Positions 1 through 64,000 of a stretch of DNA of 64,000 nt are shown in pieces. The notes below the pieces were generated by a model that saw nothing but the letters and a program-made list of their open reading frames with translations, had not been told where the DNA came from and ran no database searches. A program made the translations under genes and the position numbers. Origin of the DNA: Acidobacteria bacterium SCN 69-37 (GTDB taxonomy: Bacteria; Acidobacteriota; Vicinamibacteria; Vicinamibacterales; SCN-69-37); contig MEDJ01000020.1 of the NCBI GenBank assembly GCA_001724025.1, positions 207,351 through 271,350 of the forward strand, read 5' to 3'. Every line of letters begins with the position of its first letter. The first letter of the stretch is position 1.

Positions 1-636
1 GTAGTCCGCCACCGCAGCCGGACCGGTCCCCGGCAGGACGTCGTCGGCCGCGGCCTGCAGGGCGGCGCTGCCCCAGCCCACCGCCACCCCCACTTCACAC
101 ACCTGGAGCAGGTCGTGATCGTTCTCGGCATCGCCGATGCCGAGCGCGTTGCGCGGCGACAACCGCAGTACGGCGAGCGCCTGCCGCAGCCCGGACGCCT
201 TGCTGATCGTCTGCGGCAGCACCATCAGCCGGCTGCGGTTGAAGACGATCGACAACGGCAACTCGAGCCGCCGGATGACGTCCAGGATGGCTGGCGCCTG
301 GCTCGCGTCGGCCTCGACGACGACAGTGCCGGTATCGACGCGGACGCCTGCCTGCCCGAGCGCGTCGAGGAAGGCGGGTGCCGGCGGCGATCCGTTCCGC
401 GTTGTATAGCCGCTGGCCGGGAACTCGACCACGGCACCGTTTTCGGCCACCACGGCGTCGACGAAGTGCAGGCCGCCTGTCACGCGGCGCAGGTCCTCGA
501 GAATCCTGCCGGTGACGAGGATGACGACCACACCGCGCGCCCTGACGTCGGCAATCGCCTCGCGCACCGCGTCGTCGAGCCGGTCGTGGCGCGCGATCGT
601 GCCGTCGAAGTCGAGGGCGAGCACCGAGAACTTCAT
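1..636 (-). CDS. HAD-superfamily hydrolase (type IIB), 3' end outside window
   Basis: The 212 visible codons begin MKFSVLALDFDGTIA, a HAD motif I with the DxDGT nucleophile, followed by a motif II-like VTGR near residue 40 and a motif IV-like GIGDAEND near residue 180, then GVAVGWGSAAL, as in Cof/sucrose-phosphate-phosphatase type enzymes. These are Mg-dependent phosphatases; the substrate cannot be told from sequence. The ATG lies 27 bases after the stop of the tandem USP gene on the same strand, so the two are probably co-transcribed. The reading frame is open to base 1, so the C-terminus and any fused domain are unseen. Confidence 0.8.
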   Translation of the reverse strand, partial: MKFSVLALDFDGTIARHDRLDDAVREAIADVRARGVVVILVTGRILEDLRRVTGGLHFVDAVVAENGAVVEFPASGYTTRNGSPPAPAFLDALGQAGVRVDTGTVVVEADASQAPAILDVIRRLELPLSIVFNRSRLMVLPQTISKASGLRQALAVLRLSPRNALGIGDAENDHDLLQVCEVGVAVGWGSAALQAAADDVLPGTGPAAVADY

Positions 637-663
637 GACAGCTGCTGCCTGCCGTCTGACGCG

Positions 664-1557
664 TCAGGCACGGACGGTCAGCACCGGGCACGTGGCGGAC
701 CGCACCACCTGGTTGGTCGTCGATCCGAAGAAGATCAGATCGAGGGTCCGTCGTCCGTGAGCCCCGAGGACGATCAGGTCCGCGCCTTCCTGGGCGGCGA
801 TGCGCACGACCTCCTCGTGCGGGCGGCCCGTTGCGGTCATGACCCGGACATCGCACCAGGTGCGGGCCGTCTCCGGTACCAGGGCCGCGAGGCGATCGTG
901 GACGGCCTCGCGGTGTTCGTCGCGAATCTGCCGCGTGGCCTGATCGAACTGCGCGGGCAGGAGACGATCCTCGTCCCAGTCGAAGACGTGCAGCAGCGTC
1001 AGCCGGCGACCCGATTCCTGTGCCAGCTGCAGACCGTACTCGAGCGCCCTCGACGACGCGGGCGAGAAGTCGACGGCGCACAGGATCGACGTGAAGGGCT
1101 GCGGCTGGGCCGGCGCTCCGGGCGCCGACGGCGGAATCGTGAGCACCGGACACGGCGCCTTGCGCAGCGTCTTTTCCGCGACCGACCCCAGCAGGAACCG
1201 TTCGAAGCCGCTGTGCCCGTGCGTGCCGATGACGATCAGATCGGCAGGCCACGCCCGGGCCTCTTCCACGATGGCCGTGACGGCGGCGGCCCCGTGGGCC
1301 ACTTTGGTCGTGACGGCCGCCCCCGCCGGCGCATGGCGATCGACGAACAGCCGGAGGTCGGCCTCGAAATCCTGCAGCTGCGCGGGCGACAGGCCGGGTG
1401 GCGAGGCGATCGTCGCCGGCGGCGCGTTGATCCAGGCCACTTCGAACGCCGTGAGTGCGGCCTCGTACCAGCCGGCCAGCATCAGACCGTAATCGAGCGC
1501 GCGGCCCGACGTCAGTGAGCGATCGACAGGGCAGAGAATCCGTTGAATCTCGATCAT
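664..1557 (-). CDS. Tandem-domain universal stress protein
   Basis: 297 aa made of two UspA domains (about 1-140 and 150-297). Each carries the ATP-binding signature G-x2-G-x9-G-S: GTHGHSGFERFLLGS in the first and GAHGRRTLDLIFFGS in the second, each followed by a CPVLT strand. Such proteins bind ATP and are usually made under energy or oxygen stress; the exact role is unknown. The ATG at 1557 is preferred over an upstream in-frame start because a GGAGG sits six bases before it. A sigma-54-type promoter lies just upstream (1580-1595) with a possible activator site at 1646-1661. The HAD phosphatase gene follows closely. Confidence 0.88.
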   Translation of the reverse strand: MIEIQRILCPVDRSLTSGRALDYGLMLAGWYEAALTAFEVAWINAPPATIASPPGLSPAQLQDFEADLRLFVDRHAPAGAAVTTKVAHGAAAVTAIVEEARAWPADLIVIGTHGHSGFERFLLGSVAEKTLRKAPCPVLTIPPSAPGAPAQPQPFTSILCAVDFSPASSRALEYGLQLAQESGRRLTLLHVFDWDEDRLLPAQFDQATRQIRDEHREAVHDRLAALVPETARTWCDVRVMTATGRPHEEVVRIAAQEGADLIVLGAHGRRTLDLIFFGSTTNQVVRSATCPVLTVRA

Positions 1558-1579
1558 CACGAGCCTCCGTGGTCCATCG

Positions 1580-1595
1580 TGCAACTCGCGAGCCA
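1580..1595 (-). promoter_or_regulatory. Sigma-54 (-24/-12) promoter of the tandem USP gene
   Basis: On the minus strand it reads TGGCTCGCGAGTTGCA. This matches TGGCAC-N5-TTGCA at 10 of 11 informative positions and keeps the required GG-N10-GC spacing. The predicted start of transcription is near 1569, only 12 bases before the ATG. Found by eye. Confidence 0.6.
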
Positions 1596-1645
1596 CCGGC
1601 CGGGGGCGCCAGGCATGTTCGCGGCACGCTGGCAGACGGCCGTCA

Positions 1646-1661
1646 CGCGGGGGATTCCGCG
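1646..1661. promoter_or_regulatory. Candidate activator (UAS) site for the USP promoter
   Basis: CGCGGGGGATTCCGCG has 5-bp inverted arms (CGCGG/CCGCG). It differs at two positions from the site before ccoI at 4846-4861. Its centre is about 85 bases upstream of the predicted sigma-54 start, a typical place for an NtrC-family binding site. Confidence 0.45.
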
Positions 1662-1716
1662 ATCGTTCGCGACATCGGGCAAAACTCCGCAGCCGTCTCG
1701 ACGGACCGCGCCACAG

Positions 1717-4700
1717 TCAGAACGCGTAGCCGATGCGGACATACGCGGTCGTTCCGCCGGCCGCCTGGTGCGCGCGATCCCACCCGCGCGCCGCGCCGGC
1801 GGTCATCGTCAGCGGCAGGCCGTAGCCGAGCACGACGTTGGCCGACAGTTCGGCGCCGACAGACAGTTTCACCGCGTGGGCATCGAACGTGGCGTTCCAC
1901 GCGTGCCCCGCGTCGGCCACGATCGCACCGTGTACCGTGTGCAGGAAGAAGGGCCACGCCCCGAGACCGCGTTGCGGACGCGCGATCGGAAACCGGTAGT
2001 CGAGGTTGACGATCGCCGCCTGGCGTCCGACAAACGTGCTGGCCGGGAACCCGCGGAGCAGGTGCAGGCCGTCGCTCCCGATCGTGCCGGGACCCGGGCT
2101 GGCATCGCCGCCCCCGAGCACGAACAGGCGGCCGATGGCGCCATTGCCCCAGGTGGCCGCGCGACTCGCCCGGATGGCGACGACATCGTGCCGTCGCAGC
2201 CCGGGCAGATAGGCGCGGGCGTCGACGGTCACGGTGCCGCCGCGGGCCGAGGCGCCGAGCGCCGGCGCGACGAACTCGGTCGCCACGCCGACGCTGATGC
2301 CGCGCTCCAGGCTCACGCCATAGGCAGGGGCCTGCGCGTTCGCATAGCGCCACGCCGCGCGGACGCCTGACCGATCGCGCTGCCCGGTGGTCTCGTCGAT
2401 GGTGACGCGGTCGGTCGCGCGCACGATCGAGACCTGGACGGTCTGTGCTGAGCGGAGGTGCAGGATCGGGACCTGCACGCCGATCTCCGTCAGCCGCTCC
2501 ACGATCGTCGCCGGTGCCCGCGATTCATCGGTCTGCTCGACAGGCACGAACGTCGTCTCTCGCCTGAGCGCGCCCCAGACGTGCGGCCGCCAGCGGCCGT
2601 AGACGTACGACACGTCCCAGTCGGCATCGCCACCTGCGGCATTGGTCTCCATGCGATCGACGACGGGCCAGGCGAGCGACGCGGTCCACGCGTGATACCC
2701 GAGCACGTCGCGTCCGCCTGCGGCAATCCCGGCACGCACCTGCTCGCGCGACGTCGTGAGCACGGGCGTCCAGGACGTCGGCAGCAGCGTCGACCAGGGC
2801 CGATAGGGAGACGAGGGGAGATCCCCTGAGGCTGAAGCCTCAGGGCTCCGAGCGCTGGACGCCTCGGGGCTCTGAGGGATGGACGCCTCAGGGTTCCGAG
2901 CGGTGGACGCTTCGGGGGGCCGAGCGGTGGACGGCTCGGGGCTCCGAGAGATGGACGCCTCGGGGCTCGGAGCGGTGGACGCTCCAGGGCTCCGAGAGGT
3001 GGGCGCTTCAGCGCTCCGGGACACGGACGCCTCGAGGCTCCGAGCGCCGGGGCGCGCGACGTCGTACGGAATCTCGTACAAATCGAATCCCTCGATCGAA
3101 TAGCCGACGTACACGATCGTGCGACCGTCAGGTGCGACGTCGGGCCACGTGGCGCCCCCCGGATGCTCGGTGATTCGTCGCATCTGGCCGTCGTCGAGCG
3201 TGATTTCGTAGAGATCGGGCGGGGCGTCGCCCGCAGCCCCAGCCGCTACGATGGCCTGGCTGTCCGGCCGCCAGGCTGGCGTGGCCCACCGCATGTCGGG
3301 TGTCGTGGTCAGGGCGCGGACACGTCCGTCGTCGACGTCGACCAGCACGAGATCCGCCGGCGCGTCGCCGCGCTGACGAGCCACGACGAGCGTGCGCCCG
3401 TCGGGCGACCAGCGCGGGGTGTTGAACTGCGTCTCCGGCTCGGCAACGAGCGTGATGACCTCCGTCGACGCGCTCCCGGTCCCGGGCTTCACGAGCACCA
3501 GATCGCGCTGGCCCGGGTGGCGATGCTGGACGGCCGCGAGGATCTCCGACACAGGGGAGACGTCGGGATCCATCAGCCGCGCGCCAGACGTCAGCGGCTG
3601 CGTGTGCGACGCGTCAGGATCGTGCACGTAGAGATCGGCGTAGAGCCCGGCGTTCCTGCGGCGTTCGGGCTGATCGAAGTAGATCCGGCCATTGGCCGCG
3701 ACGGCGGTCGTGCCGCCGGGATATCGGGTCGTCAGGCGACGCGTCTCGAGCGTGTCGAGTTGGACGACGTAAAGGCCCGGGCGATCGTGCCGGGTGCGAC
3801 GCGTGTAGACCACGGCATCCGCACAGTCAGCGCACGCGCGAGGCAGGTAGCGGGGAGCGCTCGCCTGAAAGCCGTCCGTCGTCAGCCGCCGCGCAGGTTG
3901 CGGCGCCGGCGCGCCGGCCGCGCGGGCATCGGTAACGGCTGCTGACGCGTACTCTCGCCAGAGGGTCTCGATCGATTGGCCATACACGCGATCGAATGCG
4001 CGCGTGCCAAGCCACGGGAGACTTCGCGCCGTGGCCTCGGCAAGTGCATCGAGCGTGTCCGCGCCCCGGCTGTCGGCCAGCCAGGCGTGGAAGGCCGCAC
4101 CGTACGCGTACGGCGCCAGGCCGCCCGGCCAGTCGGTGAGACCGCCGCCGACGCGATCGATCGGCGCGAACGCGCCGGCACGCGCCGCCTCGCGCGTGAT
4201 TGCGAGGAAATCGCCCGCGTGCAGCCGGCCGTGGGCGTCGCTCCCGGGAACGCGGCTTTCCGCCCATGTCGCCAGCCCCTCGATCTGCCACGTGGGCAGG
4301 AGCAGGTTGGGGAACGTCCACGGGGCGCGTCCCGACACCGCACGGGCCACGCGTGCCCAGCCGCCGGCGCGATCGAGGTGCACGATGTGCGCGAACTCGT
4401 GGACGAACACCGTCCTGAGCCAGTCGCCCGATCCAAGGAGATCGGTCGGCGCCGGGGCGGCTACGTACAGGACGATCGTGTTGCGCGGCAGCGGCGTGGC
4501 GAACCCATTGGCCGCCTCGGTCTGATCCGACAACACGACGTGCGTCATGGCTGGCAGCCGGGCACCGGACCGATCGGCGATCTGCCGCCACGTCGCTTCG
4601 GCCACGCGCGCCAGGGTCGCGGCCAGGTCGTCGGCGCCTTGGTGGTAGTGCACGGCGAAGTGCGGTGTCCGCCGCGTGCGGAAGCGGTGCTGCGGATCGA

Positions 4701-4785
4701 CCTGTTGGGCCGGCGCGTACGTGGGGATCGCGAACAGCAGCACCAGGCCGAGGACGACCGACAGGCGGATCGATCGGGAGGACAT
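1717..4785 (-). CDS. Exported metalloprotease-like / beta-propeller / outer-membrane barrel protein
   Basis: 1022 aa. A signal peptide ends near residue 27 (PTYAPAQ). A gluzincin-like region has HEFAH at 129-133. TolB/WD40-like propeller strands with repeated 'SPDGR' turns lie at roughly 300-570. Residues 583-654 are nine 8-residue units of the SPEASxxR type, encoded by a 24-bp DNA array. The C-terminal 360 residues look like a BamA/TamA-type surface-antigen barrel and end in an aromatic residue (GYAF). It probably sits in the outer membrane with a periplasmic protease/propeller part; the substrate is unknown. It is divergent from ccoI, with 200 bases between them. The repeat linker looks like recent insertion of a dispersed palindromic element. 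Confidence 0.75.
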   Translation of the reverse strand: MSSRSIRLSVVLGLVLLFAIPTYAPAQQVDPQHRFRTRRTPHFAVHYHQGADDLAATLARVAEATWRQIADRSGARLPAMTHVVLSDQTEAANGFATPLPRNTIVLYVAAPAPTDLLGSGDWLRTVFVHEFAHIVHLDRAGGWARVARAVSGRAPWTFPNLLLPTWQIEGLATWAESRVPGSDAHGRLHAGDFLAITREAARAGAFAPIDRVGGGLTDWPGGLAPYAYGAAFHAWLADSRGADTLDALAEATARSLPWLGTRAFDRVYGQSIETLWREYASAAVTDARAAGAPAPQPARRLTTDGFQASAPRYLPRACADCADAVVYTRRTRHDRPGLYVVQLDTLETRRLTTRYPGGTTAVAANGRIYFDQPERRRNAGLYADLYVHDPDASHTQPLTSGARLMDPDVSPVSEILAAVQHRHPGQRDLVLVKPGTGSASTEVITLVAEPETQFNTPRWSPDGRTLVVARQRGDAPADLVLVDVDDGRVRALTTTPDMRWATPAWRPDSQAIVAAGAAGDAPPDLYEITLDDGQMRRITEHPGGATWPDVAPDGRTIVYVGYSIEGFDLYEIPYDVARPGARSLEASVSRSAEAPTSRSPGASTAPSPEASISRSPEPSTARPPEASTARNPEASIPQSPEASSARSPEASASGDLPSSPYRPWSTLLPTSWTPVLTTSREQVRAGIAAGGRDVLGYHAWTASLAWPVVDRMETNAAGGDADWDVSYVYGRWRPHVWGALRRETTFVPVEQTDESRAPATIVERLTEIGVQVPILHLRSAQTVQVSIVRATDRVTIDETTGQRDRSGVRAAWRYANAQAPAYGVSLERGISVGVATEFVAPALGASARGGTVTVDARAYLPGLRRHDVVAIRASRAATWGNGAIGRLFVLGGGDASPGPGTIGSDGLHLLRGFPASTFVGRQAAIVNLDYRFPIARPQRGLGAWPFFLHTVHGAIVADAGHAWNATFDAHAVKLSVGAELSANVVLGYGLPLTMTAGAARGWDRAHQAAGGTTAYVRIGYAF
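2824..3039 (-). repeat. In-frame 24-bp tandem repeat array (9 units) starting from a palindrome
   Basis: Nine degenerate 24-bp units, each encoding about SPEASxxR, run from 3039 down to 2824. The last unit contains a perfect hairpin at 2824-2845, with arms ccctgaggct and agcctcaggg and a 2-base loop. The same hairpin type recurs at 22040-22089 and 51447-51633. Because the unit is 8 codons the reading frame survives. The encoded linker separates the propeller from the barrel domain. Confidence 0.85.
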
Positions 4786-4845
4786 CGGCGTTCATTATCA
4801 ACCGCCGCTCCAGCGGTGTCGGTCCGGCCCGAAAATCCGAACGGC

Positions 4846-4861
4846 CGCGGGATATTCCGCG
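4846..4861. promoter_or_regulatory. Candidate activator (UAS) site upstream of the cbb3 operon
   Basis: CGCGGGATATTCCGCG, with 5-bp inverted arms around GATATT. The centre is about 96 bases before the predicted sigma-54 start of ccoI. A weaker related half-site (cccgaaaatccga, 4828-4840) lies about 20 bases further upstream. Near-identical sites precede both USP genes. Confidence 0.5.
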
Positions 4862-4922
4862 CCGAGGGGTGCGATCGGGCACTTTCCGGCGCAAAACGCG
4901 CGTGTCACGGTATTGTCCGATC

Positions 4923-4938
4923 GGGCAGCCAACTTGCA
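4923..4938 (+). promoter_or_regulatory. Sigma-54 (-24/-12) promoter of the cbb3 operon
   Basis: GGGCAGCCAACTTGCA has a perfect TTGCA -12 element, four of six matches at -24, and the invariant GG-N10-GC spacing. Predicted transcription start is near 4949, giving a leader of about 37 bases before the ccoI ATG. An NtrC-family regulator is encoded just past the end of this operon. Confidence 0.55.
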
Positions 4939-4985
4939 CAGGGTGACGGGCAGTTCCCACCGCGTCCGGTCCGGGAACCGTGTGT

Positions 4986-7412
4986 ATGTCCGTTGCACCC
5001 CCGGAGTCCGACATCCTGACCGCGTCATGGCCGGCGCCATCCGCCAGCCGGACGACCTGCCTGCACTGCGGCGATCCGTGCGTGGCCGACCGGGTCACGA
5101 CCGAGGCCGGCGTGTTCTGTTGCGCCGGGTGTGACTCGGTCCACGCGTTGCTCCAGGAGAGCGGGCTCGAGGCGTTCTATGCCGAGGGTGACGGCGCGGG
5201 CGTCTCGCAGCAGGGCGCCGACACGCGCGATCCAGCCCGGTTCGTCGTCCTCGACGATGCCACGACGCGCCAGCGGTTCCTCGTGTCCGAGCACGGCACG
5301 CGGGCCGTAGCGCGCTTTGCCGTGCCGGCGCTCCACTGCGCCTCGTGCGTGTGGCTGATCGAACGGCTGGGCCGTGTGGATTCCCGCATCGGGCGGACGG
5401 AAGTCGACCTGCTGCGCCGCACCGTGACCGTCGCCTTCGACGCGTCGCGCATCCGGCTGAGCGAGGTGGCCGCGGCCATGGCGCGCGTGGGCTACGAACC
5501 GCTGCTGGTCGGTGAGCGTCCTGCGCCCGTCACCGCACGACGGCGGCGCCTCTACGCGCAGATGGGCGTCGCCGGCTTTGCCGCGGGCAACATCATGCTG
5601 TTCAGCATCCCGCGGTACGCCAACGGCGTGCCGATCGAGGACGGCTTCCAGCGGCTGTTCGACGTGCTCAACGTGGCGCTGGCGCTGCCGGTGCTGTTCT
5701 ACAGTGCCGCGGACTTCTTCAAGGGCGCGTGGCAGGCCGTGCGCCATCGCACCGTCAGCCTCGACATTCCGATCGTCATCGGCCTGTTGACGCTGGTGAC
5801 GCGCAGCCTGGTCGATATCGGCACAGGCCGCGGCGAAGGCTATCTCGACTCGTTTGCCGGACTCGTCTTCTTCCTGCTGATCGGCCGGCTGTTCCAGCAG
5901 CAGGCCTTCGACTGGATCGGCTTCGACAGGACGTTCCGATCCTTCTTCCCGCTGTCGGTCCTGGTCCGGCCCCGCGATGGCGGCCCGCCGGTGCCAACGG
6001 CGATCGAGCGGCTGCGACCCGGGGATCGCATCGTGCTCCGTCCCGAAGAAGTCGTGCCGGTCGATGCCACGCTCATCGACGACGCGGCCCTCGTCGATTA
6101 CGCCTTCCTGACGGGCGAACGGGACGCCGTGGCCGTCGAGCGCGGCAGCGTCGTGCGGGCCGGCGGCCGACTGCTTCGCGCCGACGCGCAGTTCGACGTC
6201 GTGCGCGAGGTCCAGCACAGCGAACTGGCGGCGCTCTGGGCGCGGCCCGGCGAGCGCGTGGTCAAGGCGCATTGGCTGACGACGGTGGCGGCGCAATTCG
6301 GCGGGTGGTTCGTCGTGGTCGCCTTCGCGCTGGCGGCCGGCGGATTCCTCTGGTGGTGGCCCGACACCTCGCGTGCGCTCGACGTGGCCACGGCGGTGCT
6401 GATCATCGCGTGCCCGTGCGCGCTCACCCTGGCTGCACCGATCGCGCTCGGCACGGCCATGACGATGCTCGGTCGCCGGGGCTGGTATCTGAAGGATCCG
6501 GCAACGGTGCTCGACCTCAGCCGGATCGACAGCGTCGTCTTCGACAAGACGGGCACGTTGACGGCCACGGGACGGGCGGCTGTCGACACGATCGATCTGA
6601 CAGTCGACGACCTGGCACTGGTGCGTGCGCTGGCCGCGGGATCGGTACACCCGGTCAGCCGCGCGCTGGCTGCCGGTGCCGCGGTCACGGCGCCCGTGGT
6701 CTCGCGCGTCGAGACGGTGGGCGGCGGCCTGCGCGGGACGGTCGACGGTCATGACGTGGCGATTGGATCGGCCGCGTTCATCAACGCCACGGGCGCCCGC
6801 GGCGCGATGCCCGGGCGTGGGACGGTCGTGGCCATCGACGGCAAGGTGCGCGGGGCGGTCGTGACGACGGCGCCCGCGCGTGATGGCGTCGAAACGGCGG
6901 TCGCGGCGCTGGCGGCGTCGGGACGCGTGGCCCTGCTCTCGGGCGATCGCGACGCGGGCGACGATCGCTGGTCCGGCCTGTTCGGCGACCGCGCGGTGTT
7001 CGGCCTCTCGGCAGGGGAGAAGCGCGACCGCGTGGCCGCGCTGCGTGCCGCCGGCGAGCACGTACTGATGGTGGGCGATGGCCTGAACGACGCCGGGGCG
7101 TTCGAAGCGGCCGATGTCGGCGTGGCCGTGTCGGACGAGACCGCGTGCCTCGTGCCGGCCTGCGATGTGGTGGTGACCGGCGCACGGCTGGCCGCGCTGC
7201 CGCGCGTACTCGCGTTCGCGCGGGACGCGCGTGCGGTCGTGATCGTCGCCTTCGTCGTTTCGCTGGTCTACAACGTCATCGGGCTGTCGCTGGCGCTGGC
7301 CGGTCTCCTGTCGCCGCTCGTGGCCGCCATCCTGATGCCCGTCAGTTCACTGACCGTCGTGGGCACGAGCGTGGGGCTCACGCGCTGGCAGGGCCGGCGG
7401 GTGCCGGCATGA
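4986..7412 (+). CDS. ccoI: Copper-translocating P-type ATPase for cbb3 oxidase assembly
   Basis: 808 aa. An N-terminal Cys-rich metal site (CLHCGDPC...CCAGC, from residue 25) precedes an HMA domain with CASC at 118-121. Transmembrane helices follow, with the CPC ion-path motif at 476-478 (CPCALTLAAP), the phosphorylated Asp in DKTGT at 520 and the GDGLNDAG hinge near 700. This is the CcoI/FixI architecture; these pumps export copper towards the periplasmic side for CuB insertion. The ATG at 4986 is chosen; an in-frame GTG lies two codons earlier. The stop overlaps the ccoS start by ATGA. First gene of the cbb3 operon, with a sigma-54-type promoter upstream. Confidence 0.93.
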   Translation: MSVAPPESDILTASWPAPSASRTTCLHCGDPCVADRVTTEAGVFCCAGCDSVHALLQESGLEAFYAEGDGAGVSQQGADTRDPARFVVLDDATTRQRFLVSEHGTRAVARFAVPALHCASCVWLIERLGRVDSRIGRTEVDLLRRTVTVAFDASRIRLSEVAAAMARVGYEPLLVGERPAPVTARRRRLYAQMGVAGFAAGNIMLFSIPRYANGVPIEDGFQRLFDVLNVALALPVLFYSAADFFKGAWQAVRHRTVSLDIPIVIGLLTLVTRSLVDIGTGRGEGYLDSFAGLVFFLLIGRLFQQQAFDWIGFDRTFRSFFPLSVLVRPRDGGPPVPTAIERLRPGDRIVLRPEEVVPVDATLIDDAALVDYAFLTGERDAVAVERGSVVRAGGRLLRADAQFDVVREVQHSELAALWARPGERVVKAHWLTTVAAQFGGWFVVVAFALAAGGFLWWWPDTSRALDVATAVLIIACPCALTLAAPIALGTAMTMLGRRGWYLKDPATVLDLSRIDSVVFDKTGTLTATGRAAVDTIDLTVDDLALVRALAAGSVHPVSRALAAGAAVTAPVVSRVETVGGGLRGTVDGHDVAIGSAAFINATGARGAMPGRGTVVAIDGKVRGAVVTTAPARDGVETAVAALAASGRVALLSGDRDAGDDRWSGLFGDRAVFGLSAGEKRDRVAALRAAGEHVLMVGDGLNDAGAFEAADVGVAVSDETACLVPACDVVVTGARLAALPRVLAFARDARAVVIVAFVVSLVYNVIGLSLALAGLLSPLVAAILMPVSSLTVVGTSVGLTRWQGRRVPA

Positions 7413-7586
7413 GCGCCATGGTGCTCCTCATCGCCGCGGGCGGCGTGGTGGCGCTCGGGTTTCTCGCGGCATTCATCTGGGCCGTGCGGAGCGGCCAGTT
7501 CGACGACACGGGCACCCCGCCCGTGCGCATCCTGGTCGACGAGCGCGATGCGCCGCGGCCTTCATCCGGTCCGGAGGGGACACGAC

Positions 7587-7606
<20 letters not shown>
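7409..7606 (+). CDS. ccoS: Cbb3 oxidase maturation protein CcoS
   Basis: 65 aa with one N-terminal transmembrane helix (VLLIAAGGVVALGFLAAFIW) followed by AVRSGQFDD, the conserved CcoS tail. In other bacteria CcoS is needed to insert haem and CuB into CcoN. Its start overlaps the ccoI stop (ATGA) and its last 20 bases overlap the ccoNO start in another frame. It is short enough to be missed by simple gene finding, but family match and position make it convincing. Confidence 0.85.
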
Positions 7607-9793
<2,187 letters not shown>

Positions 9794-9794
<1 letters not shown>

Positions 9795-10006
9795 TGTATA
9801 CCGAGATTCTGCGCAGTATCGACGGGATCGGTATCTTCCCGATCATCTCGCTGGTGGTATTCGTCGCGGTGTTCGCCGTGGTGCTGATCTGGGCCGCGCG
9901 CGCGGACCGGGGCCGGCTCGCGCGGCATGCCACGCTGCCGTTCTCCGAGGCTGCGCCGCTGCCGTCCGACCCGGCCGATCGCGACACTCAGGGGAGGCGC
10001 GCATGA
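9794..10006 (+). CDS. ccoQ: Cbb3 oxidase small subunit CcoQ
   Basis: 70 aa with one membrane helix (IFPIISLVVFVAVFAVVLIW) followed by AARADR and a polar tail, as in CcoQ/FixQ, which stabilises the assembled oxidase. The ATG overlaps the ccoNO stop (TGATG) and its stop overlaps the ccoP start. Assignment rests on topology and position, since CcoQ is poorly conserved. Confidence 0.8.
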
Positions 10007-10605
10007 CCCGCAAACGCGACGAACTGCTCGAACACGAGGCCGACGGCATCCGCGAGTTCGACAACGACATGCCACGCTGGTGGCTGTACGGCTTCTACTT
10101 CACGATCGCACTCTCCGTGGCGTACTTCGTGAACTTCCACGTGCTGCCGTCGCCTGTCATCGGACCGGCGAACATCCAGGCCGAATACGAGGCCGAGATG
10201 GCCGCTGCCGCCGAGATGAAGGCGAGCCGCGCCGCGGCCAATGCGTCGGCGCCAGGTGGCGCCGTGGAGATCGTTCTGCTGACCGACGCGGGCAGTCTCG
10301 ACAAGGGCCGGGAGATCTACGAGAGCGCCACGCACCCGTGCGCGGCGTGCCACAAGCCGGATCTCGGCGGGCTCGTCGGCCCGAACCTGACCGATGCCCA
10401 GTGGCTCCACGGCTGCGCCATCGACGACGTCGTCACGTCGATCAAGACCGGGTTCCCGCTCCAGGGCATGCTGCCGTTCGGCGGCGGGCCACCGCTGAAT
10501 GACGAGCAGGTCCTGCAGTTGGCGAGCTACATCCTGTCGCGCGGCGGCAGCGCGCCCGCCGATGCCAAGGCGCCCGATCCGGCACGGGATGCGCCATGTC
10601 CATGA
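10003..10605 (+). CDS. ccoP: Cbb3 oxidase cytochrome c subunit CcoP, single haem site
   Basis: 200 aa. The N-terminal part (EHEADGIREFDNDMPRWW then one membrane helix) is the classic CcoP membrane anchor. The periplasmic part has one CxxCH motif (CAACH) followed by GPNLTDAQWLHG and a GMLPFGG methionine-ligand region, matching the first cytochrome domain of ordinary CcoP. The second CxxCH domain of the usual di-haem protein (about 300 aa) is absent. The frame ends at a stop that overlaps ccoG, so this is not an assembly break. Role: electron entry from soluble cytochrome c to CcoO. Confidence 0.9.
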   Translation: MTRKRDELLEHEADGIREFDNDMPRWWLYGFYFTIALSVAYFVNFHVLPSPVIGPANIQAEYEAEMAAAAEMKASRAAANASAPGGAVEIVLLTDAGSLDKGREIYESATHPCAACHKPDLGGLVGPNLTDAQWLHGCAIDDVVTSIKTGFPLQGMLPFGGGPPLNDEQVLQLASYILSRGGSAPADAKAPDPARDAPCP

Positions 10606-12089
10606 CATCCGCGGAAGCCGCGCGGCGGCCGCTGTCGATCGAGACGACCGTCGACGACGAGCACGACCTGTTCCGGAACGAACTGGCGAGCGTGGCGCCG
10701 GACGGCCGGCGGCGATGGATCTACGCCCGCCAGCCGTCGGGCCGCTTCTATCGCTGGCGGTCGTGGCTGAGCTGGGGCCTGCTCGCGTTCCTGGTCCTCG
10801 CGCCGTTCGTGCGCGTCAACGGCCTGCCGCTGCTCATGTTCAACGTGATCGAGCGGAAGTTCGTGTTCTTCGGCCTGCTGTTCTGGCCGCAGGACTTCTA
10901 CATGGTGGTGCTCGTCGCGCTGGCCGTGCTCGTCACGCTCATGCTCTCGACCGTCACGGTGGGGCGCGTCTGGTGCGGCTGGCTCTGCCCGCAGACCATC
11001 TTCATGGAAATGCTGTTCCGGAAGATCGAATACCTGATCGACGGGTCGGCCGAACAGCAGCTGCGGCGATCGCGCGGGCCGTGGACGGCCGGGCGGGTCG
11101 TCCGGACCGGCACCAAGCTGACGATCTTCTACGTGCTCTCGTTCGCGATCGCCAACGTCTTCCTGGCCTACATCATCGGATCGGACGCGCTGTGGGCGAT
11201 CATCACGGATCCGCCCTCGCAGCACGTCGTCGGGCTGACGGTCATCGTGATTTTCAGCTTCGTGTTCTTCCTGGTGTTCGCGCGCTTCCGCGAGCAGGCC
11301 TGCGTGCTGGCCTGTCCGTACGGGCGGGTGATGTCGTCGCTCATCGATCGGCAGACGATCACCGTGACATACGACTTCGCGCGCGGGGAACCTCGCGCGC
11401 GGCTGGTGAAGGGCGCGGCGGCGGTGCCCGACGCCGGCGACTGCATCGACTGCCACCAGTGCGTGACCGTGTGCCCGACGGGCATCGACATCCGCAACGG
11501 CGTCCAGCTCGAGTGCGTGAACTGCACGGCGTGCATCGATGCGTGCGATGCCGTCATGGACCGCGTCCAGCGGCCGCGCGGCCTGATCCGGCTCACGTCG
11601 CACGAGGCGGTCGTCGACGGTCGGCTGCGCTGGCTCACGCCGCGATCAGCCGCGTATGCGGTCGTGTGGGTGGGGCTGATGACGGCGGTGACGTGGATCG
11701 TGGCGTCGCGGTCCGCGCTCGATGTCACGACGCTGCGGCAGCCGGGCACGCTCTATGCGGATCTCGGTGACGGCCGCGTCGGCAATTTCTACAACGTGCA
11801 GGTGTTCAACCGCACAGGCGATCTCCGGCCGTTCGAGATTCATGCGCTCGAGCCGGCGGGCGCGTCGGTGACGCCGCTCGGGCTGACGGCCGAGATCGGG
11901 CCGCACGCGCTGCTCGAGGGCCGCGTCCTCGTCGCCCTGCCGCTGGCCTCGCTCGAGGGGCACCAGAGCGTGCCCGTTCGCTTCGAGGTGCGCACGGGCG
12001 GGACCGTGATTCAGACGCTGTCGTCGGCGTTCGTCGGTCCGCCCACGCGGAACGGCACGCGCGGCACGAGCGGGAGCGGGGGACAGTGA
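10596..12089 (+). CDS. ccoG: Cbb3 accessory iron-sulfur membrane protein CcoG
   Basis: 497 aa. Several membrane helices surround GRVWCGWLCPQTIFME, then two ferredoxin-type clusters appear (CIDCHQCVTVCPTGIDIRNG and ECVNCTACIDACDAVM), followed by an IgG-like C-terminal domain. This is the RdxA/FixG/CcoG family, in which CcoG acts as a cupric reductase supplying Cu(I) to the oxidase. It overlaps ccoP by 10 bases and its stop touches the ccoH start, consistent with one transcript. Confidence 0.93.
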   Translation: MSMTSAEAARRPLSIETTVDDEHDLFRNELASVAPDGRRRWIYARQPSGRFYRWRSWLSWGLLAFLVLAPFVRVNGLPLLMFNVIERKFVFFGLLFWPQDFYMVVLVALAVLVTLMLSTVTVGRVWCGWLCPQTIFMEMLFRKIEYLIDGSAEQQLRRSRGPWTAGRVVRTGTKLTIFYVLSFAIANVFLAYIIGSDALWAIITDPPSQHVVGLTVIVIFSFVFFLVFARFREQACVLACPYGRVMSSLIDRQTITVTYDFARGEPRARLVKGAAAVPDAGDCIDCHQCVTVCPTGIDIRNGVQLECVNCTACIDACDAVMDRVQRPRGLIRLTSHEAVVDGRLRWLTPRSAAYAVVWVGLMTAVTWIVASRSALDVTTLRQPGTLYADLGDGRVGNFYNVQVFNRTGDLRPFEIHALEPAGASVTPLGLTAEIGPHALLEGRVLVALPLASLEGHQSVPVRFEVRTGGTVIQTLSSAFVGPPTRNGTRGTSGSGGQ

Positions 12090-12547
12090 TGAAGCTGCGA
12101 CTGCACTGGGGCCTGGCCGTGGCGCTCGTCTATACCGCGTTTGCGGCGGCGACCGTCGGATTCGTGGTGTTCGCCGTCGCGCACCCGGCCGCGCTGGTCA
12201 GCGACGACTACTATCAGCAGGCACTCCGCCACGATCAACGCATCGCGGCCACGGCCAACGCGCGCGCGGTGGCCGCCTCGCTGCAGGTGGGACGAGAGGC
12301 GTCGGGCGCGCTCGTGGCCACGCTGCATCTGCCGGCGGCGCACCACGGCCGGAGCACCGGCCACATCACCTGGTACCGGCCCTCGGATGCGACGTCCGAT
12401 CGGCAGATCCCGCTCGACGTCGACGGCGACGGGAACCAGCGCCTGCCGCTGACAGGCGTGGCGGCCGGCCGCTGGCGCGTCCAGGTGGCGTGGGAGGTGG
12501 ACGGACAGCCGTACCACTTCGAACAGGTCGTGACGGTGACGCCGTGA
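12089..12547 (+). CDS. ccoH: Cbb3 assembly protein CcoH (FixH family)
   Basis: 152 aa with an N-terminal membrane anchor (LAVALVYTAFAAATVGFVVF) and the FixH hallmark DDYYQQALRHDQRI just outside it, followed by a small beta-rich domain. CcoH is needed for stable assembly of cbb3 oxidase. The ATG overlaps the ccoG stop; a GTG one codon upstream is an alternative start. Its stop overlaps the next gene (GTGA). Confidence 0.85.
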   Translation: MKLRLHWGLAVALVYTAFAAATVGFVVFAVAHPAALVSDDYYQQALRHDQRIAATANARAVAASLQVGREASGALVATLHLPAAHHGRSTGHITWYRPSDATSDRQIPLDVDGDGNQRLPLTGVAAGRWRVQVAWEVDGQPYHFEQVVTVTP

Positions 12548-13236
12548 CGTCGCTGCTGACCGGCGGGCTGCTGGGCCTGGCCGGCAGCCTGCACTGCCTC
12601 GCGATGTGCGGACCACTCGTGGCCGCGGTGTCGCCATCGCTCGGACGAGGACCGACGATCGCGTGGTATCAGGCTGGCCGGATTGGCGTCTACGCGGCCA
12701 TCGGTGCGCTGGCGGGCCTGGCCGGTCGGCTGGCCGTGTTGTCAGGCGCAGGACGGTGGCTCGCGGTCGCTGCCGGAATCGTGATGCTGCTGTCGGCGTT
12801 CGGTCGGCTGCCCGTGGCGTCGGCCATGTTCGGGCGGGCCGTGACGTCGCGCCTCGGCCGTGTGGTCGGGCGGGTGAGTGCACGGGGGCGACGACGACCG
12901 TGGCTGGCAGCTCTCGGCCTCGGCGCGGTCAACGGTCTGCTGCCGTGTGGCCTCGTCTATGCGGCCGCGCTGGTGGCGGTGTCGACGGGCTCGATCGCGA
13001 TGGCGGTGCCGACGATGATCCTCTTCGGGATCGGGACGCTGCCGGCCATCGTGCTGGCGTGGTACTCGGTGACGTTCGTCCCGGCGAGCCTGCGCCGGCG
13101 GCTGCACGTCGTCACGCCGATCGCCGTGGGGCTGGTGGGACTGCTGCTGATCGGGCGAGGGCTCGGTGTCGGGCACGTGCACGGCGACGATGCGCCCGGG
13201 CCGGTGACGGAACACCACGCCGCGCACGGGCCGTGA
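12544..13236 (+). CDS. SafE/TauE-like multi-helix protein of the cbb3 operon
   Basis: 230 aa, six or so hydrophobic segments, with the N-terminal signature GSLHCLAMCGPL and a second half containing GLLPCGLVYAA. This is the DsbD-like 'sulfite exporter TauE/SafE' subgroup that regularly follows ccoH. A part in copper or redox handling during oxidase maturation is likely but unproven. The GTG start overlaps the ccoH stop. The C-terminus is His-rich (GVGHVHGDD...EHHAAHGP), which could bind metal. Last gene of the cbb3 operon. Confidence 0.75.
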   Translation: MTSLLTGGLLGLAGSLHCLAMCGPLVAAVSPSLGRGPTIAWYQAGRIGVYAAIGALAGLAGRLAVLSGAGRWLAVAAGIVMLLSAFGRLPVASAMFGRAVTSRLGRVVGRVSARGRRRPWLAALGLGAVNGLLPCGLVYAAALVAVSTGSIAMAVPTMILFGIGTLPAIVLAWYSVTFVPASLRRRLHVVTPIAVGLVGLLLIGRGLGVGHVHGDDAPGPVTEHHAAHGP

Positions 13237-13242
13237 TCGCGG

Positions 13243-14595
13243 CTACTGCTGCAGCTTGAACTTCTCGATGCGGTAGTTGATCTGATCGCGGTTCAGGCCC
13301 AGGAGCTTCGCGGCGCGCGTCCGGTTCCAGTCCACGCGATCGAGCGCCTGGCGGACGAGGTCGCGCTCGACCTGCTCGAGGACCACGCCGTCGGCCGGCA
13401 ACTGGAATCCCTGGGTGCCGCTGCGCGCGTGCGCCATGGGGAAGTCGATGGGCTCGAGCAGGTCGCCGGTGGCGAGCAGCATCGCGCGTTCGACGACGTT
13501 GCGCAATTCGCGGACGTTGCCGGGCCAGCTGTGGCTGCGCAGCAGCGTGAGGGCGGCGGGTGAGATGCCCGCGATGTTCTTCTTGAACTCGCGGTTGAAG
13601 GTATCGATGTAGAACCTGACGAGCGCCTCGACGTCCTCGAGGTGCGCGCGCAGCGGCGGCAGGCGCAGCGGCAGCACGTTGAGACGATAGAAGAGGTCCT
13701 CGCGGAAGCGCCCCGCGCTCACCTCGTCCTCGAGCGTCCGGTTGGTGGCGGCCACGACGCGCACGTCGACGCGGATGTCGGCGCTGCCGCCCACGCGGCG
13801 GAAGGCCTTTTCTTCGAGGAAGCGGAGGATCTTGGCCTGGAGCGGCGGGGTCATCTCGCCGATTTCGTCCAGGAACACGGTCCCGCCGTCGGCCTGTTCG
13901 AACAGCCCGCGCTTCTGCTGCCGTGCGTCCGTGAAGGCGCCGCGTTCGTAGCCGAACAGTTCGCTCTCGAGGAGCGTCTCGGGGAGCGCCGAGCAGGTGA
14001 TGTTCACGAACGGCTTCGAGGCGCGGCTGCTCGTGTAGTGGAGGATCTTCGCCGTCAGATCCTTGCCCGTGCCGCTCTCGCCGGTGAGCAGGACCGTCGA
14101 TGCGGGACTCGCGGCGATACGCGCCAGCAGCGCCTTGAACTCGCGCATTTCCCGCGCGTCGCCGACCAGGTGATCGAGCCGGTACGGCGCCGCCTGCGAC
14201 TGGTGCAGGCGCCGCACCTCGCGGCGCAGCCGGGTCGTCTCGAGCGCCTGCTCGACCATGACAACGAGGGCCTCGAGATCGAACGGCTTGTTCGCGAAGT
14301 GATACGCGCCGAGCTTCATCGCCTGCACGGCCGTGTCGACGCTGGCATAGGCCGTCAGCAGGATGACGATGATGTCCGGGTAGCTCTGCTTGAGCTGCGT
14401 CAGGACCTGGATGCCGTCGATATCGGGCAGGCGGAAGTCGACGATGGCGAGGTCGATACCGGCGGCGGCCTCGGCCAGGCCGCTCCGGCCGTCTTCGGCC
14501 TCGACGACCTCGTAGCCGGCGGCCTGGAGGCGCCGGGCAATCGATCGCCGGATCAGGAGTTCATCGTCGATGACGAGCAGGGTTTCGTGTGCCAT
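13243..14595 (-). CDS. NtrC-family response regulator (REC - AAA+ - Fis HTH)
   Basis: 450 aa. A receiver domain lies at about 5-115 (DDE acidic pocket, phospho-Asp in AIVDFRLPD, Lys in ANKPFD). The AAA+ domain follows with GESGTGKD Walker [13 protein letters not shown]alker B and R-finger region, and a C-terminal Fis-type helix-turn-helix ([21 protein letters not shown]). It should activate sigma-54 polymerase when phosphorylated. The sigma-54 contact loop reads GAFTDA rather than GAFTGA. It is convergent with the cbb3 operon (7 bases apart) and divergent from the PAS kinase, so a cognate pair is likely. Start chosen at [11 protein letters not shown], as a longer frame upstream has no receiver-like sequence. 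Confidence 0.9.
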
Positions 14596-14639
14596 GAGTC
14601 GAACGGGACCGGGCGGGTCCTGAGGTAGTATCGGCGCTG

Positions 14640-15788
14640 GTGCCCCTGCCGGGCAACGGCCCGATGCGGGCGGCGGCAGGCCGTCAGCCCATGATGATCG
14701 ACGATTCGCGCGCACGCGACGCGCCCCTGCCGTCCACGAACGAGCTCGAGCACATCCGCTACGCGCTCGATCAGTCCGCGATCGTCGCCACGACGGACGT
14801 CCGCGGCCGGATCACGTACGTCAACGACAAGTTCTGCCAGATTTCCGGCTACACGCGCGAGGAACTGCTCGGCCGCGATCATCGCGTGGTGAACTCGGGC
14901 TATCACGGCCGGGCCTTCATTCGCGATCTGTGGCAGACGATTGCCCGCGGCCAGGTCTGGCGCGGTGAACTCCGCAACCGGACGAAGCACGGCACGTTCT
15001 ACTGGGTCGATACGACGATCGTGCCGTTCCTCGACGAGGGCGGCCGGCCGTGGCAATACATGGCCATCCGCTACGACATCACCGATCGCAAGCGGAACGA
15101 ACAGCGGCTGCGCGAACAGGCGACGCTGGCGAGCCTCGGCGAGATGGCGGCGGTGGTGGCGCACGAGGTGCGGAATCCGCTGGCCGGCATCCGGGGCGGC
15201 GTGCAGTTGCTCGAGTCGTACCTGCCCGCCGAGCCGGCGGAGGCCCACGAGTTCGTGCGCGCGATCTGCGATCGGATCGACTCGCTGAACGTGGCCATCA
15301 CCGATCTGCTCGAATTCGCACGGCTGCGCGAGCCGCGGATGGGGCCGGTCGACGTCACCGTCCTGATATCCGACGTCGTCAAGTCGTTGCAGTACGACAA
15401 GGCGCTGACGGGCGTGACGTGGCAGGTGCGCGCGCCCGAGTCGGTGACCCTGCTGGCTGACGTCGATCAACTCCGTCTGCTATTCACGAACCTCGCGATC
15501 AATGCCGCCCAGGCCGCCGGTGCCACGGGACACGTGTGGATCGAGGCGACGCAGGGGGACGGTGCGTGCGTGGTCACGGTGAGCGACGACGGCCCCGGTC
15601 TGCCACCCGAGGCGCTGGCGCGCGCCTTCGAGCCGTTCTTCACGACGAAGACGCGGGGGGCCGGGCTGGGCCTGCCCACGGCGCGCCGGATCGTGGAGGC
15701 GCACCACGGCGAGATCAGCGTGCACGATCGCGACGGCGGCGGAGCGTCGGCGCGCGTGGTCCTGCCGCTGCGGACGCTGGCCGACTGA
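14640..15788 (+). CDS. PAS-domain sensor histidine kinase
   Basis: 382 aa if the GTG at 14640 is used; ATGs at 14664 and 14691 are alternatives and none has a clear ribosome site. One PAS domain (about 45-160: ITYVNDKFCQISGYTREELLG ... DITDRKRNEQ) precedes the dimerisation helix with the H box AHEVRNPLAGI and an HATPase_c domain with N box LAINAAQAA, DDGPGLPPE and GAGLGLP. There are no membrane segments, so it should sense a cytoplasmic signal. The PAS fold may bind haem or flavin, but no ligand residue is certain. It faces the NtrC-type regulator across 44 bases and is the likely partner. Confidence 0.88.
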   Translation: MPLPGNGPMRAAAGRQPMMIDDSRARDAPLPSTNELEHIRYALDQSAIVATTDVRGRITYVNDKFCQISGYTREELLGRDHRVVNSGYHGRAFIRDLWQTIARGQVWRGELRNRTKHGTFYWVDTTIVPFLDEGGRPWQYMAIRYDITDRKRNEQRLREQATLASLGEMAAVVAHEVRNPLAGIRGGVQLLESYLPAEPAEAHEFVRAICDRIDSLNVAITDLLEFARLREPRMGPVDVTVLISDVVKSLQYDKALTGVTWQVRAPESVTLLADVDQLRLLFTNLAINAAQAAGATGHVWIEATQGDGACVVTVSDDGPGLPPEALARAFEPFFTTKTRGAGLGLPTARRIVEAHHGEISVHDRDGGGASARVVLPLRTLAD

Positions 15789-15804
15789 CGGCACCGCGCG
15801 GCAC

Positions 15805-16332
15805 TCAGTGGCCGGACGCACCCGGCACCGACGACGATCCGGTGTCGGCGACGACGGTCAGGGCGTCTGGTGCGACGAACTCGCGTTCGTGGGCCCTGAC
15901 GGTCAGCACGGGGCACGGGGCCGATCGCACGACCTTCTGCGCGACGCTGCCGAGGAAGAACTCGGCCAGCCCGCCGCGACCGTGCGTGCCGACGATGATG
16001 ATGTCGGCGCGGACCTCGGCGGCGTAGTCGAGGATGGCGCGCGCCGGTGTCGACGAGGTGAGCAGCATCGGCCTGACGGTCAGCGTCCGCTTGTCATCGT
16101 CGGTGACGAGCGCGGCGAGCGAGGCGGCAGCCTCGGCGTTGAGCTGCGCCTGGATCTTCGTCAGGTCCATGGGAATCTCGCTGACGGGCGCCGATGTCGC
16201 CAGGTCGTTGACCACGTGGACCAGGTGCAGGGTGGCCGAGAAGGCGCGTGCGAAGTTGCGGCCGTAGACCAGCGCCACGCCGGCCGGATCGCCGAAGTCG
16301 GTCGCAACCACGATCTCTTTGATGGCAATCAT
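15805..16332 (-). CDS. Universal stress protein (single domain)
   Basis: 175 aa, one UspA domain (MIAIKEIVVATDFGD ... GTHGRGGLAEFFLGS ... CPVLTV) with the ATP-binding G-x2-G-x9-G-S signature, plus a 25-residue polar tail. The ATG at 16332 has GAGGAG eight bases upstream; longer in-frame starts are rejected because the extra residues are not USP-like. It ends 16 bases from the PAS kinase stop (convergent). The upstream region holds a very good sigma-54 promoter and two candidate activator sites shared with the cbb3 operon and the first USP gene. Confidence 0.87.
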   Translation of the reverse strand: MIAIKEIVVATDFGDPAGVALVYGRNFARAFSATLHLVHVVNDLATSAPVSEIPMDLTKIQAQLNAEAAASLAALVTDDDKRTLTVRPMLLTSSTPARAILDYAAEVRADIIIVGTHGRGGLAEFFLGSVAQKVVRSAPCPVLTVRAHEREFVAPDALTVVADTGSSSVPGASGH

Positions 16333-16383
16333 GCTCGTACTCCTCGGAGGGCCGCTCCCCGGGGCAGCCGCCGCGTGGACCAC

Positions 16384-16399
16384 AGCACGTCGCGTGCCA
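16384..16399 (-). promoter_or_regulatory. Sigma-54 (-24/-12) promoter of the second USP gene
   Basis: On the minus strand TGGCACGCGACGTGCT. The -24 element TGGCAC is perfect, the -12 element GTGCT has one mismatch to TTGCW, and GG-N10-GC is kept. Predicted start near 16373, giving a 40-base leader before the ATG at 16332. It shares TGGCxCGCGAC/G with the promoter at 1580-1595. Confidence 0.65.
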
Positions 16400-16450
16400 C
16401 CGGGGGACTCCCTCCACCCTACCACCGGCAGATACGCCCGGTCGGGGTGC

Positions 16451-16486
16451 GGCCGGATTTTCTGCGAAGTCGCGGGATTTTTCCGG
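16451..16486. promoter_or_regulatory. Two tandem candidate activator (UAS) sites
   Basis: GGCCGGATTTTCTGCG (16451-16466) matches the ccoI site at 12 of 16 positions, and CGCGGGATTTTTCCGG (16471-16486) shares its first eight bases and the TTCCG core. The centres are 20 bases apart (two helical turns), about 86 and 106 bases before the predicted sigma-54 start. Confidence 0.4.
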
Positions 16487-16600
16487 ATGTGAGGCGCAGG
16501 ACGCGCGGGTGACTGGCGCGTCCCGTCACCGACGGATAGGATCGGCAGCACGCGACACCAGGCGAGGCAGCGACGACGCGGCCGGATGAGGGAGGATGCG

Positions 16601-17575
16601 GTGAGACGGAGAGTGCTGGGAACGACGGGATTCGAGATTTCCACGATCGGGCTGGGATCGTGGGCGATTGGCGGGGCGATGTGGGGCGGGCAGGACGATG
16701 CGGCGAGCCTCGAGGCGATCGCGGCGGCCGTCGATCACGGCGTGAACTGGATCGACACGGCGCCAATCTACGGATCCGGCCACTCGGAGGTCATCGTCGG
16801 ACGGGCGCTGAAGACGCTGCCAGCCTCGCGCCGGCCGCTCGTGTTCACGAAATTCGGGTTGGGGCAGGACAGCGATCATCCCACGCGGTCGGCCTCGCGC
16901 GCCGAGGTCCTGGCCGAGTGCGACGCCAGCCTCCAGCGGCTCGGCGTCGATCGGATCGATCTGTATCAGCTGCACTGGCCCGTCGATCAGCCCGTCGAGG
17001 AGACGGCCCGGGCCTGCGCGGACCTGCTGGCGGCCGGCAAGATCCGGACGATCGGCGTGTCGAACTTCAGCGTCGCGCAACTCGAGGCGTGGCGCGCGAC
17101 GGGCGTGCCGCTCCACACGCTGCAGTCGCCCTTCAGCGTGCTGCGGCCGGCCGTGGCGTCTGAGCAGCTGCCATGGTGCGCGACGCACGACGTGGGCGTG
17201 ATCGCCTACTCGCCGCTGCTGCGCGGGATGCTGTTCGGCACGTGGGGGCGCGACAAGACGTTCCCGTCCGACGACACGCGGTCCGCGCACAAGGACTACT
17301 CGGGGGCGCGGTTCCAGCGGCACCTGGACGCCCTCGACGAGTTGAAGGCGCTGGCCGCGTCGTGGGGCCTCAGCTGCCCGCAACTCTGTGTCGGCGTCCT
17401 GCTGCGCACGCCCGGGCTCACGGGCTGCATCGTCGGGGCGCGCAACGTCCGTCAGGGATCGGTGATCGCCAGCCTCGGCGTGGACGTGACGCAGGAGCAG
17501 GCCGACCAGGTATGGGCCATCGTCGGGCGGCTCCAGACGGATCTGGAGACGATCAGTCCAGCATCGCCCCGATGA
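16601..17575 (+). CDS. Aldo/keto reductase
   Basis: 324 aa TIM-barrel oxidoreductase. The catalytic set is visible: Asp and Tyr in DTAPIYGSGHSE, Lys in VFTKFG and His in LYQLHWPVDQP; the NADPH-binding end has GCIVGARNVRQ. It resembles the YajO/Tas-type group; the substrate is unknown. The GTG at 16601 is chosen because GGAGG precedes it by five bases; an ATG at 16586 lacks a ribosome site. The last 23 bases overlap the convergent DUF4870 gene. Confidence 0.85.
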   Translation: MRRRVLGTTGFEISTIGLGSWAIGGAMWGGQDDAASLEAIAAAVDHGVNWIDTAPIYGSGHSEVIVGRALKTLPASRRPLVFTKFGLGQDSDHPTRSASRAEVLAECDASLQRLGVDRIDLYQLHWPVDQPVEETARACADLLAAGKIRTIGVSNFSVAQLEAWRATGVPLHTLQSPFSVLRPAVASEQLPWCATHDVGVIAYSPLLRGMLFGTWGRDKTFPSDDTRSAHKDYSGARFQRHLDALDELKALAASWGLSCPQLCVGVLLRTPGLTGCIVGARNVRQGSVIASLGVDVTQEQADQVWAIVGRLQTDLETISPASPR

Positions 17576-17936
17576 CGGGGTAGCGGTACAGCACGCCGTC
17601 GTTTGCCTTGACCGCGCCCACGATCGGGAGGATGAGGCAGACGACGGCCAGCGCGAGCCAGAACAGCAGGACGACGGGAATCAGGATCACCGTCAGCATC
17701 AGCACGGCCGAGAGCAGCACCACGACGAAGACGATGACGTTGAGGGCAATCGTCTGCTTGGCGATCGACGCGATGGCGGGGACGTCCTTCTTCACCATCC
17801 AGATGGCGATGGGCACGATGATGCCGGCGAACGGAATCAGGTAGCTGGCCAGACCGGACAGATGGGTGAGCGCCGCCAGCGAGCGGTGCTCCGGGCTGAT
17901 CGTCGCAACCGGGGTGAGCGTCTCCGTGGTGTCCAT
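17553..17936 (-). CDS. DUF4870 membrane protein
   Basis: 127 aa with three or four hydrophobic helices. The pattern LAALTHLSGLASYLIPFAGIIVPIAIW, then KKDVPAIASIAKQTIALN, is typical of DUF4870 (Tic20-like) proteins, whose function is not established. The ATG at 17936 has GGAGG just upstream. Its 3' end overlaps the aldo/keto reductase tail by 23 bases in convergent orientation. Confidence 0.8.
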   Translation of the reverse strand: MDTTETLTPVATISPEHRSLAALTHLSGLASYLIPFAGIIVPIAIWMVKKDVPAIASIAKQTIALNVIVFVVVLLSAVLMLTVILIPVVLLFWLALAVVCLILPIVGAVKANDGVLYRYPVIGAMLD

Positions 17937-18004
17937 AAGGCCTCCTGCCACCGTTGGGGGCTGCCGTGGCCCTCAGAGCATACGTCGAACGCGTCAGGAA
18001 ATTG

Positions 18005-18033
18005 TGGCGGGTGTGCGGGCGGTGCGCTACAAT
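18005..18033 (+). promoter_or_regulatory. Probable sigma-70 promoter of tRNA-Gly
   Basis: A good -10 hexamer TACAAT (18028-18033) lies 20 bases before the tRNA. The -35 is poor: TGGCGG at 17-bp spacing (18005-18010), or TTGTGG at 20-bp spacing (18002-18007). Start expected near 18040. Confidence 0.45.
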
Positions 18034-18052
18034 CGTCAGCGCCTTCCGGAAC

Positions 18053-18126
18053 GCGGGCTTAGCATAGTGGTAATGCTCTGGCTTCCCAAGCCAGCTAGAC
18101 GGGTTCGATTCCCGTAGCCCGCTCCA
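18053..18126 (+). tRNA. tRNA-Gly (CCC anticodon)
   Basis: A complete cloverleaf can be folded: acceptor gcgggct/agcccgc, anticodon stem ctggc/gccag around the loop ttCCCaa, and T stem-loop cgggTTCGATTcccg. The CCA end is encoded (18124-18126). Anticodon CCC reads GGG glycine codons. It stands alone, with pssA starting 38 bases later. Confidence 0.95.
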
Positions 18127-18164
18127 TCGCCACGTCGTCATTCTTCACGCGCTATGCTGTCGGC

Positions 18165-18794
18165 ATGTCCACGCCGCCGCGTCGGCCGCTGTCGATGATC
18201 CGATCGTACACGTGGGCCGACACGTTGACCATCGGCAACGCGAGCTGCGGCACCCTCTGCCTGTTCCTCTGTATCGATTACCTGGCGTTCGGCGACGTGC
18301 GCCGTGTCTGGATCGCGATCAGCCTCCTGCCGCTGGCCCTGCTGTTCGATGCGCTCGACGGGTACGTGGCGCGGCTGCACCGCACGCGCCCGTCGCTGCT
18401 CGGGGCCGATCTCGACTCGCTCGCCGACGTGATCTCGTTCGGCGTGGCGCCGGCCGCGCTCGGGTACACCCTCGGGCTGCGCGGCGGCTGGGACGTCGTC
18501 TGTCTCGTCTATTTCGTCGTGTGCGGCGTCAGCCGCCTGGCACGCTTCAACGTCACGTCATCGACGCTGACGGACTCGGCCACCGGCAAGGTGCGCTACT
18601 TCGAGGGCACGCCCATTCCGACCAGCATCCTGATTGTCGGCATGCTGGCCGTGGCGCTGTCGCTCGGCCACGTGCAGGCGGACATGTGGTTCGGGCACGT
18701 ACGGATCGGCCCGGCCACGCTGCACCCGTTCGCGCTCGTCTACGTGCTCAGCGGCAGCGCGATGATCAGCACGATCCGGATTCCGAAGCCCTGA
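18165..18794 (+). CDS. pssA: CDP-diacylglycerol-serine O-phosphatidyltransferase
   Basis: 209 aa integral membrane enzyme making phosphatidylserine from CDP-diacylglycerol and serine. The CDP-alcohol phosphotransferase motif is clear (DGYVAR ... GADLDSLADVISFG), with one more residue than usual between AR and G. Hydrophobic segments cover most of the rest. The start follows the tRNA with no clear ribosome site. The second gene of this family (pgsA, 21381) is nearby, so both main anionic and zwitterionic lipid branches are represented. Confidence 0.88.
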   Translation: MSTPPRRPLSMIRSYTWADTLTIGNASCGTLCLFLCIDYLAFGDVRRVWIAISLLPLALLFDALDGYVARLHRTRPSLLGADLDSLADVISFGVAPAALGYTLGLRGGWDVVCLVYFVVCGVSRLARFNVTSSTLTDSATGKVRYFEGTPIPTSILIVGMLAVALSLGHVQADMWFGHVRIGPATLHPFALVYVLSGSAMISTIRIPKP

Positions 18795-18820
18795 CGCCGC
18801 GCCAGACGGCGGCCCGTTGC

Positions 18821-20176
18821 CTACTTTCTGATCACCGCCAGCACTTCATCCCGCTTCTGCGCCATCAACTCCGGCGTGAGCGCCTCGAGGTTCAGGCGGA
18901 GCAGCGGTTCGGTGTTCGAGCCGCGGACGTTGAAGTGCCAGTCCGGGAACTCGGCCGAGAAGCCGTCCATGGTGTAGGTGTGGCCGTCCTTGTAGCGCTC
19001 GGCCAGGTCGGCGAGCCGCTGCGGGACCACGGACACGTCGCTGACCCGCGTGTTGATCTCGCCCGAGATGAAGTACTTCGCGCGGAGCGGCTCGAGCAGC
19101 TGCGCCAGCGTCAGGTTCCGGCGCGACATCAGCTCCAGGATGAGCAGCGCCGGGATGAACCCGTTGTCGGCGTAGGAGAAGTCCCGGAAGTAGTAGTGGC
19201 CCGTGACCTCGCCCCCGAAAATCGCGTTCTCCTCGCGCATGCGGCGCTTGATGAACGCGTGTCCGACGCGGTTCATGAGCGCCGTCCCGTCGTACTTCGC
19301 CACGGTGTCCTTCACCGCATAGCTGGCGCGCACGTCGTAGATCACCTTCTCGCCGGGCGACTTGCTGAGCGCGGCCTCGGCCAGCAGGGCCGTCACGAAG
19401 TCGCCGGCGATGAACTCACCCTGGCCATCGATGAAGAAGCAGCGGTCGGCGTCGCCGTCCCAGGCAATGCCGATGTCGGCCTTTTCCTCGATGACGCGCG
19501 CGGTGATGTCGGCGCGGTTCTCCTCGATGAGCGGGTTCGCTTCGTGGTTCGGGAACCGACCGTCGATCTCGAAACAGAGCCGGGTCGTGCGGCAGGGGAG
19601 CTGCGCGAAGAGTCTCGGGGCGACGAGACCGGCCATGCCGCTGCCGGCGTCGAGCACCACGTTGAACGGCTTGATCACCGACGGGTCGATGAAGCTCATG
19701 ACCTTGGCGACGTAGTCATCGAGGAGATCGACGGACACGCGCCGGCCGGCCGGCCGCGTGGGCGCCGGAATCCGGTCGTTGACGACCATGTCGCGGATCT
19801 CGCCGATGCCGGCATCCCCCGACAGGGGGAAGGCCTCCTTGCGCACCATTTTGATGCCGTTGTATTCGCCGGGATTGTGCGACGCCGTGATCTGCGCGCC
19901 GCCATCCAGTCCGTCGCGCACGACCCCGAAGTAGAGCATGTCGGTGGCGCACATGCCGTAGTCGACCACATCGGCGCCCTGCTCGAGCGCGCCCTCAATG
20001 AAGGCCGCCGCGATCGACGGGGACGACACGCGCATGTCGCGCGACACGGCGATGCGCGCCGCGCCGAGATACGCGACGAACGCCCGCCCGATGGCGCGCG
20101 CGCCCACCTCGTTCAATTCCGACGGATACAGCGCGCGGACGTCGTAGGCCTTGAAGATGGATGCAGGTATCGTCAC
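18821..20176 (-). CDS. manB: Phosphomannomutase / phosphoglucomutase
   Basis: 451 aa alpha-D-phosphohexomutase. The catalytic serine loop TASHNPGEYNG (near residue 100), a metal loop WDGDADRC near 240, the sugar loop FGGEVTGHYYF and the C-terminal phosphate loop RGSNTEPLLRLN are all present. It interconverts mannose (or glucose) 6- and 1-phosphates for nucleotide-sugar synthesis. It lies 28 bases after the nucleotidyltransferase gene on the same strand, making a two-gene sugar-activation unit. Confidence 0.9.
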   Translation of the reverse strand: MTIPASIFKAYDVRALYPSELNEVGARAIGRAFVAYLGAARIAVSRDMRVSSPSIAAAFIEGALEQGADVVDYGMCATDMLYFGVVRDGLDGGAQITASHNPGEYNGIKMVRKEAFPLSGDAGIGEIRDMVVNDRIPAPTRPAGRRVSVDLLDDYVAKVMSFIDPSVIKPFNVVLDAGSGMAGLVAPRLFAQLPCRTTRLCFEIDGRFPNHEANPLIEENRADITARVIEEKADIGIAWDGDADRCFFIDGQGEFIAGDFVTALLAEAALSKSPGEKVIYDVRASYAVKDTVAKYDGTALMNRVGHAFIKRRMREENAIFGGEVTGHYYFRDFSYADNGFIPALLILELMSRRNLTLAQLLEPLRAKYFISGEINTRVSDVSVVPQRLADLAERYKDGHTYTMDGFSAEFPDWHFNVRGSNTEPLLRLNLEALTPELMAQKRDEVLAVIRK

Positions 20177-20204
20177 GAATCAGTCTCCTCGTGGGCGTGC
20201 GCGT

Positions 20205-21263
20205 TCACAGGTGCGAATAGTCGGTCACGACCGACTTGTCGCCGAGCAGGGTGCCCTCGCCGACCGTCGTGTGACGGCCGAGGTGGCAATGGCGGCCGGT
20301 CACCGCCCCGGTGACGACGGCGCCGGCGTCGACCCAGGTGTTGGGCCACAGGATCGAGCCGGTGATCGTCGCGCCCTCGCCGACGTGGCAGTGCGATCCG
20401 ATCACGCTGTAGGCCGCGATGCGGGCGCCGGCCTTGACCGTGGCGCCGGCGTCGATGAAGCAGGGCCCCTCGATGATGGCGCCATCCTCGATCTTCGCCG
20501 CGGGCGAGACCAGCGCCTGTCCGGCCTTCTTGACGAACGGGCGGGCCGGGAAGCGGCCGTCCATGATGTCGCGGTGCGCCTGCCGGTATTTCTCGGGCGT
20601 CCCGATGTCGATCCAGTAGCCACGGTAGACGGAGGCCACGAACGTCTCGCGATCGGCCACGAGCGACGGGAAGTACCCGCGTTCGATCGAGAAGACCGTG
20701 TCGGCCGGAATCCGATCGAGCGAATCGGGCTCGAGCACGTAGATGCCGGCGTTGATCGTGTCGCACGTGATCTCGTCGGCCGACGGCTTCTCCAGGAACG
20801 CGCGCACGTTGCCCGCCTCGTCGGTCTCGACCAGGCCGTAGGCGGTGGGGTTGTCGACGGGCGTCAGCACGATGGTCGCCTTGGCCCGGCGCTCGCGGTG
20901 CAGCGCCAGCACGGCCGGCAGGTCGACGGACGTGAACACGTCGCCGTTGAAGACGACGAGCGGTTCGCCCGTGTATTCCCCGGCCGCGAACTTGATCGCG
21001 CCACCCGTCCCGAGCGGCTGCGGTTCGACGACGTAGGTGATGTGCACACCGAGATCGGAGCCGTCACCGAACACTTCCTCGATGCGACGCGGCTGATAGT
21101 TGAGGCTCAGCACGATCTCGTCGATCTCGGGGACCTGCCGCAGCAGATCGATCTGGTACTGCAGGAACGGACGATCGAAAATGGGCACGATCGGTTTCGG
21201 CGTGTGCAGCGTGAGGGGACGAAGCCGGGTGCCTTTGCCGCCGGCGAGCAGGATGGCCTTCAT
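20205..21263 (-). CDS. Mannose-1-phosphate guanylyltransferase-like NDP-sugar pyrophosphorylase
   Basis: 352 aa. The N-terminal nucleotidyltransferase domain has the signature LLAGGKGTRLRPLT and PKPIVPI, with an FNGDVF metal site near 110 and GYWIDIGTPEKYRQA near 215. The C-terminal third is a left-handed beta-helix of hexapeptide repeats. The architecture fits GDP-mannose pyrophosphorylase (GMPPB-like); glucose-1-phosphate uridylyl- or thymidylyltransferase is less likely. The downstream phosphomannomutase would make its substrate. Confidence 0.82.
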   Translation of the reverse strand: MKAILLAGGKGTRLRPLTLHTPKPIVPIFDRPFLQYQIDLLRQVPEIDEIVLSLNYQPRRIEEVFGDGSDLGVHITYVVEPQPLGTGGAIKFAAGEYTGEPLVVFNGDVFTSVDLPAVLALHRERRAKATIVLTPVDNPTAYGLVETDEAGNVRAFLEKPSADEITCDTINAGIYVLEPDSLDRIPADTVFSIERGYFPSLVADRETFVASVYRGYWIDIGTPEKYRQAHRDIMDGRFPARPFVKKAGQALVSPAAKIEDGAIIEGPCFIDAGATVKAGARIAAYSVIGSHCHVGEGATITGSILWPNTWVDAGAVVTGAVTGRHCHLGRHTTVGEGTLLGDKSVVTDYSHL

Positions 21264-21380
21264 GTCGGGACGAATCTTACAGGGCTCGCGACGGCAAGGC
21301 TACCGGCAGCGGTGCGCGACCATCCGCCGCGGTCTGTTGCGTCTCCGGCACCGGTGTGCCATAACATCAAATCTGAGACC

Positions 21381-22013
21381 GTGAATCTTCCCAACACGCT
21401 TACGATCGGGCGCATCTTTCTCGTCCCGCTGCTGGTCGTCGTGCTGCTGACCAGCTTCGACGGGCGCGAGGTCCTCGGGGTCAGCAACGAGGTTCTCGGC
21501 GCGGCGATTTTCGCGTTGGCGTCGTTCACCGACTGGCTCGACGGATTCCTCGCGCGGCGGCACGGGCAGGTCACGGGATTCGGCGAGTGGATGGATCCCC
21601 TGGCTGACAAGCTGCTGATCACGGCGGCCCTGATCTCACTCGTGCAACTCGGTCGGGCGCCCGCGTGGATGGTGGCCGTCATCCTGGGCCGCGAACTGGC
21701 CGTCACGGTCCTGCGCAGTTTCATCTACGCCCGCGGCCAGACGATGCCGGCCTCGAGCATCGGCAAAACGAAAATGGTGGCGCAGGTCACGGCCATCCTG
21801 CTGCTGATCCTCGGCCCGGGGCACATCGACGTGTTCTTCGTGCTCGGCCAGGCCGCCCTGTGGGTGGCGACCGGTGCCGCGCTGCTGTCGGCGATCGACT
21901 ATACGCGGCGGTTCAACGTCGTCCTGGGGACTCGGCCAACGAGCGGCCCCGTCAGCGGAGTGACTGCTCCCGACGACGCAGCCCGCCCCTCCCGCGGGCG
22001 CGTCAGCGCCTAG
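21381..22013 (+). CDS. pgsA: CDP-diacylglycerol-glycerol-3-phosphate 3-phosphatidyltransferase
   Basis: 210 aa membrane enzyme for phosphatidylglycerol synthesis. It begins with the family hallmark NLPNTLTIGRI and has the motif DWLDGFLARR ... TGFGEWMDPLADK. The GTG at 21381 is chosen because the family starts exactly here; longer frames run back through the antisense nucleotidyltransferase gene. The last 25 residues are polar and unconserved, and the stop falls at the edge of a palindromic repeat cluster. Confidence 0.87.
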   Translation: MNLPNTLTIGRIFLVPLLVVVLLTSFDGREVLGVSNEVLGAAIFALASFTDWLDGFLARRHGQVTGFGEWMDPLADKLLITAALISLVQLGRAPAWMVAVILGRELAVTVLRSFIYARGQTMPASSIGKTKMVAQVTAILLLILGPGHIDVFFVLGQAALWVATGAALLSAIDYTRRFNVVLGTRPTSGPVSGVTAPDDAARPSRGRVSA

Positions 22014-22039
22014 TGTCTCCTGACAGAAGCCTGTCGGAG

Positions 22040-22089
22040 CCCTGGGGCTTCAGCCCCAGGGGGACATCGCCCGAGGCTGAAGCCTCGGG
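22040..22089. repeat. Two REP-like palindromes between pgsA and bamD
   Basis: Two hairpins: 22040-22061 (arms ccctggggct/agccccaggg) and 22070-22089 (arms cccgaggct/agcctcggg), each with a 2-base loop. They are followed by gctccgaag, a tag also present in the copies at 2824 and 51447. The pair lies between convergent genes and could act as a bidirectional transcription end, but there is no T run. Confidence 0.85.
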
Positions 22090-22156
22090 GCTCCGAAGAG
22101 AAGAGCGTCTGAAGCCCCTGCGCTCGATGAGAGCGTTCTGAAACGTGCGCCTCGCG

Positions 22157-23083
22157 CTACGACGCCGCCGGGGGGCGGTTCGCAGCAGCCCCGTCGGGCG
22201 ACGGGGACGCGGGTGTCGACGCCGTCCCCGACGATGGCGCTGTCGGCGCCGGCGTGTCGGCCGTGGCCGGGGCAGCGGCCGGCGGGGTCTCCGGCAGATC
22301 CCGCAGCCGCTTGCGCGCATCGTCCAGATACTCGCTGACGGCGAATTCCTCGAGCAGCTTCTGATAATAGGTGCGCGCGTCGGCCGTGCGGTTCATCCTG
22401 GCGTAGGCCTCCGCGAGGAAGAAGTAGGCGCCGTCGCGGCCCGTGTACTCCGGATCCGTCTCGAGCAGCGCCTCGAGACGCGTGATGGCGCCTGGATACC
22501 ACCGGGTGCGGTAGTAGTGACGGCCGACGCGGAATTCGCTCTCGGACAGCCTGTCGCGAGCCTGCCGCTGCAGCGCCACGACCTCGGGCAGGTACTGGCT
22601 GCTCGGGTAGTTGTCCAGGAAGATCTGCAGTTCGCGCAGGGCGTCCCGCGTGGCGGTCTGGTCGCGTTCGGGCGCCAGCATCTGGCGGACCTGCGAGAGG
22701 GCCAGCCGGTACTGGGCGTAGTCGGCCCGGTCGGCAAGCGGATAGAACCGCAGGAACTCGCGGAACTCGCCGGCGGCCAGGATGTCGGAATCGATCCGGT
22801 TGTCCCCGAGATACGAGTCGCCGATACCGAGCCGGGCGTCCTGGCGGAAGCGGCTGGTCGGATAGGTGTCGACGAGCCGGCGGAAGTACTCGCGGGCGGT
22901 CAGCCACCGGTGGTCCGTGAGGGCCTGGGAGCCCCTGTCGAACAGGAACTGGTCGGGCTCGACGTCGGGCGGCGGGTTCTGCGTCAGGCCGCCACTGGAG
23001 GCGCAGGCACTGGCCAGGCCGCCGAGGACGACGAGCGCGAGGATCGGGATCAGGCGCGAGACAGAAGCGACGGAAGGCATCAT
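22157..23083 (-). CDS. bamD: Outer-membrane assembly lipoprotein BamD-like
   Basis: 308 aa. A lipoprotein signal ends LGGLASAC, with the Cys near residue 27 as the acylation site. TPR-type repeats follow (FDRGSQALTDHRWLTAREYFRRLVDTYPTSRFRQDARLGIGDSYL), as in BamD/ComL, which supports BamA in inserting barrels. The C-terminal 45 residues are Ala/Pro/Thr-rich. The ATG overlaps the epimerase stop (TGATG), so it is the last gene of a minus-strand operon. YbgF-like periplasmic TPR proteins are an alternative, but the lipoprotein signal and length favour BamD. Confidence 0.8.
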   Translation of the reverse strand: MMPSVASVSRLIPILALVVLGGLASACASSGGLTQNPPPDVEPDQFLFDRGSQALTDHRWLTAREYFRRLVDTYPTSRFRQDARLGIGDSYLGDNRIDSDILAAGEFREFLRFYPLADRADYAQYRLALSQVRQMLAPERDQTATRDALRELQIFLDNYPSSQYLPEVVALQRQARDRLSESEFRVGRHYYRTRWYPGAITRLEALLETDPEYTGRDGAYFFLAEAYARMNRTADARTYYQKLLEEFAVSEYLDDARKRLRDLPETPPAAAPATADTPAPTAPSSGTASTPASPSPDGAAANRPPAAS

Positions 23084-24039
23084 CAGGCTGTGAGCGGACG
23101 TCCGAGGAGCGCGGCCAGCCACTGACATTCGGCCTTCAGCCCGTCCTCGAGCGAATGAGACGGTGAAAAGCCCAGATCGGCCTGTGCGCGGGACGAATCG
23201 GCGAACGTGTCCCGCATGTCGCCCTTCTCGGCGGGCAGGCGGCGGATGTCGAGCGGGCGCCCGGTGACGCGCGCGATCATGGCCAGCACCTGGTTGATCG
23301 TCACGCGGCTGCCCCCGCCGATGTTGTAGATGCCGCCCGGCCGGCCGCGTTCGCCGGCCGCGATCGTGGCGGCGACGATGTCGTCCACGAAGGTGAAATC
23401 GCGCGTCTGCTCGCCGTCACCGAACAATGTGATCGGCTCGCCCGTCAGCGCCGCCCTGATGAACCGGTGGAACCCCATGTCCGGGCGCTGCCTCGGCCCG
23501 TAGACCGTGAAATAGCGCAGCGAGACGGTCGGGACGCCGTGATTGACGCAATAGAGGTGGCACAGGTGCTCGGCGGCGAGCTTGGTCACGCCGTAGGGCG
23601 AGAGCGGCTGCAGGTACGCCGTTTCCTGCATCGGGATGGTCGCCACGTCGCCATAGACCGACGAGCTCGAGGCGTAGACCAGGCGCGTCAGCGGGTGGCC
23701 CTTCAGGGCCTCGAGCAGGCGCTGCGTGGCGTCGACGTTGTTCGAGGTATAGCTGAGAAATTGATCACCCCAGCTCCCGCGGACGCCGGCTTGGGCGGCC
23801 AGGTGGAAGACGTGGGTGACGCCGTCGAGCAGCGGGCCGAAGTCCACGTCCTGGAGCCGGGCGTCCACGAACCTGTATGACGACCGCTCGCGCAGGGCGG
23901 CGAGGTTGGATTCCTTGATTTCGCGGGCGTAGTAGTCGGTGAAGCAATCGATGCCGACGACCTCGGCCCCGCGATCGACGAGGGCGGTGGCCAGGGTGGA
24001 TCCAATGAAGCCGGCCGCGCCGGTGACCAGGGCTTTCAC
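23083..24039 (-). CDS. NAD-dependent sugar-nucleotide epimerase/dehydratase
   Basis: 318 aa extended short-chain dehydrogenase. It has the Rossmann glycine motif TGAAGFIG at the N-terminus, HLAAQAGVR, the catalytic S-S-S-V-Y-G with a Y-x3-K type motif (YGVTKLAAE) and GGGSRVTINQV near 250. This matches UDP-glucose/glucuronate 4-epimerase-like enzymes of envelope polysaccharide synthesis. The GTG at 24039 is used, with GGAGG eight bases before it and a 4-base overlap with the thioesterase stop. Confidence 0.85.
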   Translation of the reverse strand: MKALVTGAAGFIGSTLATALVDRGAEVVGIDCFTDYYAREIKESNLAALRERSSYRFVDARLQDVDFGPLLDGVTHVFHLAAQAGVRGSWGDQFLSYTSNNVDATQRLLEALKGHPLTRLVYASSSSVYGDVATIPMQETAYLQPLSPYGVTKLAAEHLCHLYCVNHGVPTVSLRYFTVYGPRQRPDMGFHRFIRAALTGEPITLFGDGEQTRDFTFVDDIVAATIAAGERGRPGGIYNIGGGSRVTINQVLAMIARVTGRPLDIRRLPAEKGDMRDTFADSSRAQADLGFSPSHSLEDGLKAECQWLAALLGRPLTA

Positions 24040-24446
24040 GAGAACGCCTCCACGACGCGTGCCGGCAGCCGGCACGGGCGTCCGTTGGGGCCGAGCGCGG
24101 CATGCGCCGTGCGCCCGGAGGCCAGCAGTTCGTCCTGTCCCTTCACATACACCTCGTAGTGGAATTCGAGCCGGATCGGGGACATCAGCCGTCCCTCCGT
24201 CCGGATTTCCAGCGCATCATCGTAACGCGCAGGACGCCGGTAGCGACAGTCGGCCTCGATCACGGGCAGCAGGACGCCGGCCTCTTCCATCGCCCGATAG
24301 CTCCAGCCAAGGGTCCGGATCAGATCGGTCCGCGCCACCTCGAACCAGACGAAATAGTTGGCGTAGTAGGCCACGGCCATCGCGTCGGTCTCCGCATACC
24401 GGACGCGGATCGACGTGGTCGACCGGGCGGACGGGGGCGCGGTCAC
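24036..24446 (-). CDS. YbgC-type acyl-CoA thioesterase
   Basis: 136 aa hot-dog fold protein with the 4-hydroxybenzoyl-CoA/YbgC motif RVRYAETDAMAVAYYANYFVWFEVARTD, which includes the catalytic Asp. Such enzymes hydrolyse acyl-CoA thioesters and are often linked to envelope genes. The GTG start overlaps the rpe stop and its own stop overlaps the epimerase start, so it is translated within one operon. Confidence 0.87.
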   Translation of the reverse strand: MTAPPSARSTTSIRVRYAETDAMAVAYYANYFVWFEVARTDLIRTLGWSYRAMEEAGVLLPVIEADCRYRRPARYDDALEIRTEGRLMSPIRLEFHYEVYVKGQDELLASGRTAHAALGPNGRPCRLPARVVEAFS

Positions 24447-25105
24447 CGGTCGACGGCTGCCTGACGCAGCGCGGCAACGGCAGCCGCCGGGTCGGGAGTG
24501 TGGAAGACGGACGCCCCGGCGACGATCAGCCGGGCTCCAGCGTGCGCCACCTGCGCAATGTTGGACGCGTCGATCCCGCCGTCCACCTCGATCGTCGCCC
24601 GCCCGCCGCGCGCGGCAATCAACGCGCGCGTGGCCTCGATCTTCCGCACCGCCATCGGCAGGAACGCCTGTCCGGTGAAGCCCGGATTCACCGACATCAC
24701 GAGCACCAGGTCGAGGTCGTCCACGATCTCCTCGAGCACGTGCACAGGGGTCGCCGGGTTGATGGCCACGCCGGCACGGGCGCCCAGGGCGTGAATCCGC
24801 TGCACCGTCCGGTGCAGGTGGGGCGTGACCTCGGCGTGCACGGTCAGGCTGGCCGCGCCGGCCTCGACGAACGCTTCCAGGTAGCGATCCGGGTCCGCAA
24901 TCATCAGGTGCACGTCGAGCGGCACGTTCGTGATCTGGCGCAGCGCGCGCACGACGGGCGGACCGAACGTGATGTTCGGCACGAAGTGCCCGTCCATCAC
25001 ATCGACGTGGATGTACTCGACGGCAACGGCTTCCACGCGCGCGATCTCGGCGCCCAGGCGGGTGAAGTCCGCGGCCAGGATGGACGGGGCGATGCTGACG
25101 CTCAC
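24443..25105 (-). CDS. rpe: Ribulose-phosphate 3-epimerase
   Basis: 220 aa TIM barrel interconverting ribulose 5-phosphate and xylulose 5-phosphate. Conserved parts are SILAADFTRLG at the N-terminus, HVDVMDGHFVPNITFGP, DVHLMI, MSVNPGFTGQAF and EVDGGID, covering metal ligands and both catalytic aspartates. Full length for the family. The start overlaps the PASTA gene stop (ATGA). Confidence 0.93.
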   Translation of the reverse strand: MSVSIAPSILAADFTRLGAEIARVEAVAVEYIHVDVMDGHFVPNITFGPPVVRALRQITNVPLDVHLMIADPDRYLEAFVEAGAASLTVHAEVTPHLHRTVQRIHALGARAGVAINPATPVHVLEEIVDDLDLVLVMSVNPGFTGQAFLPMAVRKIEATRALIAARGGRATIEVDGGIDASNIAQVAHAGARLIVAGASVFHTPDPAAAVAALRQAAVDR

Positions 25106-25869
25106 TGGCTGACCTCGAGGACGATGGCGTCGCCGTAGCCGATCTGGAAGCCGGCCTGCGGCGTCTGGCGGATGACCACGCCGGCTGGCAGGCCCGGGTA
25201 GGGCACCGCGGCGCCGATCGTCACGCGGAATCCGCGGCGACGCAGCAGGTCGACCACGCGGTCGCCCCTGACGCCGATGACGTCCGGCATGACGAAGCCC
25301 GCGCCGCTCTCGCCGCGATTGACGAGCAGCGCCACCTGCGCGGCCTGCTGCGAGGCCGGCGGATCCTGCGCCACGACGACGCCCGTGGCATAGGCGCTGG
25401 TGCGGATGTCCACGCGGCGCGTCACTTCGATTTGTTCCTGGGTCAGCACCATCTCGGCCGTCCGTTCGTTCTGGCCGACGACCACCGGCACGACCGGGGC
25501 CTGGTGCCCGTCGCTCACGCGGATGCGGATGGTGCGCTGGCGCCTGAGCGTCGATCCGGCTTCGGGTTCCTGGGCCAGGATGTGATCGCGGGGGACTGCG
25601 GGATCGGGCCGCCGGGCTTCGAGTCGCAACTCCAGGCCGGCAGTCCGCGATCGCTGGGTGGCTTCGACGAGCGTCAGCCCCATCAGGTCGGGCACCGCCA
25701 CGTCGCGCGCCCTGTTGGCGACGCGCATGCCGGTCAGAAAGAACGTCCCGAACGTGGCCGCCAGGCCGATGCCGAGGACGAGCATGCGCCCGGCGCCCCA
25801 GACGCGCGCGCGGAGCGGTGCCGCGGTCGTGCGCGAGGACTGGCGGGAAGTGGGCCGCACGGATGGCAT
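25102..25869 (-). CDS. Membrane-anchored PASTA-repeat protein
   Basis: 255 aa. A short basic cytoplasmic N-terminus, one membrane helix (about 30-50: MLVLGIGLAATFGTFFLTGM), then three PASTA domains of about 65 residues each (VPDLMGLTLVEA..., VPVVVGQNERTAEM..., MPDVIGVRGDRVVDLL...). PASTA domains bind peptidoglycan fragments and are usually tied to a Ser/Thr kinase or PBP. Here no kinase domain is present or adjacent; the gene sits ahead of rpe with a 4-base overlap. Envelope sensing is inferred. The ATG at 25869 is used; longer frames run into repetitive DNA. Confidence 0.82.
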   Translation of the reverse strand: MPSVRPTSRQSSRTTAAPLRARVWGAGRMLVLGIGLAATFGTFFLTGMRVANRARDVAVPDLMGLTLVEATQRSRTAGLELRLEARRPDPAVPRDHILAQEPEAGSTLRRQRTIRIRVSDGHQAPVVPVVVGQNERTAEMVLTQEQIEVTRRVDIRTSAYATGVVVAQDPPASQQAAQVALLVNRGESGAGFVMPDVIGVRGDRVVDLLRRRGFRVTIGAAVPYPGLPAGVVIRQTPQAGFQIGYGDAIVLEVSQ

Positions 25870-26751
25870 CGAGTCGCGAAAGTGTACTACGCCCCGCGCG
25901 CGCGGATCCAGTGGCGGCGGCGCCCGCTGGCGTGGTTTTCTTGGGGAATTCGAAGGGTTCGGACGCATCAGCCCGACCACGACGACTCGTTCGCGTCGCT
26001 CTCCCGGGCCGCGTGCGTCGCTGCGACGACGTTCGTGCGTCATCCTGACGGACCGCGTGCGCAGGTCGACGAGGCGCGTGCCCTGGTGAGACGAGGACGT
26101 GGGCGTGTGTCCGGTGCTTCTGCGTCGCTGCGACGGGTCGCGTGTGTCACCTGCACGACCTGCGTGCATCACATCGACGAGTCGCGTGTGTCACTCCGAC
26201 GACCCACGTGAGCGGCATTCCGGCGAAACGACACCGCAACGTCTTGAATGAAAAGGACATAGCGGAGGGGGTACGCCTCGAGGTTCTGCAGGTCACGCGA
26301 CCGGTCCAGGTGATGCCGCGCCACCGTGGACGTGATGCACGTGCCCGGTCGCTGTGGGTCACGCGCACCGGAGACCCGAGGTACGCGTGTCGATCGGCGA
26401 TGCGCGCGATCCGTTCCCGTGAGTCGGGTCACCCGCCAGGTGACCCCGGCAACCCGTTGAGGGGCCTCCGGCGACCCGTTGCAGTGACGCGGGTGACCCG
26501 TTGCAGTGGGGCCGACGACCTGTTGAGGTGAGACACGTGTGTCGTCCGGCAGGTCGGGCGATCTGTCCGGGCAGGTCGGACGCCCCGGGACGTTGCAGTT
26601 CCTGCAATGTCCGTCGGCCGGGCGGTACGCACTTTCTGCGATCCGAAGCGGAATTACTGGCCTTTTCCCGCCTCGGGGCCGGGTACGATCCGTGCTCTTC
26701 TCACCACACTTGCATCGTCATGGTGACGACGCTACGGTGAGGAGGCGCGAT
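25870..26751. other. 882-base region without a convincing gene
   Basis: No open frame here has protein-like composition, a family match or a good ribosome site. The left half contains scattered direct repeats, for example tgcgtcgctgcgacg at 26014 and 26121, and gtcgcgtgtgtcac at 26137 and 26181. The right half has a 22-bp periodic array (listed separately). Near the right edge TACGAT (around 26687) could be a -10 element for the coiled-coil gene, without a clear -35. It may be decayed coding sequence or a repeat-rich regulatory spacer. Confidence 0.6.
26449..26530. repeat. 22-bp-period direct repeats
   Basis: The core (a/g)acc(c/t)gttg recurs at exactly 22-base spacing, starting at 26451, 26473, 26495 and 26517. 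Two copies share 14 identical bases (gacccgttgcagtg). The 22-base period is two turns of the helix. No palindrome or spacer/repeat division of CRISPR type is seen. Confidence 0.7.
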
Positions 26752-27159
26752 GTGGCGAGTGTTGACGAACGCGTAAGGATGGTCGAGGTTCGCGTGGACA
26801 CACTTCAACGGTTGTTCTCGAGTCTGCAGACCGACATGCAGCAGTTCCGGGCGGACGTGACCGCCCATTTCGCGCATATCGATGCGCAGTTCGCGCGGAT
26901 CGACGAACGCTTCGCGCGGATCGATGAACGGTTCGCGCAGGTCGACGAACGTTTCGCACAAATCGACGCGCGATTTGCACAGGTCGATGCGCGCTTTGCG
27001 CTCGTCGACGCGCGTTTCGAGCAGTTCGATGCGAAGCTGGCTGCGCTCGTTCAGCGGTTCGACGGTCTGCAACGAGACATGACTGTCCAGTTCCGATGGA
27101 TTGCCGGCCTCATGATCAGCGGCTTCGCCGCGATGGTCGTGGCGATGTTGGCCGGATGA
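26752..27159 (+). CDS. Heptad-repeat coiled-coil protein with C-terminal membrane anchor
   Basis: 135 aa. Residues about 35-95 are near-perfect 7-residue repeats of the form FAxIDxR (HIDAQFARIDERFARIDERF...), encoded by 21-bp DNA repeats, predicting a long parallel coiled coil. A single C-terminal helix (WIAGLMISGFAAMVVAML) should anchor it in a membrane. The layout resembles small XhlA-like or DUF1640-type coiled-coil anchors; no function is claimed. The GTG at 26752 is chosen because GGAGG precedes it by six bases. It lies alone between repeat DNA and the convergent rsmB gene. Confidence 0.7.
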   Translation: MASVDERVRMVEVRVDTLQRLFSSLQTDMQQFRADVTAHFAHIDAQFARIDERFARIDERFAQVDERFAQIDARFAQVDARFALVDARFEQFDAKLAALVQRFDGLQRDMTVQFRWIAGLMISGFAAMVVAMLAG

Positions 27160-27190
27160 CGTGTGCGGCGCCCTGGCGGCGGCCGCACAG

Positions 27191-28543
27191 CTACGCCTGA
27201 CCGCGCACCAGCACCGCCGCGTAGAACGCCTCGAGGCCGTGGCGATCGGGACGGGTCACCAGGCGGCCCCGGGCGTCGAGCAGGTCGGCGGCGATTGGTC
27301 CCGCAGGCCCGGGCTCGAAGCGCGGATCGGCGGCCAGAAAGGCGTCGACGACCTCGTCGTTCTCTTCAGGTTCATTCGAACACGTCGCGTAGACGATGCG
27401 TCCGCCCTGCGTGACGACATCGGCGGCCACGCGGAGCATCTGCTGCTGGATCGCGGCCAGCGCGGGGAGCGCCGCAGCGCTGCGCGACCACTTCACGTCG
27501 GCCTCGCGCCGCACCGTACCGAGGCCCGAGCAGGGCGCGTCGAGCAGGACGCAATCGAAGACCGGGCCGAAGGGGAGTGACAGGTGGGCATCGAGGCGGA
27601 CGATGGCCGCCGGCACGTGCGCGTGCCGGAGTGTGTGCGCGAGAAGTCCGACGCGGCCCGGCCGATGGTCGCACGCGACGATGGCGCCGGCGCCCGTGCC
27701 GTCGTCGGTGCGCATGTCGCTGGCCATGACGAGCGTCTTGCCGCCGGGCGACGCGCAGAGATCGAGCACGCGCTCGCCGGGCCGCGCGGCAGCGTATCGC
27801 GCCACGAGTTGCGCCGCTTCGTCCTGTGCCCAGAGCCGGGCGCGCAACTCGGCCGGCAGGCGGCCGAACGTGCCCGCCGGCAGCGTCACCGCATCGTCGA
27901 CGAACCGCGCCGGCGTGGCGGGCAGGTCGAGCGCGTGCAGGCGGGCCAGGAGATCGTCAGGTGCCTGGCCGTCGAGACTCCGCACGGTCACGTCGGGCGT
28001 CGTGAGATTGAAGCGGCACCACGCCTCGGCCGCGTCGAAGCCCATGCGCGCGATCCATCGCCGCACGAGCCACCCGGGGTGCGACAGGGTGGTCGCGAGG
28101 TAGTTGACCTGCGCATCGAGATGGCCGTCGGGACCGGGACGCGGCGGCAGCGCAATGGCCGGCCCGCGACGGACGACGGCGCGCAGCGTGGCATTGACGA
28201 ACGATGACGCGCTCGTCAGGCGCAGGCCCCGCACGGCCGCGACAGCCGTATCGACGACGGCGTGCGACGGCACGCGGTCGAGGTGGCGCAGTTGATAGAC
28301 GCCGACGCGCAGCACGGCGAGGACGGGCGCGTCGATCGTCCGCACGGAGCGCCGCGCGGCGGCCGCAATCACCGCATCGAGCGCGTTGCGCCACCGACAG
28401 ACGCCCGTGGCGAGCTCGACGAGCAGACCGCGATCGGCCGGGCGGACCTCGTCACGGATGGCGTCGAGGGCGGAGGCGAGCGTCGCCTCGCGTCCGTCCA
28501 CGGCCAGCAGCACGCGCGCAGCGGCCTGGCGGACGTCGATCAT
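27191..28543 (-). CDS. rsmB: 16S rRNA (cytosine-967-C5) methyltransferase
   Basis: 450 aa. The N-terminal NusB-like RNA-binding domain (RQAARVLLAVDGREATLASAL ... RTIDAPVLAVLRVGVYQL) is followed by a SAM methyltransferase domain with LDLCASPGGKT, the first catalytic Cys in LLDAPCSGLGTVRR and the second in YATCSNEPEEN. This is the RsmB/Sun family, which methylates C967 of 16S rRNA. The ATG overlaps the fmt stop by ATGA, placing it at the end of an aroC-def-fmt-rsmB run. Confidence 0.92.
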   Translation of the reverse strand: MIDVRQAAARVLLAVDGREATLASALDAIRDEVRPADRGLLVELATGVCRWRNALDAVIAAAARRSVRTIDAPVLAVLRVGVYQLRHLDRVPSHAVVDTAVAAVRGLRLTSASSFVNATLRAVVRRGPAIALPPRPGPDGHLDAQVNYLATTLSHPGWLVRRWIARMGFDAAEAWCRFNLTTPDVTVRSLDGQAPDDLLARLHALDLPATPARFVDDAVTLPAGTFGRLPAELRARLWAQDEAAQLVARYAAARPGERVLDLCASPGGKTLVMASDMRTDDGTGAGAIVACDHRPGRVGLLAHTLRHAHVPAAIVRLDAHLSLPFGPVFDCVLLDAPCSGLGTVRREADVKWSRSAAALPALAAIQQQMLRVAADVVTQGGRIVYATCSNEPEENDEVVDAFLAADPRFEPGPAGPIAADLLDARGRLVTRPDRHGLEAFYAAVLVRGQA

Positions 28544-29490
28544 GCGGGGCGGATTGGCGGCGTGAAGCGATCGCCGACATGGACGGGCCGGCCATTGAGG
28601 AAGTCGCGCACGGCCATGACCGGGCGTCCCTCGGGCTGCAGCCGCAGCAGGCGCACGGCCCCCGGCGCTGTCGCGACCACGAGGCCGTCGGCGCCCGACA
28701 CGATGACCGTGCCGGGCTCCTGGTCCGTCGGGGTTTCGTGCGCGACGCGCGACTCGATCAGCAGGACGCGACGATCGCCGAGCCTGGCCGCCGCGTGCGG
28801 CCACGGGTGCAGGCCGCGGATGCGGTCGTGGACCTCGCGTGCCGGGCGCGCCCAGTCGAGATCGCCGTCGGCGCGTTCGAGCCGGTGCGCGTACGTGACG
28901 CGCGCCTCGTCCTGCGGCGTCTCCGTCACGGGGCCGCGCGCGAGCCGGTCGAGCACCTCGACGAGCCGCGTGGCCCCCATCGTGGCCAGCCGTGCCTCGA
29001 GGGCCATGCTCGTTTCGTCCGGATCGATGAGGGTGGCCGCTGTCGCGAGCATGGCGCCGGCATCGAGCGCGAGCACCACGCGCATGATCGTGATGCCTGC
29101 CTCGCGATCTCCGGCGATCACGGCGCGGTGAATCGGTGCGGCACCACGCCAGCGGGGCAGGAGCGAGGCGTGGACGTTGACCAGGCCGAGCCGCGGGCGA
29201 TCGAGCAGCACCTGCGGCAGGAGGCGGCCGTACGCGGCCACGACACCGATGTCGGCGCCGAGCCGGTCGAACGCCTCGAGAAACCCCTCGTCCTTGAGCC
29301 GATCCGGCTGCAGCACCGGCACGCCCAGAGCGAGGGCGCGCGCCTTCACCGGTGCGAGCGTCACCTGCTGGCCGCGGCCGCGCGCGCGGTCGGGCTGGGT
29401 GATCACCCCGGCGATCGTGTGCGACGAGGCCGCGATGGCGTCGAGCGTGGGAACCGCAAAGGTCGGCGTGCCGAAGAAAGCTACACGCAT
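28540..29490 (-). CDS. fmt: Methionyl-tRNA formyltransferase
   Basis: 316 aa. Motifs are FFGTPTFAVPTLDAI at the N-terminus, the catalytic region NVHASLLPRWRGAAPIHRAVIAGD near residue 110 and a C-terminal OB-fold domain. It formylates initiator Met-tRNA using 10-formyl-tetrahydrofolate. Flanked by def and rsmB, the usual bacterial fmt neighbourhood; nine bases separate it from def. Confidence 0.95.
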   Translation of the reverse strand: MRVAFFGTPTFAVPTLDAIAASSHTIAGVITQPDRARGRGQQVTLAPVKARALALGVPVLQPDRLKDEGFLEAFDRLGADIGVVAAYGRLLPQVLLDRPRLGLVNVHASLLPRWRGAAPIHRAVIAGDREAGITIMRVVLALDAGAMLATAATLIDPDETSMALEARLATMGATRLVEVLDRLARGPVTETPQDEARVTYAHRLERADGDLDWARPAREVHDRIRGLHPWPHAAARLGDRRVLLIESRVAHETPTDQEPGTVIVSGADGLVVATAPGAVRLLRLQPEGRPVMAVRDFLNGRPVHVGDRFTPPIRPA

Positions 29491-29499
29491 GTCAGCCCC

Positions 29500-30009
29500 T
29501 CACCAGCGCCCGGCCTTCTCGAGTTTGCGGATCTTCCTGACGATCAGATCGCGTTTCACGCCGCGGAGCCTGTCGATGAACAGCGTCCCCTCGAGGTGAT
29601 CGATTTCGTGCTGCAGCGCGCGCGCCAGCAGGTCGGTGCCTTCGATCGTGAACGGTTGTCCCTGCCGGTCGAGCGCACGCACGACCACGCGCCCGGGACG
29701 CGCGACAGCAGCCGTGAAGCCCGGCACGCTCAGGCACCCTTCGTCTTCGACCTGGAGGCCGTCGCGCTCGACGATCTCCGGGTTGACGAGGGTGATCAAC
29801 TCGGCGTCGCGCTTGCCCACGCTCAGATCGATGACGGCGAGCCGCAGCGGCACGCCAATCTGCGGGGCCGCCAGGCCGATGCCTGGAGCCGCGTACATGG
29901 TGGCGAACATGTCGTCGATCAGGCGATCGATCTCCGGCGTCATCGTCTCGACGGGGCGGGCCGGCGTCGAGAGGCCCGCGGCGCCGTATTTGACGATCGG
30001 ATACAGCAT
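29500..30009 (-). CDS. def: Peptide deformylase
   Basis: 169 aa metalloenzyme that removes the formyl group from nascent proteins. All three motifs are intact: GIGLAAPQ (near 45), EGCLSVPG (near 90, Cys metal ligand) and QHEIDHLEG (near 135, two His ligands and catalytic Glu). The ATG at 30009 overlaps the aroC stop (TGATG); longer frames are antisense-like extensions. Confidence 0.95.
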   Translation of the reverse strand: MLYPIVKYGAAGLSTPARPVETMTPEIDRLIDDMFATMYAAPGIGLAAPQIGVPLRLAVIDLSVGKRDAELITLVNPEIVERDGLQVEDEGCLSVPGFTAAVARPGRVVVRALDRQGQPFTIEGTDLLARALQHEIDHLEGTLFIDRLRGVKRDLIVRKIRKLEKAGRW

Positions 30010-31229
30010 CAGGCGCGCGGTCCGGGCGGCATCAGGCGCTGCCGCAGCGTGGCCGCGTACTGGCGGCAGGCCGCGTCGATCGCGGTCATCGTGTCGGCGC
30101 CGAACTTCTCGAGCATGGCGTCGGCCAGCACCAGGCACAGCATGGCCTCGCCCACGACCGAGGCCGCGGGCACCGCGCACGTGTCGCTGCGCTCGATCGC
30201 CGCCGGCGAATCGTCGAGCGTGACGAGATCGACGGACCGCAGCGGCTTCATCAGCGTCGAGATCGGTTTCATCCACGCGCTGACGCGCACGTCTTCGCCG
30301 TTGGTCACGCCGCCCTCGAACCCGCCCGCGTGGTTGGTCGGCCTGATGATGCCGGGCGTCGTGCCGGATCCGCCCGCGGGGCCCGGCAGGATTTCGTCGT
30401 GGACCGCCGATCCGGGCAGGTGACCGACCGCTGGACCGAGCCCGACACCGACGGCCTTGATCGCCTGGATGGACATCAGCGCCTGCGCGAGGCGGCCGTC
30501 GAGCTTGCGATCCCACTGCGTGTGGCTGCCGAGGCCGGGCGGCACACCGCGCGCGATTACCTCGAAGCTGCCCCCGACCGTGTCGCCCTTCGCCTTGGCG
30601 TCGTCGATGGCCGCGCGCATGCCGGCCGCCAGGCTGCCGTCGACGCAGCGCAGGTCGTCGTCGGCGGCCAGCGCCGCGGCCTCGTCGAAGGTCACGGTGC
30701 GGTCGGGCGCCAGCAAGACGGGGCCGATGCCGGTCACGTGGCTCGTGACCTCGATCCCGAGCTGGCGCAGCAGGGCTCGCGCGACGGCACCGGCCGCCAC
30801 CCGGGCGGCCGTCTCGCGCGCGCTGGCGCGCTCGAGGATGTCGCGCAGGTCGGTGCGCTCGTATTTCAGACCGGCGGACAGGTCGGCGTGACCCGGCCGG
30901 GGCCGCGTGACCGCGGCGCGCCGCGCCCCGGGCAGCGAGGCGTCGGGATTCGCGTCGACGCTCATCGTGTGCTGCCAGTTCGTCCAGTCCTTGTTTTTGA
31001 TCTGGAGGGCGATCGGGCTGCCGATCGTCTGGCCGTGCCGGACGCCCGAGAGCACCTCGGCCCGATCCGTCTCGATGGCCATGCGCCGGCCGCGCCCGTA
31101 GCCGAGCTGGCGACGAGCCAGGTCGGGCGTGAGATCGGCAGGGCCGAGGTACAGACCGGCCGGGACACCATCGACGATCACGACCAGCGCAGGGCCGTGG
31201 GATTCACCAGCTGTCAGGAACCGAAGCAT
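30009..31229 (-). CDS. aroC: Chorismate synthase
   Basis: 406 aa FMN-dependent enzyme converting EPSP to chorismate. It starts MLRFLTAGESHGPALVVIVDG, with RPGHADLSAGLKY and later GRETAA-like (RASARETAARVAAGA) and GFEGGVTNGED regions, as in the family. Full length. It heads a minus-strand run with def, fmt and rsmB. Chorismate made here feeds the trp operon 9 kb away. Confidence 0.95.
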   Translation of the reverse strand: MLRFLTAGESHGPALVVIVDGVPAGLYLGPADLTPDLARRQLGYGRGRRMAIETDRAEVLSGVRHGQTIGSPIALQIKNKDWTNWQHTMSVDANPDASLPGARRAAVTRPRPGHADLSAGLKYERTDLRDILERASARETAARVAAGAVARALLRQLGIEVTSHVTGIGPVLLAPDRTVTFDEAAALAADDDLRCVDGSLAAGMRAAIDDAKAKGDTVGGSFEVIARGVPPGLGSHTQWDRKLDGRLAQALMSIQAIKAVGVGLGPAVGHLPGSAVHDEILPGPAGGSGTTPGIIRPTNHAGGFEGGVTNGEDVRVSAWMKPISTLMKPLRSVDLVTLDDSPAAIERSDTCAVPAASVVGEAMLCLVLADAMLEKFGADTMTAIDAACRQYAATLRQRLMPPGPRA

Positions 31230-31280
31230 CAGCCGGCCATTCTACCGTCGTTCGAACATCCTCCGCACGGATCCCTCACC

Positions 31281-31296
31281 GGGCCCGGCTCTTGCA
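31281..31296 (+). promoter_or_regulatory. Possible sigma-54 promoter before the orphan activator gene
   Basis: GGGCCCGGCTCTTGCA has a perfect TTGCA and GG-N10-GC spacing, but the -24 box is GC-rich and weak. The predicted start near 31307 would leave almost no leader for the GTG at 31312, favouring a later start codon if the promoter is real. No copy of the 16-bp site lies upstream. Confidence 0.3.
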
Positions 31297-31311
31297 ACTC
31301 CGCACCGCATC

Positions 31312-33342
31312 GTGCCTGCCCCGCAGATTTTCGACGTGCGCGCCGTGACGACGCGTCTCCGCCACGCGATGGACGATGGCCGCATGGGCCCCCGCCTGGT
31401 GACCGTCCCGATGGACTGGTCGGCGGCCGGGGACGCGGCCACCGAGATCGTTCGCACGGCCGGTTTCCTGCCCGTTCGCCCCTCGTCGTCTTCTACTGAT
31501 CCGTCGTTCGTGAAGGCGATTGCCCATCGTCATGTGGCAGTGATGGTGACGGGGCCAGGGGAGCCGGTCGTGGCGGCCGCCCTGGTAAAGCAGCTCGCAC
31601 GTGTGAGTCCGCGTGGGCACCTCGTGCTCCTCTTTGCTGATGCGACAGGGGAACGGCGTGCCCGTGCCTCGCCGCACACGCGGGCGGCGCCGCCCGGATG
31701 CCGTGCGGCCGACGATGACGTCCGGCTCGCACGGCTCGTCGCCGAACGGCAGCACGATCGGGCCGAGGCGTGGCTGGCCGCGCTGCGCGTCGAAGCGGAT
31801 CTGCTCGGCCGCCGCCTGCGCGACAACACGCAGCGGATCGCGGTGTGGTGCCGCCTGTGGCAGCGACAGCCCGAGGCGGCGGTTGCGGCCTGTCATCGCA
31901 TTCGGCATGCCGGTTCGCGCCGGCGCCTGGCGGCCGTCATCGGCCGCGTCATTCCCGGAGCTCCCACCATGTTCCTGTTGTCCGACGTTCCCGTGCTTCT
32001 CCAGTCGATGGCTGACGCCGATGACGATCTGTGTGCCCTGCGGGCGGCCGCGTCCTGGACGATGGCGCACGCGCCCGCGCGCGCCGTGGCCTTCGTCGGG
32101 GGCGACGACGGGCAGGTGGCGGCGGGTGTCGGATGGGGCAGCGGCGGGCCGTCGGTCGGGGACCGGCTGCTCGCCGTGCGGGCCGCGTCGCCCGAGCAGC
32201 ACGCGCGCGGTCCGCACACGCTGACCATCGCGCCCGTGCGGCAGGCCGGCACGCGGATTGGCAGCGTCCTCGTGCTCGGCGCCCCCGAACTCGCCGGCAG
32301 CGTGCACGAGGCCGCAGCCACGCTGGCCCTGCTGTGTGGGGCGGCCCTCCGGACCCGGCTCGATCAGCTCGCGGCCGGGACACGGAGCCGGACCTCGCTG
32401 CCGGAGATCGTCGGCGACAGTCCGGCGATGGCCGCCGTTCGCGAGGCCGTGGCACGTGCGGCGGCCACCCCCTTCGCCGTGCTCGTCGAGGGCGAGAGCG
32501 GCACGGGCAAGGAACTGATCGCACGCGCCCTCCATCGACTGAGTCCGCGGCGGGATCGCCGGTTCGTCGCGGTCAACTGTGCCGCGCTGTCGGAGGAACT
32601 GATCGAAGCCGAGCTCTTCGGGCACAGCCGCGGCGCGTTCACCGGGGCCGTGGCCCCACGAACGGGCCTGTTCGAGGATGCGCACGGCGGCACGCTGTTC
32701 CTCGACGAGGTGGCCGAATTGTCGCCGCGCGCGCAGGCGAAGCTGCTGCGTGCCCTCCAGGAGCGCGAGGTGCGGCGGGTGGGCGAGAACCAGGCACGGC
32801 CGATCGACGTGCGCGTCGTGGCCGCGACCAATCGGCCCCTGGCCGAGGCCTGCGCCGCCGGGCAGTTCCGTGACGACCTGCGTTTCCGCCTGGCCGTGAT
32901 CCGCCTCCCGCTGCCGGCACTGCGCGAGCGTGCCGAGGACATCGCCCCGATCGCGCGGGCGTTCTGGAGCCGGACGATGCGCGAGGTGGAGAAGCGCGCG
33001 GTGATTGGGGCCGACGCGCTGGCCCGCCTGGCGCGGCACCACTGGCCCGGCAACGTCCGCGAACTCCAGAACGTCGTCGCCGGCCTGGCCCTGGTGGCGC
33101 CGGCCCGTGGACGGGTGTCGGCACGACATGTCGAGGTGGTGCTCGACGCCGCCGGCGCCGGTCCCCGCATGCCGCCGATGTCGCTCGAGCGCGCCCGCCG
33201 GGCGTGCGAGCGACAGATGGTGGCCGCGGCGCTGGCGCGTCACGCCGGCCGACGGACGGCCGCCGCGCGCGAACTCGGGCTGACGCGCCAGGGACTGGCG
33301 AAGATCATCCGCCGCCTTCAGCTCGACGAGACGGCGGCGTGA
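31312..33342 (+). CDS. Sigma-54-dependent transcriptional activator with unrecognised N-terminal domain
   Basis: 676 aa if started at the GTG at 31312 (ATGs at 31369 and 31384 are alternatives). The first 360 residues have no receiver domain; about 230-345 has a weak GAF-like look (LLAVRAASPEQHARGPHTLTIAPVRQ). The AAA+ domain is complete: Walker A GESGTGKE, the sigma-54 loop GAFTGA, Walker B GGTLFLDEVAEL and the arginine region. A Fis-type HTH closes it (RRTAAARELGLTRQGLAKIIRRL). It acts on a sigma-54 promoter in response to an unknown signal, not through classical phosphorylation. It is divergent from aroC and convergent with the TPR gene. Confidence 0.85.
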   Translation: MPAPQIFDVRAVTTRLRHAMDDGRMGPRLVTVPMDWSAAGDAATEIVRTAGFLPVRPSSSSTDPSFVKAIAHRHVAVMVTGPGEPVVAAALVKQLARVSPRGHLVLLFADATGERRARASPHTRAAPPGCRAADDDVRLARLVAERQHDRAEAWLAALRVEADLLGRRLRDNTQRIAVWCRLWQRQPEAAVAACHRIRHAGSRRRLAAVIGRVIPGAPTMFLLSDVPVLLQSMADADDDLCALRAAASWTMAHAPARAVAFVGGDDGQVAAGVGWGSGGPSVGDRLLAVRAASPEQHARGPHTLTIAPVRQAGTRIGSVLVLGAPELAGSVHEAAATLALLCGAALRTRLDQLAAGTRSRTSLPEIVGDSPAMAAVREAVARAAATPFAVLVEGESGTGKELIARALHRLSPRRDRRFVAVNCAALSEELIEAELFGHSRGAFTGAVAPRTGLFEDAHGGTLFLDEVAELSPRAQAKLLRALQEREVRRVGENQARPIDVRVVAATNRPLAEACAAGQFRDDLRFRLAVIRLPLPALRERAEDIAPIARAFWSRTMREVEKRAVIGADALARLARHHWPGNVRELQNVVAGLALVAPARGRVSARHVEVVLDAAGAGPRMPPMSLERARRACERQMVAAALARHAGRRTAAARELGLTRQGLAKIIRRLQLDETAA

Positions 33343-33348
33343 GGCGCG

Positions 33349-34665
33349 TCAGCGCCGCGAGGCGGTTGCCGCATCGGCCGCCTGCGCCTGCGCGTCGGCG
33401 AGCAGGGCGCGGGTGGCCGGTGTCTGGTCGCCGGCGGTCGTCGCGAGCGTGAGGTAGTGCACGGCCGTGGCCGGGTCGTGGCCCGTCAGTGAGAGGGCGC
33501 CGATCCGGCGCGCGCGGGCCGCGCGCACTGACGGACCGGCGGTGCCGCCTTCCAGCGCGTCGAGCGCGATCAGCGCGTCGCGCGCGATGATCGCGTGATC
33601 GAGCCGTTCGGCGGCGTCGGCGAGGTAGCCGAACGCGTGCGTGTCGGTGGGCGAGGTCCTGATGGCGTCGAGGAGCAGCCGCTCGGCGCCAGCCGTGTCG
33701 CCCGACAGATGGAGGGCGCGCCCGTAGAGCGCCAGCCCCTGGCCGCGCGGCGCCGTGCCGCCGAGCGCGCGTTCGAGCGCCTGGAGCGCCGGGGCGAGCG
33801 CCTGCGGATCGCCCTGTTCCACCTGCGCGAGGCGGGCGCGTCCCACGGCCAGGGCGATCCGGGAATTGCCGGGCGCCTGCGTCTCGGCCGCGGCCAGGGT
33901 GTCGAGCGCGGCCGACGGCTGGCCGGCCGCCACCTGGCTGTCGGCCAGCGCCAGGTGGCGGTCGAGACTCCCGTCCTGGGCGGCCAGCGTCTTCATCTGG
34001 GCGATCTCGTCGCCCGTGCGGCCCAGCGTCCGGTACAAGGCAGCCAGTTCCTGCCGGGCCGCGGAGAATGACGGCCGCAGCCGGATGGCCTGTTCGAGCG
34101 CCGCGAGGGCCTCGCGCGTATTGCCCAGGTCGCGGGCGATGAGGCCCTGCAGATAGTGCGCCTCTGCCGAGGCGTCGTCGACAGCCAGGGCGCGACGCAG
34201 GGCGTCGGAGGCCGCCGGCAGCGCGCCGGTGCGGTAGTGCGCCAGGCCGAGGGTGTAGAGGAGCCTGGCGTCGGTGTCGCGCAGCCGATCGGCGGCGTGC
34301 GCGTAGGCGTCGGCCGCCGCCGGCCAGTCGCTGCGCCGCTCGGCGAGTCGGCCGAGCGCTTCGAACGGTTCCGGGGCGTCGGGAGCCAGGGTGTGCGCCT
34401 GCCGAAGGTCCCGCTCGGCCTGGAAATCCTGGCCGAGAGTGGCGTAGGCCTCGCCGCGGCGATAGTACGCGGCCATGGCGTCGCCGCGGATGGCCAGGGC
34501 GCCGGAGAACGCCTCGACGGCGCGATACGGCTGGTTGTGGACCAGGGCCGCGTCGCCGTCGGTCATCAGCGTGCGATATCGCCGGTCGTGATCCAGGCGG
34601 CCGAGGAGGACGACCCCGACCATCGCGGCCAGCGCCCCGAGCAGCAGGAGCACCGTGCGGCGCAT
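33349..34665 (-). CDS. Membrane-anchored TPR-repeat protein
   Basis: 438 aa. An N-terminal membrane helix (VLLLLGALAAMVGVVLLG) leads into about ten tetratricopeptide repeats covering most of the protein (AYYRRGEAYATLGQDFQAERDLRQAHTL and similar). Such proteins are scaffolds; no specific partner can be named. It is divergent from the ECF sigma gene across 73 bases that hold that gene's promoter, and nearly touches the sigma-54 activator gene at its 3' end. Confidence 0.8.
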   Translation of the reverse strand: MRRTVLLLLGALAAMVGVVLLGRLDHDRRYRTLMTDGDAALVHNQPYRAVEAFSGALAIRGDAMAAYYRRGEAYATLGQDFQAERDLRQAHTLAPDAPEPFEALGRLAERRSDWPAAADAYAHAADRLRDTDARLLYTLGLAHYRTGALPAASDALRRALAVDDASAEAHYLQGLIARDLGNTREALAALEQAIRLRPSFSAARQELAALYRTLGRTGDEIAQMKTLAAQDGSLDRHLALADSQVAAGQPSAALDTLAAAETQAPGNSRIALAVGRARLAQVEQGDPQALAPALQALERALGGTAPRGQGLALYGRALHLSGDTAGAERLLLDAIRTSPTDTHAFGYLADAAERLDHAIIARDALIALDALEGGTAGPSVRAARARRIGALSLTGHDPATAVHYLTLATTAGDQTPATRALLADAQAQAADAATASRR

Positions 34666-34694
34666 GGGCTCGATTCTACGCCGGCCGGCCCGCG

Positions 34695-34723
34695 GGAACC
34701 GCCGGGCGGGGGGTGGGGTCTAA
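34695..34723 (+). promoter_or_regulatory. ECF-type promoter of the sigma factor gene
   Basis: GGAACC (34695-34700), a 17-base spacer, and GTCTAA (34718-34723): close to the RpoE-family consensus. Expected start near 34730, about nine bases before the ATG. The classic sign of a sigma factor transcribing its own gene. No second copy was noticed in other intergenic regions of the window. Confidence 0.7.
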
Positions 34724-34738
34724 CTTTACGGGGACACC

Positions 34739-35389
34739 ATGGGAACCGGTGCTACGATACTCACGGGTACAACCGTGAAACCAGTTCGCGCGTTTACGTG
34801 GTCCGACGCGGGCACGACTGACTGGGATCTGGTCCAGCAGTGCACGGCCGGAGATGAACAGGCCTGCGCCCGGCTGGTCACCGATTACCAGCGGATGGTG
34901 TATCAGCTGGCCCTGCACCTGCTCGGGGACGCGCAGGAGGCGATGGATCTGTCGCAGGAAGTCTTCCTGCGCGTCTTCCGCACGCTGCCGCAGTTCCGCG
35001 GCCAGTCCAGCCTGCGCACCTGGATCTATCGCATCGTCCTGAATCAGGCGTCGAACCGGCAGCGCTGGTGGCGGCGACGGTTCCGTTCGCACCAGGTGCC
35101 GCTCGATGAGCACGTCGAGAACCATGGGGAGCTGCCGGAATCGCGCAGTTTTGCCATGCCCGATCGCGTCCTGCAGCAGAACGAGACCGCGGCGCGCGTC
35201 TGGGCGGCGCTGGCCGAACTGCCGTTCGATCAGCGCGCGGCCGTGGTGCTGCGTGAAATCGACGGACTGAGCTACGAGGAAATCGCCGAGTCGCTCGGCA
35301 TTGCCGTGGGCACCGTCAAGTCCCGCCTGGCGCGCGCGCGGCTCAATCTGCGCGGGGCCCTGCGCGATCCCGCCGCGGAGGCCCAGTAA
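34739..35389 (+). CDS. RpoE-like ECF sigma factor
   Basis: 216 aa. Region 2 (LVTDYQRMVYQLALHLLGDAQEAMDLSQEVFLRVFRTLPQFRGQSSLRTWIYRIVLNQASNRQRWW) and region 4 (LPFDQRAAVVLREIDGLSYEEIAESLGIAVGTVKSRLARAR) are complete. The start is uncertain: ATG 34739 is only about nine bases after the predicted transcription start, and the GTG at 34775 is in frame. The stop overlaps the anti-sigma start (TAATGG), the usual arrangement for a sigma/anti-sigma pair. Confidence 0.9.
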   Translation: MGTGATILTGTTVKPVRAFTWSDAGTTDWDLVQQCTAGDEQACARLVTDYQRMVYQLALHLLGDAQEAMDLSQEVFLRVFRTLPQFRGQSSLRTWIYRIVLNQASNRQRWWRRRFRSHQVPLDEHVENHGELPESRSFAMPDRVLQQNETAARVWAALAELPFDQRAAVVLREIDGLSYEEIAESLGIAVGTVKSRLARARLNLRGALRDPAAEAQ

Positions 35390-36168
35390 TGGCCGGCGGC
35401 TGCGACGCCTTCGGCCCGGACCTGGGACCGTTCCTCGACGGCGAACTCGACGGGACGCGCATGCTCCGCGTGTCGCGCCATCTCGAAACCTGTCCCGAGT
35501 GCGCGTCGACGCTCGAGGACATCGGCACCGTGGGTCGGACGCTGCGCGACTACGCGCCGGCCGACCCGCCCCGCGCCGTGTTCGACGGGCTCGCCGGCGC
35601 GGTCGTCAGCCGCGCGCGCGCCGAGTCGGCCATGTCGTGGCGCGCCACGTTCTCGCGCGGTTTCGACGACTGGCACTGGGCACTCGTCGGCGGCGGCGCG
35701 ATCGCGGCCACGTTCGTCTCGACATCACTGCTGTCGGTCATGCTCGCGTTCGGTCCCACGCCGCGCGAGGATTCGCTGTCGGCCATGACGACCAGCCTGG
35801 CGTCGCCCGCCGGTTTCTTCTTCGTCTACGCCTCGCCAACGGGTGGGCCCGACGAGGACGTGGTGATGGTGCAGGTCGCCAACGGCCGGCCGGCCGCGCC
35901 GCCGCTCGTCTCGGAACTCGTCGTCTCGCGCGAACACCAGTCGGTGAGCGAGGCGGAACTGGTCGAGCGGTTCCAGGAACTGGTCACCCGGCACGGACGC
36001 GTCGTGTCGCTCGACCTGCTCACGCACGAACAGCGGCTGGTGGCCGAGGCGCTGCTCGACGAGATCACCCGCCTGCGATCGCGGCAGCTGGCCTCGACGC
36101 CGCGCTCGTTCCAGGTGCACGAAGTGCGACTGGTCACCGGCACCGTCGTATCGGCAAAGCGTTCCTGA
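35389..36168 (+). CDS. Zinc-finger anti-sigma factor
   Basis: 259 aa. The N-terminal domain has FLDGELDGTRMLRVSRHLETCPECAS, the HxxxCxxC zinc site of ZAS-type anti-sigma factors. One membrane helix follows (about 105-125) and then a periplasmic domain of unknown fold. It should hold the adjacent ECF sigma factor inactive until an envelope signal is sensed. The start codon overlaps the sigma gene stop, implying coupled translation. Confidence 0.85.
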   Translation: MAGGCDAFGPDLGPFLDGELDGTRMLRVSRHLETCPECASTLEDIGTVGRTLRDYAPADPPRAVFDGLAGAVVSRARAESAMSWRATFSRGFDDWHWALVGGGAIAATFVSTSLLSVMLAFGPTPREDSLSAMTTSLASPAGFFFVYASPTGGPDEDVVMVQVANGRPAAPPLVSELVVSREHQSVSEAELVERFQELVTRHGRVVSLDLLTHEQRLVAEALLDEITRLRSRQLASTPRSFQVHEVRLVTGTVVSAKRS

Positions 36169-36245
36169 TCGATTCAGTCGCGCACACTGGCCGGCGCATC
36201 ACCGCGACGACAACGGCAGCAGGAACCGAAGGACGTCCCGCCCGG

Positions 36246-38390
36246 CTACGGCGCGGGCGTTGCCTGGCGCGACGTGACGTTCTGCGCCTGATCCGTCACA
36301 CGAATGACCACGTCGGCTGCCGTCACGCCGGCTGGCAGCGTCAGCGTGTAGTGCTCCTCGCGTGCATCTGCGAGGCCGTCATCCGGGTGCACGGTCTGCC
36401 AGGCACCGCCGCGCACCGCATACTCCAGCTGCGCAATCGGACTGTGGGCATCGCGGGCGACGACCTGCAGTGACGATGGATTCGTGACGGTGATGTCGAG
36501 CACGGGTGGTGTGTTGTCCACCTCGATCGGCGTGCTCTCGCGAGCGCCCAGCAGTGCACGGTCTTCTGCGTTCGATGCCGCGTCTGTCGCGCGGACGCGC
36601 ACGAAATAGCGTCCGTCGGGTACGGCCGACGTGTCCCACACGAAGATCGTCCCGCTGATCCCCTCGCGCAGCAGGTGCCACGTCTCGCTGCCGTCGCGCC
36701 GGTAGTGCACCGCGTAGGTCAGCAGATCGCCGTCGGCGTCCTCGCCCTTCCAGGCCATCGTCTGCAGGCCCTTCTGCGTCATCCGCCGGTTGAGCGCGGG
36801 CGCGGCCGGCGGTTCCTCGCCCGCCGGACGTCGCGCCTCGATCGACAGATCGTCGAGGCCGGCAATGGCCGAATCGTCGTTGACGAACGGTCGCTGGAAG
36901 ACGACCCCCGGCGGATAGAGCGTGATCGACGAGACCACGGGGCGGGTGTTGCGCGGCAGATAGGCGAGCGTGACCGACGAGAGCGATGGCGACGGGGTCG
37001 CGTCGGCGCGGGTGAGGACCGCGCGCCACTGGACGAAGCGCGCCGTGGGGCTCGTGACCGGCTCGCCAGCGGCCTGCCGGTACGCCGGCGACCAGTCGCT
37101 CCACGAATCGTCGGGCTGCTCGGTGTTCCCCGAACGCGTCGACAGTTCGACGCCCGGCGTCCCGTCCCAGCGAATCGCACCCCAGGTCGACGGACTCTTC
37201 GTGTCGAGCACGCGCGACAGGTACCGCGCCGGCGTCTGCACGCCGGGACCGACAGCCATGACGCGTCCGGGATTGGCCGTGGCAAACGCGGCCACGTCGG
37301 TGCCGCTGCTGGCGAACCGCGTGATCTGCCGCGCGTCCACGCCGGTGAAGAGGCGGACGTCGAGATCCGACGTGATTTCGTAGAGTCGCCCGTCCGGTCC
37401 CGTGGCCAGCAGCACACCGCCGCCGGCGCGCGGCGCGAGGTCGTAGACCAGATCCGCCGTCTCCCAGATTTCCTCCCACGTGCCCGTGGGATCGATCCGG
37501 TAGATCACCGACCGGCGCGTCGAGCCGCTGCTCGAGGCGGCCGCGGTCCCCTTGGTTGTCGTCGCGGCCAGCGTCACCGCCACGGACGTCGTCTCGTTCC
37601 CCGAGGCCTCGTCGGCCTTGGCCACGCCCGCGGCGAAGATGGTGTTGTCGCTGGTCGCGATCATCGATCGCAGTTCGGCGAGGCCCGTATCGAGCAGCAC
37701 GAACGGACGGTCGTTTTCGTCGAAGCGATACAGGCGGCCTGGCGATTCCGTGCCGGCGAGCATGCGGCCGCTGCCATCGAGCGCGAGCGAGACGACATGG
37801 GTGGCCGGTGGTCGTGCGACGACCTGGCTCGTGCCGTCGGCGGCCACACGATAGATGACCGCCGGATTGCCGGCACCCACCCACAGGTGGCCGGTGCGGT
37901 CGACGGCCAGCGCCCAGATGTAGGTTTCGGACGGATCGAAGAACACGCGGGCCGGGGTGTTGCCCTCGATGACGTAGACCTTGCCGTCTGGCGACGAGGC
38001 GGCGTAGACGCGGGGCCCGGAGACTGCGACGGCGAAGACGTTCGCTTCGGGCGTGTCGTACACCGTCTCTTCCGTCGCCTGGCCCGGACGGAGCCGGACG
38101 ACGCGACCGTCGCTGCCGGTGCCGGCCCAGAGCGTGCCGTCGGCCGCGCGTGCCAGGCTCCAGATCTGCGCGGGCGTGGTCGTGAGGCGATTCGTCAGCG
38201 CCGGTCCCGGCGTGAGGACACCGCCGAGGCTGACGAAGACGCCCTCGGACGTGCCCTGGAGCAGATCAGCGGACGTGGCGACGGTCCAGAAGGCGGGGCC
38301 CTTGGCGGCGACGGGCAGCGCGAGCGCCGCCGCGACGAGCACGGCGAACGGCAGGCGCAGGGAACGGAACGGGGATCGGGAGCGCAGCAT
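36246..38390 (-). CDS. Exported beta-propeller protein with C-terminal Ig/fibronectin-like region
   Basis: 714 aa. A signal peptide (LPFAVLVAAALALPVAAKG) is followed by repeated propeller blades of about 45 residues (RAADGTLWAGTGSDGRVVRL, AVDRTGHLWVGAGNPAVIYRV and more) to about residue 400. Beta-sandwich sequences follow (AVHYRRDGSETWHLLREGISG..., YFVRVRATDAASNAEDR). No catalytic residues are evident; it probably binds a partner in the periplasm or outside. It starts 17 bases after the S55 protease stop, so the two are likely co-transcribed and may work together. Confidence 0.75.
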   Translation of the reverse strand: MLRSRSPFRSLRLPFAVLVAAALALPVAAKGPAFWTVATSADLLQGTSEGVFVSLGGVLTPGPALTNRLTTTPAQIWSLARAADGTLWAGTGSDGRVVRLRPGQATEETVYDTPEANVFAVAVSGPRVYAASSPDGKVYVIEGNTPARVFFDPSETYIWALAVDRTGHLWVGAGNPAVIYRVAADGTSQVVARPPATHVVSLALDGSGRMLAGTESPGRLYRFDENDRPFVLLDTGLAELRSMIATSDNTIFAAGVAKADEASGNETTSVAVTLAATTTKGTAAASSSGSTRRSVIYRIDPTGTWEEIWETADLVYDLAPRAGGGVLLATGPDGRLYEITSDLDVRLFTGVDARQITRFASSGTDVAAFATANPGRVMAVGPGVQTPARYLSRVLDTKSPSTWGAIRWDGTPGVELSTRSGNTEQPDDSWSDWSPAYRQAAGEPVTSPTARFVQWRAVLTRADATPSPSLSSVTLAYLPRNTRPVVSSITLYPPGVVFQRPFVNDDSAIAGLDDLSIEARRPAGEEPPAAPALNRRMTQKGLQTMAWKGEDADGDLLTYAVHYRRDGSETWHLLREGISGTIFVWDTSAVPDGRYFVRVRATDAASNAEDRALLGARESTPIEVDNTPPVLDITVTNPSSLQVVARDAHSPIAQLEYAVRGGAWQTVHPDDGLADAREEHYTLTLPAGVTAADVVIRVTDQAQNVTSRQATPAP

Positions 38391-38407
38391 GAGGAGTCGG
38401 TCGGCGA

Positions 38408-40231
38408 TCAGCGGGTCGTATCGAGCGTGATGGCAATCTCGCGGGATCCGCGAACGAGGCGATCGAACGGGGCCTCCCACGCGCCGACGACAGCGCGGCT
38501 GACGGCCGCGCGGGCGGTGGAGGCGTCGGCCTGGACGGCCGACTGCACGGAGGCCGGGAGCGTCGGCAGCACGTTGCCGCCGAGGACCGTGCCGGTCGCG
38601 TCATCGAGGAGCCTGACGTAGAGCCTGTTGTTGCGGCGCACCTGGCGCTCGCGCGCGAGCAGGCCGGCCAGCGACGTCGGGGTGGCCGGCTGGAGTTCAC
38701 GCCGCTCGAGCCCCTGGAGCGTGGACCCGTCAGACACGAGCAGCGTGAGGGGCCCGCCGGTGCGTGACGGCATGGTCACGGGAATCTCGACCACGCGCGT
38801 GCCGCCGCGGTAGTCGCGCAGCTGCACGGAGACGGTGCAGGTGCCGCCGGCCCGCGGACGCACGGTGTCGAGCCATGCGCGCTCGATCGTGGCGTAGCGC
38901 TCGACCTCGCTCGTGTCGATCTCGACGGTGAGCGCCTCGGGCGTGATCGGCCCGAACGGGTTCGGCATGAGCGTCCCGAGCGGGCTGGCCACGGCCGACG
39001 CGGCAGACGCCAGGGCGCCGTCGCCCGAAAACTCGTCGCGGAACTCGATCGTGCCGTCGGGCCCAAGCGAGAGCGACGCGTGCACGGACAGAGAGAGCAC
39101 ACCCATCTGTCGTTCCCACGCAGCCAGCGCGTTCAGCAGCGACGCGTAGGTGAAGAGCGGCGTCAGCGCGGGATCGTGCAGGACGAAGAACTCGAACGTC
39201 TGCGGTGCACTGGCGGCCGACCGCAGCGTCATCTGCACGCGCAGTTCGGTGGGCCCCGCGCCGAGCCGGCCGCCGACGGCCGTGGCGCGATCCTGCGTCA
39301 CGGTGCCGATGACGCGCCCGAGACTCGCGATTTTCATCGAGCTGTCGAGGCTCGGCAGGACGGTCACGACGTGCGCCTCGGTCATCGCCACCTGGGTGGG
39401 CCCGAGGTTCAGGAACGGGTGCCCGAAGGCGTAGACGCGATCGCCGTCGACGTGCGTGACCGTGCCCGTGGCCCCCATCTCGAAGTCGCCCCGCACGAGG
39501 CTCATGCCGACCGGATCGCCGGGCCGGAGCGTTGGGCGCGGCGTCGTCGTGTCGGCCTCGCGCGCCGGGGCCTGCGGCGTCGAGCTCTGCAGGGCGTCGC
39601 CCAGGCGCGTGGTCAGATCCGGCGTGAAGCCGCCGATGGTGATGGCCGCGCCGATCGGGCGCAGGCGGGGGGCGAACTCCGCGATAGCGGCCGGACCGAC
39701 GATGCCGGTGACGGACGGGGTGGCGCCGAGCGGGGCGGCGGCGCGACGCGCGATGGTGGCGATGGCATCGAACACCTGCGCCGGGGTCGCCGGCCAGGTC
39801 ATCGGCGGTGCGGCGCTGGCGCTGCGCGGGGCGCGCGACTCGATGTCCTCGATCATCTCGGCAATCGGCGTGATGCCGGCAATCGGTTCTTTCGGGAACG
39901 TGCCCAGCGAGTACGACACCGCACCGACGAGCCGGCCGTCGACGTAGACCGGACTGCCGCTCATGCCCTGGATGACGCCCGTATTGGCGAGCGGGCCGCC
40001 CTCGAGCCGCGCCAGAATCAGGTTCCGCCGCGGCCCGACGATGTTCGGCATGACGCCCAGGATGGTGACGCGGAATTCTTCGAGATCGCTGCCGGCATAG
40101 ACCGTCCGGCCCACGCCGGTCATGCCGGGGCGGATCTCCTCGACGGGCATCGTGCGGGTGACCTGCGGCGCGGCGACGAGCGACACGGCCAACGCGACGG
40201 CGAGAGCCAGACTGAACAGCGGGAGGCGCAT
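38408..40231 (-). CDS. SpoIVB-type S55 peptidase domain protein
   Basis: 607 aa. An N-terminal signal (LALAVALAVSLVA) is followed by the S55 region: EIRPGMTGVGRTVYAGSDLEEF, then GMSGSPVYVDGRLVGAVSY with the probable catalytic Ser in GMSGSP near residue 93. HPFLNLG near 270 keeps a conserved His. In Bacillus the S55 domain of SpoIVB cleaves another protein to trigger signalling; here, with no sporulation genes, the role is unknown. The C-terminal 250 residues are beta-rich. It is paired with the exported propeller gene. Confidence 0.82.
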   Translation of the reverse strand: MRLPLFSLALAVALAVSLVAAPQVTRTMPVEEIRPGMTGVGRTVYAGSDLEEFRVTILGVMPNIVGPRRNLILARLEGGPLANTGVIQGMSGSPVYVDGRLVGAVSYSLGTFPKEPIAGITPIAEMIEDIESRAPRSASAAPPMTWPATPAQVFDAIATIARRAAAPLGATPSVTGIVGPAAIAEFAPRLRPIGAAITIGGFTPDLTTRLGDALQSSTPQAPAREADTTTPRPTLRPGDPVGMSLVRGDFEMGATGTVTHVDGDRVYAFGHPFLNLGPTQVAMTEAHVVTVLPSLDSSMKIASLGRVIGTVTQDRATAVGGRLGAGPTELRVQMTLRSAASAPQTFEFFVLHDPALTPLFTYASLLNALAAWERQMGVLSLSVHASLSLGPDGTIEFRDEFSGDGALASAASAVASPLGTLMPNPFGPITPEALTVEIDTSEVERYATIERAWLDTVRPRAGGTCTVSVQLRDYRGGTRVVEIPVTMPSRTGGPLTLLVSDGSTLQGLERRELQPATPTSLAGLLARERQVRRNNRLYVRLLDDATGTVLGGNVLPTLPASVQSAVQADASTARAAVSRAVVGAWEAPFDRLVRGSREIAITLDTTR

Positions 40232-40257
40232 GAGAAAAACGTGAGGACTCCGAGACG

Positions 40258-40266
40258 GTTATAACA
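40258..40266 (-). promoter_or_regulatory. Extended -10 promoter of the S55 protease gene
   Basis: On the minus strand TGTTATAAC, an extended -10 (TGn-TATAAC). No recognisable -35 is seen. Expected start is about 20 bases before the ATG at 40231. Confidence 0.45.
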
Positions 40267-40331
40267 CGCGTGACCGAGTCCGTCCGCCGCCGCGCAGCCA
40301 TGCTGCCAGCCGCCGTGCAGCCTGCCGCGCA

Positions 40332-40361
40332 TTGACCGATTCCCGTGCGGTCTGTTACGCT
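40332..40361 (+). promoter_or_regulatory. Promoter of the aro-trp operon
   Basis: TTGACC (40332-40337), an 18-base spacer and TACGCT (40356-40361), the latter preceded by TGT to make an extended -10. Expected start near 40368, immediately before the leader-peptide ATG at 40372. Confidence 0.5.
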
Positions 40362-40371
40362 CGCCGGCATC

Positions 40372-40467
40372 ATGGCCCGGCCGCACACGCTTCGGACGAT
40401 GGTCCAGACCTCTTGGTCGGCGTGGTGGTGGTACGTCCCGAAGGCTGAAGGGGGCCGCGTGCGTTGA
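40372..40467 (+). CDS. trpL: Tryptophan operon leader peptide
   Basis: A 31-codon frame containing the cluster WSAWWWY: Trp codons at 40414-40416 and three in a row at 40423-40431. It ends with TGA at 40465-40467, 24 bases before a strong terminator and ahead of the aroDE-trp genes. This is the layout of ribosome-mediated attenuation: low charged tRNA-Trp stalls the ribosome on the Trp run and lets an antiterminator form. A second in-frame ATG (40399) would give a 22-residue peptide. Neither start has a clear ribosome site; with the predicted promoter the first would be almost leaderless. Confidence 0.8.
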   Translation: MARPHTLRTMVQTSWSAWWWYVPKAEGGRVR

Positions 40468-40504
40468 TCCGCGCATGGTGAGACATTCGAGGGCCTCTTC
40501 AGCC
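40443..40504 (+). promoter_or_regulatory. trp attenuator: antiterminator pairing
   Basis: ggctgaag at 40443-40450 is exactly complementary to cttcagcc at 40497-40504, which forms part of the terminator 5' arm; the nearby ggcc stretches can extend it. A competing early hairpin pairs cttcgg (40390-40395) with ccgaag (40438-40443). These three mutually exclusive pairings fit classical attenuation. Judged by eye, without energy calculation. Confidence 0.65.
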
Positions 40505-40526
40505 GACCGCTGAAGAGGCCCTTTTT
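40491..40526 (+). terminator. Intrinsic terminator of the trp attenuator
   Basis: A perfect 13-bp stem (gggcctcttcagc, 40491-40503, with gctgaagaggccc, 40509-40521), a 5-base loop and five T residues (40522-40526). It lies between the leader peptide and the first structural gene, so it controls entry into the operon. Confidence 0.88.
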
Positions 40527-40538
40527 CGTGCGCGCTCG

Positions 40539-41993
40539 ATGCCCGGATTCCTCATGCCCCCTGCCGTTGTCGACACCATCACCGCCGCCACCACGGCCGA
40601 GTTGCGCGCCCGGCGCGACGCGACCGTGGGCGACATCGTCGAACTGCGGCTCGATTACCTGACGGACATCGACGTGGCCGGGGCGCTGGCCGACCGCCGC
40701 ACGCCGGTGATCGTGACGTGCCGCGCGTCGTGGGAGGGCGGCCGGTTTGCCGGCGACGAGGCCACGCGTCTGGGCGTGCTGGCCCGGGCCATCGAGCTGG
40801 GCGCGGAGTACGTCGACGTCGAGTGGAAGGCCGACAGGCGCGGGCTGCCGTCGAACCCGCGCACGACGCTGGTGTTGTCGCACCACGACTTTTCGGGCAT
40901 GCCGGCGGATCTGCCCGGCCTCGTGCGGACGATGGCGGCCGAGCCGGGCGCGATCGTCAAGGTGGCGGTGACGCCCACACGGCTGCGCGACTGCCTGACC
41001 CTGCGCGAGACGATGCGCCTCGACCTCCCGCACGTCGCCATCGCCATGGGCCCGATGGGCCAGGTCACGCGCACGGCGCCGGCGCTGTTCGGGTCGCGGT
41101 GGACGTATGGCGGCGTGGCCGCGCCGGGGCAGACGTCTGCGTCGGATCTCGTCGACGTGTACCGCGTGGGCAGGCAATCGGCGACGACGGCGCTCTATGC
41201 CGTGGCCGGCGCGCCACTGGCACACTCGGCCTCACCCGCGATGCACAACGCCGCGTTCGCGGCCCTGGGACTCGATGCGGTCTATGTGGTGCTCGAGACC
41301 GATGACGCGGCGGAGTTGCTGGAGGTGGGCGAGGCGTTGGGCCTGCGCGGCGCGAGTGTCACGGCGCCGCTCAAGACCGGCGTGTTCGCGCGCGTGCCGC
41401 GGCGCGATGACCTGTCGGCGACCATTGGCGCGCTCAATACGCTGCGTCGCGATGCCCACGGCTGGGAAGGCCGCAACTACGACGTGGCCGGGTTCCTGTC
41501 GCCGTTCGTGCGACGCGACGAGAACCTGCGCGGCCGGCGCGCGGTCGTCCTGGGCGCGGGCGGGGCGGCGCGGACGGCGCTCTGGGCCCTTGGCGCGCGG
41601 GGCGCGCGGGTCGAGGTGGCGGCGCGCCGGATGGACCGGGCACGCGCCCTGGCGGCCGAGTTCGGCGTGACCGCCTCGACGTGGCCGCCCGCGGCCGGGT
41701 GGGATCTGCTCGTCAACACCACGCCCGTCGGCACGTGGCCCGACGTCGACGCCTTGCCGATCCAGGCCGACGCCGTTCGCGGCCGCATGGTCTACGACCT
41801 CATCTACAACCCGGAAGAGACCGGGCTGCTGGCCGTGGCCCGCGCGCAGGGTGCCGAGGCGATCGGGGGCCTCGAGATGCTCGTCGGCCAGGCCTGCCAC
41901 CAGTTCGAGTGGTGGACGGGACAGCCGGCGCCGCGTGACGTGATGGCCGGGGCCGCGCGGCGGTTCCTGGAGAGCAAGCGGGCAGACGTATGA
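40539..41993 (+). CDS. aroDE: Fused 3-dehydroquinate dehydratase / shikimate dehydrogenase
   Basis: 484 aa bifunctional enzyme for two consecutive shikimate steps. Residues about 1-215 are type I dehydroquinase, with the catalytic His region LVLSHHDF and the Schiff-base Lys in AIVKVAVTPT. Residues about 220-484 are shikimate dehydrogenase: GAPLAHSASPAMHNAAF, the Lys in TAPLKTG and the NADP loop VLGAGGAARTA. The fusion is known in plants and some bacteria. As the first gene after the trp attenuator it links shikimate flow to tryptophan supply. The ATG at 40539 is used (40554 is possible). It overlaps trpE by 4 bases. Confidence 0.9.
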   Translation: MPGFLMPPAVVDTITAATTAELRARRDATVGDIVELRLDYLTDIDVAGALADRRTPVIVTCRASWEGGRFAGDEATRLGVLARAIELGAEYVDVEWKADRRGLPSNPRTTLVLSHHDFSGMPADLPGLVRTMAAEPGAIVKVAVTPTRLRDCLTLRETMRLDLPHVAIAMGPMGQVTRTAPALFGSRWTYGGVAAPGQTSASDLVDVYRVGRQSATTALYAVAGAPLAHSASPAMHNAAFAALGLDAVYVVLETDDAAELLEVGEALGLRGASVTAPLKTGVFARVPRRDDLSATIGALNTLRRDAHGWEGRNYDVAGFLSPFVRRDENLRGRRAVVLGAGGAARTALWALGARGARVEVAARRMDRARALAAEFGVTASTWPPAAGWDLLVNTTPVGTWPDVDALPIQADAVRGRMVYDLIYNPEETGLLAVARAQGAEAIGGLEMLVGQACHQFEWWTGQPAPRDVMAGAARRFLESKRADV

Positions 41994-43459
41994 CGCAGAC
42001 GACGTTCGAACAATTCACCGACCTGGCGACGCGCGGCACGTTCGTGCCCGTGTGTCGCGAGATCATGGCGGACCTGCTGACGCCCGTGTCGGCGTTCCTG
42101 AAGATCGCCGAGCACTCCGACTACGCGTTCCTGCTCGAGAGCGTCGAGGGCGGCGAGCAGGTCGCGCGCTACTCGTTCCTCGGCAAGGATCCGTTCCTCG
42201 TGATCCGCGGCCGCGACGGACAGGTCTCGATCGATCAGGCAGGCGTGCGCACCGAGCGGTACGAGCCGTTCGTCGACGTGCTGCGCGAGTTGATGGCCGA
42301 GTTCACCGCGCCGTTCGTGCCGGGACTTCCGCGCTTCACCGGCGGCGCCGTTGGTTACTTCGACTACGACGCAGCCGAGTGGTTCGAGCCGGCGGTGCGC
42401 CTGGCGCAGCCGCAGGCCGATCGCGACAAGGCGACGTTCATGGTGTTCGACACCATCCTGGCGTTCGATCACGTGAAGCACCGCATCCTGGCGATTGCCA
42501 ACGCCCGCGTGCGGCCCGGCGAGGATCTGCGCACGCTGTACGACTTCGCGTGCGCGAAGATCGAGTTCCTGGAGCGCGAGCTCGAGCGGACGGTCTCGAA
42601 GCCGACGCGAACGCCCGGGGTGCCGCTCACGGTGACGCCGAACCAGACACGCGAGCAGTTCGAAACGTCGGTGCGCGCCATCCAGGAGGACATCGCGGCC
42701 GGCGAGATCTACCAGGCCGTGCTCTCGCAGCGGTTCGATACGACGACCACGGCCTCGCCCTTCGACGTGTACCGGGCCGCGCGGCACATCAACCCGTCGC
42801 CCTACATGTTCTTCATCCGACTCGGTCGCGAGGCCATCGTCGGGGCGTCGCCCGAGATGCTGGTGCGGGTGGAGGGGCGGAAGCTCCAGACCCACCCGAT
42901 TGCCGGCACGCGCCGCCGCGGCACGTCGCCGGAGGACGATCGGCGGCTGGCCGAAGAGATGGCGGCCGACGACAAGGAGCGGGCCGAGCACGTGATGCTC
43001 GTCGATCTCGGTCGCAACGATCTCGGCCGCGTGTCGTCGATCGGATCGGTCCGCGTGCCGCAGTACATGGCCGTGGAGCGCTACTCGCACGTGATGCACC
43101 TGGTCTCGCGCGTGGAAGGGGAGCTGGCCGAGGGCGCCGACAGGCTCGACGCGCTCGTGGCCACGTTCCCGGCCGGCACGCTCAGCGGGGCCCCGAAAAT
43201 TCGCGCGATGCAGATCGTCGGCGCGCTCGAGCCCACGCGGCGTGGCCTCTACGGCGGCGCTGTCGGCTATCTGGATTTCGCGGGCAACCTCGACTTCTGC
43301 ATCGCCATCCGCACCATCACGATGCGCGACGGCCAGGCCTCGGTGCAGGCCGGGGCAGGCATCGTGGCCGACTCGAAGCCGGCCGCCGAATACGAGGAAA
43401 CGCGCGACAAGGCCCGGGCGATGCTGCAGGCGCTCGAAATGGCGAACCGCGGTCTGTAA
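41990..43459 (+). CDS. trpE: Anthranilate synthase component I
   Basis: 489 aa chorismate-binding enzyme. The C-terminal half carries the active site: TFPAGTLSGAPKIRAMQI, GRNDLGRV and GAVGYLDFAGNLDFCIAIRT, ending with ADSKPAAEYEETRDKARAM. The N-terminal part has the feedback region LLESVEGGEQVARYSFLG, suggesting tryptophan inhibition. With TrpG it makes anthranilate. A 69-base gap holding a palindrome separates it from trpG, the only real gap in the operon. Confidence 0.95.
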   Translation: MTQTTFEQFTDLATRGTFVPVCREIMADLLTPVSAFLKIAEHSDYAFLLESVEGGEQVARYSFLGKDPFLVIRGRDGQVSIDQAGVRTERYEPFVDVLRELMAEFTAPFVPGLPRFTGGAVGYFDYDAAEWFEPAVRLAQPQADRDKATFMVFDTILAFDHVKHRILAIANARVRPGEDLRTLYDFACAKIEFLERELERTVSKPTRTPGVPLTVTPNQTREQFETSVRAIQEDIAAGEIYQAVLSQRFDTTTTASPFDVYRAARHINPSPYMFFIRLGREAIVGASPEMLVRVEGRKLQTHPIAGTRRRGTSPEDDRRLAEEMAADDKERAEHVMLVDLGRNDLGRVSSIGSVRVPQYMAVERYSHVMHLVSRVEGELAEGADRLDALVATFPAGTLSGAPKIRAMQIVGALEPTRRGLYGGAVGYLDFAGNLDFCIAIRTITMRDGQASVQAGAGIVADSKPAAEYEETRDKARAMLQALEMANRGL

Positions 43460-43464
43460 TCGCG

Positions 43465-43521
43465 GGGGCGACGCATGCGTCGCCCCTACAGGTGGCCAGT
43501 AGTCGGTAGTCGGTAGTCGGA
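43465..43521. repeat. Palindrome plus 7-bp tandem repeat between trpE and trpG
   Basis: A perfect 22-base palindrome (arm ggggcgacgca, 43465-43486) is followed by ctaca and, from 43501, three copies of agtcggt (the last ending in a). Both look like small mobile or slippage repeats. There is no T run, so a terminator is unlikely, but the hairpin could stabilise or pause the mRNA between the two anthranilate synthase subunits. Confidence 0.8.
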
Positions 43522-43528
43522 GATCCCC

Positions 43529-44098
43529 GTGGTCCTGCTGATTGATAATTACGATTCGTTCACCTTCAACCTCGCGCATCGGCTGGGAGAGCTTGGCGCC
43601 GAGGTCACGGTGATTCGCAACGATGCGATCACCGTGGCCGGGATCGAACGGCTGGCGCCCGATCGTCTCGTGATTTCGCCGGGGCCCGGACGGCCGGAGA
43701 CGGCGGGCGTCACGATCGACGCGCTGCGGCGCTTCGTCGGTCACCTGCCGGTGCTCGGCGTGTGCCTCGGGCACCAGGCGCTCGGCGTGGCCTTCGGCGG
43801 CCGCGTCATCAGGGCATCGGCGCCCATGCACGGCAAGATCTCGCCGGTGGTCCACGATGGCACGGGCGTGTTTGCCGGCGTGGCGTCGCCGTTCGACGCG
43901 GGCCGCTATCATTCCCTGGTCATCGATCCGACGGCCGTGCCCGAGGGATTCGTCGTGACGGCGCGCGTCGAGGCCGACGAGACGATCATGGGCATCCGGC
44001 ACGAACGGTTCCCGACCTTCGGCGTCCAGTTCCACCCCGAGTCGGTCCTGACCGCCGTGGGCCATCAGGTGCTCCGCAACTTCCTGGACGTGGCATGA
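43529..44098 (+). CDS. trpG: Anthranilate synthase component II (glutamine amidotransferase)
   Basis: 189 aa class I amidotransferase. It starts VLLIDNYDSFTFNLAHRLGELGA; the nucleophile Cys lies in GVCLGHQALG near residue 78, and the His/Glu pair in GVQFHPESVLT near 168. It supplies ammonia to TrpE and may also serve PabB. The GTG at 43529 is the start. The stop overlaps trpD by 4 bases. Confidence 0.93.
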   Translation: MVLLIDNYDSFTFNLAHRLGELGAEVTVIRNDAITVAGIERLAPDRLVISPGPGRPETAGVTIDALRRFVGHLPVLGVCLGHQALGVAFGGRVIRASAPMHGKISPVVHDGTGVFAGVASPFDAGRYHSLVIDPTAVPEGFVVTARVEADETIMGIRHERFPTFGVQFHPESVLTAVGHQVLRNFLDVA

Positions 44099-45111
44099 CT
44101 CCCTTTCCCGCACTGCTCGATCAACTCCGTCGTCACGAAGACCTGACGAGCGATCAGGCCGCCGAGGTGATGGGCGAGATCATGGATGGCCGCGTGCCGC
44201 CCGCGCAGATTGCCGGCCTGCTGATGGCCCTGGCCCTGAAGGGCGAGCGGCCCTCCGAGATGGTCGGGTTTGCCAGGGCCATGCGCGCGCGCGCCACGCC
44301 GCTGCCCGGGCCGGCCGGCGACGTGTTCGACACGTGCGGGACCGGCGGCGACGGTGCCCACACGTTCAACGTCTCGACCACGGCGGCCATCGTGCTGGCC
44401 GGGGCCGGGGTGCGCGTGGCCAAGCACGGCAATCGCGCGGTGTCGAGCCGATCGGGCAGTGCGGACGTGTTCGAATCGCTCGGCGTGAACCTGGACGCGG
44501 CGCCGGCCGTGGTACACCGGTCCCTGGTCGAGGCCGGCATCGCGTTCTTCTTTGCCCCCGCGTGGCACCCGTCCATGCGGCACGCCGGACCGACGCGCCG
44601 GGAACTGGGCGTGCGCACGGCCTTCAACCTGCTGGGGCCGCTGACCAATCCGGCCGGGGCGCGGCGGCAGGTCGTTGGCGTGTCGCGGCCCGAGCACACG
44701 GAACTCGTGGCCCGCACGCTCCTGGCGCTCGGGACCGAACGCGCGTGGGTGGTGCACGGCGCCGGCGGGCTCGATGAGTTATCGACGCTCGGCCACACGA
44801 AGGTGTCCGAGGTGCGCGACGGCACGGTGAACACGTTCTACGTCCACCCGGCGGATGTGGGGATCTCGACGGCCACGATCGCGGATCTGGCCGGTGGCTC
44901 GGGGGAAGAGAACGCGGCGATGGCGCGACGGCTGCTCGAAGGTGAACGCGGCGCGCGGCGGGATGTCGTCCTGTTCAATGCCGCGGCCGCGCTGCTCGTG
45001 GCCGGCCGCGCCTCGTCGCTGACCGACGGCATGGCACGCGCGACCGAGAGCCTGGATCGCGGCCTGGCGGTCGCCGCGCTCGATCGCATGGTGGAGGTCT
45101 CGCGGTCATGA
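44095..45111 (+). CDS. trpD: Anthranilate phosphoribosyltransferase
   Basis: 338 aa. The PRPP/anthranilate site motifs DTCGTGGDGAHTFNVST and KHGNRAVSSRSGSADVFESLG are intact, with FNLLGPLTNPAGARRQVVGV later. It joins anthranilate to PRPP. The ATG at 44095 overlaps the trpG stop, and the frame upstream of it is trpG shadow. The end overlaps trpC by ATGA. Confidence 0.95.
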   Translation: MTPFPALLDQLRRHEDLTSDQAAEVMGEIMDGRVPPAQIAGLLMALALKGERPSEMVGFARAMRARATPLPGPAGDVFDTCGTGGDGAHTFNVSTTAAIVLAGAGVRVAKHGNRAVSSRSGSADVFESLGVNLDAAPAVVHRSLVEAGIAFFFAPAWHPSMRHAGPTRRELGVRTAFNLLGPLTNPAGARRQVVGVSRPEHTELVARTLLALGTERAWVVHGAGGLDELSTLGHTKVSEVRDGTVNTFYVHPADVGISTATIADLAGGSGEENAAMARRLLEGERGARRDVVLFNAAAALLVAGRASSLTDGMARATESLDRGLAVAALDRMVEVSRS

Positions 45112-45902
45112 GTGCCAGTGTCCTGGACGCCATCGTGGCCGCGGCGCGGCGCTCGGCGCTCGAGCGTGAGCAGCAGATTTCGAGACACACGCTCGAGGCG
45201 CAGCTCGCCGACAGGCCGCGCGCAGCAATCGGGTTCCGCGCGTCGCTGGCCGCGCCCGGCGTCCGGGTGATTGCCGAGTGCAAGCGACGTTCGCCCTCGA
45301 AGGGCATCCTGCGCGAGACGTACGATCCCGTGGCCATCGCGCGCGGATATGCCGCTGCCGGCGCCGCGGCGATTTCGGTGCTGACCGAGCCGGCGTTCTT
45401 CGACGGCTCGCTCGATCACCTGCGACAGGTCCGCGCGGCCGTGTCCCTGCCGATCCTGCGCAAGGACTTCATCGTCACGCCCTACCAGATCGTCGAGGCG
45501 GCCGCGGCCGGGGCCGATGCGGTGCTGCTGATCGTGGCGGCGCTCGACGACCGCGCGCTCGTCGCACTGGGTGCCGAGGCGCGCGCGTGCGGACTGGACG
45601 CCCTGGTCGAGGTCCACGACGGCGAGGAACTCGATCGCGCGATCGCGGCCGGTGCCGATATCGTCGGCGTGAACAGCCGCAACCTCCGCACGCTGGCCGT
45701 CTCGACCGATCTGCTCGACCATCTCGGTCCGCGGATGCCGCGCGGTGTCGTGGCCGTGGCCGAGAGCGGCCTGCGCACGGCCGACGATCTGCGACGACTC
45801 GCCGCGGTGCGCTACGACGCCTTCCTGATCGGCGAGCGCTTCATGACGTCGCCCGAACCCGGTGCCGCGCTGGCGGATCTGCTCTCGCAGGTGCCGGCGT
45901 GA
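45108..45902 (+). CDS. trpC: Indole-3-glycerol phosphate synthase
   Basis: 264 aa TIM barrel. Family motifs are VIAECKRRSPSKGIL (catalytic Lys/Glu), LRKDFIVTPYQIVEA, GADIVGVNSRNLRTL and VAVAESGLRTADDL. It closes the indole ring of carboxyphenylamino-deoxyribulose phosphate. Separate from trpF here rather than fused as in enteric bacteria. It overlaps both neighbours by 4 bases. Confidence 0.95.
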   Translation: MSASVLDAIVAAARRSALEREQQISRHTLEAQLADRPRAAIGFRASLAAPGVRVIAECKRRSPSKGILRETYDPVAIARGYAAAGAAAISVLTEPAFFDGSLDHLRQVRAAVSLPILRKDFIVTPYQIVEAAAAGADAVLLIVAALDDRALVALGAEARACGLDALVEVHDGEELDRAIAAGADIVGVNSRNLRTLAVSTDLLDHLGPRMPRGVVAVAESGLRTADDLRRLAAVRYDAFLIGERFMTSPEPGAALADLLSQVPA

Positions 45903-46537
45903 CGACACGGCCACGGGTGAAGGTGTGCGGGATCACGCGGCGCGAGGATGCCGCGCTGGCTGTCGCGCTTGGCGCCGACGCGCTCGGCTTCATTTTCTGG
46001 TCGCGCAGTCCGCGCGCAATTGCCCCGGAGGCCGCGCGCGCCGTGCACGAGAGGCTCCCGGTGCTCGTCAGTCGCGTCGGTGTGTTCGTCGATGCCTCGC
46101 CGGCGGAGGTGGCGGCCACCGTACGCGCGGCAGGACTCGACGTCGTCCAACTGCACGGCGATGAGCCGATCGAGGCCTTCGCCGGCCTCGAGGCGCGCGT
46201 GATGCGCGTGGCCACGCTGGCATCGGACGCGGACGTCGATCGCGTGATCGCGTGGCCGTCGCACGTGACGCCGCTCGTCGACGCGATCGATCGCGAGAAG
46301 CGCGGCGGCACGGGACGCCTGGCCGACTGGGCCCTGGCGGCCCGCGTGGCCGGCGCGCGACCGATCATGCTGGCCGGTGGCCTGGTGGCCGACAACGTGG
46401 GGGACGCCATCGCCCGCGTGCGGCCGTGGGGTGTCGATGTGTCATCGGGCGTGGAAGACGCGCCCGGCATCAAGAGTGCGGCAAGGCTCGAGGCGTTCTT
46501 CACGCGCCTCGCGGCGGCGTCGCGGGGGGAATCGTGA
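45899..46537 (+). CDS. trpF: Phosphoribosylanthranilate isomerase
   Basis: 212 aa TIM barrel starting [12 protein letters not shown] with the catalytic Cys, then [20 protein letters not shown] (near 80) and [14 protein letters not shown] with [15 protein letters not shown] at the phosphate site. The GTG at 45899 overlaps the trpC stop, and the end overlaps the trpB GTG start. Confidence 0.93.
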
Positions 46538-47781
46538 GCACGAGAGCAGAGAGTCCGGGGCCGGTGTTCGGCCGGCGGGATCCGGATGCACGCGGCTACT
46601 TCGGCGAGTTCGGCGGACGCTTCGTTCCCGAGACGCTCGTCGCGCCGATCGAGGAATTGACGACGGCGTACCTGGCCGCCCGGCAGGACGCGACGTTCGT
46701 GGACGAGTTGATGGGGCTGTTGCGTCACTACGTCGGCCGACCCACGCCGCTCTACGAAGCACGGCGGGCCACGGCGGGCACGGACGTCCGGCTGTTCATC
46801 AAGCGCGAGGACCTGGCTCACACAGGCGCGCACAAGATCAACAATGCGCTCGGTCAGGTGCTGCTGGCGCGGCGCATGGGCAAGCGCCGCGTAGTGGCCG
46901 AAACCGGCGCCGGTCAGCACGGGGTGGCCACGGCCACGGCCTGCGCACTCCTCGGCGTCGACTGCGTCGTCTACATGGGTGCGGACGACATGGTGCGGCA
47001 GGCGCTCAACGTGTTCCGCATGCGGCAGCTTGGCGCCACCGTGCAGTCGGTCGACGCCGGCACTCGCACGCTGAAGGATGCGATCAACGAGGCGATGCGC
47101 GACTGGGTGGCGAATGTCGACACGACCTACTACTCGCTCGGATCGGCACTCGGGCCGCACCCGTATCCGCTGATGGTGCGCGAGTTCCAATCGGTCATCG
47201 GCCAGGAGGCCCGCGCCGACATCCTCGTGCAGGCCGGACGGTTGCCGGATGTGGCCGTGGCCTGTGTGGGCGGCGGCAGCAACGCGATGGGCCTGTTCGA
47301 TGCGTTCGTCGACGATCGATCCGTGCGCCTGGTCGGCGTGGAAGCCGGCGGACGCGCAATCGAGCCGGGTCAGCACGCCGCGCGATTTGCCGGCGGACAG
47401 CCGGGCGTGCTGCACGGCACGCGCAGTCTCCTGCTCCAGGACCCGAACGGCAACATCCTGCCGACGCACTCCGTGTCGGCCGGCCTGGACTATCCGTCGA
47501 TCGGCCCCGAGCACGCATGGCTCGCGTCGCTCGGACGCGCCGAGTACTGCTGGATCGATGACGACGCTGCGCTCGAGGGATTCGGCTGGCTGGCGCGTAC
47601 CGAAGGCATCCTGCCGGCGCTCGAGTCGTCGCACGCCGTGGCCTGGGTGCAGCGACAGTTGCCGACACTCACACCGGGCACCCTCGTGCTGTTGAACCTG
47701 TCGGGCCGCGGGGACAAGGACGTGGAAACGGTACGGACGATCCTCGAGCAGCGCGAGACCACGGCGGGAGGGCAGTCATGA
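46534..47781 (+). CDS. trpB: Tryptophan synthase beta chain
   Basis: 415 aa PLP enzyme. The PLP lysine is in [13 protein letters not shown] near residue 100; [23 protein letters not shown] (phosphate cup) and [18 protein letters not shown] are all conserved. It joins indole and serine to tryptophan. The GTG at 46534, with a G-rich ribosome site, overlaps the trpF stop, and the protein starts directly before the family-typical [15 protein letters not shown]. Confidence 0.96.
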
Positions 47782-48563
47782 GCCGCCTGGCTCATGCGTT
47801 CGAGCCGACGGGCGCGCCGAAGCTCGTCACCTACGTCACGGGCGGGGATCCCGATCGCCAGCGATCCCGCGAGGTCCTGCTGGCGCTCGCGCGTGGTGGC
47901 GCGGACGTCATCGAGGTCGGCGTGCCGTTCTCCGATCCGATTGCCGACGGCCCCGTCAACCAGCGGGCCTCGGAGCGCGCGCTGGCGGCTGGCGGGACGC
48001 TCGCCACCACGCTGGATCTGATCGAGGACGTACGGCGCGAGATCGAGGTGCCGATTGTCGTGTTCACCTACGTCAATCCCGTGCTGCGCCTGGGGCTCGA
48101 GCCGTTCGTCGCGCGTGCCGCGGCCGCCGGCGTCGACGGCGTGCTCCTGCTCGACATTCCGATCGAGGAGTCGGCCGGCGTGCGTGCCGCACTCGACGCG
48201 GGAGGGCTCGATCCGATCTTCCTGATCAGCCCGACGACGACGGAGGCGCGGCTGCGGACGGCCGCGTCGCTCGGTCGCGGCTTCCTGTATGCGATTTCGC
48301 GGCTCGGTGTCACGGGCACCCGCACCGCGGTGGCCGCATCGGCGCGGCCGCTCGTCTCGCGCATTCGCGAGGTGACGTCGCTGCCCGTCGCGCTGGGCTT
48401 CGGGATCTCGCGTCCGGAGCACGTGCGCGAGGTGGTGACGTACGCGGACGCCGCCGTGGTGGGCAGTGCCATCGTGCAGGTCATCGCGGACACGGCAGCG
48501 GCCGGCGGGGACGTCGCGGCAGCCGTCGAGGCGTTGGTGCGCTGGCTGAAGTCGGACGCGTGA
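47778..48563 (+). CDS. trpA: Tryptophan synthase alpha chain
   Basis: 261 aa TIM barrel releasing indole from indole-3-glycerol phosphate. Both catalytic acids are visible: Glu in [16 protein letters not shown], and the usual second acid region in [22 protein letters not shown] and [12 protein letters not shown] follow. It overlaps trpB and tyrA by 4 bases each. Confidence 0.95.
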
Positions 48564-49456
48564 TCGCGCAGCGCCCGGGAGACGAGACGTTGGCAGAGCA
48601 GCAGCCTCCTCCGTTCGAACGCATCGGCATCATCGGTACCGGGCTGATCGGGGGATCGATCGCGCTGGCCGCACGGCACACGTGGCCCGGCGTGCGCGTG
48701 ATCGGCACACCGTCACGCGGCGGTCCGCTGCCCGACGGCATGCTCGATCGTCTCGAATCCGACATCGTCGCCGTGGCCCGGGCCTCGGATCTCGTGGTGC
48801 TGTGCGTGCCCGTCACGATCATGCCCGCCATGATGGCGGCCATCGCACGCGCCGGAACATCCGCGATCGTCACGGATGTCGGATCGACGAAGCGGGGCGT
48901 GATGGCCGCGGCGCGCGAGGCGGGCCTCACCACGTTCGTTGGCGGACACCCGATGGCCGGCGGTGAGCGGCCGGGGGCGCGGGAGGCGCGCGCCGATCTC
49001 TTCGTCGGCCGGCCGTGGTTGCTGGTCGAAGGCACGGCCCCGCGTGACGCCGGTGTCCGACTCGAGACCTTCGCACGTGCGCTCGGGGCGGTGGTCGACT
49101 GGATGCCGGCCGACGTGCACGATCGCACGGTGGCCTACGTCAGCCACCTGCCGCAGGTACTGGCCGCGGCCTTGATGAACACGGCGGAACAGGCCGTGGC
49201 CACGACGGGGCCGGGTGTTGCCGGCAACGCATTCGCCGAGATGACGCGCCTGGCGTCGAGTCCGGCAGCAATGTGGCGCGGCATCTGCGCGGAGAACGCG
49301 GATTACGTGGCCGAGGCGCTGCGCACGTTCCTTGCGCAGTTGCCGGACGGGGTGGGGCTGGCCGACGGCGCGTGGCTGCACGACGCCCTCGAGCGCTCGG
49401 CCGCCGCGCGGGATCGATGGCGTCGCCTGCGGAACGACACGACGCCGCGCGCCTGA
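48560..49456 (+). CDS. tyrA: Prephenate dehydrogenase
   Basis: 298 aa. The NAD-binding GIIGTGLIGGSIAL near residue 25 is followed by TDVGSTK, FVGGHPMAGGE and YVSHLPQVLAAAL, the prephenate site of TyrA. It makes hydroxyphenylpyruvate for tyrosine. No ACT or chorismate mutase domain is attached. The GTG start overlaps the trpA stop, so a tyrosine gene sits in the tryptophan operon. Confidence 0.9.
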   Translation: MIAQRPGDETLAEQQPPPFERIGIIGTGLIGGSIALAARHTWPGVRVIGTPSRGGPLPDGMLDRLESDIVAVARASDLVVLCVPVTIMPAMMAAIARAGTSAIVTDVGSTKRGVMAAAREAGLTTFVGGHPMAGGERPGAREARADLFVGRPWLLVEGTAPRDAGVRLETFARALGAVVDWMPADVHDRTVAYVSHLPQVLAAALMNTAEQAVATTGPGVAGNAFAEMTRLASSPAAMWRGICAENADYVAEALRTFLAQLPDGVGLADGAWLHDALERSAAARDRWRRLRNDTTPRA

Positions 49457-49881
49457 GGACCGCACCGTTCGTCCTGCCGTCCGCGCTGCGGCAGGCGATG
49501 GTGGCGCACGCCCGTGCCGCGGCCCCGATCGAGTGCTGCGGCCTGCTCGTCGGCGTCGGGCGGCGCGTCATGAGTCTCGTGCCGATGCGGAACGTCGTCG
49601 AGAGCCCCACGCGGTTCCGCATCGACGACCGCGCGCACATCGCCCTGCAGCGCGCGCTGCGCGCCACGCCAGCGCTCTCGATCGTTGGTGTATATCACTC
49701 ACATCCAACAGGCCCGTCACGGCCGTCACCTACCGATATTGCCGAGGCGCACTACCGCGGCTGGCTGCACGTCATCGTCAGCCTGGCGGGGCGGCCGCGG
49801 GTGCGGGGATTCGTCATCGAAGACGGCCGGGCGTGGCCTGCACGGTTGTGCACCAGTGACAGGGCAGCCGGCGACGGCTGA
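49417..49881 (+). CDS. JAMM/MPN+ (M67-type) metallopeptidase
   Basis: 154 aa with a full zinc JAMM signature: Glu in IECCGLLVG and H-S-H-P ... S-P-T-D (VYHSHPTGPSRPSPTD). Bacterial members cleave after small sulfur-carrier or ubiquitin-like proteins (as in cysteine or thiamine pathways). The substrate is unknown, and no sulfur-carrier gene is adjacent. The ATG at 49417 overlaps tyrA by 40 bases; a start at 49498 would remove this overlap but cut the first strand. Probably the last gene of the operon. Confidence 0.82.
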   Translation: MASPAERHDAARLRTAPFVLPSALRQAMVAHARAAAPIECCGLLVGVGRRVMSLVPMRNVVESPTRFRIDDRAHIALQRALRATPALSIVGVYHSHPTGPSRPSPTDIAEAHYRGWLHVIVSLAGRPRVRGFVIEDGRAWPARLCTSDRAAGDG

Positions 49882-49939
49882 AGTATGATCCGCAGGCCGG
49901 CCCGCGGTCCGCTGGGGCCGCAGGAGCCGCTCCCACCGC

Positions 49940-51661
49940 ATGCCATCGCCGCGTTCGCCCCATTCCGCCTTCAGGACGGCCGTCACCCCGATCGACGCCG
50001 TGACCACCGACCTGCTGTTCGTGCCCGTCTTCGGCCCTGATGATCTGCTCGACGATCTGCCGGGCGTCGATGCGGCCGTGGGCGGGGAGTGGCGTCGCGC
50101 CTGCGCCGCCGGCACGTTCGGCCGCAAACCCTACGCGACGACCATCGGGCGCGTCGTCTCCGGCTATCGCGCGACGCACGTCTGCTTCATCGGCGTGGGC
50201 GAGCGCGAGGACGCGGACGACGTCCGTTGGCGCCGCGTGGCGGCTGCGTGCGGCTACATCGCCCGGCAGCGGCGTGTGGCCACCTGCGCCTGGGTCGTGC
50301 GCCGGGGTGTCGACGTCGCGGCCGTGGCAGGCGCGGCGGCGGACGGCCTGTCGGCTGCCGAGTTCGATGGCGGGCGCTATCGAACCCGCGAGGACGCGCG
50401 GCCTGTCTATCCGACCGACATCGACATCGTGGCGGCACCGGGCACCGAGGCGACGGTCCTGGCCGGCGCCGTGGCGCGCGGCCGCGTGATCGGACGCGCG
50501 GTGAACGCGGCCCGCGACCTGGCCAACGAGCCGGCCAACGTGCTGACGCCTGCCGTGTTCGCCTCGCGCGTCGAGGCGCTGGTCGCGGACACGGATCTCG
50601 CGGTCGACGTGCTCGACGAGGCGCAGTTGCAGCGACTCGGGATGGGGCTGCACCTGGCGGTTGCGCGTGGATCGGCGGAACCGCCGCGTCTCGTGGTCCT
50701 GAGGCATGAACCCGACGGGGTGCCCGAGGGACCGGTCGTCGCGCTCGTCGGGAAGGGCGTGACGTTCGACACCGGCGGGGTTTCAATCAAGCCGTCCGAG
50801 AACATGGACCGCATGAAGGCCGACATGGGCGGTGGCGCTGCCGTGGCCGCCGCCATGTGGGCGATTGCCACACTGGGAGTAAGGCAGCGTGTCATCGGTC
50901 TCATCCCGATGGCTGAGAACATGGTGGGTGGGCGGGCGTACAGGCCGGGCGACGTCCTGACCGGCGCCAACGGCCGCACGGTCGAGGTGCTCAACACCGA
51001 TGCCGAGGGGCGGCTCGTGCTCGCCGACGCGCTCTGGTACGCGGGGCAGCAGGGCGCCACGCACCTCGTCGACATCGCCACGCTGACCGGACACTGCATC
51101 ATCGGGCTCGGCCAGACCGTGTCCGGCCTGCTCGGGACGCCGGACGACTGGCGCGAGCAGGTGCGCGCCGCCGCCGATCGGGCCGGCGAGCGGGTGTGGC
51201 CGCTGCCGATCTACGAGGAAGCGTTCGATCAGCTGCGCAGCGAGATTGCCGACATGACGAACGTCGGCGGCCGGGCCGGCGGGGCGATCACCGCGGCGGC
51301 GTTCCTGCGCGAGTTCACGGGCGGCCTGCCCTGGGCCCACCTCGATATCGCCGGCACCGCGTGGGCCGAGTCGAAGCAGCCGTATCAACCGAAAGGCGCC
51401 ACCGGCGCCGGCGTCAGGACGTTGATCGAGGTCGCAGGCAGCAGTGTTCCTTGGGGCCGAAGCCCCAGGGCTCCGAAGACGCCTCGGGTAGATCTGGCCC
51501 CGCGCCCGAGCGACGTCCGCCGCCTGGGGCTGAAGCCCCGAGGCACCGAAGACGCCCAGGGCTCCGAAGACGCATTCGTCCGCGGCCGGTCGTCGGTCGC
51601 CGACCATTTTCGGAGCCCGGAGGCTTCAGCCTCGGGGATACGCGCGGCTACGACGGACTGA
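49940..51661 (+). CDS. pepA: Leucyl aminopeptidase (M17) with repeat-derived C-terminal tail
   Basis: 573 aa. The catalytic domain has GKGVTFDTGGVSIKPSENMDRMKADMGGG (metal Lys/Asp), the signature NTDAEGRLVLADAL, and ends with the usual GATGAGVRTLIEVA near residue 500. The last 73 residues (PWGRSPRAPKTPRV...SPEASASG...) are translated from palindromic repeats and are not part of the family. The two-metal site residues are present, so activity is likely retained. It starts 58 bases after the M67 gene; an aggag lies a little far upstream of the ATG. Confidence 0.9.
   Translation: MPSPRSPHSAFRTAVTPIDAVTTDLLFVPVFGPDDLLDDLPGVDAAVGGEWRRACAAGTFGRKPYATTIGRVVSGYRATHVCFIGVGEREDADDVRWRRVAAACGYIARQRRVATCAWVVRRGVDVAAVAGAAADGLSAAEFDGGRYRTREDARPVYPTDIDIVAAPGTEATVLAGAVARGRVIGRAVNAARDLANEPANVLTPAVFASRVEALVADTDLAVDVLDEAQLQRLGMGLHLAVARGSAEPPRLVVLRHEPDGVPEGPVVALVGKGVTFDTGGVSIKPSENMDRMKADMGGGAAVAAAMWAIATLGVRQRVIGLIPMAENMVGGRAYRPGDVLTGANGRTVEVLNTDAEGRLVLADALWYAGQQGATHLVDIATLTGHCIIGLGQTVSGLLGTPDDWREQVRAAADRAGERVWPLPIYEEAFDQLRSEIADMTNVGGRAGGAITAAAFLREFTGGLPWAHLDIAGTAWAESKQPYQPKGATGAGVRTLIEVAGSSVPWGRSPRAPKTPRVDLAPRPSDVRRLGLKPRGTEDAQGSEDAFVRGRSSVADHFRSPEASASGIRAATTD
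51447..51633 (+). repeat. REP-like palindromes inside the 3' end of pepA
   Basis: Several copies of the ccc(t/g)(g/a)gggct / agcc(c/t)c(a/g)ggg hairpin and its tag gctccgaagac, as at 22040-22089 and 2824-3039. Clear hairpins are near 51449-51470, 51522-51543 and 51616-51636. They replace the expected stop of pepA and extend the frame to a TGA at 51661. Confidence 0.8.
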
Positions 51662-51875
51662 CCGGCGGCAGGCGATCGGGATCCGACGACCGGAAGCGCC
51701 TCAGAGCCACGCGGACGCCGCCGAACGCGGCGCCGAGCACCAGCGCCACGACGAGCAAGGCAGCGGCCATGCTCACCGATCCGATGAGGAGATCCGAGAC
51801 CGTCGTGACCTTGGCCTCGGCCGGCTTGTCGGGGATGACGGTGACGACGTACGGGTGCGCGAGTGAAGATTGCAC
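51648..51875 (-). CDS. Small single-helix membrane protein
   Basis: 75 aa with one strong helix (SVSMAAALLVVALVLGAAFGG) and a basic region after it (VALRRFRSS), so probably N-out/C-in. No family recognised. The GTG start at 51875 has a strong GGGAGG five bases upstream, and the gene begins 21 bases after the amidase stop on the same strand. Its last codons overlap the convergent pepA tail. Confidence 0.55.
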   Translation of the reverse strand: MQSSLAHPYVVTVIPDKPAEAKVTTVSDLLIGSVSMAAALLVVALVLGAAFGGVRVALRRFRSSDPDRLPPVSPS

Positions 51876-51896
51876 CGGGGCCTCCCTCGGACCAGT

Positions 51897-53969
51897 CTAG
51901 CGCCCCTCCGCCGTCGTCGCTACCGGCGACACCTTTTTCAACGAGCTCCGGTACTGCAGGACGGCGTCGAACAGCGCCTGCGCGATGCGCTGCTTGTAGG
52001 CGTTCTGCTTGAGCAGCGTCGACTCCGTCTTGTTGGTGAGGAAGGCCACCTCGGCCAGGACGCTCGGCATCTGGGCCCCGATCAGCACCATGAACGGAGC
52101 CTGCTTCACCCCGAGATCCTGGAATGTCCGGTTCCTCGAACGCAGCTGCCGGACGAGTGACGACTGCACCATGCCGGCCAGTTCGCGCGACTCGGCGAGC
52201 TTGTTGTTCGTCGTGATGGCGCGGACGAGCTGTGGCAGCGTGCGCATGGCCTCGGCGCTCGACGCGTTCTCGCGCGCGGCCACGGCCTCGGCCTGCGGCG
52301 TTGTCGCCAGGTTCAGGAAGTAGGTCTCGACGCCCGCCGTCTCGCGGCGCGGGCTGGAGTTCGCGTGGATCGAGAGGAAGAGATCCGCGCTCTCCTCGTT
52401 CGCGATGGCCGTGCGGCGTGCCAGCGGTACGGCCTCGTTCGTCCTCCGCGTGAGCACCACCTCGAATCCTGGTTGATCGAGCAGCAGCTTCTCGAGCCGC
52501 AGGGCAATGTCGAGCACCAGCGCCGACTCGGTCACGCCGTTGGCCGAAGCCCCGGGATCGGAACCGCCGTGACCGGGATCGATGACGATGCGCGAGACGC
52601 CGAGTCCGAGCTGGCGGGCCAGCGAATAGCCGCCGCGGATGCTGGCCGGAGGCGCCGGCGTCGGTGCGGCGGGCTCATCGCTCGCCGGCGCTTCCATAGC
52701 GGCAGCCGTCTCGGTCGTGCGCGGCGTGGGAGTCGCGGCCGCCGGCGCTGCTGGGACAGGCGCCGACGGGCCGCGGGCCGCGTCAGCCAGAACGACCGGC
52801 GCGGGAGCTGACGAGGACACCGTCTGCGGCGTCGTCTCGAGGGTGGACGATTCGAAATCGAAGACCAGGCGCGTCGGCCCGTAAAGCGGGAACGCGCTGT
52901 GCCGCACCTGCCCATTCCGATCGGTGAGCGAGACGGTCAGGTGCAGACCGTCGCTGGCGTTGCTGAGCTTCAGCGACTCGATCAGCGAGCCTCGCACGGA
53001 TGCGGCCGCGTCGAGGATGGCCGCCGCAGCCCTGGCCTCGGCCACGGTCAGCACCAGCGTGTCGTTCGACGCTGGCGAGATGGCGAACGTGGTTTCGTCG
53101 CTCAGCTCGAGCGTGAGCCTGTCGCCGCGGGGCAGGGGCGTGTGGCTCAGGCCGCGCAGCGCGATCGGTTCGGCGCGGCGCTCGGCCGGCGCGGCCGACG
53201 ACGACGGCGCCCTGGACGTCGCAGGTGACGCGGCAGGCGTCGCCGCGGGACGCGCGGGAGGTGGCGGCGTCGCCGCCGCCTCTTCTGCGGCCGCGGCACG
53301 TCGGGCCGCGAGGGCGGCCACGAGCGCGGACGTCGATCGCGCCGACGTGTCGTCATCATTGTCGTCGGCAGCCGCGCGCGCCGGTGTCTGGGCCGCCACT
53401 GTGGGCGTCGCGGCGGGTGGCGTCACGGGCGCGGCCGCTGGCGTCACCGCTTCCGGCGGCGGTTCCGCGGCACGTGCCGACGCCGGCAGGGGCATCGGCT
53501 GCGGTCGCGGACGTGCGGGGGCCGCGCTGGCATTGCGCGCGGGCGTCGTCGTCCGCGGCCGGTTCAAGGCCGTCGTCCGGGTCCGGCTCGCGGACACGAG
53601 CGAACTCGACGGGTATTCGCGGCGCAGCCAGTCGAGCATCTTCAGGGCCTGGTCGCGATCCCGCGTCTGGCCCCCGCGTTCCCAGGCGAGCTGCAGCACG
53701 CCGGCGCCCTGATACAGCGCATTGTCCGAGTAGCCGCTGCGCGGATAGCGCCTGACGATCTGTTCGTACGCCACGGCGATCGAGCGCAACGATGCCACTG
53801 TCACATTGGCCTGTCGCCGCGCCGCGTGTTCGCGCGCGAGCGCCCGTTCGTACCGTACCTGGGCCGTCTGGGCCTGGGCAGGCGTCGCGACGAGCACGCC
53901 GGCCGACAGCACGACGGCGGCGACGATCGTGGTTCCGAGTGAGGCAAGCAGTCGCGTAGGCATGGTCAT
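51897..53969 (-). CDS. N-acetylmuramoyl-L-alanine amidase with helical-repeat and AMIN-like regions
   Basis: 690 aa. A signal peptide (VVLSAGVLVATPAQAQ) is followed by a TPR-like segment (about 40-120), a long Ala/Pro/Thr-rich linker, an AMIN-type beta domain (LPRGDRLTLELSDETTFAISPA...) and a C-terminal Amidase_3 domain. That domain has the zinc motif RIVIDPGHGGSDPG, a Glu in NGVTESALVLD and LFLSIHANSSPR. It cleaves the peptide from glycan in the periplasm, mostly at division. The ATG at 53969 overlaps the ftsK stop; this couples cell separation with chromosome translocation. Confidence 0.9.
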   Translation of the reverse strand: MTMPTRLLASLGTTIVAAVVLSAGVLVATPAQAQTAQVRYERALAREHAARRQANVTVASLRSIAVAYEQIVRRYPRSGYSDNALYQGAGVLQLAWERGGQTRDRDQALKMLDWLRREYPSSSLVSASRTRTTALNRPRTTTPARNASAAPARPRPQPMPLPASARAAEPPPEAVTPAAAPVTPPAATPTVAAQTPARAAADDNDDDTSARSTSALVAALAARRAAAAEEAAATPPPPARPAATPAASPATSRAPSSSAAPAERRAEPIALRGLSHTPLPRGDRLTLELSDETTFAISPASNDTLVLTVAEARAAAAILDAAASVRGSLIESLKLSNASDGLHLTVSLTDRNGQVRHSAFPLYGPTRLVFDFESSTLETTPQTVSSSAPAPVVLADAARGPSAPVPAAPAAATPTPRTTETAAAMEAPASDEPAAPTPAPPASIRGGYSLARQLGLGVSRIVIDPGHGGSDPGASANGVTESALVLDIALRLEKLLLDQPGFEVVLTRRTNEAVPLARRTAIANEESADLFLSIHANSSPRRETAGVETYFLNLATTPQAEAVAARENASSAEAMRTLPQLVRAITTNNKLAESRELAGMVQSSLVRQLRSRNRTFQDLGVKQAPFMVLIGAQMPSVLAEVAFLTNKTESTLLKQNAYKQRIAQALFDAVLQYRSSLKKVSPVATTAEGR

Positions 53970-56314
53970 CTCACTTGTGCGTCGACTTCTTCGAAATAGC
54001 TCTGATCGACGAGAACCTCGCGCTTCCCGCCCGCGGCCGCCGAGACGACGCCGTCCATCTCCATCATGTCGATGAGGCGGGCGGCACGGCTGAAGCCGAC
54101 GCGCAGGCGGCGCTGCAGGTAGGAAATCGAGGCCTGGCCCGTGGACACGACGATGCGTGCGGCCTCGTCGTACAACTCGTCCTTCTCGAACTCCAGCTTG
54201 TCCGGCCCGGCCTTTTCCTCGGCCGTGATCGTCGAGTCGTACACCGGTTTGCCCTGCTTGCGCAGGAAGCTGCAGAGCCGCGCCGTCTCCTGCTCGGAGA
54301 TGTACGGCCCGTGGATGCGGACCGCGCGCGACGAAGCCGGCGGCATGTAAAGCATGTCGCCCTTGCCGAGCAGCTGTTCCGCGCCGTTGCCGTCGAGGAT
54401 CGTTCGAGAGTCGATACGTGACGCCACCCGGAACGCGATGCGGGCCGGCAGGTTGGCCTTGATGACACCCGTGATGACGTCGACCGACGGCCGCTGCGTG
54501 GCGAGGATCAGGTGGATCCCGACGGCACGCGCCATCTGCGCCAGGCGGCAGATCGATTCCTCGACCTCCTTGCCGGCCACCATCATCAGGTCCGCCAGCT
54601 CGTCGATGATGACCACCACGAAGGGCAGGGTGGTCACCGGCTTGCCGTCCGGCCCCTTGGCCTCGGCGTCCTCGGTGAGCGCCGCGCGGACGTTGCGGTT
54701 GAACTGCTCGATGTTGCGCACGCCGTGCGCGGCGAGCAGCTTGTAGCGCTCTTCCATTTCCCGCACGGCCCAGCGCAGCGCATTGGCCGCCTGCTTCGGA
54801 TCGACGACGACCGGCGTCAGCAGGTGGGGGATGTCCTCGTACATGCCCAGCTCGAGCCGCTTCGGGTCGATCATGATGAAGCGGACTTCGTCCGGCGTGG
54901 ACCGGAACAGGACACTGCTGATCATCGCGTTCACGCTCACCGACTTGCCGGCGCCTGTCGATCCGGCAATCAGCAGGTGCGGCATCGTCGCCAGATCGCT
55001 GACGAACGGTTCGCCGTGGATCGTCTTGCCGAGCGTCAGTGTCAGCCGCGACGCCGACCGCGCGAAGACGTCGGACTCGAGCAACTCCCGCAGCGTGATG
55101 GCCTCGCGCCGCGCATTCGGGATCTGGATGCCGACGGTCGACTTGCCGGGAATGCGATCGATGAGCACGGACTCGGCCTGCATCGCGAGACACAGATCGT
55201 CGGCCAGGCCGGTGATCCGGCTGTACTTCACGCCCGCGTCGGGCTTGAACTCGTAGGTCGTGACCACGGGCCCCGGATGGATCTGGACGACGGATCCAGC
55301 TACGGAGAACTCGCGGCACTTTTCCTCGAGCAGCCGCGCGGCCTCCATCAGGTCGCGCTCGTCGATCTTCTGCTGTTCCTTCGGTGCGTCGAGCAGCGTC
55401 ATGGGCGGCAGCTGATAGCCGCCCTGGCGACGCTCCACGGGACTGCGCGTTTCGGTCTCGCCAAGCGGCAGCGGCTGTGGAACCGGCGCGGGCTGCGGCC
55501 GACGGATCGCGGGCGGACGTGCGGCACGCGCGGCCGGCCTCTCGTCCTCGTCGTCGACCTCTTCGTCCGCGTCCTCGTCGTCGCGGGTCTTGAGGCGCGC
55601 GGCGCGCGCGGCCCGGACCTTCTCGGCCGCGTCAGCGGCCTTCGTCTCGATCTCCGGCGCCCGGTCGCGTCCGGCCTTCTTCACCTGCTTCTCGACGATC
55701 TGCTGGCGGGCCTTGTCGCGTCGGCGCTCCTCGCGCCAGTCCTTCCAGCGCGCCATCAGCCCACGCTCGAGACGCAGGCGCTGAGCGAGACCCGACGCGG
55801 CGCGTCCCAGCGAAACGTGGGTCGCCAGCAACACGGACAGCGCGATGAGCGTCAGCAGCAGGACCGTGGCGCCCGTGCGGTTGAGATAGGCCGAAAGCAC
55901 CGTCGACGCAACCGTGCCCAGCAGGCCACCGGCCCCGGCCTCGCTGCCCGGGTCGATCGCGCCGAACGCCAGCGAGAGCAGACCGGCCACGCACGTCATG
56001 AACAGCGCCACGCCGGCGAGCTTGGTGTAGCCCGCGTCGATGTCCGTGCACCAGAAGTAATGCCAGGCCACGAACCCGACCGCCAGCGGCACGAGATAGG
56101 CCGTGTACCCGAAGAGCTGCAGCGAGGCCATGGCGAGGAACGCACCGAAGCGGCCCGCGAAGTTGGCGACCTCCGACGAAGCGACGTCGTTGAAGAACCA
56201 GACGGGATCGGCCGGATCGTAGGTGACGAGGGCTAGGATCCACAGCAGCGCGCCGGCGAACAGCGCCACGCCGGCGAATTCACTGACACGACGAGAGAGG
56301 GCTGCTTCGGCCAC
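53966..56314 (-). CDS. ftsK: DNA translocase FtsK
   Basis: 782 aa. Four N-terminal membrane helices (about 15-160) are followed by a charged linker and the motor domain with LLIAGSTGAGKSVSVN (Walker A, about 450), FVVVIIDELADLMMVAGKEVEE (Walker B) and ATQRPSVDVITG. The C-terminal winged-helix gamma domain (SISYLQRRLRVGFSRAARLIDMMEMDGVV) reads KOPS-type sites. The GTG at 56314 follows GAGGAG. It lies nine bases after rnj and overlaps the amidase start. Confidence 0.95.
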   Translation of the reverse strand: MAEAALSRRVSEFAGVALFAGALLWILALVTYDPADPVWFFNDVASSEVANFAGRFGAFLAMASLQLFGYTAYLVPLAVGFVAWHYFWCTDIDAGYTKLAGVALFMTCVAGLLSLAFGAIDPGSEAGAGGLLGTVASTVLSAYLNRTGATVLLLTLIALSVLLATHVSLGRAASGLAQRLRLERGLMARWKDWREERRRDKARQQIVEKQVKKAGRDRAPEIETKAADAAEKVRAARAARLKTRDDEDADEEVDDEDERPAARAARPPAIRRPQPAPVPQPLPLGETETRSPVERRQGGYQLPPMTLLDAPKEQQKIDERDLMEAARLLEEKCREFSVAGSVVQIHPGPVVTTYEFKPDAGVKYSRITGLADDLCLAMQAESVLIDRIPGKSTVGIQIPNARREAITLRELLESDVFARSASRLTLTLGKTIHGEPFVSDLATMPHLLIAGSTGAGKSVSVNAMISSVLFRSTPDEVRFIMIDPKRLELGMYEDIPHLLTPVVVDPKQAANALRWAVREMEERYKLLAAHGVRNIEQFNRNVRAALTEDAEAKGPDGKPVTTLPFVVVIIDELADLMMVAGKEVEESICRLAQMARAVGIHLILATQRPSVDVITGVIKANLPARIAFRVASRIDSRTILDGNGAEQLLGKGDMLYMPPASSRAVRIHGPYISEQETARLCSFLRKQGKPVYDSTITAEEKAGPDKLEFEKDELYDEAARIVVSTGQASISYLQRRLRVGFSRAARLIDMMEMDGVVSAAAGGKREVLVDQSYFEEVDAQVR

Positions 56315-56323
56315 GGGATCTCC

Positions 56324-58009
56324 TCAAACCTCCATCACGACCGGCAGAATCAGCGGCCGGCGGCCCACGCGACGCCGGAACACCCGCTGGAGTTCCTGGC
56401 GCACGCGTTCCTTCAGCAGGCCCGGATCCGTGCGCTCTTCGGCCGGTGCGGCGGCCAGCGCCCGCGTCAGGACGCCCGGCAGGTCACGCAGCACGTCGTC
56501 GTGCTTCGGATCGACGGCCAGGCCACGCGTGATGATCTCGGGCATCGACTCGATCTCGCCCGACTGGCCGTCGATGACGACCACCGGCACGACCAGGCCG
56601 TCGCCGGCCAGGTGCCGCCTGTCGCGCAGCACCTCGTCGACGATTTCGCCAGACCGCGTCCCGTCGATCAGGACACGACCCGTGTGAACCCGGTCGGCAA
56701 TCCGGCCGCCCTCGTCGTCGAACCGGATCACGTCGCCATCCTGGGCCATCAGCACCGTCGCCGCCGGCGCCACGAGCCGCGCCATGCGCGCATGACGGGC
56801 CTGTTGCCGGTACTCCCCGTGTATCGGGACGAAAAAGCGCGGCTGCACCAGCGAAAGTACCAGTTTCAACTCTTCGCCGCTGCCATGACCCGAAACATGG
56901 ACGCGTTTCTGGTCATCCGACACAATATGGGCCCCCCGGCGCGCGAGGTGGTTCATCACGCGGCCCACGGCTTTCTCGTTCCCCGGGATGACGCGGGCCG
57001 AGAAGACGACCGTGTCATCGGACTCGATGTGGATGTGGCGGTGGTCGTCGATGGCCATGCGGGGCAGCGCCGCCATCGGCTCGCCCTGCGACCCCGTGCA
57101 GAGGCACAGGACGTCCTCCGGCGCATGGTCGCGGACGTCGCTGTCGCGGATCTGGAGCCCGGCGGGGATCCGCAGGTACCCGAGCCGCTCGGCCGTCTGC
57201 GACATGTGCTGCATGCCGCGGCCGACGAACGCTACCCGCCGCTCGAACTGCTCGGCCAGGTCGACGAGGACCTGCAGCCGGTACACACTCGACGAGAACG
57301 CGGCGACGATGATCCGCCCCGGCGCGTTGCTGAAGACTTCCTCGAAGCCGTCGATGACCGTCCGCTCGGATCCAGTGAAGCCCTCGCGGTCGGCGTTCGT
57401 ACTGTCCGAGAGCAGCGCGAGCACGCCCTGCGCGCCGAGTTCGGCGAGCCGGTGCATGTCGAAGGGCTGGCCGTCGAGCGGCGTCTGGTCGATCTTGAAG
57501 TCGCCCGTGTGCACGATGACGCCGGCCGGCGTGTGGATGGCCAGCGCCACGCAGTCGGGCATGCTGTGCGTCACGCGCAGGAATTCGACGCGCAGCGGGC
57601 CGACCTCGACGATCTGCCTCGGCTGGATGGTGTGCAGCCGATCGCCGGGATCCAGCCCGTGCTCCTCGAGCTTCGGGCGGACGAGCGCCAGCGTGAACGG
57701 CGTGCCGTAAATCGGCCCCTGGAACCGCGTGAAGATGTGCGGCACCGCCCCGATGTGATCCTCGTGACCGTGCGTGAGCACGAGCGCGCGCACGTCGTAC
57801 CGCTCGAGCGCCGAGATGTCGGGAATGACCAGGTCGACCCCGAACAACTCGGGCTCGGGGAACATCACGCCGGCGTCGACGAGCAGCGCGGTCTCGCCGC
57901 AGGCGACGAGCAGCATGTTCATGCCGAACTCGCCGAGCCCGCCAAGCGGAATGATGTCGACGGCCGGCGACGGCCCTGTCGGATGCTCACGATCGAACAA
58001 ACGGAACAC
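56324..58009 (-). CDS. rnj: Ribonuclease J
   Basis: 561 aa metallo-beta-lactamase/beta-CASP ribonuclease. The zinc motif LTHGHEDHIGAVPH, HTGDFKIDQTP and LLSDSTNADREGFTGSER are present, as is the C-terminal HVSGHGSGEELKLVLSLVQPRFFVPIHGEYRQ. It acts in 5'-end dependent mRNA decay and rRNA maturation. The GTG at 58009 gives the normal family length; the frame open upstream of it (about 80 codons) is not conserved. No RNase E is in view. Confidence 0.92.
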   Translation of the reverse strand: MFRLFDREHPTGPSPAVDIIPLGGLGEFGMNMLLVACGETALLVDAGVMFPEPELFGVDLVIPDISALERYDVRALVLTHGHEDHIGAVPHIFTRFQGPIYGTPFTLALVRPKLEEHGLDPGDRLHTIQPRQIVEVGPLRVEFLRVTHSMPDCVALAIHTPAGVIVHTGDFKIDQTPLDGQPFDMHRLAELGAQGVLALLSDSTNADREGFTGSERTVIDGFEEVFSNAPGRIIVAAFSSSVYRLQVLVDLAEQFERRVAFVGRGMQHMSQTAERLGYLRIPAGLQIRDSDVRDHAPEDVLCLCTGSQGEPMAALPRMAIDDHRHIHIESDDTVVFSARVIPGNEKAVGRVMNHLARRGAHIVSDDQKRVHVSGHGSGEELKLVLSLVQPRFFVPIHGEYRQQARHARMARLVAPAATVLMAQDGDVIRFDDEGGRIADRVHTGRVLIDGTRSGEIVDEVLRDRRHLAGDGLVVPVVVIDGQSGEIESMPEIITRGLAVDPKHDDVLRDLPGVLTRALAAAPAEERTDPGLLKERVRQELQRVFRRRVGRRPLILPVVMEV

Positions 58010-58154
58010 TCCACGAATCCGGACGACTCCCGTACGGGCCGCGAATCCGCGGCCGCCGGTCGACCCACGACGCGGGCGCGTCGTCGGACAGGATGATTCG
58101 TCCGGCCTGGTGGATCGCTGGGAGAGACCCGGGACAGGCAGGAAACGACGAGGA

Positions 58155-59072
58155 CTATAACATGCGGGGCGTACGCACGTCGTGGAACAGGTCGGCCAGT
58201 CGCGCCATTTCGGCCGGTTCGAGCGTTTCCGGCCGCCGGCGGCCATCAATCCCGGCCAGGGCCAGCACGGCCGGGGCCGTCGGGTCGAACCCCTTGAGCG
58301 CGTTGGTCAGCGTCTTCCGGCGCTGCCCGAACATCGCCTTCACCATCCGTTCGAACAGTGCCTCGTCGACCACGCGCACGGCCGGCGGACCGAACGCGAG
58401 GTGGATGACCGACGACCGCACCTTCGGCGCGGGCTTGAAGGCCGTGGACGGCAGATCGAGCCGCCGGGTGATCCGCGCGTGCTGGCCGAGCAGCACCGTC
58501 AGCACGCCGTAGTCCTTCGTGCCGGGCCTGGCCACGAGCCTGTCGGCCATTTCTCGCTGCACCATCACCGTGGCGTCGGCGAACGCCCCCTCACGTCTGT
58601 GCCAGTCGATCAGGCGGACCAGGATGGGCGACGCGATGTAGTACGGCAGGTTGCCGACGATGCGGAACCGCCGTGCGGGTCTGTCGGCTGCCGCGGCATC
58701 GGGCGGCCGCTGCGGTTCGAGGCCGGTGAGCACCGGAAACACGTCCGCGGTCAGCACGTCACCCGTCATCACGGTGACGTTGCGCGGGACGGAGCCGGCG
58801 AGGGCCGCCACGAGATCGCGATCGACCTCCACGGCCAGAATCGGCGCGCCGGTGGCGGCCAGCGGCAGCGTCAGGGCGCCAGTGCCCGGACCGATCTCGA
58901 GGAACACGTCGCCGGGCTCCGGCGCGATGGCCTCCACGACCTTGCGCGCCCACGGTGGCAGCAGGAAGTGCTGGCCGAAGCGCTTGCGGGGCCGCGGTTT
59001 CGACGCCGCGGCCCGGGGGACGCGCGGCCGGCGCGTGGCAGGTGCCCGGTGAGGTGGGCGCGACGACGTCAT
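58155..59072 (-). CDS. rsmA: 16S rRNA dimethyladenosine transferase
   Basis: 305 aa. After a basic N-terminal extension comes RKRFGQHFLLPPWARKVV, the SAM site EIGPGTGALTLPLA and the catalytic NLPYYIASPILVRLI. RsmA (KsgA) dimethylates A1518 and A1519. It overlaps the membrane protein gene at its start (ATGA) and leaves 145 bases before rnj. Confidence 0.94.
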   Translation of the reverse strand: MTSSRPPHRAPATRRPRVPRAAASKPRPRKRFGQHFLLPPWARKVVEAIAPEPGDVFLEIGPGTGALTLPLAATGAPILAVEVDRDLVAALAGSVPRNVTVMTGDVLTADVFPVLTGLEPQRPPDAAAADRPARRFRIVGNLPYYIASPILVRLIDWHRREGAFADATVMVQREMADRLVARPGTKDYGVLTVLLGQHARITRRLDLPSTAFKPAPKVRSSVIHLAFGPPAVRVVDEALFERMVKAMFGQRRKTLTNALKGFDPTAPAVLALAGIDGRRRPETLEPAEMARLADLFHDVRTPRML

Positions 59073-60907
59073 TCGGTGGCTGTTCCAGTGTGCTGCTGCA
59101 TGGTCAGGAGGACGATCTCACCCGGCACGCCGGGCACCGCAATATGCCACAGGTTCTCGTCGTCGCCGTCAAACGCGAGCGACGCCAGGATCGTCCCCGT
59201 GGTCGGCGCGATGAACGCCCCGCGCAGCGGCGCCGTCGATCGCAGGTGAATCATGGGCGCTTCGCCCGTCGGATGGATCACGAGCAGGAACCGATCATCG
59301 TCGCCGAACGTCGTCGCCCGGAGATCGTGCCACGCGCGGACGAGGGTCACGGCCCCGGCCGGACGTGCGACGAGCGCCGGCCAGTCCGTGTCGAGATACA
59401 CGCGACGCACGTGTGCCTCGGCCGCTGCGGGCCAGGCCGCGTCATCGTCGTGAATCACCGCGACGTCGCGTCCCGGGGCCACGACGAAGTCATACGTACC
59501 GCCGCGACGGTTCGCGTAGCACAGCGTACCTGTCACCTGGCACTGCGGCGGGAGCGGCGCGGGCAGGCACGGGATGGGCCACACGGGCTCGCCGGCTCCG
59601 CGGGACGCGAGGAGAATCTTCGCGCAGCCTGCCGACGTCATCGGCACCCTGGTGCCCTCGACGTGCGCCAGGGTTTCGGCAAAGACCTCGGGCAGCGGAT
59701 TGTTCCACGCCGCGTGCTGCGTCCAGAGCCACGAAGCGAGCCGCGTCGGCTCACGCGCGTTCTGCGGCACGCCGGGGTGAAAGGCGATGAGACTGCCGAA
59801 CGCCGAGACGACAGCGGCGACGGCGAGCACGCGCTGGCCGAGACGACCCGACACCTGTCGCCACGGCATCCAGACCGCCAGCGACAGCGGAATGAACCAC
59901 AACGCGTAGCGCGTCAGGCTCGGGGTGCCGCCGTGGTGCGGATTGCTCGTCTGTGCGAAGGCGTAGAGGAACACGGCCGCCGACGCGACGGCCACGGCGC
60001 TCGTGGCGCTGGTGAGTGTGCGCGGGTGGCGGACAGCCAGCCAGACGGCCGCAGTGGCCGTCGCAATCAGGAAGATCGGGAAGTTGCCGATCAGGCCGAT
60101 CGAGGGATCGAAGACGCTGGCCGCCAGTTCGGTCCCTGTCGGAAACCCGGGCCGGGTGGCGTAGAGCAGCAGCGACGGCGTGCCGTGCCGCACGTAGGTG
60201 TAGATCGGTTGCAGTACGGCCAGTCCGCCACCGACGACGGCCGCGGCGAGCAGGCGTCGATCGGTGAAGAACGCCCATCCGCGTTCGACAAGTACGGCCA
60301 CGCCGACGAGTAATGCCACAATCGTGAGCGGTGGATTCTGTGTGGCGGCTGCGCCGGAGGCGACGAGCGCCCACCACGGGCGCTCGCGCAGCGAGACGAT
60401 GGCGATCGCGAGCAGCGCGACGGTGAACACCTCCGTGTGCGCCTTGTCGAGCCACCAGACGAGCGGACTGGCAACGAGCAGCGTGGTCGCCGCCGCGCCC
60501 GCGCGTGGCAGCACCAGGTGCAATGCCAGGCCGACGAGCAGCAGATTGAGCGCGGTGAAACCGTTCAGCGGCGAGATGCCGATGACGTCCGCCATCCACA
60601 CGAACGGCGTGGCCAGCAGCGCGTAGAACCAGAAGTGCAGGAAGTCGCGCCGACGATCGGCCCCGGCCACGGAGGTCTGCTCGATGCTCCATGCGGCCAG
60701 CGCCGGATCGATTGTCCCGACGCGCCGCTCGATGGCCCCGATCGCCTGCCGGCCCAGCGAGGGCCGATTGAGACTGGCGAAGTTCAGCGCCTGTGCCAGG
60801 TACTCGGCACCGTCGCCGACCAGTCGCGGCGCCGATCCCGCGATCAGGCACAGGGCCAGCGCGAGCGCTGCGATCAGGCGCGTGCGGTGTTCAGGCACGG
60901 CGGTCAC
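59069..60907 (-). CDS. Polytopic membrane protein, glycosyltransferase GT-C-like
   Basis: 612 aa with about ten hydrophobic helices in the first 400 residues and a soluble C-terminal domain of about 200. The first loop has GDGAEYLAQALNF, reminiscent of the acidic loop of GT-C lipid-sugar dependent glycosyltransferases, but the usual catalytic Asp arrangement is not certain. No specific family is named. It overlaps both neighbours (rsmA and the metallopeptidase gene) and so shares their transcript. Confidence 0.6.
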   Translation of the reverse strand: MTAVPEHRTRLIAALALALCLIAGSAPRLVGDGAEYLAQALNFASLNRPSLGRQAIGAIERRVGTIDPALAAWSIEQTSVAGADRRRDFLHFWFYALLATPFVWMADVIGISPLNGFTALNLLLVGLALHLVLPRAGAAATTLLVASPLVWWLDKAHTEVFTVALLAIAIVSLRERPWWALVASGAAATQNPPLTIVALLVGVAVLVERGWAFFTDRRLLAAAVVGGGLAVLQPIYTYVRHGTPSLLLYATRPGFPTGTELAASVFDPSIGLIGNFPIFLIATATAAVWLAVRHPRTLTSATSAVAVASAAVFLYAFAQTSNPHHGGTPSLTRYALWFIPLSLAVWMPWRQVSGRLGQRVLAVAAVVSAFGSLIAFHPGVPQNAREPTRLASWLWTQHAAWNNPLPEVFAETLAHVEGTRVPMTSAGCAKILLASRGAGEPVWPIPCLPAPLPPQCQVTGTLCYANRRGGTYDFVVAPGRDVAVIHDDDAAWPAAAEAHVRRVYLDTDWPALVARPAGAVTLVRAWHDLRATTFGDDDRFLLVIHPTGEAPMIHLRSTAPLRGAFIAPTTGTILASLAFDGDDENLWHIAVPGVPGEIVLLTMQQHTGTATE

Positions 60908-61308
60908 TGTTCCGCATCGGGCTCGTCGTGTCCGTGCCAGTACTGGTCTTCGATGGCCTCGATTTCTTCCTCGGACAGGCCGAAATAGTGACCGATTTCG
61001 TGAATCAGGGTCTCGCCGATGGCCACGACCACATCGTCGTCATCGTCGCTCGCGTCCTCGATCGGCCCCTGGAACAGCGTCACCTTGTCGGGCAGGGCAT
61101 TGCCGTGCGCCCACTCACGCTCGGTGAGCGGCGTCCCTTCGTACAGCCCGAGCAGCGTGTCGGGCGGTTCGATGTCCACCGACACGAGTTGCGCGTCCGA
61201 CGGCTCGTCTTCGACGACGATCGCGATGTTCACGAGCGCGTCCCGGAACGCCTCGGGAATGGAGTCGAGGGCCTCGTCGACCAGGCGCAGGAACGCTGCG
61301 CGGGTCAC
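60904..61308 (-). CDS. Minimal zincin-like metallopeptidase (DUF1025 type)
   Basis: 134 aa. Near the C-terminus is ETLIHEIGHYFGLSEEEI, an HExxH zinc site with a following acid, in the 'zinicin-like' family of very short metallopeptidases. LLGLYEGTPLTERE is also conserved. The function of the family is unknown. The GTG at 61308 overlaps the nth stop (GTGA). Confidence 0.85.
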   Translation of the reverse strand: MTRAAFLRLVDEALDSIPEAFRDALVNIAIVVEDEPSDAQLVSVDIEPPDTLLGLYEGTPLTEREWAHGNALPDKVTLFQGPIEDASDDDDDVVVAIGETLIHEIGHYFGLSEEEIEAIEDQYWHGHDEPDAEQ

Positions 61309-62051
61309 GATCGTCCCGTGCGGCGCGTCCGGGGCGCCGCAGGTGAGAGCGCCGCGTAATAGGCGCAGTCCGGCCGCAACTGACAGCGGTCGCACAGCGG
61401 CTTCGGCTTGCAGATGCGGCGGCCGTGCAGGATGAGCGTGTCGGACGCCCGCGTCCAGCGTTCGGCGGGCAGCAGCGCACAGAGCGCCGCCTCGGCACGC
61501 ACGGCATCGTCGGTGTGCACCAGGCCGATCCGGTTGGCCACGCGGAGTACGTGACGATCGACGGGCAGACCGGGAATGCCAAGCGCGTGGCCCAGGACCA
61601 CGTTGGCGGTCTTGCGCCCCACGCCCGGCAGCGCGACGAGCGCCTCCATCGACGCCGGCACCTCGCCGTCGTGCTCGGCGACGAGCGCGCGAGCCATGCC
61701 CGACAGCGCGCGCGCCTTCATCCGGAAGAAGCCCGTGGGCTGGACGAGCGGCTCGAGGTCGGCGGAGTCGGCGGCCGCCAGCGCGCGGGCATCGGGGTAG
61801 GCGGCAAACAGTGCCGGCGTGACGCTGTTGACACGCGCGTCGGTGCACTGCGCCGACAGGATCGTGGCCGCCAGCAGTTCGAACGGCGTTCGGTAGACGA
61901 GTTCCGTGTCGGCATCCGGGTGCATGGCGTCGAGCCGATCGAAGATCGAGGTCACGAGCGCCGGGGGCAGGCCGGCCGACGTCTGGGGCAGCGGCTTCGG
62001 CGACCGGCCCGATGCCTGGTTCGGCACTGACGTACGGCGACGCGGACTCAT
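61305..62051 (-). CDS. nth: Endonuclease III
   Basis: 248 aa base-excision glycosylase/AP lyase. The helix-hairpin-helix LVALPGVGRKTANVVLG contains the catalytic Lys, with the catalytic Asp in LPVDRHVLRVANR. The iron-sulfur loop is CKPKPLCDRCQLRPDC, i.e. C-x5-C-x2-C-x5-C, one residue shorter in the first gap than the common C-x6-C pattern. It lies 14 bases after the DUF3467 gene in a lexA-headed run, fitting a DNA-repair role. Confidence 0.92.
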   Translation of the reverse strand: MSPRRRTSVPNQASGRSPKPLPQTSAGLPPALVTSIFDRLDAMHPDADTELVYRTPFELLAATILSAQCTDARVNSVTPALFAAYPDARALAAADSADLEPLVQPTGFFRMKARALSGMARALVAEHDGEVPASMEALVALPGVGRKTANVVLGHALGIPGLPVDRHVLRVANRIGLVHTDDAVRAEAALCALLPAERWTRASDTLILHGRRICKPKPLCDRCQLRPDCAYYAALSPAAPRTRRTGRS

Positions 62052-62065
62052 GGAGACGCCTCGAC

Positions 62066-62398
62066 TCAGTGCAGCGGTCCCTTCGACCAGGCGGCCGGCG
62101 GTTCGGCGGCCGCGGCCGCTTCCTGTACCGCACGAACCTGCTCCTGGAGCGCGGCAATCAGGCCGGGAATGACGCCGAAGGGCAGCGCAATGCGCGCGAT
62201 GACCGGCGCCTTGATCGTGTGCGAGGTCTCGGCCGACTGGACATCGCGGTCCGAGAGCGGCCGCACGTCACAGAAGGTGAGGGTCATATCGAACGGCGTG
62301 TGCGCCACCGCGCAGAAGTTCGCGTAGTCGCGGCGCGCAGCCGTGCCGTCGGCTGGTTCGTCCGGCAGGATCGTGAAGTTGATCGGTTTGGTGCTCAT
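62066..62398 (-). CDS. DUF3467 protein
   Basis: 110 aa with the DUF3467 pattern: ARRDYANFCAVAHTPFDMTLTFCDV, then IARIALPFGVIPGLIAALQEQVRAV. Function unknown; such proteins are small cytoplasmic beta-rich proteins found in many phyla. It lies 16 bases after lexA and 14 before nth. Confidence 0.8.
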   Translation of the reverse strand: MSTKPINFTILPDEPADGTAARRDYANFCAVAHTPFDMTLTFCDVRPLSDRDVQSAETSHTIKAPVIARIALPFGVIPGLIAALQEQVRAVQEAAAAAEPPAAWSKGPLH

Positions 62399-62414
62399 GC
62401 GGTCTCCGCGGCCC

Positions 62415-63020
62415 TCAGTACTTGCGCATCATCCCGACGACGACGCCCTGCACCTGGACCGCGGAGGGATCGTAGAACATCGGCTGCATGGTCGGGTTGG
62501 CCGGCTGGAGCCGGACGCGGCCGTTTTCGCGATAGAACTTCTTCAGCGTGACGTCCTGTCCGCCTACGAGGGCGATGACCATCTCGCCGTTGTCGGCCGT
62601 GCGCCGGTCCTCCACGACCACGAAATCGCCGTCGCGGATCTGTTCGTCGATCATCGAATCGCCCTTCACGCGCAGGACGTAGCTGTCGCGCTTGCCGGCG
62701 AAATCCTCCGGCACGGCAATCGTGTCGTTCGACGGGACCGCCTCGATGGGGACGCCGGCGGCGACGTAGCCGAGCAGCGGCAGTTCGAGCGCACGCTGTG
62801 CCGTGGGCGCGGCCAGCAGTTCCACCGACCGGCTGCGATTCCACGAACGCCTGATGAACCCCTTGTCGACGAGGTTCGTGAGGTGCTTGTGGACGGTCGC
62901 GAGCGACGAGAGGTTGAAGCGCTTGCCGATTTCCTCGAGGCTCGGCGCGTAGCCGTGCCGCTGAATGAAGTCCTGCAGGTAGTCGAGGATCTCGCGTTGG
63001 CGTTTCGTGAGCGGTTGCAC
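62415..63020 (-). CDS. lexA: SOS repressor LexA
   Basis: 201 aa. A winged-helix DNA-binding domain (TKRQREILDYLQDFIQRHGYAPSLEEIGKRFNLSSLATVHKHL) is followed by the self-cleavage domain with the Ala-Gly bond in YVAAGVP (88/89), Ser in GDSM (122) and Lys in VTLKKFY (160). RecA-stimulated cleavage releases SOS genes. The GTG at 63020 has GGAGGGG upstream. It heads a transcript with DUF3467, nth and others. The recognition helix departs from the E. coli type, so the operator is likely different. Confidence 0.94.
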   Translation of the reverse strand: MQPLTKRQREILDYLQDFIQRHGYAPSLEEIGKRFNLSSLATVHKHLTNLVDKGFIRRSWNRSRSVELLAAPTAQRALELPLLGYVAAGVPIEAVPSNDTIAVPEDFAGKRDSYVLRVKGDSMIDEQIRDGDFVVVEDRRTADNGEMVIALVGGQDVTLKKFYRENGRVRLQPANPTMQPMFYDPSAVQVQGVVVGMMRKY

Positions 63021-63044
63021 CAGAGCCCCTCCAGATGGCTCCGG

Positions 63045-63073
63045 ACTATATGCAAAGAAAAAGCGAAAATCAA
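63045..63073 (-). promoter_or_regulatory. Sigma-70 promoter of lexA
   Basis: On the minus strand TTGATT (63073-63068), exactly 17 bases, then TATAGT (63050-63045). Start expected near 63038, with an 18-base leader carrying the ribosome site. The stretch is unusually AT-rich for this genome. No known LexA box (GAAC-N4-GTTC or GTTC-N7-GTTC) was seen in it. Confidence 0.7.
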
Positions 63074-63119
63074 GGGGCGAGGGAATTAGGCCTTTCGCAG
63101 ACCCACGATGACTAGCCCT

Positions 63120-63269
63120 TTACAAGCCGGAGTCGAGATCGGCCAGTCGGCGGGGTGCCCGCAGCCCTTTGAACCGGGCGGTCCGGCCCCGACCTGCGAC
63201 CTTGTGCGGGCTGTAGCGGAGCATCTTGGCTCCCCGCTGGTTCCTGGCGCGGCGTCGTTTGTGGTGCAT
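63120..63269 (-). CDS. Possible small basic protein
   Basis: A 49-codon frame beginning MHHKRRRARNQRGAKMLRY and continuing with many Arg/Lys, ending in TAA 46 bases before the lexA -35 box. The composition resembles small ribosome-associated proteins, but no family is recognised and the ribosome site is weak. It occupies the only otherwise empty stretch between lexA and the methyltransferase remnant. Confidence 0.3.
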   Translation of the reverse strand: MHHKRRRARNQRGAKMLRYSPHKVAGRGRTARFKGLRAPRRLADLDSGL

Positions 63270-63504
63270 GGCGAGTCGAGTCTAGCAGCATCAGTTCAAT
63301 CGGCGGCATCCACATGCCCGGACGTGGGTGCAGGGGCCGTGCCGGGTCGCTGGCGGGGCCTCAGACGGTCTGACAGTCCCTCCGGGCAGGGGCAACGGGT
63401 AGCCCGTGCCCATCGTACATACGGGCATGGGTAGCACCGTGCCAGCCGTGCAGGAGTGTGCAGAAGGTAAACCTTCACCCACCATCGGCCGAAACTCTGA
63501 GCCG

Positions 63505-63681
63505 ATGCCCCTCCAGAACACCCTGTTCTACGGCGACAACCTGACGATCATGAGGGAGAAGATCCCGAGCAAGAGCGTCGACCTGATCTACCTCGATCCG
63601 CCGTTCAAGTCGGACCAGAACTACAACCTGATCTACAAGACTGTTGACGCTCACCGAAAACTGACCATCTCTGCTCGGTGA
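63505..63681 (+). pseudogene. DNA methyltransferase remnant cut by an IS element
   Basis: About 46 codons of the start of a site-specific DNA methyltransferase are intact: MPLQNTLFYGDNLTIMREKI, then VDLIYLDPPFKSDQNYNLIYK with the DPPF motif IV of N6-adenine/N4-cytosine enzymes. At 63642 the sequence passes into an IS21-type end, and a stop comes 13 codons later. The SAM-binding FxGxG part and the target-recognition part are lost or lie beyond the insertion, so it is non-functional as seen. Confidence 0.8.
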
Positions 63682-64000
63682 AAATTGACCAGGGCACGAC
63701 GCCGGCGGGTCAGTCCGCCGGCGGTGATTCTACTCCGGTCATTCGGGATCGGTGGCGTCCTCCTGTGCTTTGCGTCGGGCCTGCTCACGCGATTTGATGC
63801 GGGCTTTGGCCGTGTGGCTGCTGTGCCGGAAGCGATAGGACTCGTTGCCCGTCTCCACGATATGGCAGTGATGCGTGAGCCGGTCGAGCAGTGCCGTGGT
63901 CATTTTCGGATCCCCGAAGACGCTCGCCCATTCGGCAAAGACCAGGTTCGTGGTGATGATCACGCTGGTGTGCTCGTACAGCTTCGACAACAGGTGAAAA
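63642..64000. mobile_element. IS21-family insertion sequence, one end
   Basis: The element begins with TGTTGAC at 63642. Two internal copies of a terminal-type repeat follow, gctcaccgaaaactgacc (63649-63666) and gctcggtgaaaattgacc (63674-63691 region), as expected for the multiple terminal repeats of IS21 elements. An istB gene reads out towards this end. The rest, including istA and the other end, lies beyond the window. Confidence 0.8.
63739..64000 (-). CDS. istB: IS21-family helper ATPase IstB, C-terminal part
   Basis: 87 codons up to a stop at 63739; the start is outside the window. [49 protein letters not shown] is the conserved C-terminal part of the IstB AAA+ ATPase (sensor 1 TTN and the RLTHH region), which directs target choice for the IstA transposase. 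The final 20 residues are Arg/Lys-rich. The frame is intact, so the element may be active. Confidence 0.9.

What the first reader, a model, noticed from the sequence alone, without database searches (positions are those of the whole stretch)
1580..16486. Local sigma-54 regulon joining cbb3 oxidase and two USP genes
Three promoters match the sigma-54 form with GG-N10-GC (1580-1595, 4923-4938, 16384-16399). Each has an upstream site related to CGCGGGATATTCCGCG (1646-1661; 4846-4861; 16451-16466 and 16471-16486). Site centres lie about 85, 96, 86 and 106 bases before the predicted starts, in steps close to the 10-bp turn. The genes flank an NtrC-type regulator and its PAS kinase. Sigma-54 control of cbb3 oxidase is not the usual FNR/FixLJ/RegA scheme. 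That the regulator binds these sites is inferred.
Basis: partly seen in the sequence, partly recalled or inferred. Interest (0 to 1): 0.9.

Follow-up and report, generated by a model that had tools for sequence, protein, structure and literature searches.

The report
Sigma-54 low-oxygen regulon in Acidobacteriota
In this Acidobacteriota genome, the genes for a high-affinity oxygen-using enzyme (cbb3 oxidase) and two stress proteins share a DNA motif in front of sigma-54-type promoters, and the same arrangement recurs in relatives that carry the neighbouring regulator gene but in none of the regulator-lacking relatives checked, so a predicted redox-sensing kinase and that regulator likely switch these genes on together when oxygen runs low.

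Summary
In detail: boxes and dyad sites are at the stated places. The 16-bp motif alone is not above chance in the window, but a motif learned only from relatives is almost the same (CGCGGAATATTCCGCG), and its three best hits in 64 kb fall in these three promoters. In held-out tests it lies upstream of about half of strong sigma-54 boxes near the regulator's orthologues (29/60, 36/63), rarely downstream (1/60, 7/63); sites are phased at about 10.6 bp. The cbb3 operon carries it in 11 of 12 relatives with the regulator (10 strong, 1 weak) and 0 of 3 without; USP loci in 10 of 10 genomes with it and 0 of 8 without. The regulon is not local: here it also takes in PEP synthase and an acetate-CoA ligase operon. 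The neighbouring kinase has an MmoS/Aer-type flavin pocket, which suggests redox sensing. One precedent exists: NmpR of Myxococcus xanthus (2025), also sigma-54, with USP and cbb3 targets; operator and sensor differ, and probably the regulator's lineage. New variant of a known kind. Binding, redox sensing and low-oxygen induction are untested.

The parts
664..1557 (-). USP1, tandem-domain universal stress protein (longest ORF 664-1596; the start at 1557 is my reading, downstream of the predicted +1)
   Evidence: Pfam Usp, E 9.9e-65, two stretches; sequence
1580..1595 (-). sigma-54 box TGGCTCGCGAGTTGCA of USP1
   Evidence: one mismatch to consensus, score 10.7
1675..1692 (.). second dyad site of USP1, centre -114.5, 10.7 bits (not in the finding)
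4845..4862 (.). dyad site CCGCGGGATATTCCGCGC of the cco operon, centre -95.5, 19.4 bits: best match in the window
4825..4842 (.). weak second dyad of the cco promoter, centre -115.5, 5.8 bits, 20 bp from the strong one
   Evidence: L222, L223, L224 and L226 carry pairs near -96/-116
4923..4938 (+). sigma-54 box GGGCAGCCAACTTGCA of the cco operon (weak match)
4980..7412 (+). ccoI, copper P-type ATPase
   Evidence: E1-E2_ATPase, ATPase-cat_bd, HMA
7548..9794 (+). ccoNO fusion, cbb3 oxidase subunits I and II
   Evidence: COX1 + FixO
10003..10605 (+). ccoP, cytochrome c subunit
   Evidence: FixP_N, Cytochrome_CBB3
10596..12089 (+). ccoG
   Evidence: Fer4_18, FixG_C
12086..12547 (+). ccoH
   Evidence: FixH
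12490..13236 (+). DsbD_2-type membrane protein, last gene of the cco run
13243..14595 (-). NtrC-type response regulator (receiver, AAA+ with GAFTDA, Fis HTH); ORF to 14715, probable start ATG 14595 (my reading)
14664..15788 (+). soluble histidine kinase with one MmoS/Aer/NifL-type PAS domain (ORF from 14640; start is my reading)
15805..16332 (-). USP2, single-domain universal stress protein
   Evidence: Usp, E 2.6e-30; start
16384..16399 (-). sigma-54 box TGGCACGCGACGTGCT of USP2
   Evidence: one mismatch, score 10.7
16450..16467 (.). dyad site, centre -85.5, 7.5 bits
16470..16487 (.). dyad site, centre -105.5, 12.3 bits, 20 bp from its partner

Best explanation
This is a predicted sigma-54 regulon in which a probably redox-sensing PAS histidine kinase and the NtrC-type response regulator encoded beside it likely activate the cbb3 oxidase operon and two universal-stress-protein genes through conserved CGCGGAATATTCCGCG-like dyads. 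Proposed working: as oxygen falls and the respiratory chain becomes reduced, the flavin in the kinase's PAS domain changes state (inferred); the kinase phosphorylates the regulator (inferred from their adjacency); regulator dimers bind one or two dyads, mostly 75-130 bp upstream, phased on one face of the helix and two to three turns apart (sites and phasing shown, binding inferred); an AAA+ oligomer then opens sigma-54 polymerase at the -24/-12 box (box shown, use inferred from the known mechanism of NtrC proteins). The result would be joint production of the high-affinity oxidase and its copper pump, USPs, PEP synthase and an ADP-forming acetate-CoA ligase operon: a low-oxygen, low-energy survival set.
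For: The motif was derived from relatives only, after a word count without a dyad assumption had shown the same core (GAAATTCC in 8 of 123 regions upstream of strong boxes, 0 of 1,791 upstream of weak ones). Held-out: 29/60 upstream against 1/60 downstream and 0/60 with the reversed matrix; the other way 36/63, 7/63 and 0/63. 120 site+box pairs in 60 regulator loci against 6.0 +/- 3.2 (largest 16) with 20 column-permuted matrices (not held-out). Helical phasing, best period 10.7, R 0.49 over 126 sites; pair spacings 20 (11), 22 (7), 19 (3), and 18, 21, 24, 31 (1 each). cco heads: 10 of 12 regulator-bearing genomes at >=9 bits plus one at 7.3, 0 of 3 regulator-lacking ones. USP loci: 15/30 (10 of 10 genomes) against 0/30 (0 of 8 genomes). 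usp is the commonest downstream family, 28/113. This genome: of 78 boxes with at most one mismatch, all scanned, 7 carry a site at >=9.5 bits (2 of them in the window), including those ahead of PEP synthase and an acetate-CoA ligase; reversed-matrix control 0. Kinase PAS nearest to MmoS (3EWK, E 5.9e-58), then Aer and NifL, with residues equal to MmoS T103/H132/N164/R195 kept in 36, 36, 36 and 34 of 36 aligned kinases, this one included.
Against: No binding, transcription-start or expression data exist for this organism. The cco box in the window is a weak sigma-54 match, and each USP promoter has one weak dyad. G038 has the regulator but no site at cco; G056, whose regulator status is unclear, has none within 500 bp, only a pair about 500 bp upstream. 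The 12 regulator-bearing cco genomes are not independent: four share one genus (g85) and three another (g48). Of this genome's four USP genes, C13 has neither box nor site, and C1 shares the site of the divergent PEP synthase but has no box of its own at >=9. Only 6 of 20 regulator loci from other classes show a pair. Kinase-regulator pairing rests on adjacency; in some relatives, one of the closest (L140) among them, the nearest kinase is only 34-40% identical. An FNR-like word with one mismatch overlaps the USP2 start codon (16319-16332), and the genome has CRP/FNR-family proteins, so a second layer of control is possible.
Confidence: 0.78

Rival explanations
1. The sites and sigma-54 boxes are real, but the activator is another enhancer-binding protein, such as the receiver-less one that is itself often downstream of such a promoter in relatives; the neighbouring regulator is only a bystander.
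For: The genome encodes 23 strong sigma-54 activator domains. 7 of 113 ORFs behind site+box pairs are themselves sigma-54 activators.
Against: Pairs are absent from the scanned USP loci of 8 regulator-lacking genomes and present in 10 of 10 regulator-bearing ones, in G155 and G158 at USP genes more than 100 kb from the regulator gene. The six receiver-less proteins compared have a quite different recognition helix (...KSRAAELLQIKRSTLGDRI... or KSKAAELL..., against ...[21 protein letters not shown]...).
Confidence: 0.1
2. The regulator does drive these promoters, but the signal is not redox or oxygen: the PAS domain binds another ligand, or the kinase answers another stress such as copper or energy charge.
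For: MmoS belongs to a copper-responsive system (a reference title seen). PAS ligands cannot be proved by sequence. Likely targets include a copper ATPase and an efflux protein.
Against: The four flavin-pocket residues are near-invariant. The targets (cbb3, USP, PEP synthase, ADP-forming acetate-CoA ligase) fit low oxygen. USP genes and a kinase gene rise at 0.1 uM O2 in Acidobacterium capsulatum (PMC11636273, passages), though it is not shown that those genes carry this promoter.
Confidence: 0.3
3. cco and usp here follow the usual scheme (FNR/FixK, FixLJ, RegA) and the sigma-54 boxes are chance matches in a 70% GC genome.
For: Such boxes are common by chance: 78 with at most one mismatch in the genome against 126 for the reversed pattern. 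CRP/FNR-family HTH matches exist in 13 of 13 genomes searched. An FNR-like word with one mismatch overlaps the USP2 start codon.
Against: No FNR-like box with fewer than 3 mismatches (of 10 recalled bases) lies within 300 bp upstream of ccoI/ccoNO in the window or in 16 relatives. The USP2 word lies downstream of the predicted +1, in the coding start. Position, pairing, phasing and presence or absence of the dyads are far from chance.
Confidence: 0.05

Closest known systems
NmpR/NmpRSTU oxygen-utilisation regulon, Myxococcus xanthus (PMC11841059; abstract, sections 3, 16, 17, 22 and passages read)
   Same: NtrC-like response regulator; sigma-54 promoters with two dyad sites; a USP gene and the P-type ATPase-cbb3 operon among the targets; proposed to act when oxygen is short.
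   Different: Operator GCGCA-N5-TGCGC, five of seven promoters with 14-15 nt between sites, against CGCGGAATATTCCGCG with centres usually 19-22 bp apart (30 at USP1). Sensor is a protoglobin kinase (NmpU) plus a hybrid kinase (NmpS), against a single PAS kinase. Regulators beside protoglobin kinases in six Myxococcota genomes (stand-ins for NmpR) are 31-43% identical, and 5 of 6 form a clade away from this one. Predicted targets here include PEP synthase and acetate-CoA ligase; there hemN, hemerythrin and pilR.
MmoS/MmoR (Methylococcus soluble methane monooxygenase control); Aer and NifL FAD-PAS sensors
   Same: The PAS domain is closest to MmoS PAS-A and keeps its flavin-pocket residues; MmoS too belongs to a two-component system (that MmoR is sigma-54 dependent is recalled).
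   Different: One PAS domain where the solved MmoS fragment has two; the predicted targets are respiration and survival genes.
FNR/FixLJ-FixK/RegA control of cbb3 oxidase (FixLJ and Fnr as named in PMC11841059; rest recalled)
   Same: Overlapping target genes: cbb3 with its copper pump.
   Different: Different sigma factor, activator class and operator; no FNR-like box at these cco heads.
Comparative sigma-54 regulon survey, PMC12316311 (one passage seen)
   Same: Reports USP (COG0589) among sigma-54 targets of Planctomycetia.
   Different: My term search of its main text gave no occurrence of acidobacteri-, cbb3, cytochrome or oxidase.

Membership tests
NtrC-family sigma-54 response regulators | Receiver + sigma-54 AAA+ + Fis-type HTH | tested here: met
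   Response_reg, Sigma54_activat, HTH_8
NtrC-family sigma-54 response regulators | GAFTGA loop | tested here: inconclusive
   The window has GAFTDA; GAFTDA in 42, GAFTGA in 18, no match in 2 of 62 orthologues
NtrC-family sigma-54 response regulators | Dyad enhancers phased upstream of -24/-12 boxes | tested here: met
NtrC-family sigma-54 response regulators | Activation of sigma-54 polymerase on phosphorylation | not testable with these tools
   needs biochemistry or genetics
NmpR/NmpRSTU regulon | USP and P-type ATPase-cbb3 operon as targets | tested here: met
   (as predicted targets)
NmpR/NmpRSTU regulon | Operator GCGCA-N5-TGCGC, sites mostly 14-15 nt apart | tested here: not met
   motif and spacing; the NmpR consensus is
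NmpR/NmpRSTU regulon | Protoglobin sensor kinase with hybrid kinase | tested here: not met
   the adjacent kinase is PAS-HisKA-HATPase, with no globin or receiver match
NmpR/NmpRSTU regulon | Regulator orthologous to NmpR | tested here: inconclusive
   NmpR itself was not obtained; 5 of 6 globin-kinase-linked regulators form a separate clade (99), the sixth falls elsewhere, none in the Acidobacteriota clade (quick tree)
FAD-PAS redox sensors (MmoS/Aer) | Sequence match and flavin-pocket T/H/N/R | tested here: met
   residue roles from PMC9668731 passages
FAD-PAS redox sensors (MmoS/Aer) | Bound FAD and redox-dependent output | not testable with these tools
   needs purified protein
FNR/FixK-controlled cco | FNR-type box upstream of cco | tested here: not met
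   best 3-4 mismatches of 10 at 17 cco heads, the window included

The most novel reading that the evidence does not exclude
Acidobacteriota run their low-oxygen survival programme (cbb3, USPs, PEP synthase, ATP-yielding acetate pathway) through a flavin-redox kinase and a sigma-54 activator that arose separately from the heme-sensing NmpR system of Myxococcota. If so, two phyla of soil bacteria converged on sigma-54, in place of FNR, to control the same genes, one reading oxygen and the other redox state.
Probability: 0.45. Interest if true: 0.78.

Novelty: new variant of a known kind. Interest (0 to 1): 0.64.

Why it matters
Acidobacteriota are among the commonest soil bacteria (recalled), yet seven searches of the held library listed no paper that describes such a regulon in them. 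A defined operator, regulator, likely sensor and target list make their low-oxygen response directly testable. It would show that sigma-54 control of cbb3 plus USP is not peculiar to myxobacteria, and it ties an MmoS-like flavin PAS to respiration control.

Tried and rejected
Motif counting in the window alone: no excess, so it was dropped as evidence. Near-perfect sigma-54 boxes in the genome: fewer than the reversed control (78 against 126), so a box alone proves nothing. Site-only genome hits followed without a convincing box (L429, L430, L421) or with a box near a flagellar gene (L249) were set aside. FNR boxes: none at cco heads; in the window as a whole FNR-like words exceed shuffles (100 against 47), which I read as GATC-rich coding words without testing it. 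Replacement of FNR cannot be claimed, because CRP/FNR-family genes are present. A structure prediction was not run.
Full report
WHERE IT IS. The window is stretch 207351-271350 of contig C20 of a 4.43-Mb, 25-contig genome, 70% GC. So the organism is an acidobacterium of the order of Sulfopaludibacter, which the tree tool labels Solibacteraceae; this is an inference.

ANATOMY. USP1 (664-1557, -), a protein with a PD40 repeat (1717-4785, -), ccoI-ccoNO-ccoP-ccoG-ccoH-DsbD_2 (4980-13236, +), the response regulator (13243-14595, -), the PAS kinase (14664-15788, +), USP2 (15805-16332, -), then an aldo/keto reductase. Starts of USP1, regulator and kinase are my reading of the sequence.

OBSERVATION. 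Taken alone in 64 kb, the 16-mer is not above chance (4 against 2.4 expected). The test that matters is independent. I took 60 stretches around the regulator's orthologues, in 57 genomes (one search lists a group at 55-78% identity, then a gap down to 49%; part of that group was not fetched). I scored sigma-54 boxes with a recalled consensus and looked upstream of the 123 strong ones. Without assuming a dyad, words such as GAAATTCC (8/123 against 0/1,791 for weak boxes) stood out. A palindromic EM then gave nCGCGGAATATTCCGCGn, reached from 2 of 5 seeds; the other three ended in a less likely nGCGGGAAATTTCCCGCn. In the window its three best hits are 4845, 16470 and 1675, one in each of the three promoters.

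CONTROLS. Trained on families f12-f15 (consensus GCGGGGAAATTTCCCCGC) and tested on the rest: 29 of 60 boxes have a site at >=9 bits upstream, 1 of 60 downstream, 0 of 60 with the matrix reversed. Trained on the rest (CCGCGGAATATTCCGCGG) and tested on f12-f15: 36, 7 and 0 of 63 (Fisher 4e-10 and 3e-8; boxes of related genomes are not fully independent). Site centres (boxes >=9.5, sites >=11 bits) show a period of about 10.5-10.8 bp (R 0.49, n 126), and 22 of 25 site pairs lie 19-22 bp apart, two helical turns. The window sites (-84.5/-114.5; -95.5 with weak ones at -115.5 and -65.5; -85.5/-105.5) fit the same steps.

TARGETS. Of 120 site+box pairs in the relatives' regulator stretches, 113 had an ORF that I could assign: 28 match Usp, 7 sigma-54 activators, 5 YceI, 3 HSP20, 3 zinc alcohol dehydrogenases; 83 families match at least one (ORF choice in GC-rich DNA is noisy). 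The cbb3 fusion protein has a match at E<=1e-60 in 20 of 162 genomes of the order, one of them (G062) only 32% identical; no orthologue of the regulator was seen in the cco stretches held. Of the heads that could be read, 12 belong to genomes with the regulator: 10 carry box and site (>=9 bits), G050 a box with a weaker symmetrical dyad (7.3), G038 none. Three belong to genomes without it (G051, G052, G053): none. G056 is ambiguous: none within 500 bp, one pair about 500 bp upstream. L238, L239 (incomplete), L241 (distant paralogue) and L227 (the other end of the G050 operon) were left out. Four of the 12 share genus g85 and three genus g48, so fewer than 12 are independent. Fisher for 11/12 against 0/3 is 0.009, for 10/12 against 0/3 it is 0.022.

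REGULATOR LINK. I compared USP loci of ten genomes with no regulator match at 1e-135 with ten that have it. The loci given were 30 of 41 and 30 of 95 listed matches, and some overlap. Pairs (box >=9.2, site >=10): 0 of 30 loci in 8 genomes (two of the ten have no Usp match) against 15 of 30 loci, in 10 of 10 genomes; the reversed matrix gave 0 and 1. This is the strongest evidence that the neighbouring regulator reads these sites. In other classes of the phylum 6 of 20 regulator loci show pairs, reversed control 1.

THIS GENOME. All 78 boxes with at most one mismatch were scanned with a filter that requires GG and GC. Seven have a site at >=9.5 bits: the two USP promoters of the window; C1:18931, ahead of two small ORFs and an ADP-forming-type acetate-CoA ligase; C1:23136, ahead of a PEP synthase/PPDK-family gene and divergent from a third USP; C22:236600, upstream of an outer-membrane efflux protein; and two weaker ones (C2:100286, C22:100630) whose genes I did not identify. 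The cco box of the window is weaker than the one-mismatch cut. The fourth USP gene (C13) has neither box nor site.

SENSOR. The PAS domain is closest to MmoS (3EWK, E 5.9e-58), then Aer (8DIK) and NifL (2GJ3). Residues equivalent to MmoS T103, H132, N164 and R195, described as flavin-pocket residues with the H and R somewhat uncommon among flavin PAS domains (PMC9668731, passages), are T52, H81, N113 and R144 here, and are kept in 36, 36, 36 and 34 of 36 aligned kinases, this one included (those at >=48% identity over the length). Redox sensing is therefore likely but not shown.

KNOWN SYSTEMS. NmpR of M. xanthus (PMC11841059) is the precedent. Its authors report gel shifts at seven promoters and reporters for several, giving a regulon with a USP gene, a P-type ATPase-cbb3 operon, hemN-hemerythrin, pilR and the nmp genes, with operator GCGCA-N5-TGCGC and a globin kinase. 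The present system shares logic and targets, and differs in operator and sensor. Six regulators encoded beside protoglobin kinases in Myxococcota are 31-43% identical to this one; five form their own clade (99), the sixth lies elsewhere, and none joins the Acidobacteriota clade (quick tree, one long branch). NmpR itself was not in hand.

VERDICT. A conserved regulon with a clear mechanism by analogy, apparently undescribed in its phylum (by the searches named) and different in parts from its one close precedent. Shown: sites, boxes, phasing, conservation, presence/absence with the regulator, flavin-pocket residues. Inferred: binding, phosphotransfer, flavin, redox sensing, low-oxygen induction.

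Noticed in passing
L234 (G052), cco at 2957-5200: In this regulator-lacking relative a CRP/FNR-family HTH (C184:6259-6450) lies about 1.1 kb from the cco operon, as if another regulator had taken the place of the sigma-54 one.
   Followed up: no
window 16319-16332: FNR-like word TTGATGGCAATCAT, one mismatch, overlapping the USP2 start codon downstream of the predicted +1.
   Followed up: no
window 2820-3060: GC-rich imperfect repeats (around 'gctccgag..gtggacgcctc') inside the ORF of the PD40 protein, which also gives a weak Cornifin match below its cut-off.
   Followed up: no
window 13243-14595 and 62 orthologues: The GAFTGA loop reads GAFTDA in 42 of 62 orthologues and GAFTGA in 18.
   Followed up: partly
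L145, L150, L156, L158, L160, L173: A receiver-less sigma-54 activator with its own conserved HTH (NKSRAAELLQIKRSTLGDRI and close variants) is the gene behind a site+box pair, which suggests a cascade.
   Followed up: partly
L181, L182, L188, L190, L192: These stretches carry two regulator paralogues at 57-62% identity in one cluster with kinase and USP genes.
   Followed up: no
L471, L473: In two Myxococcota genomes a USP gene also lies next to the regulator beside a protoglobin kinase.
   Followed up: no
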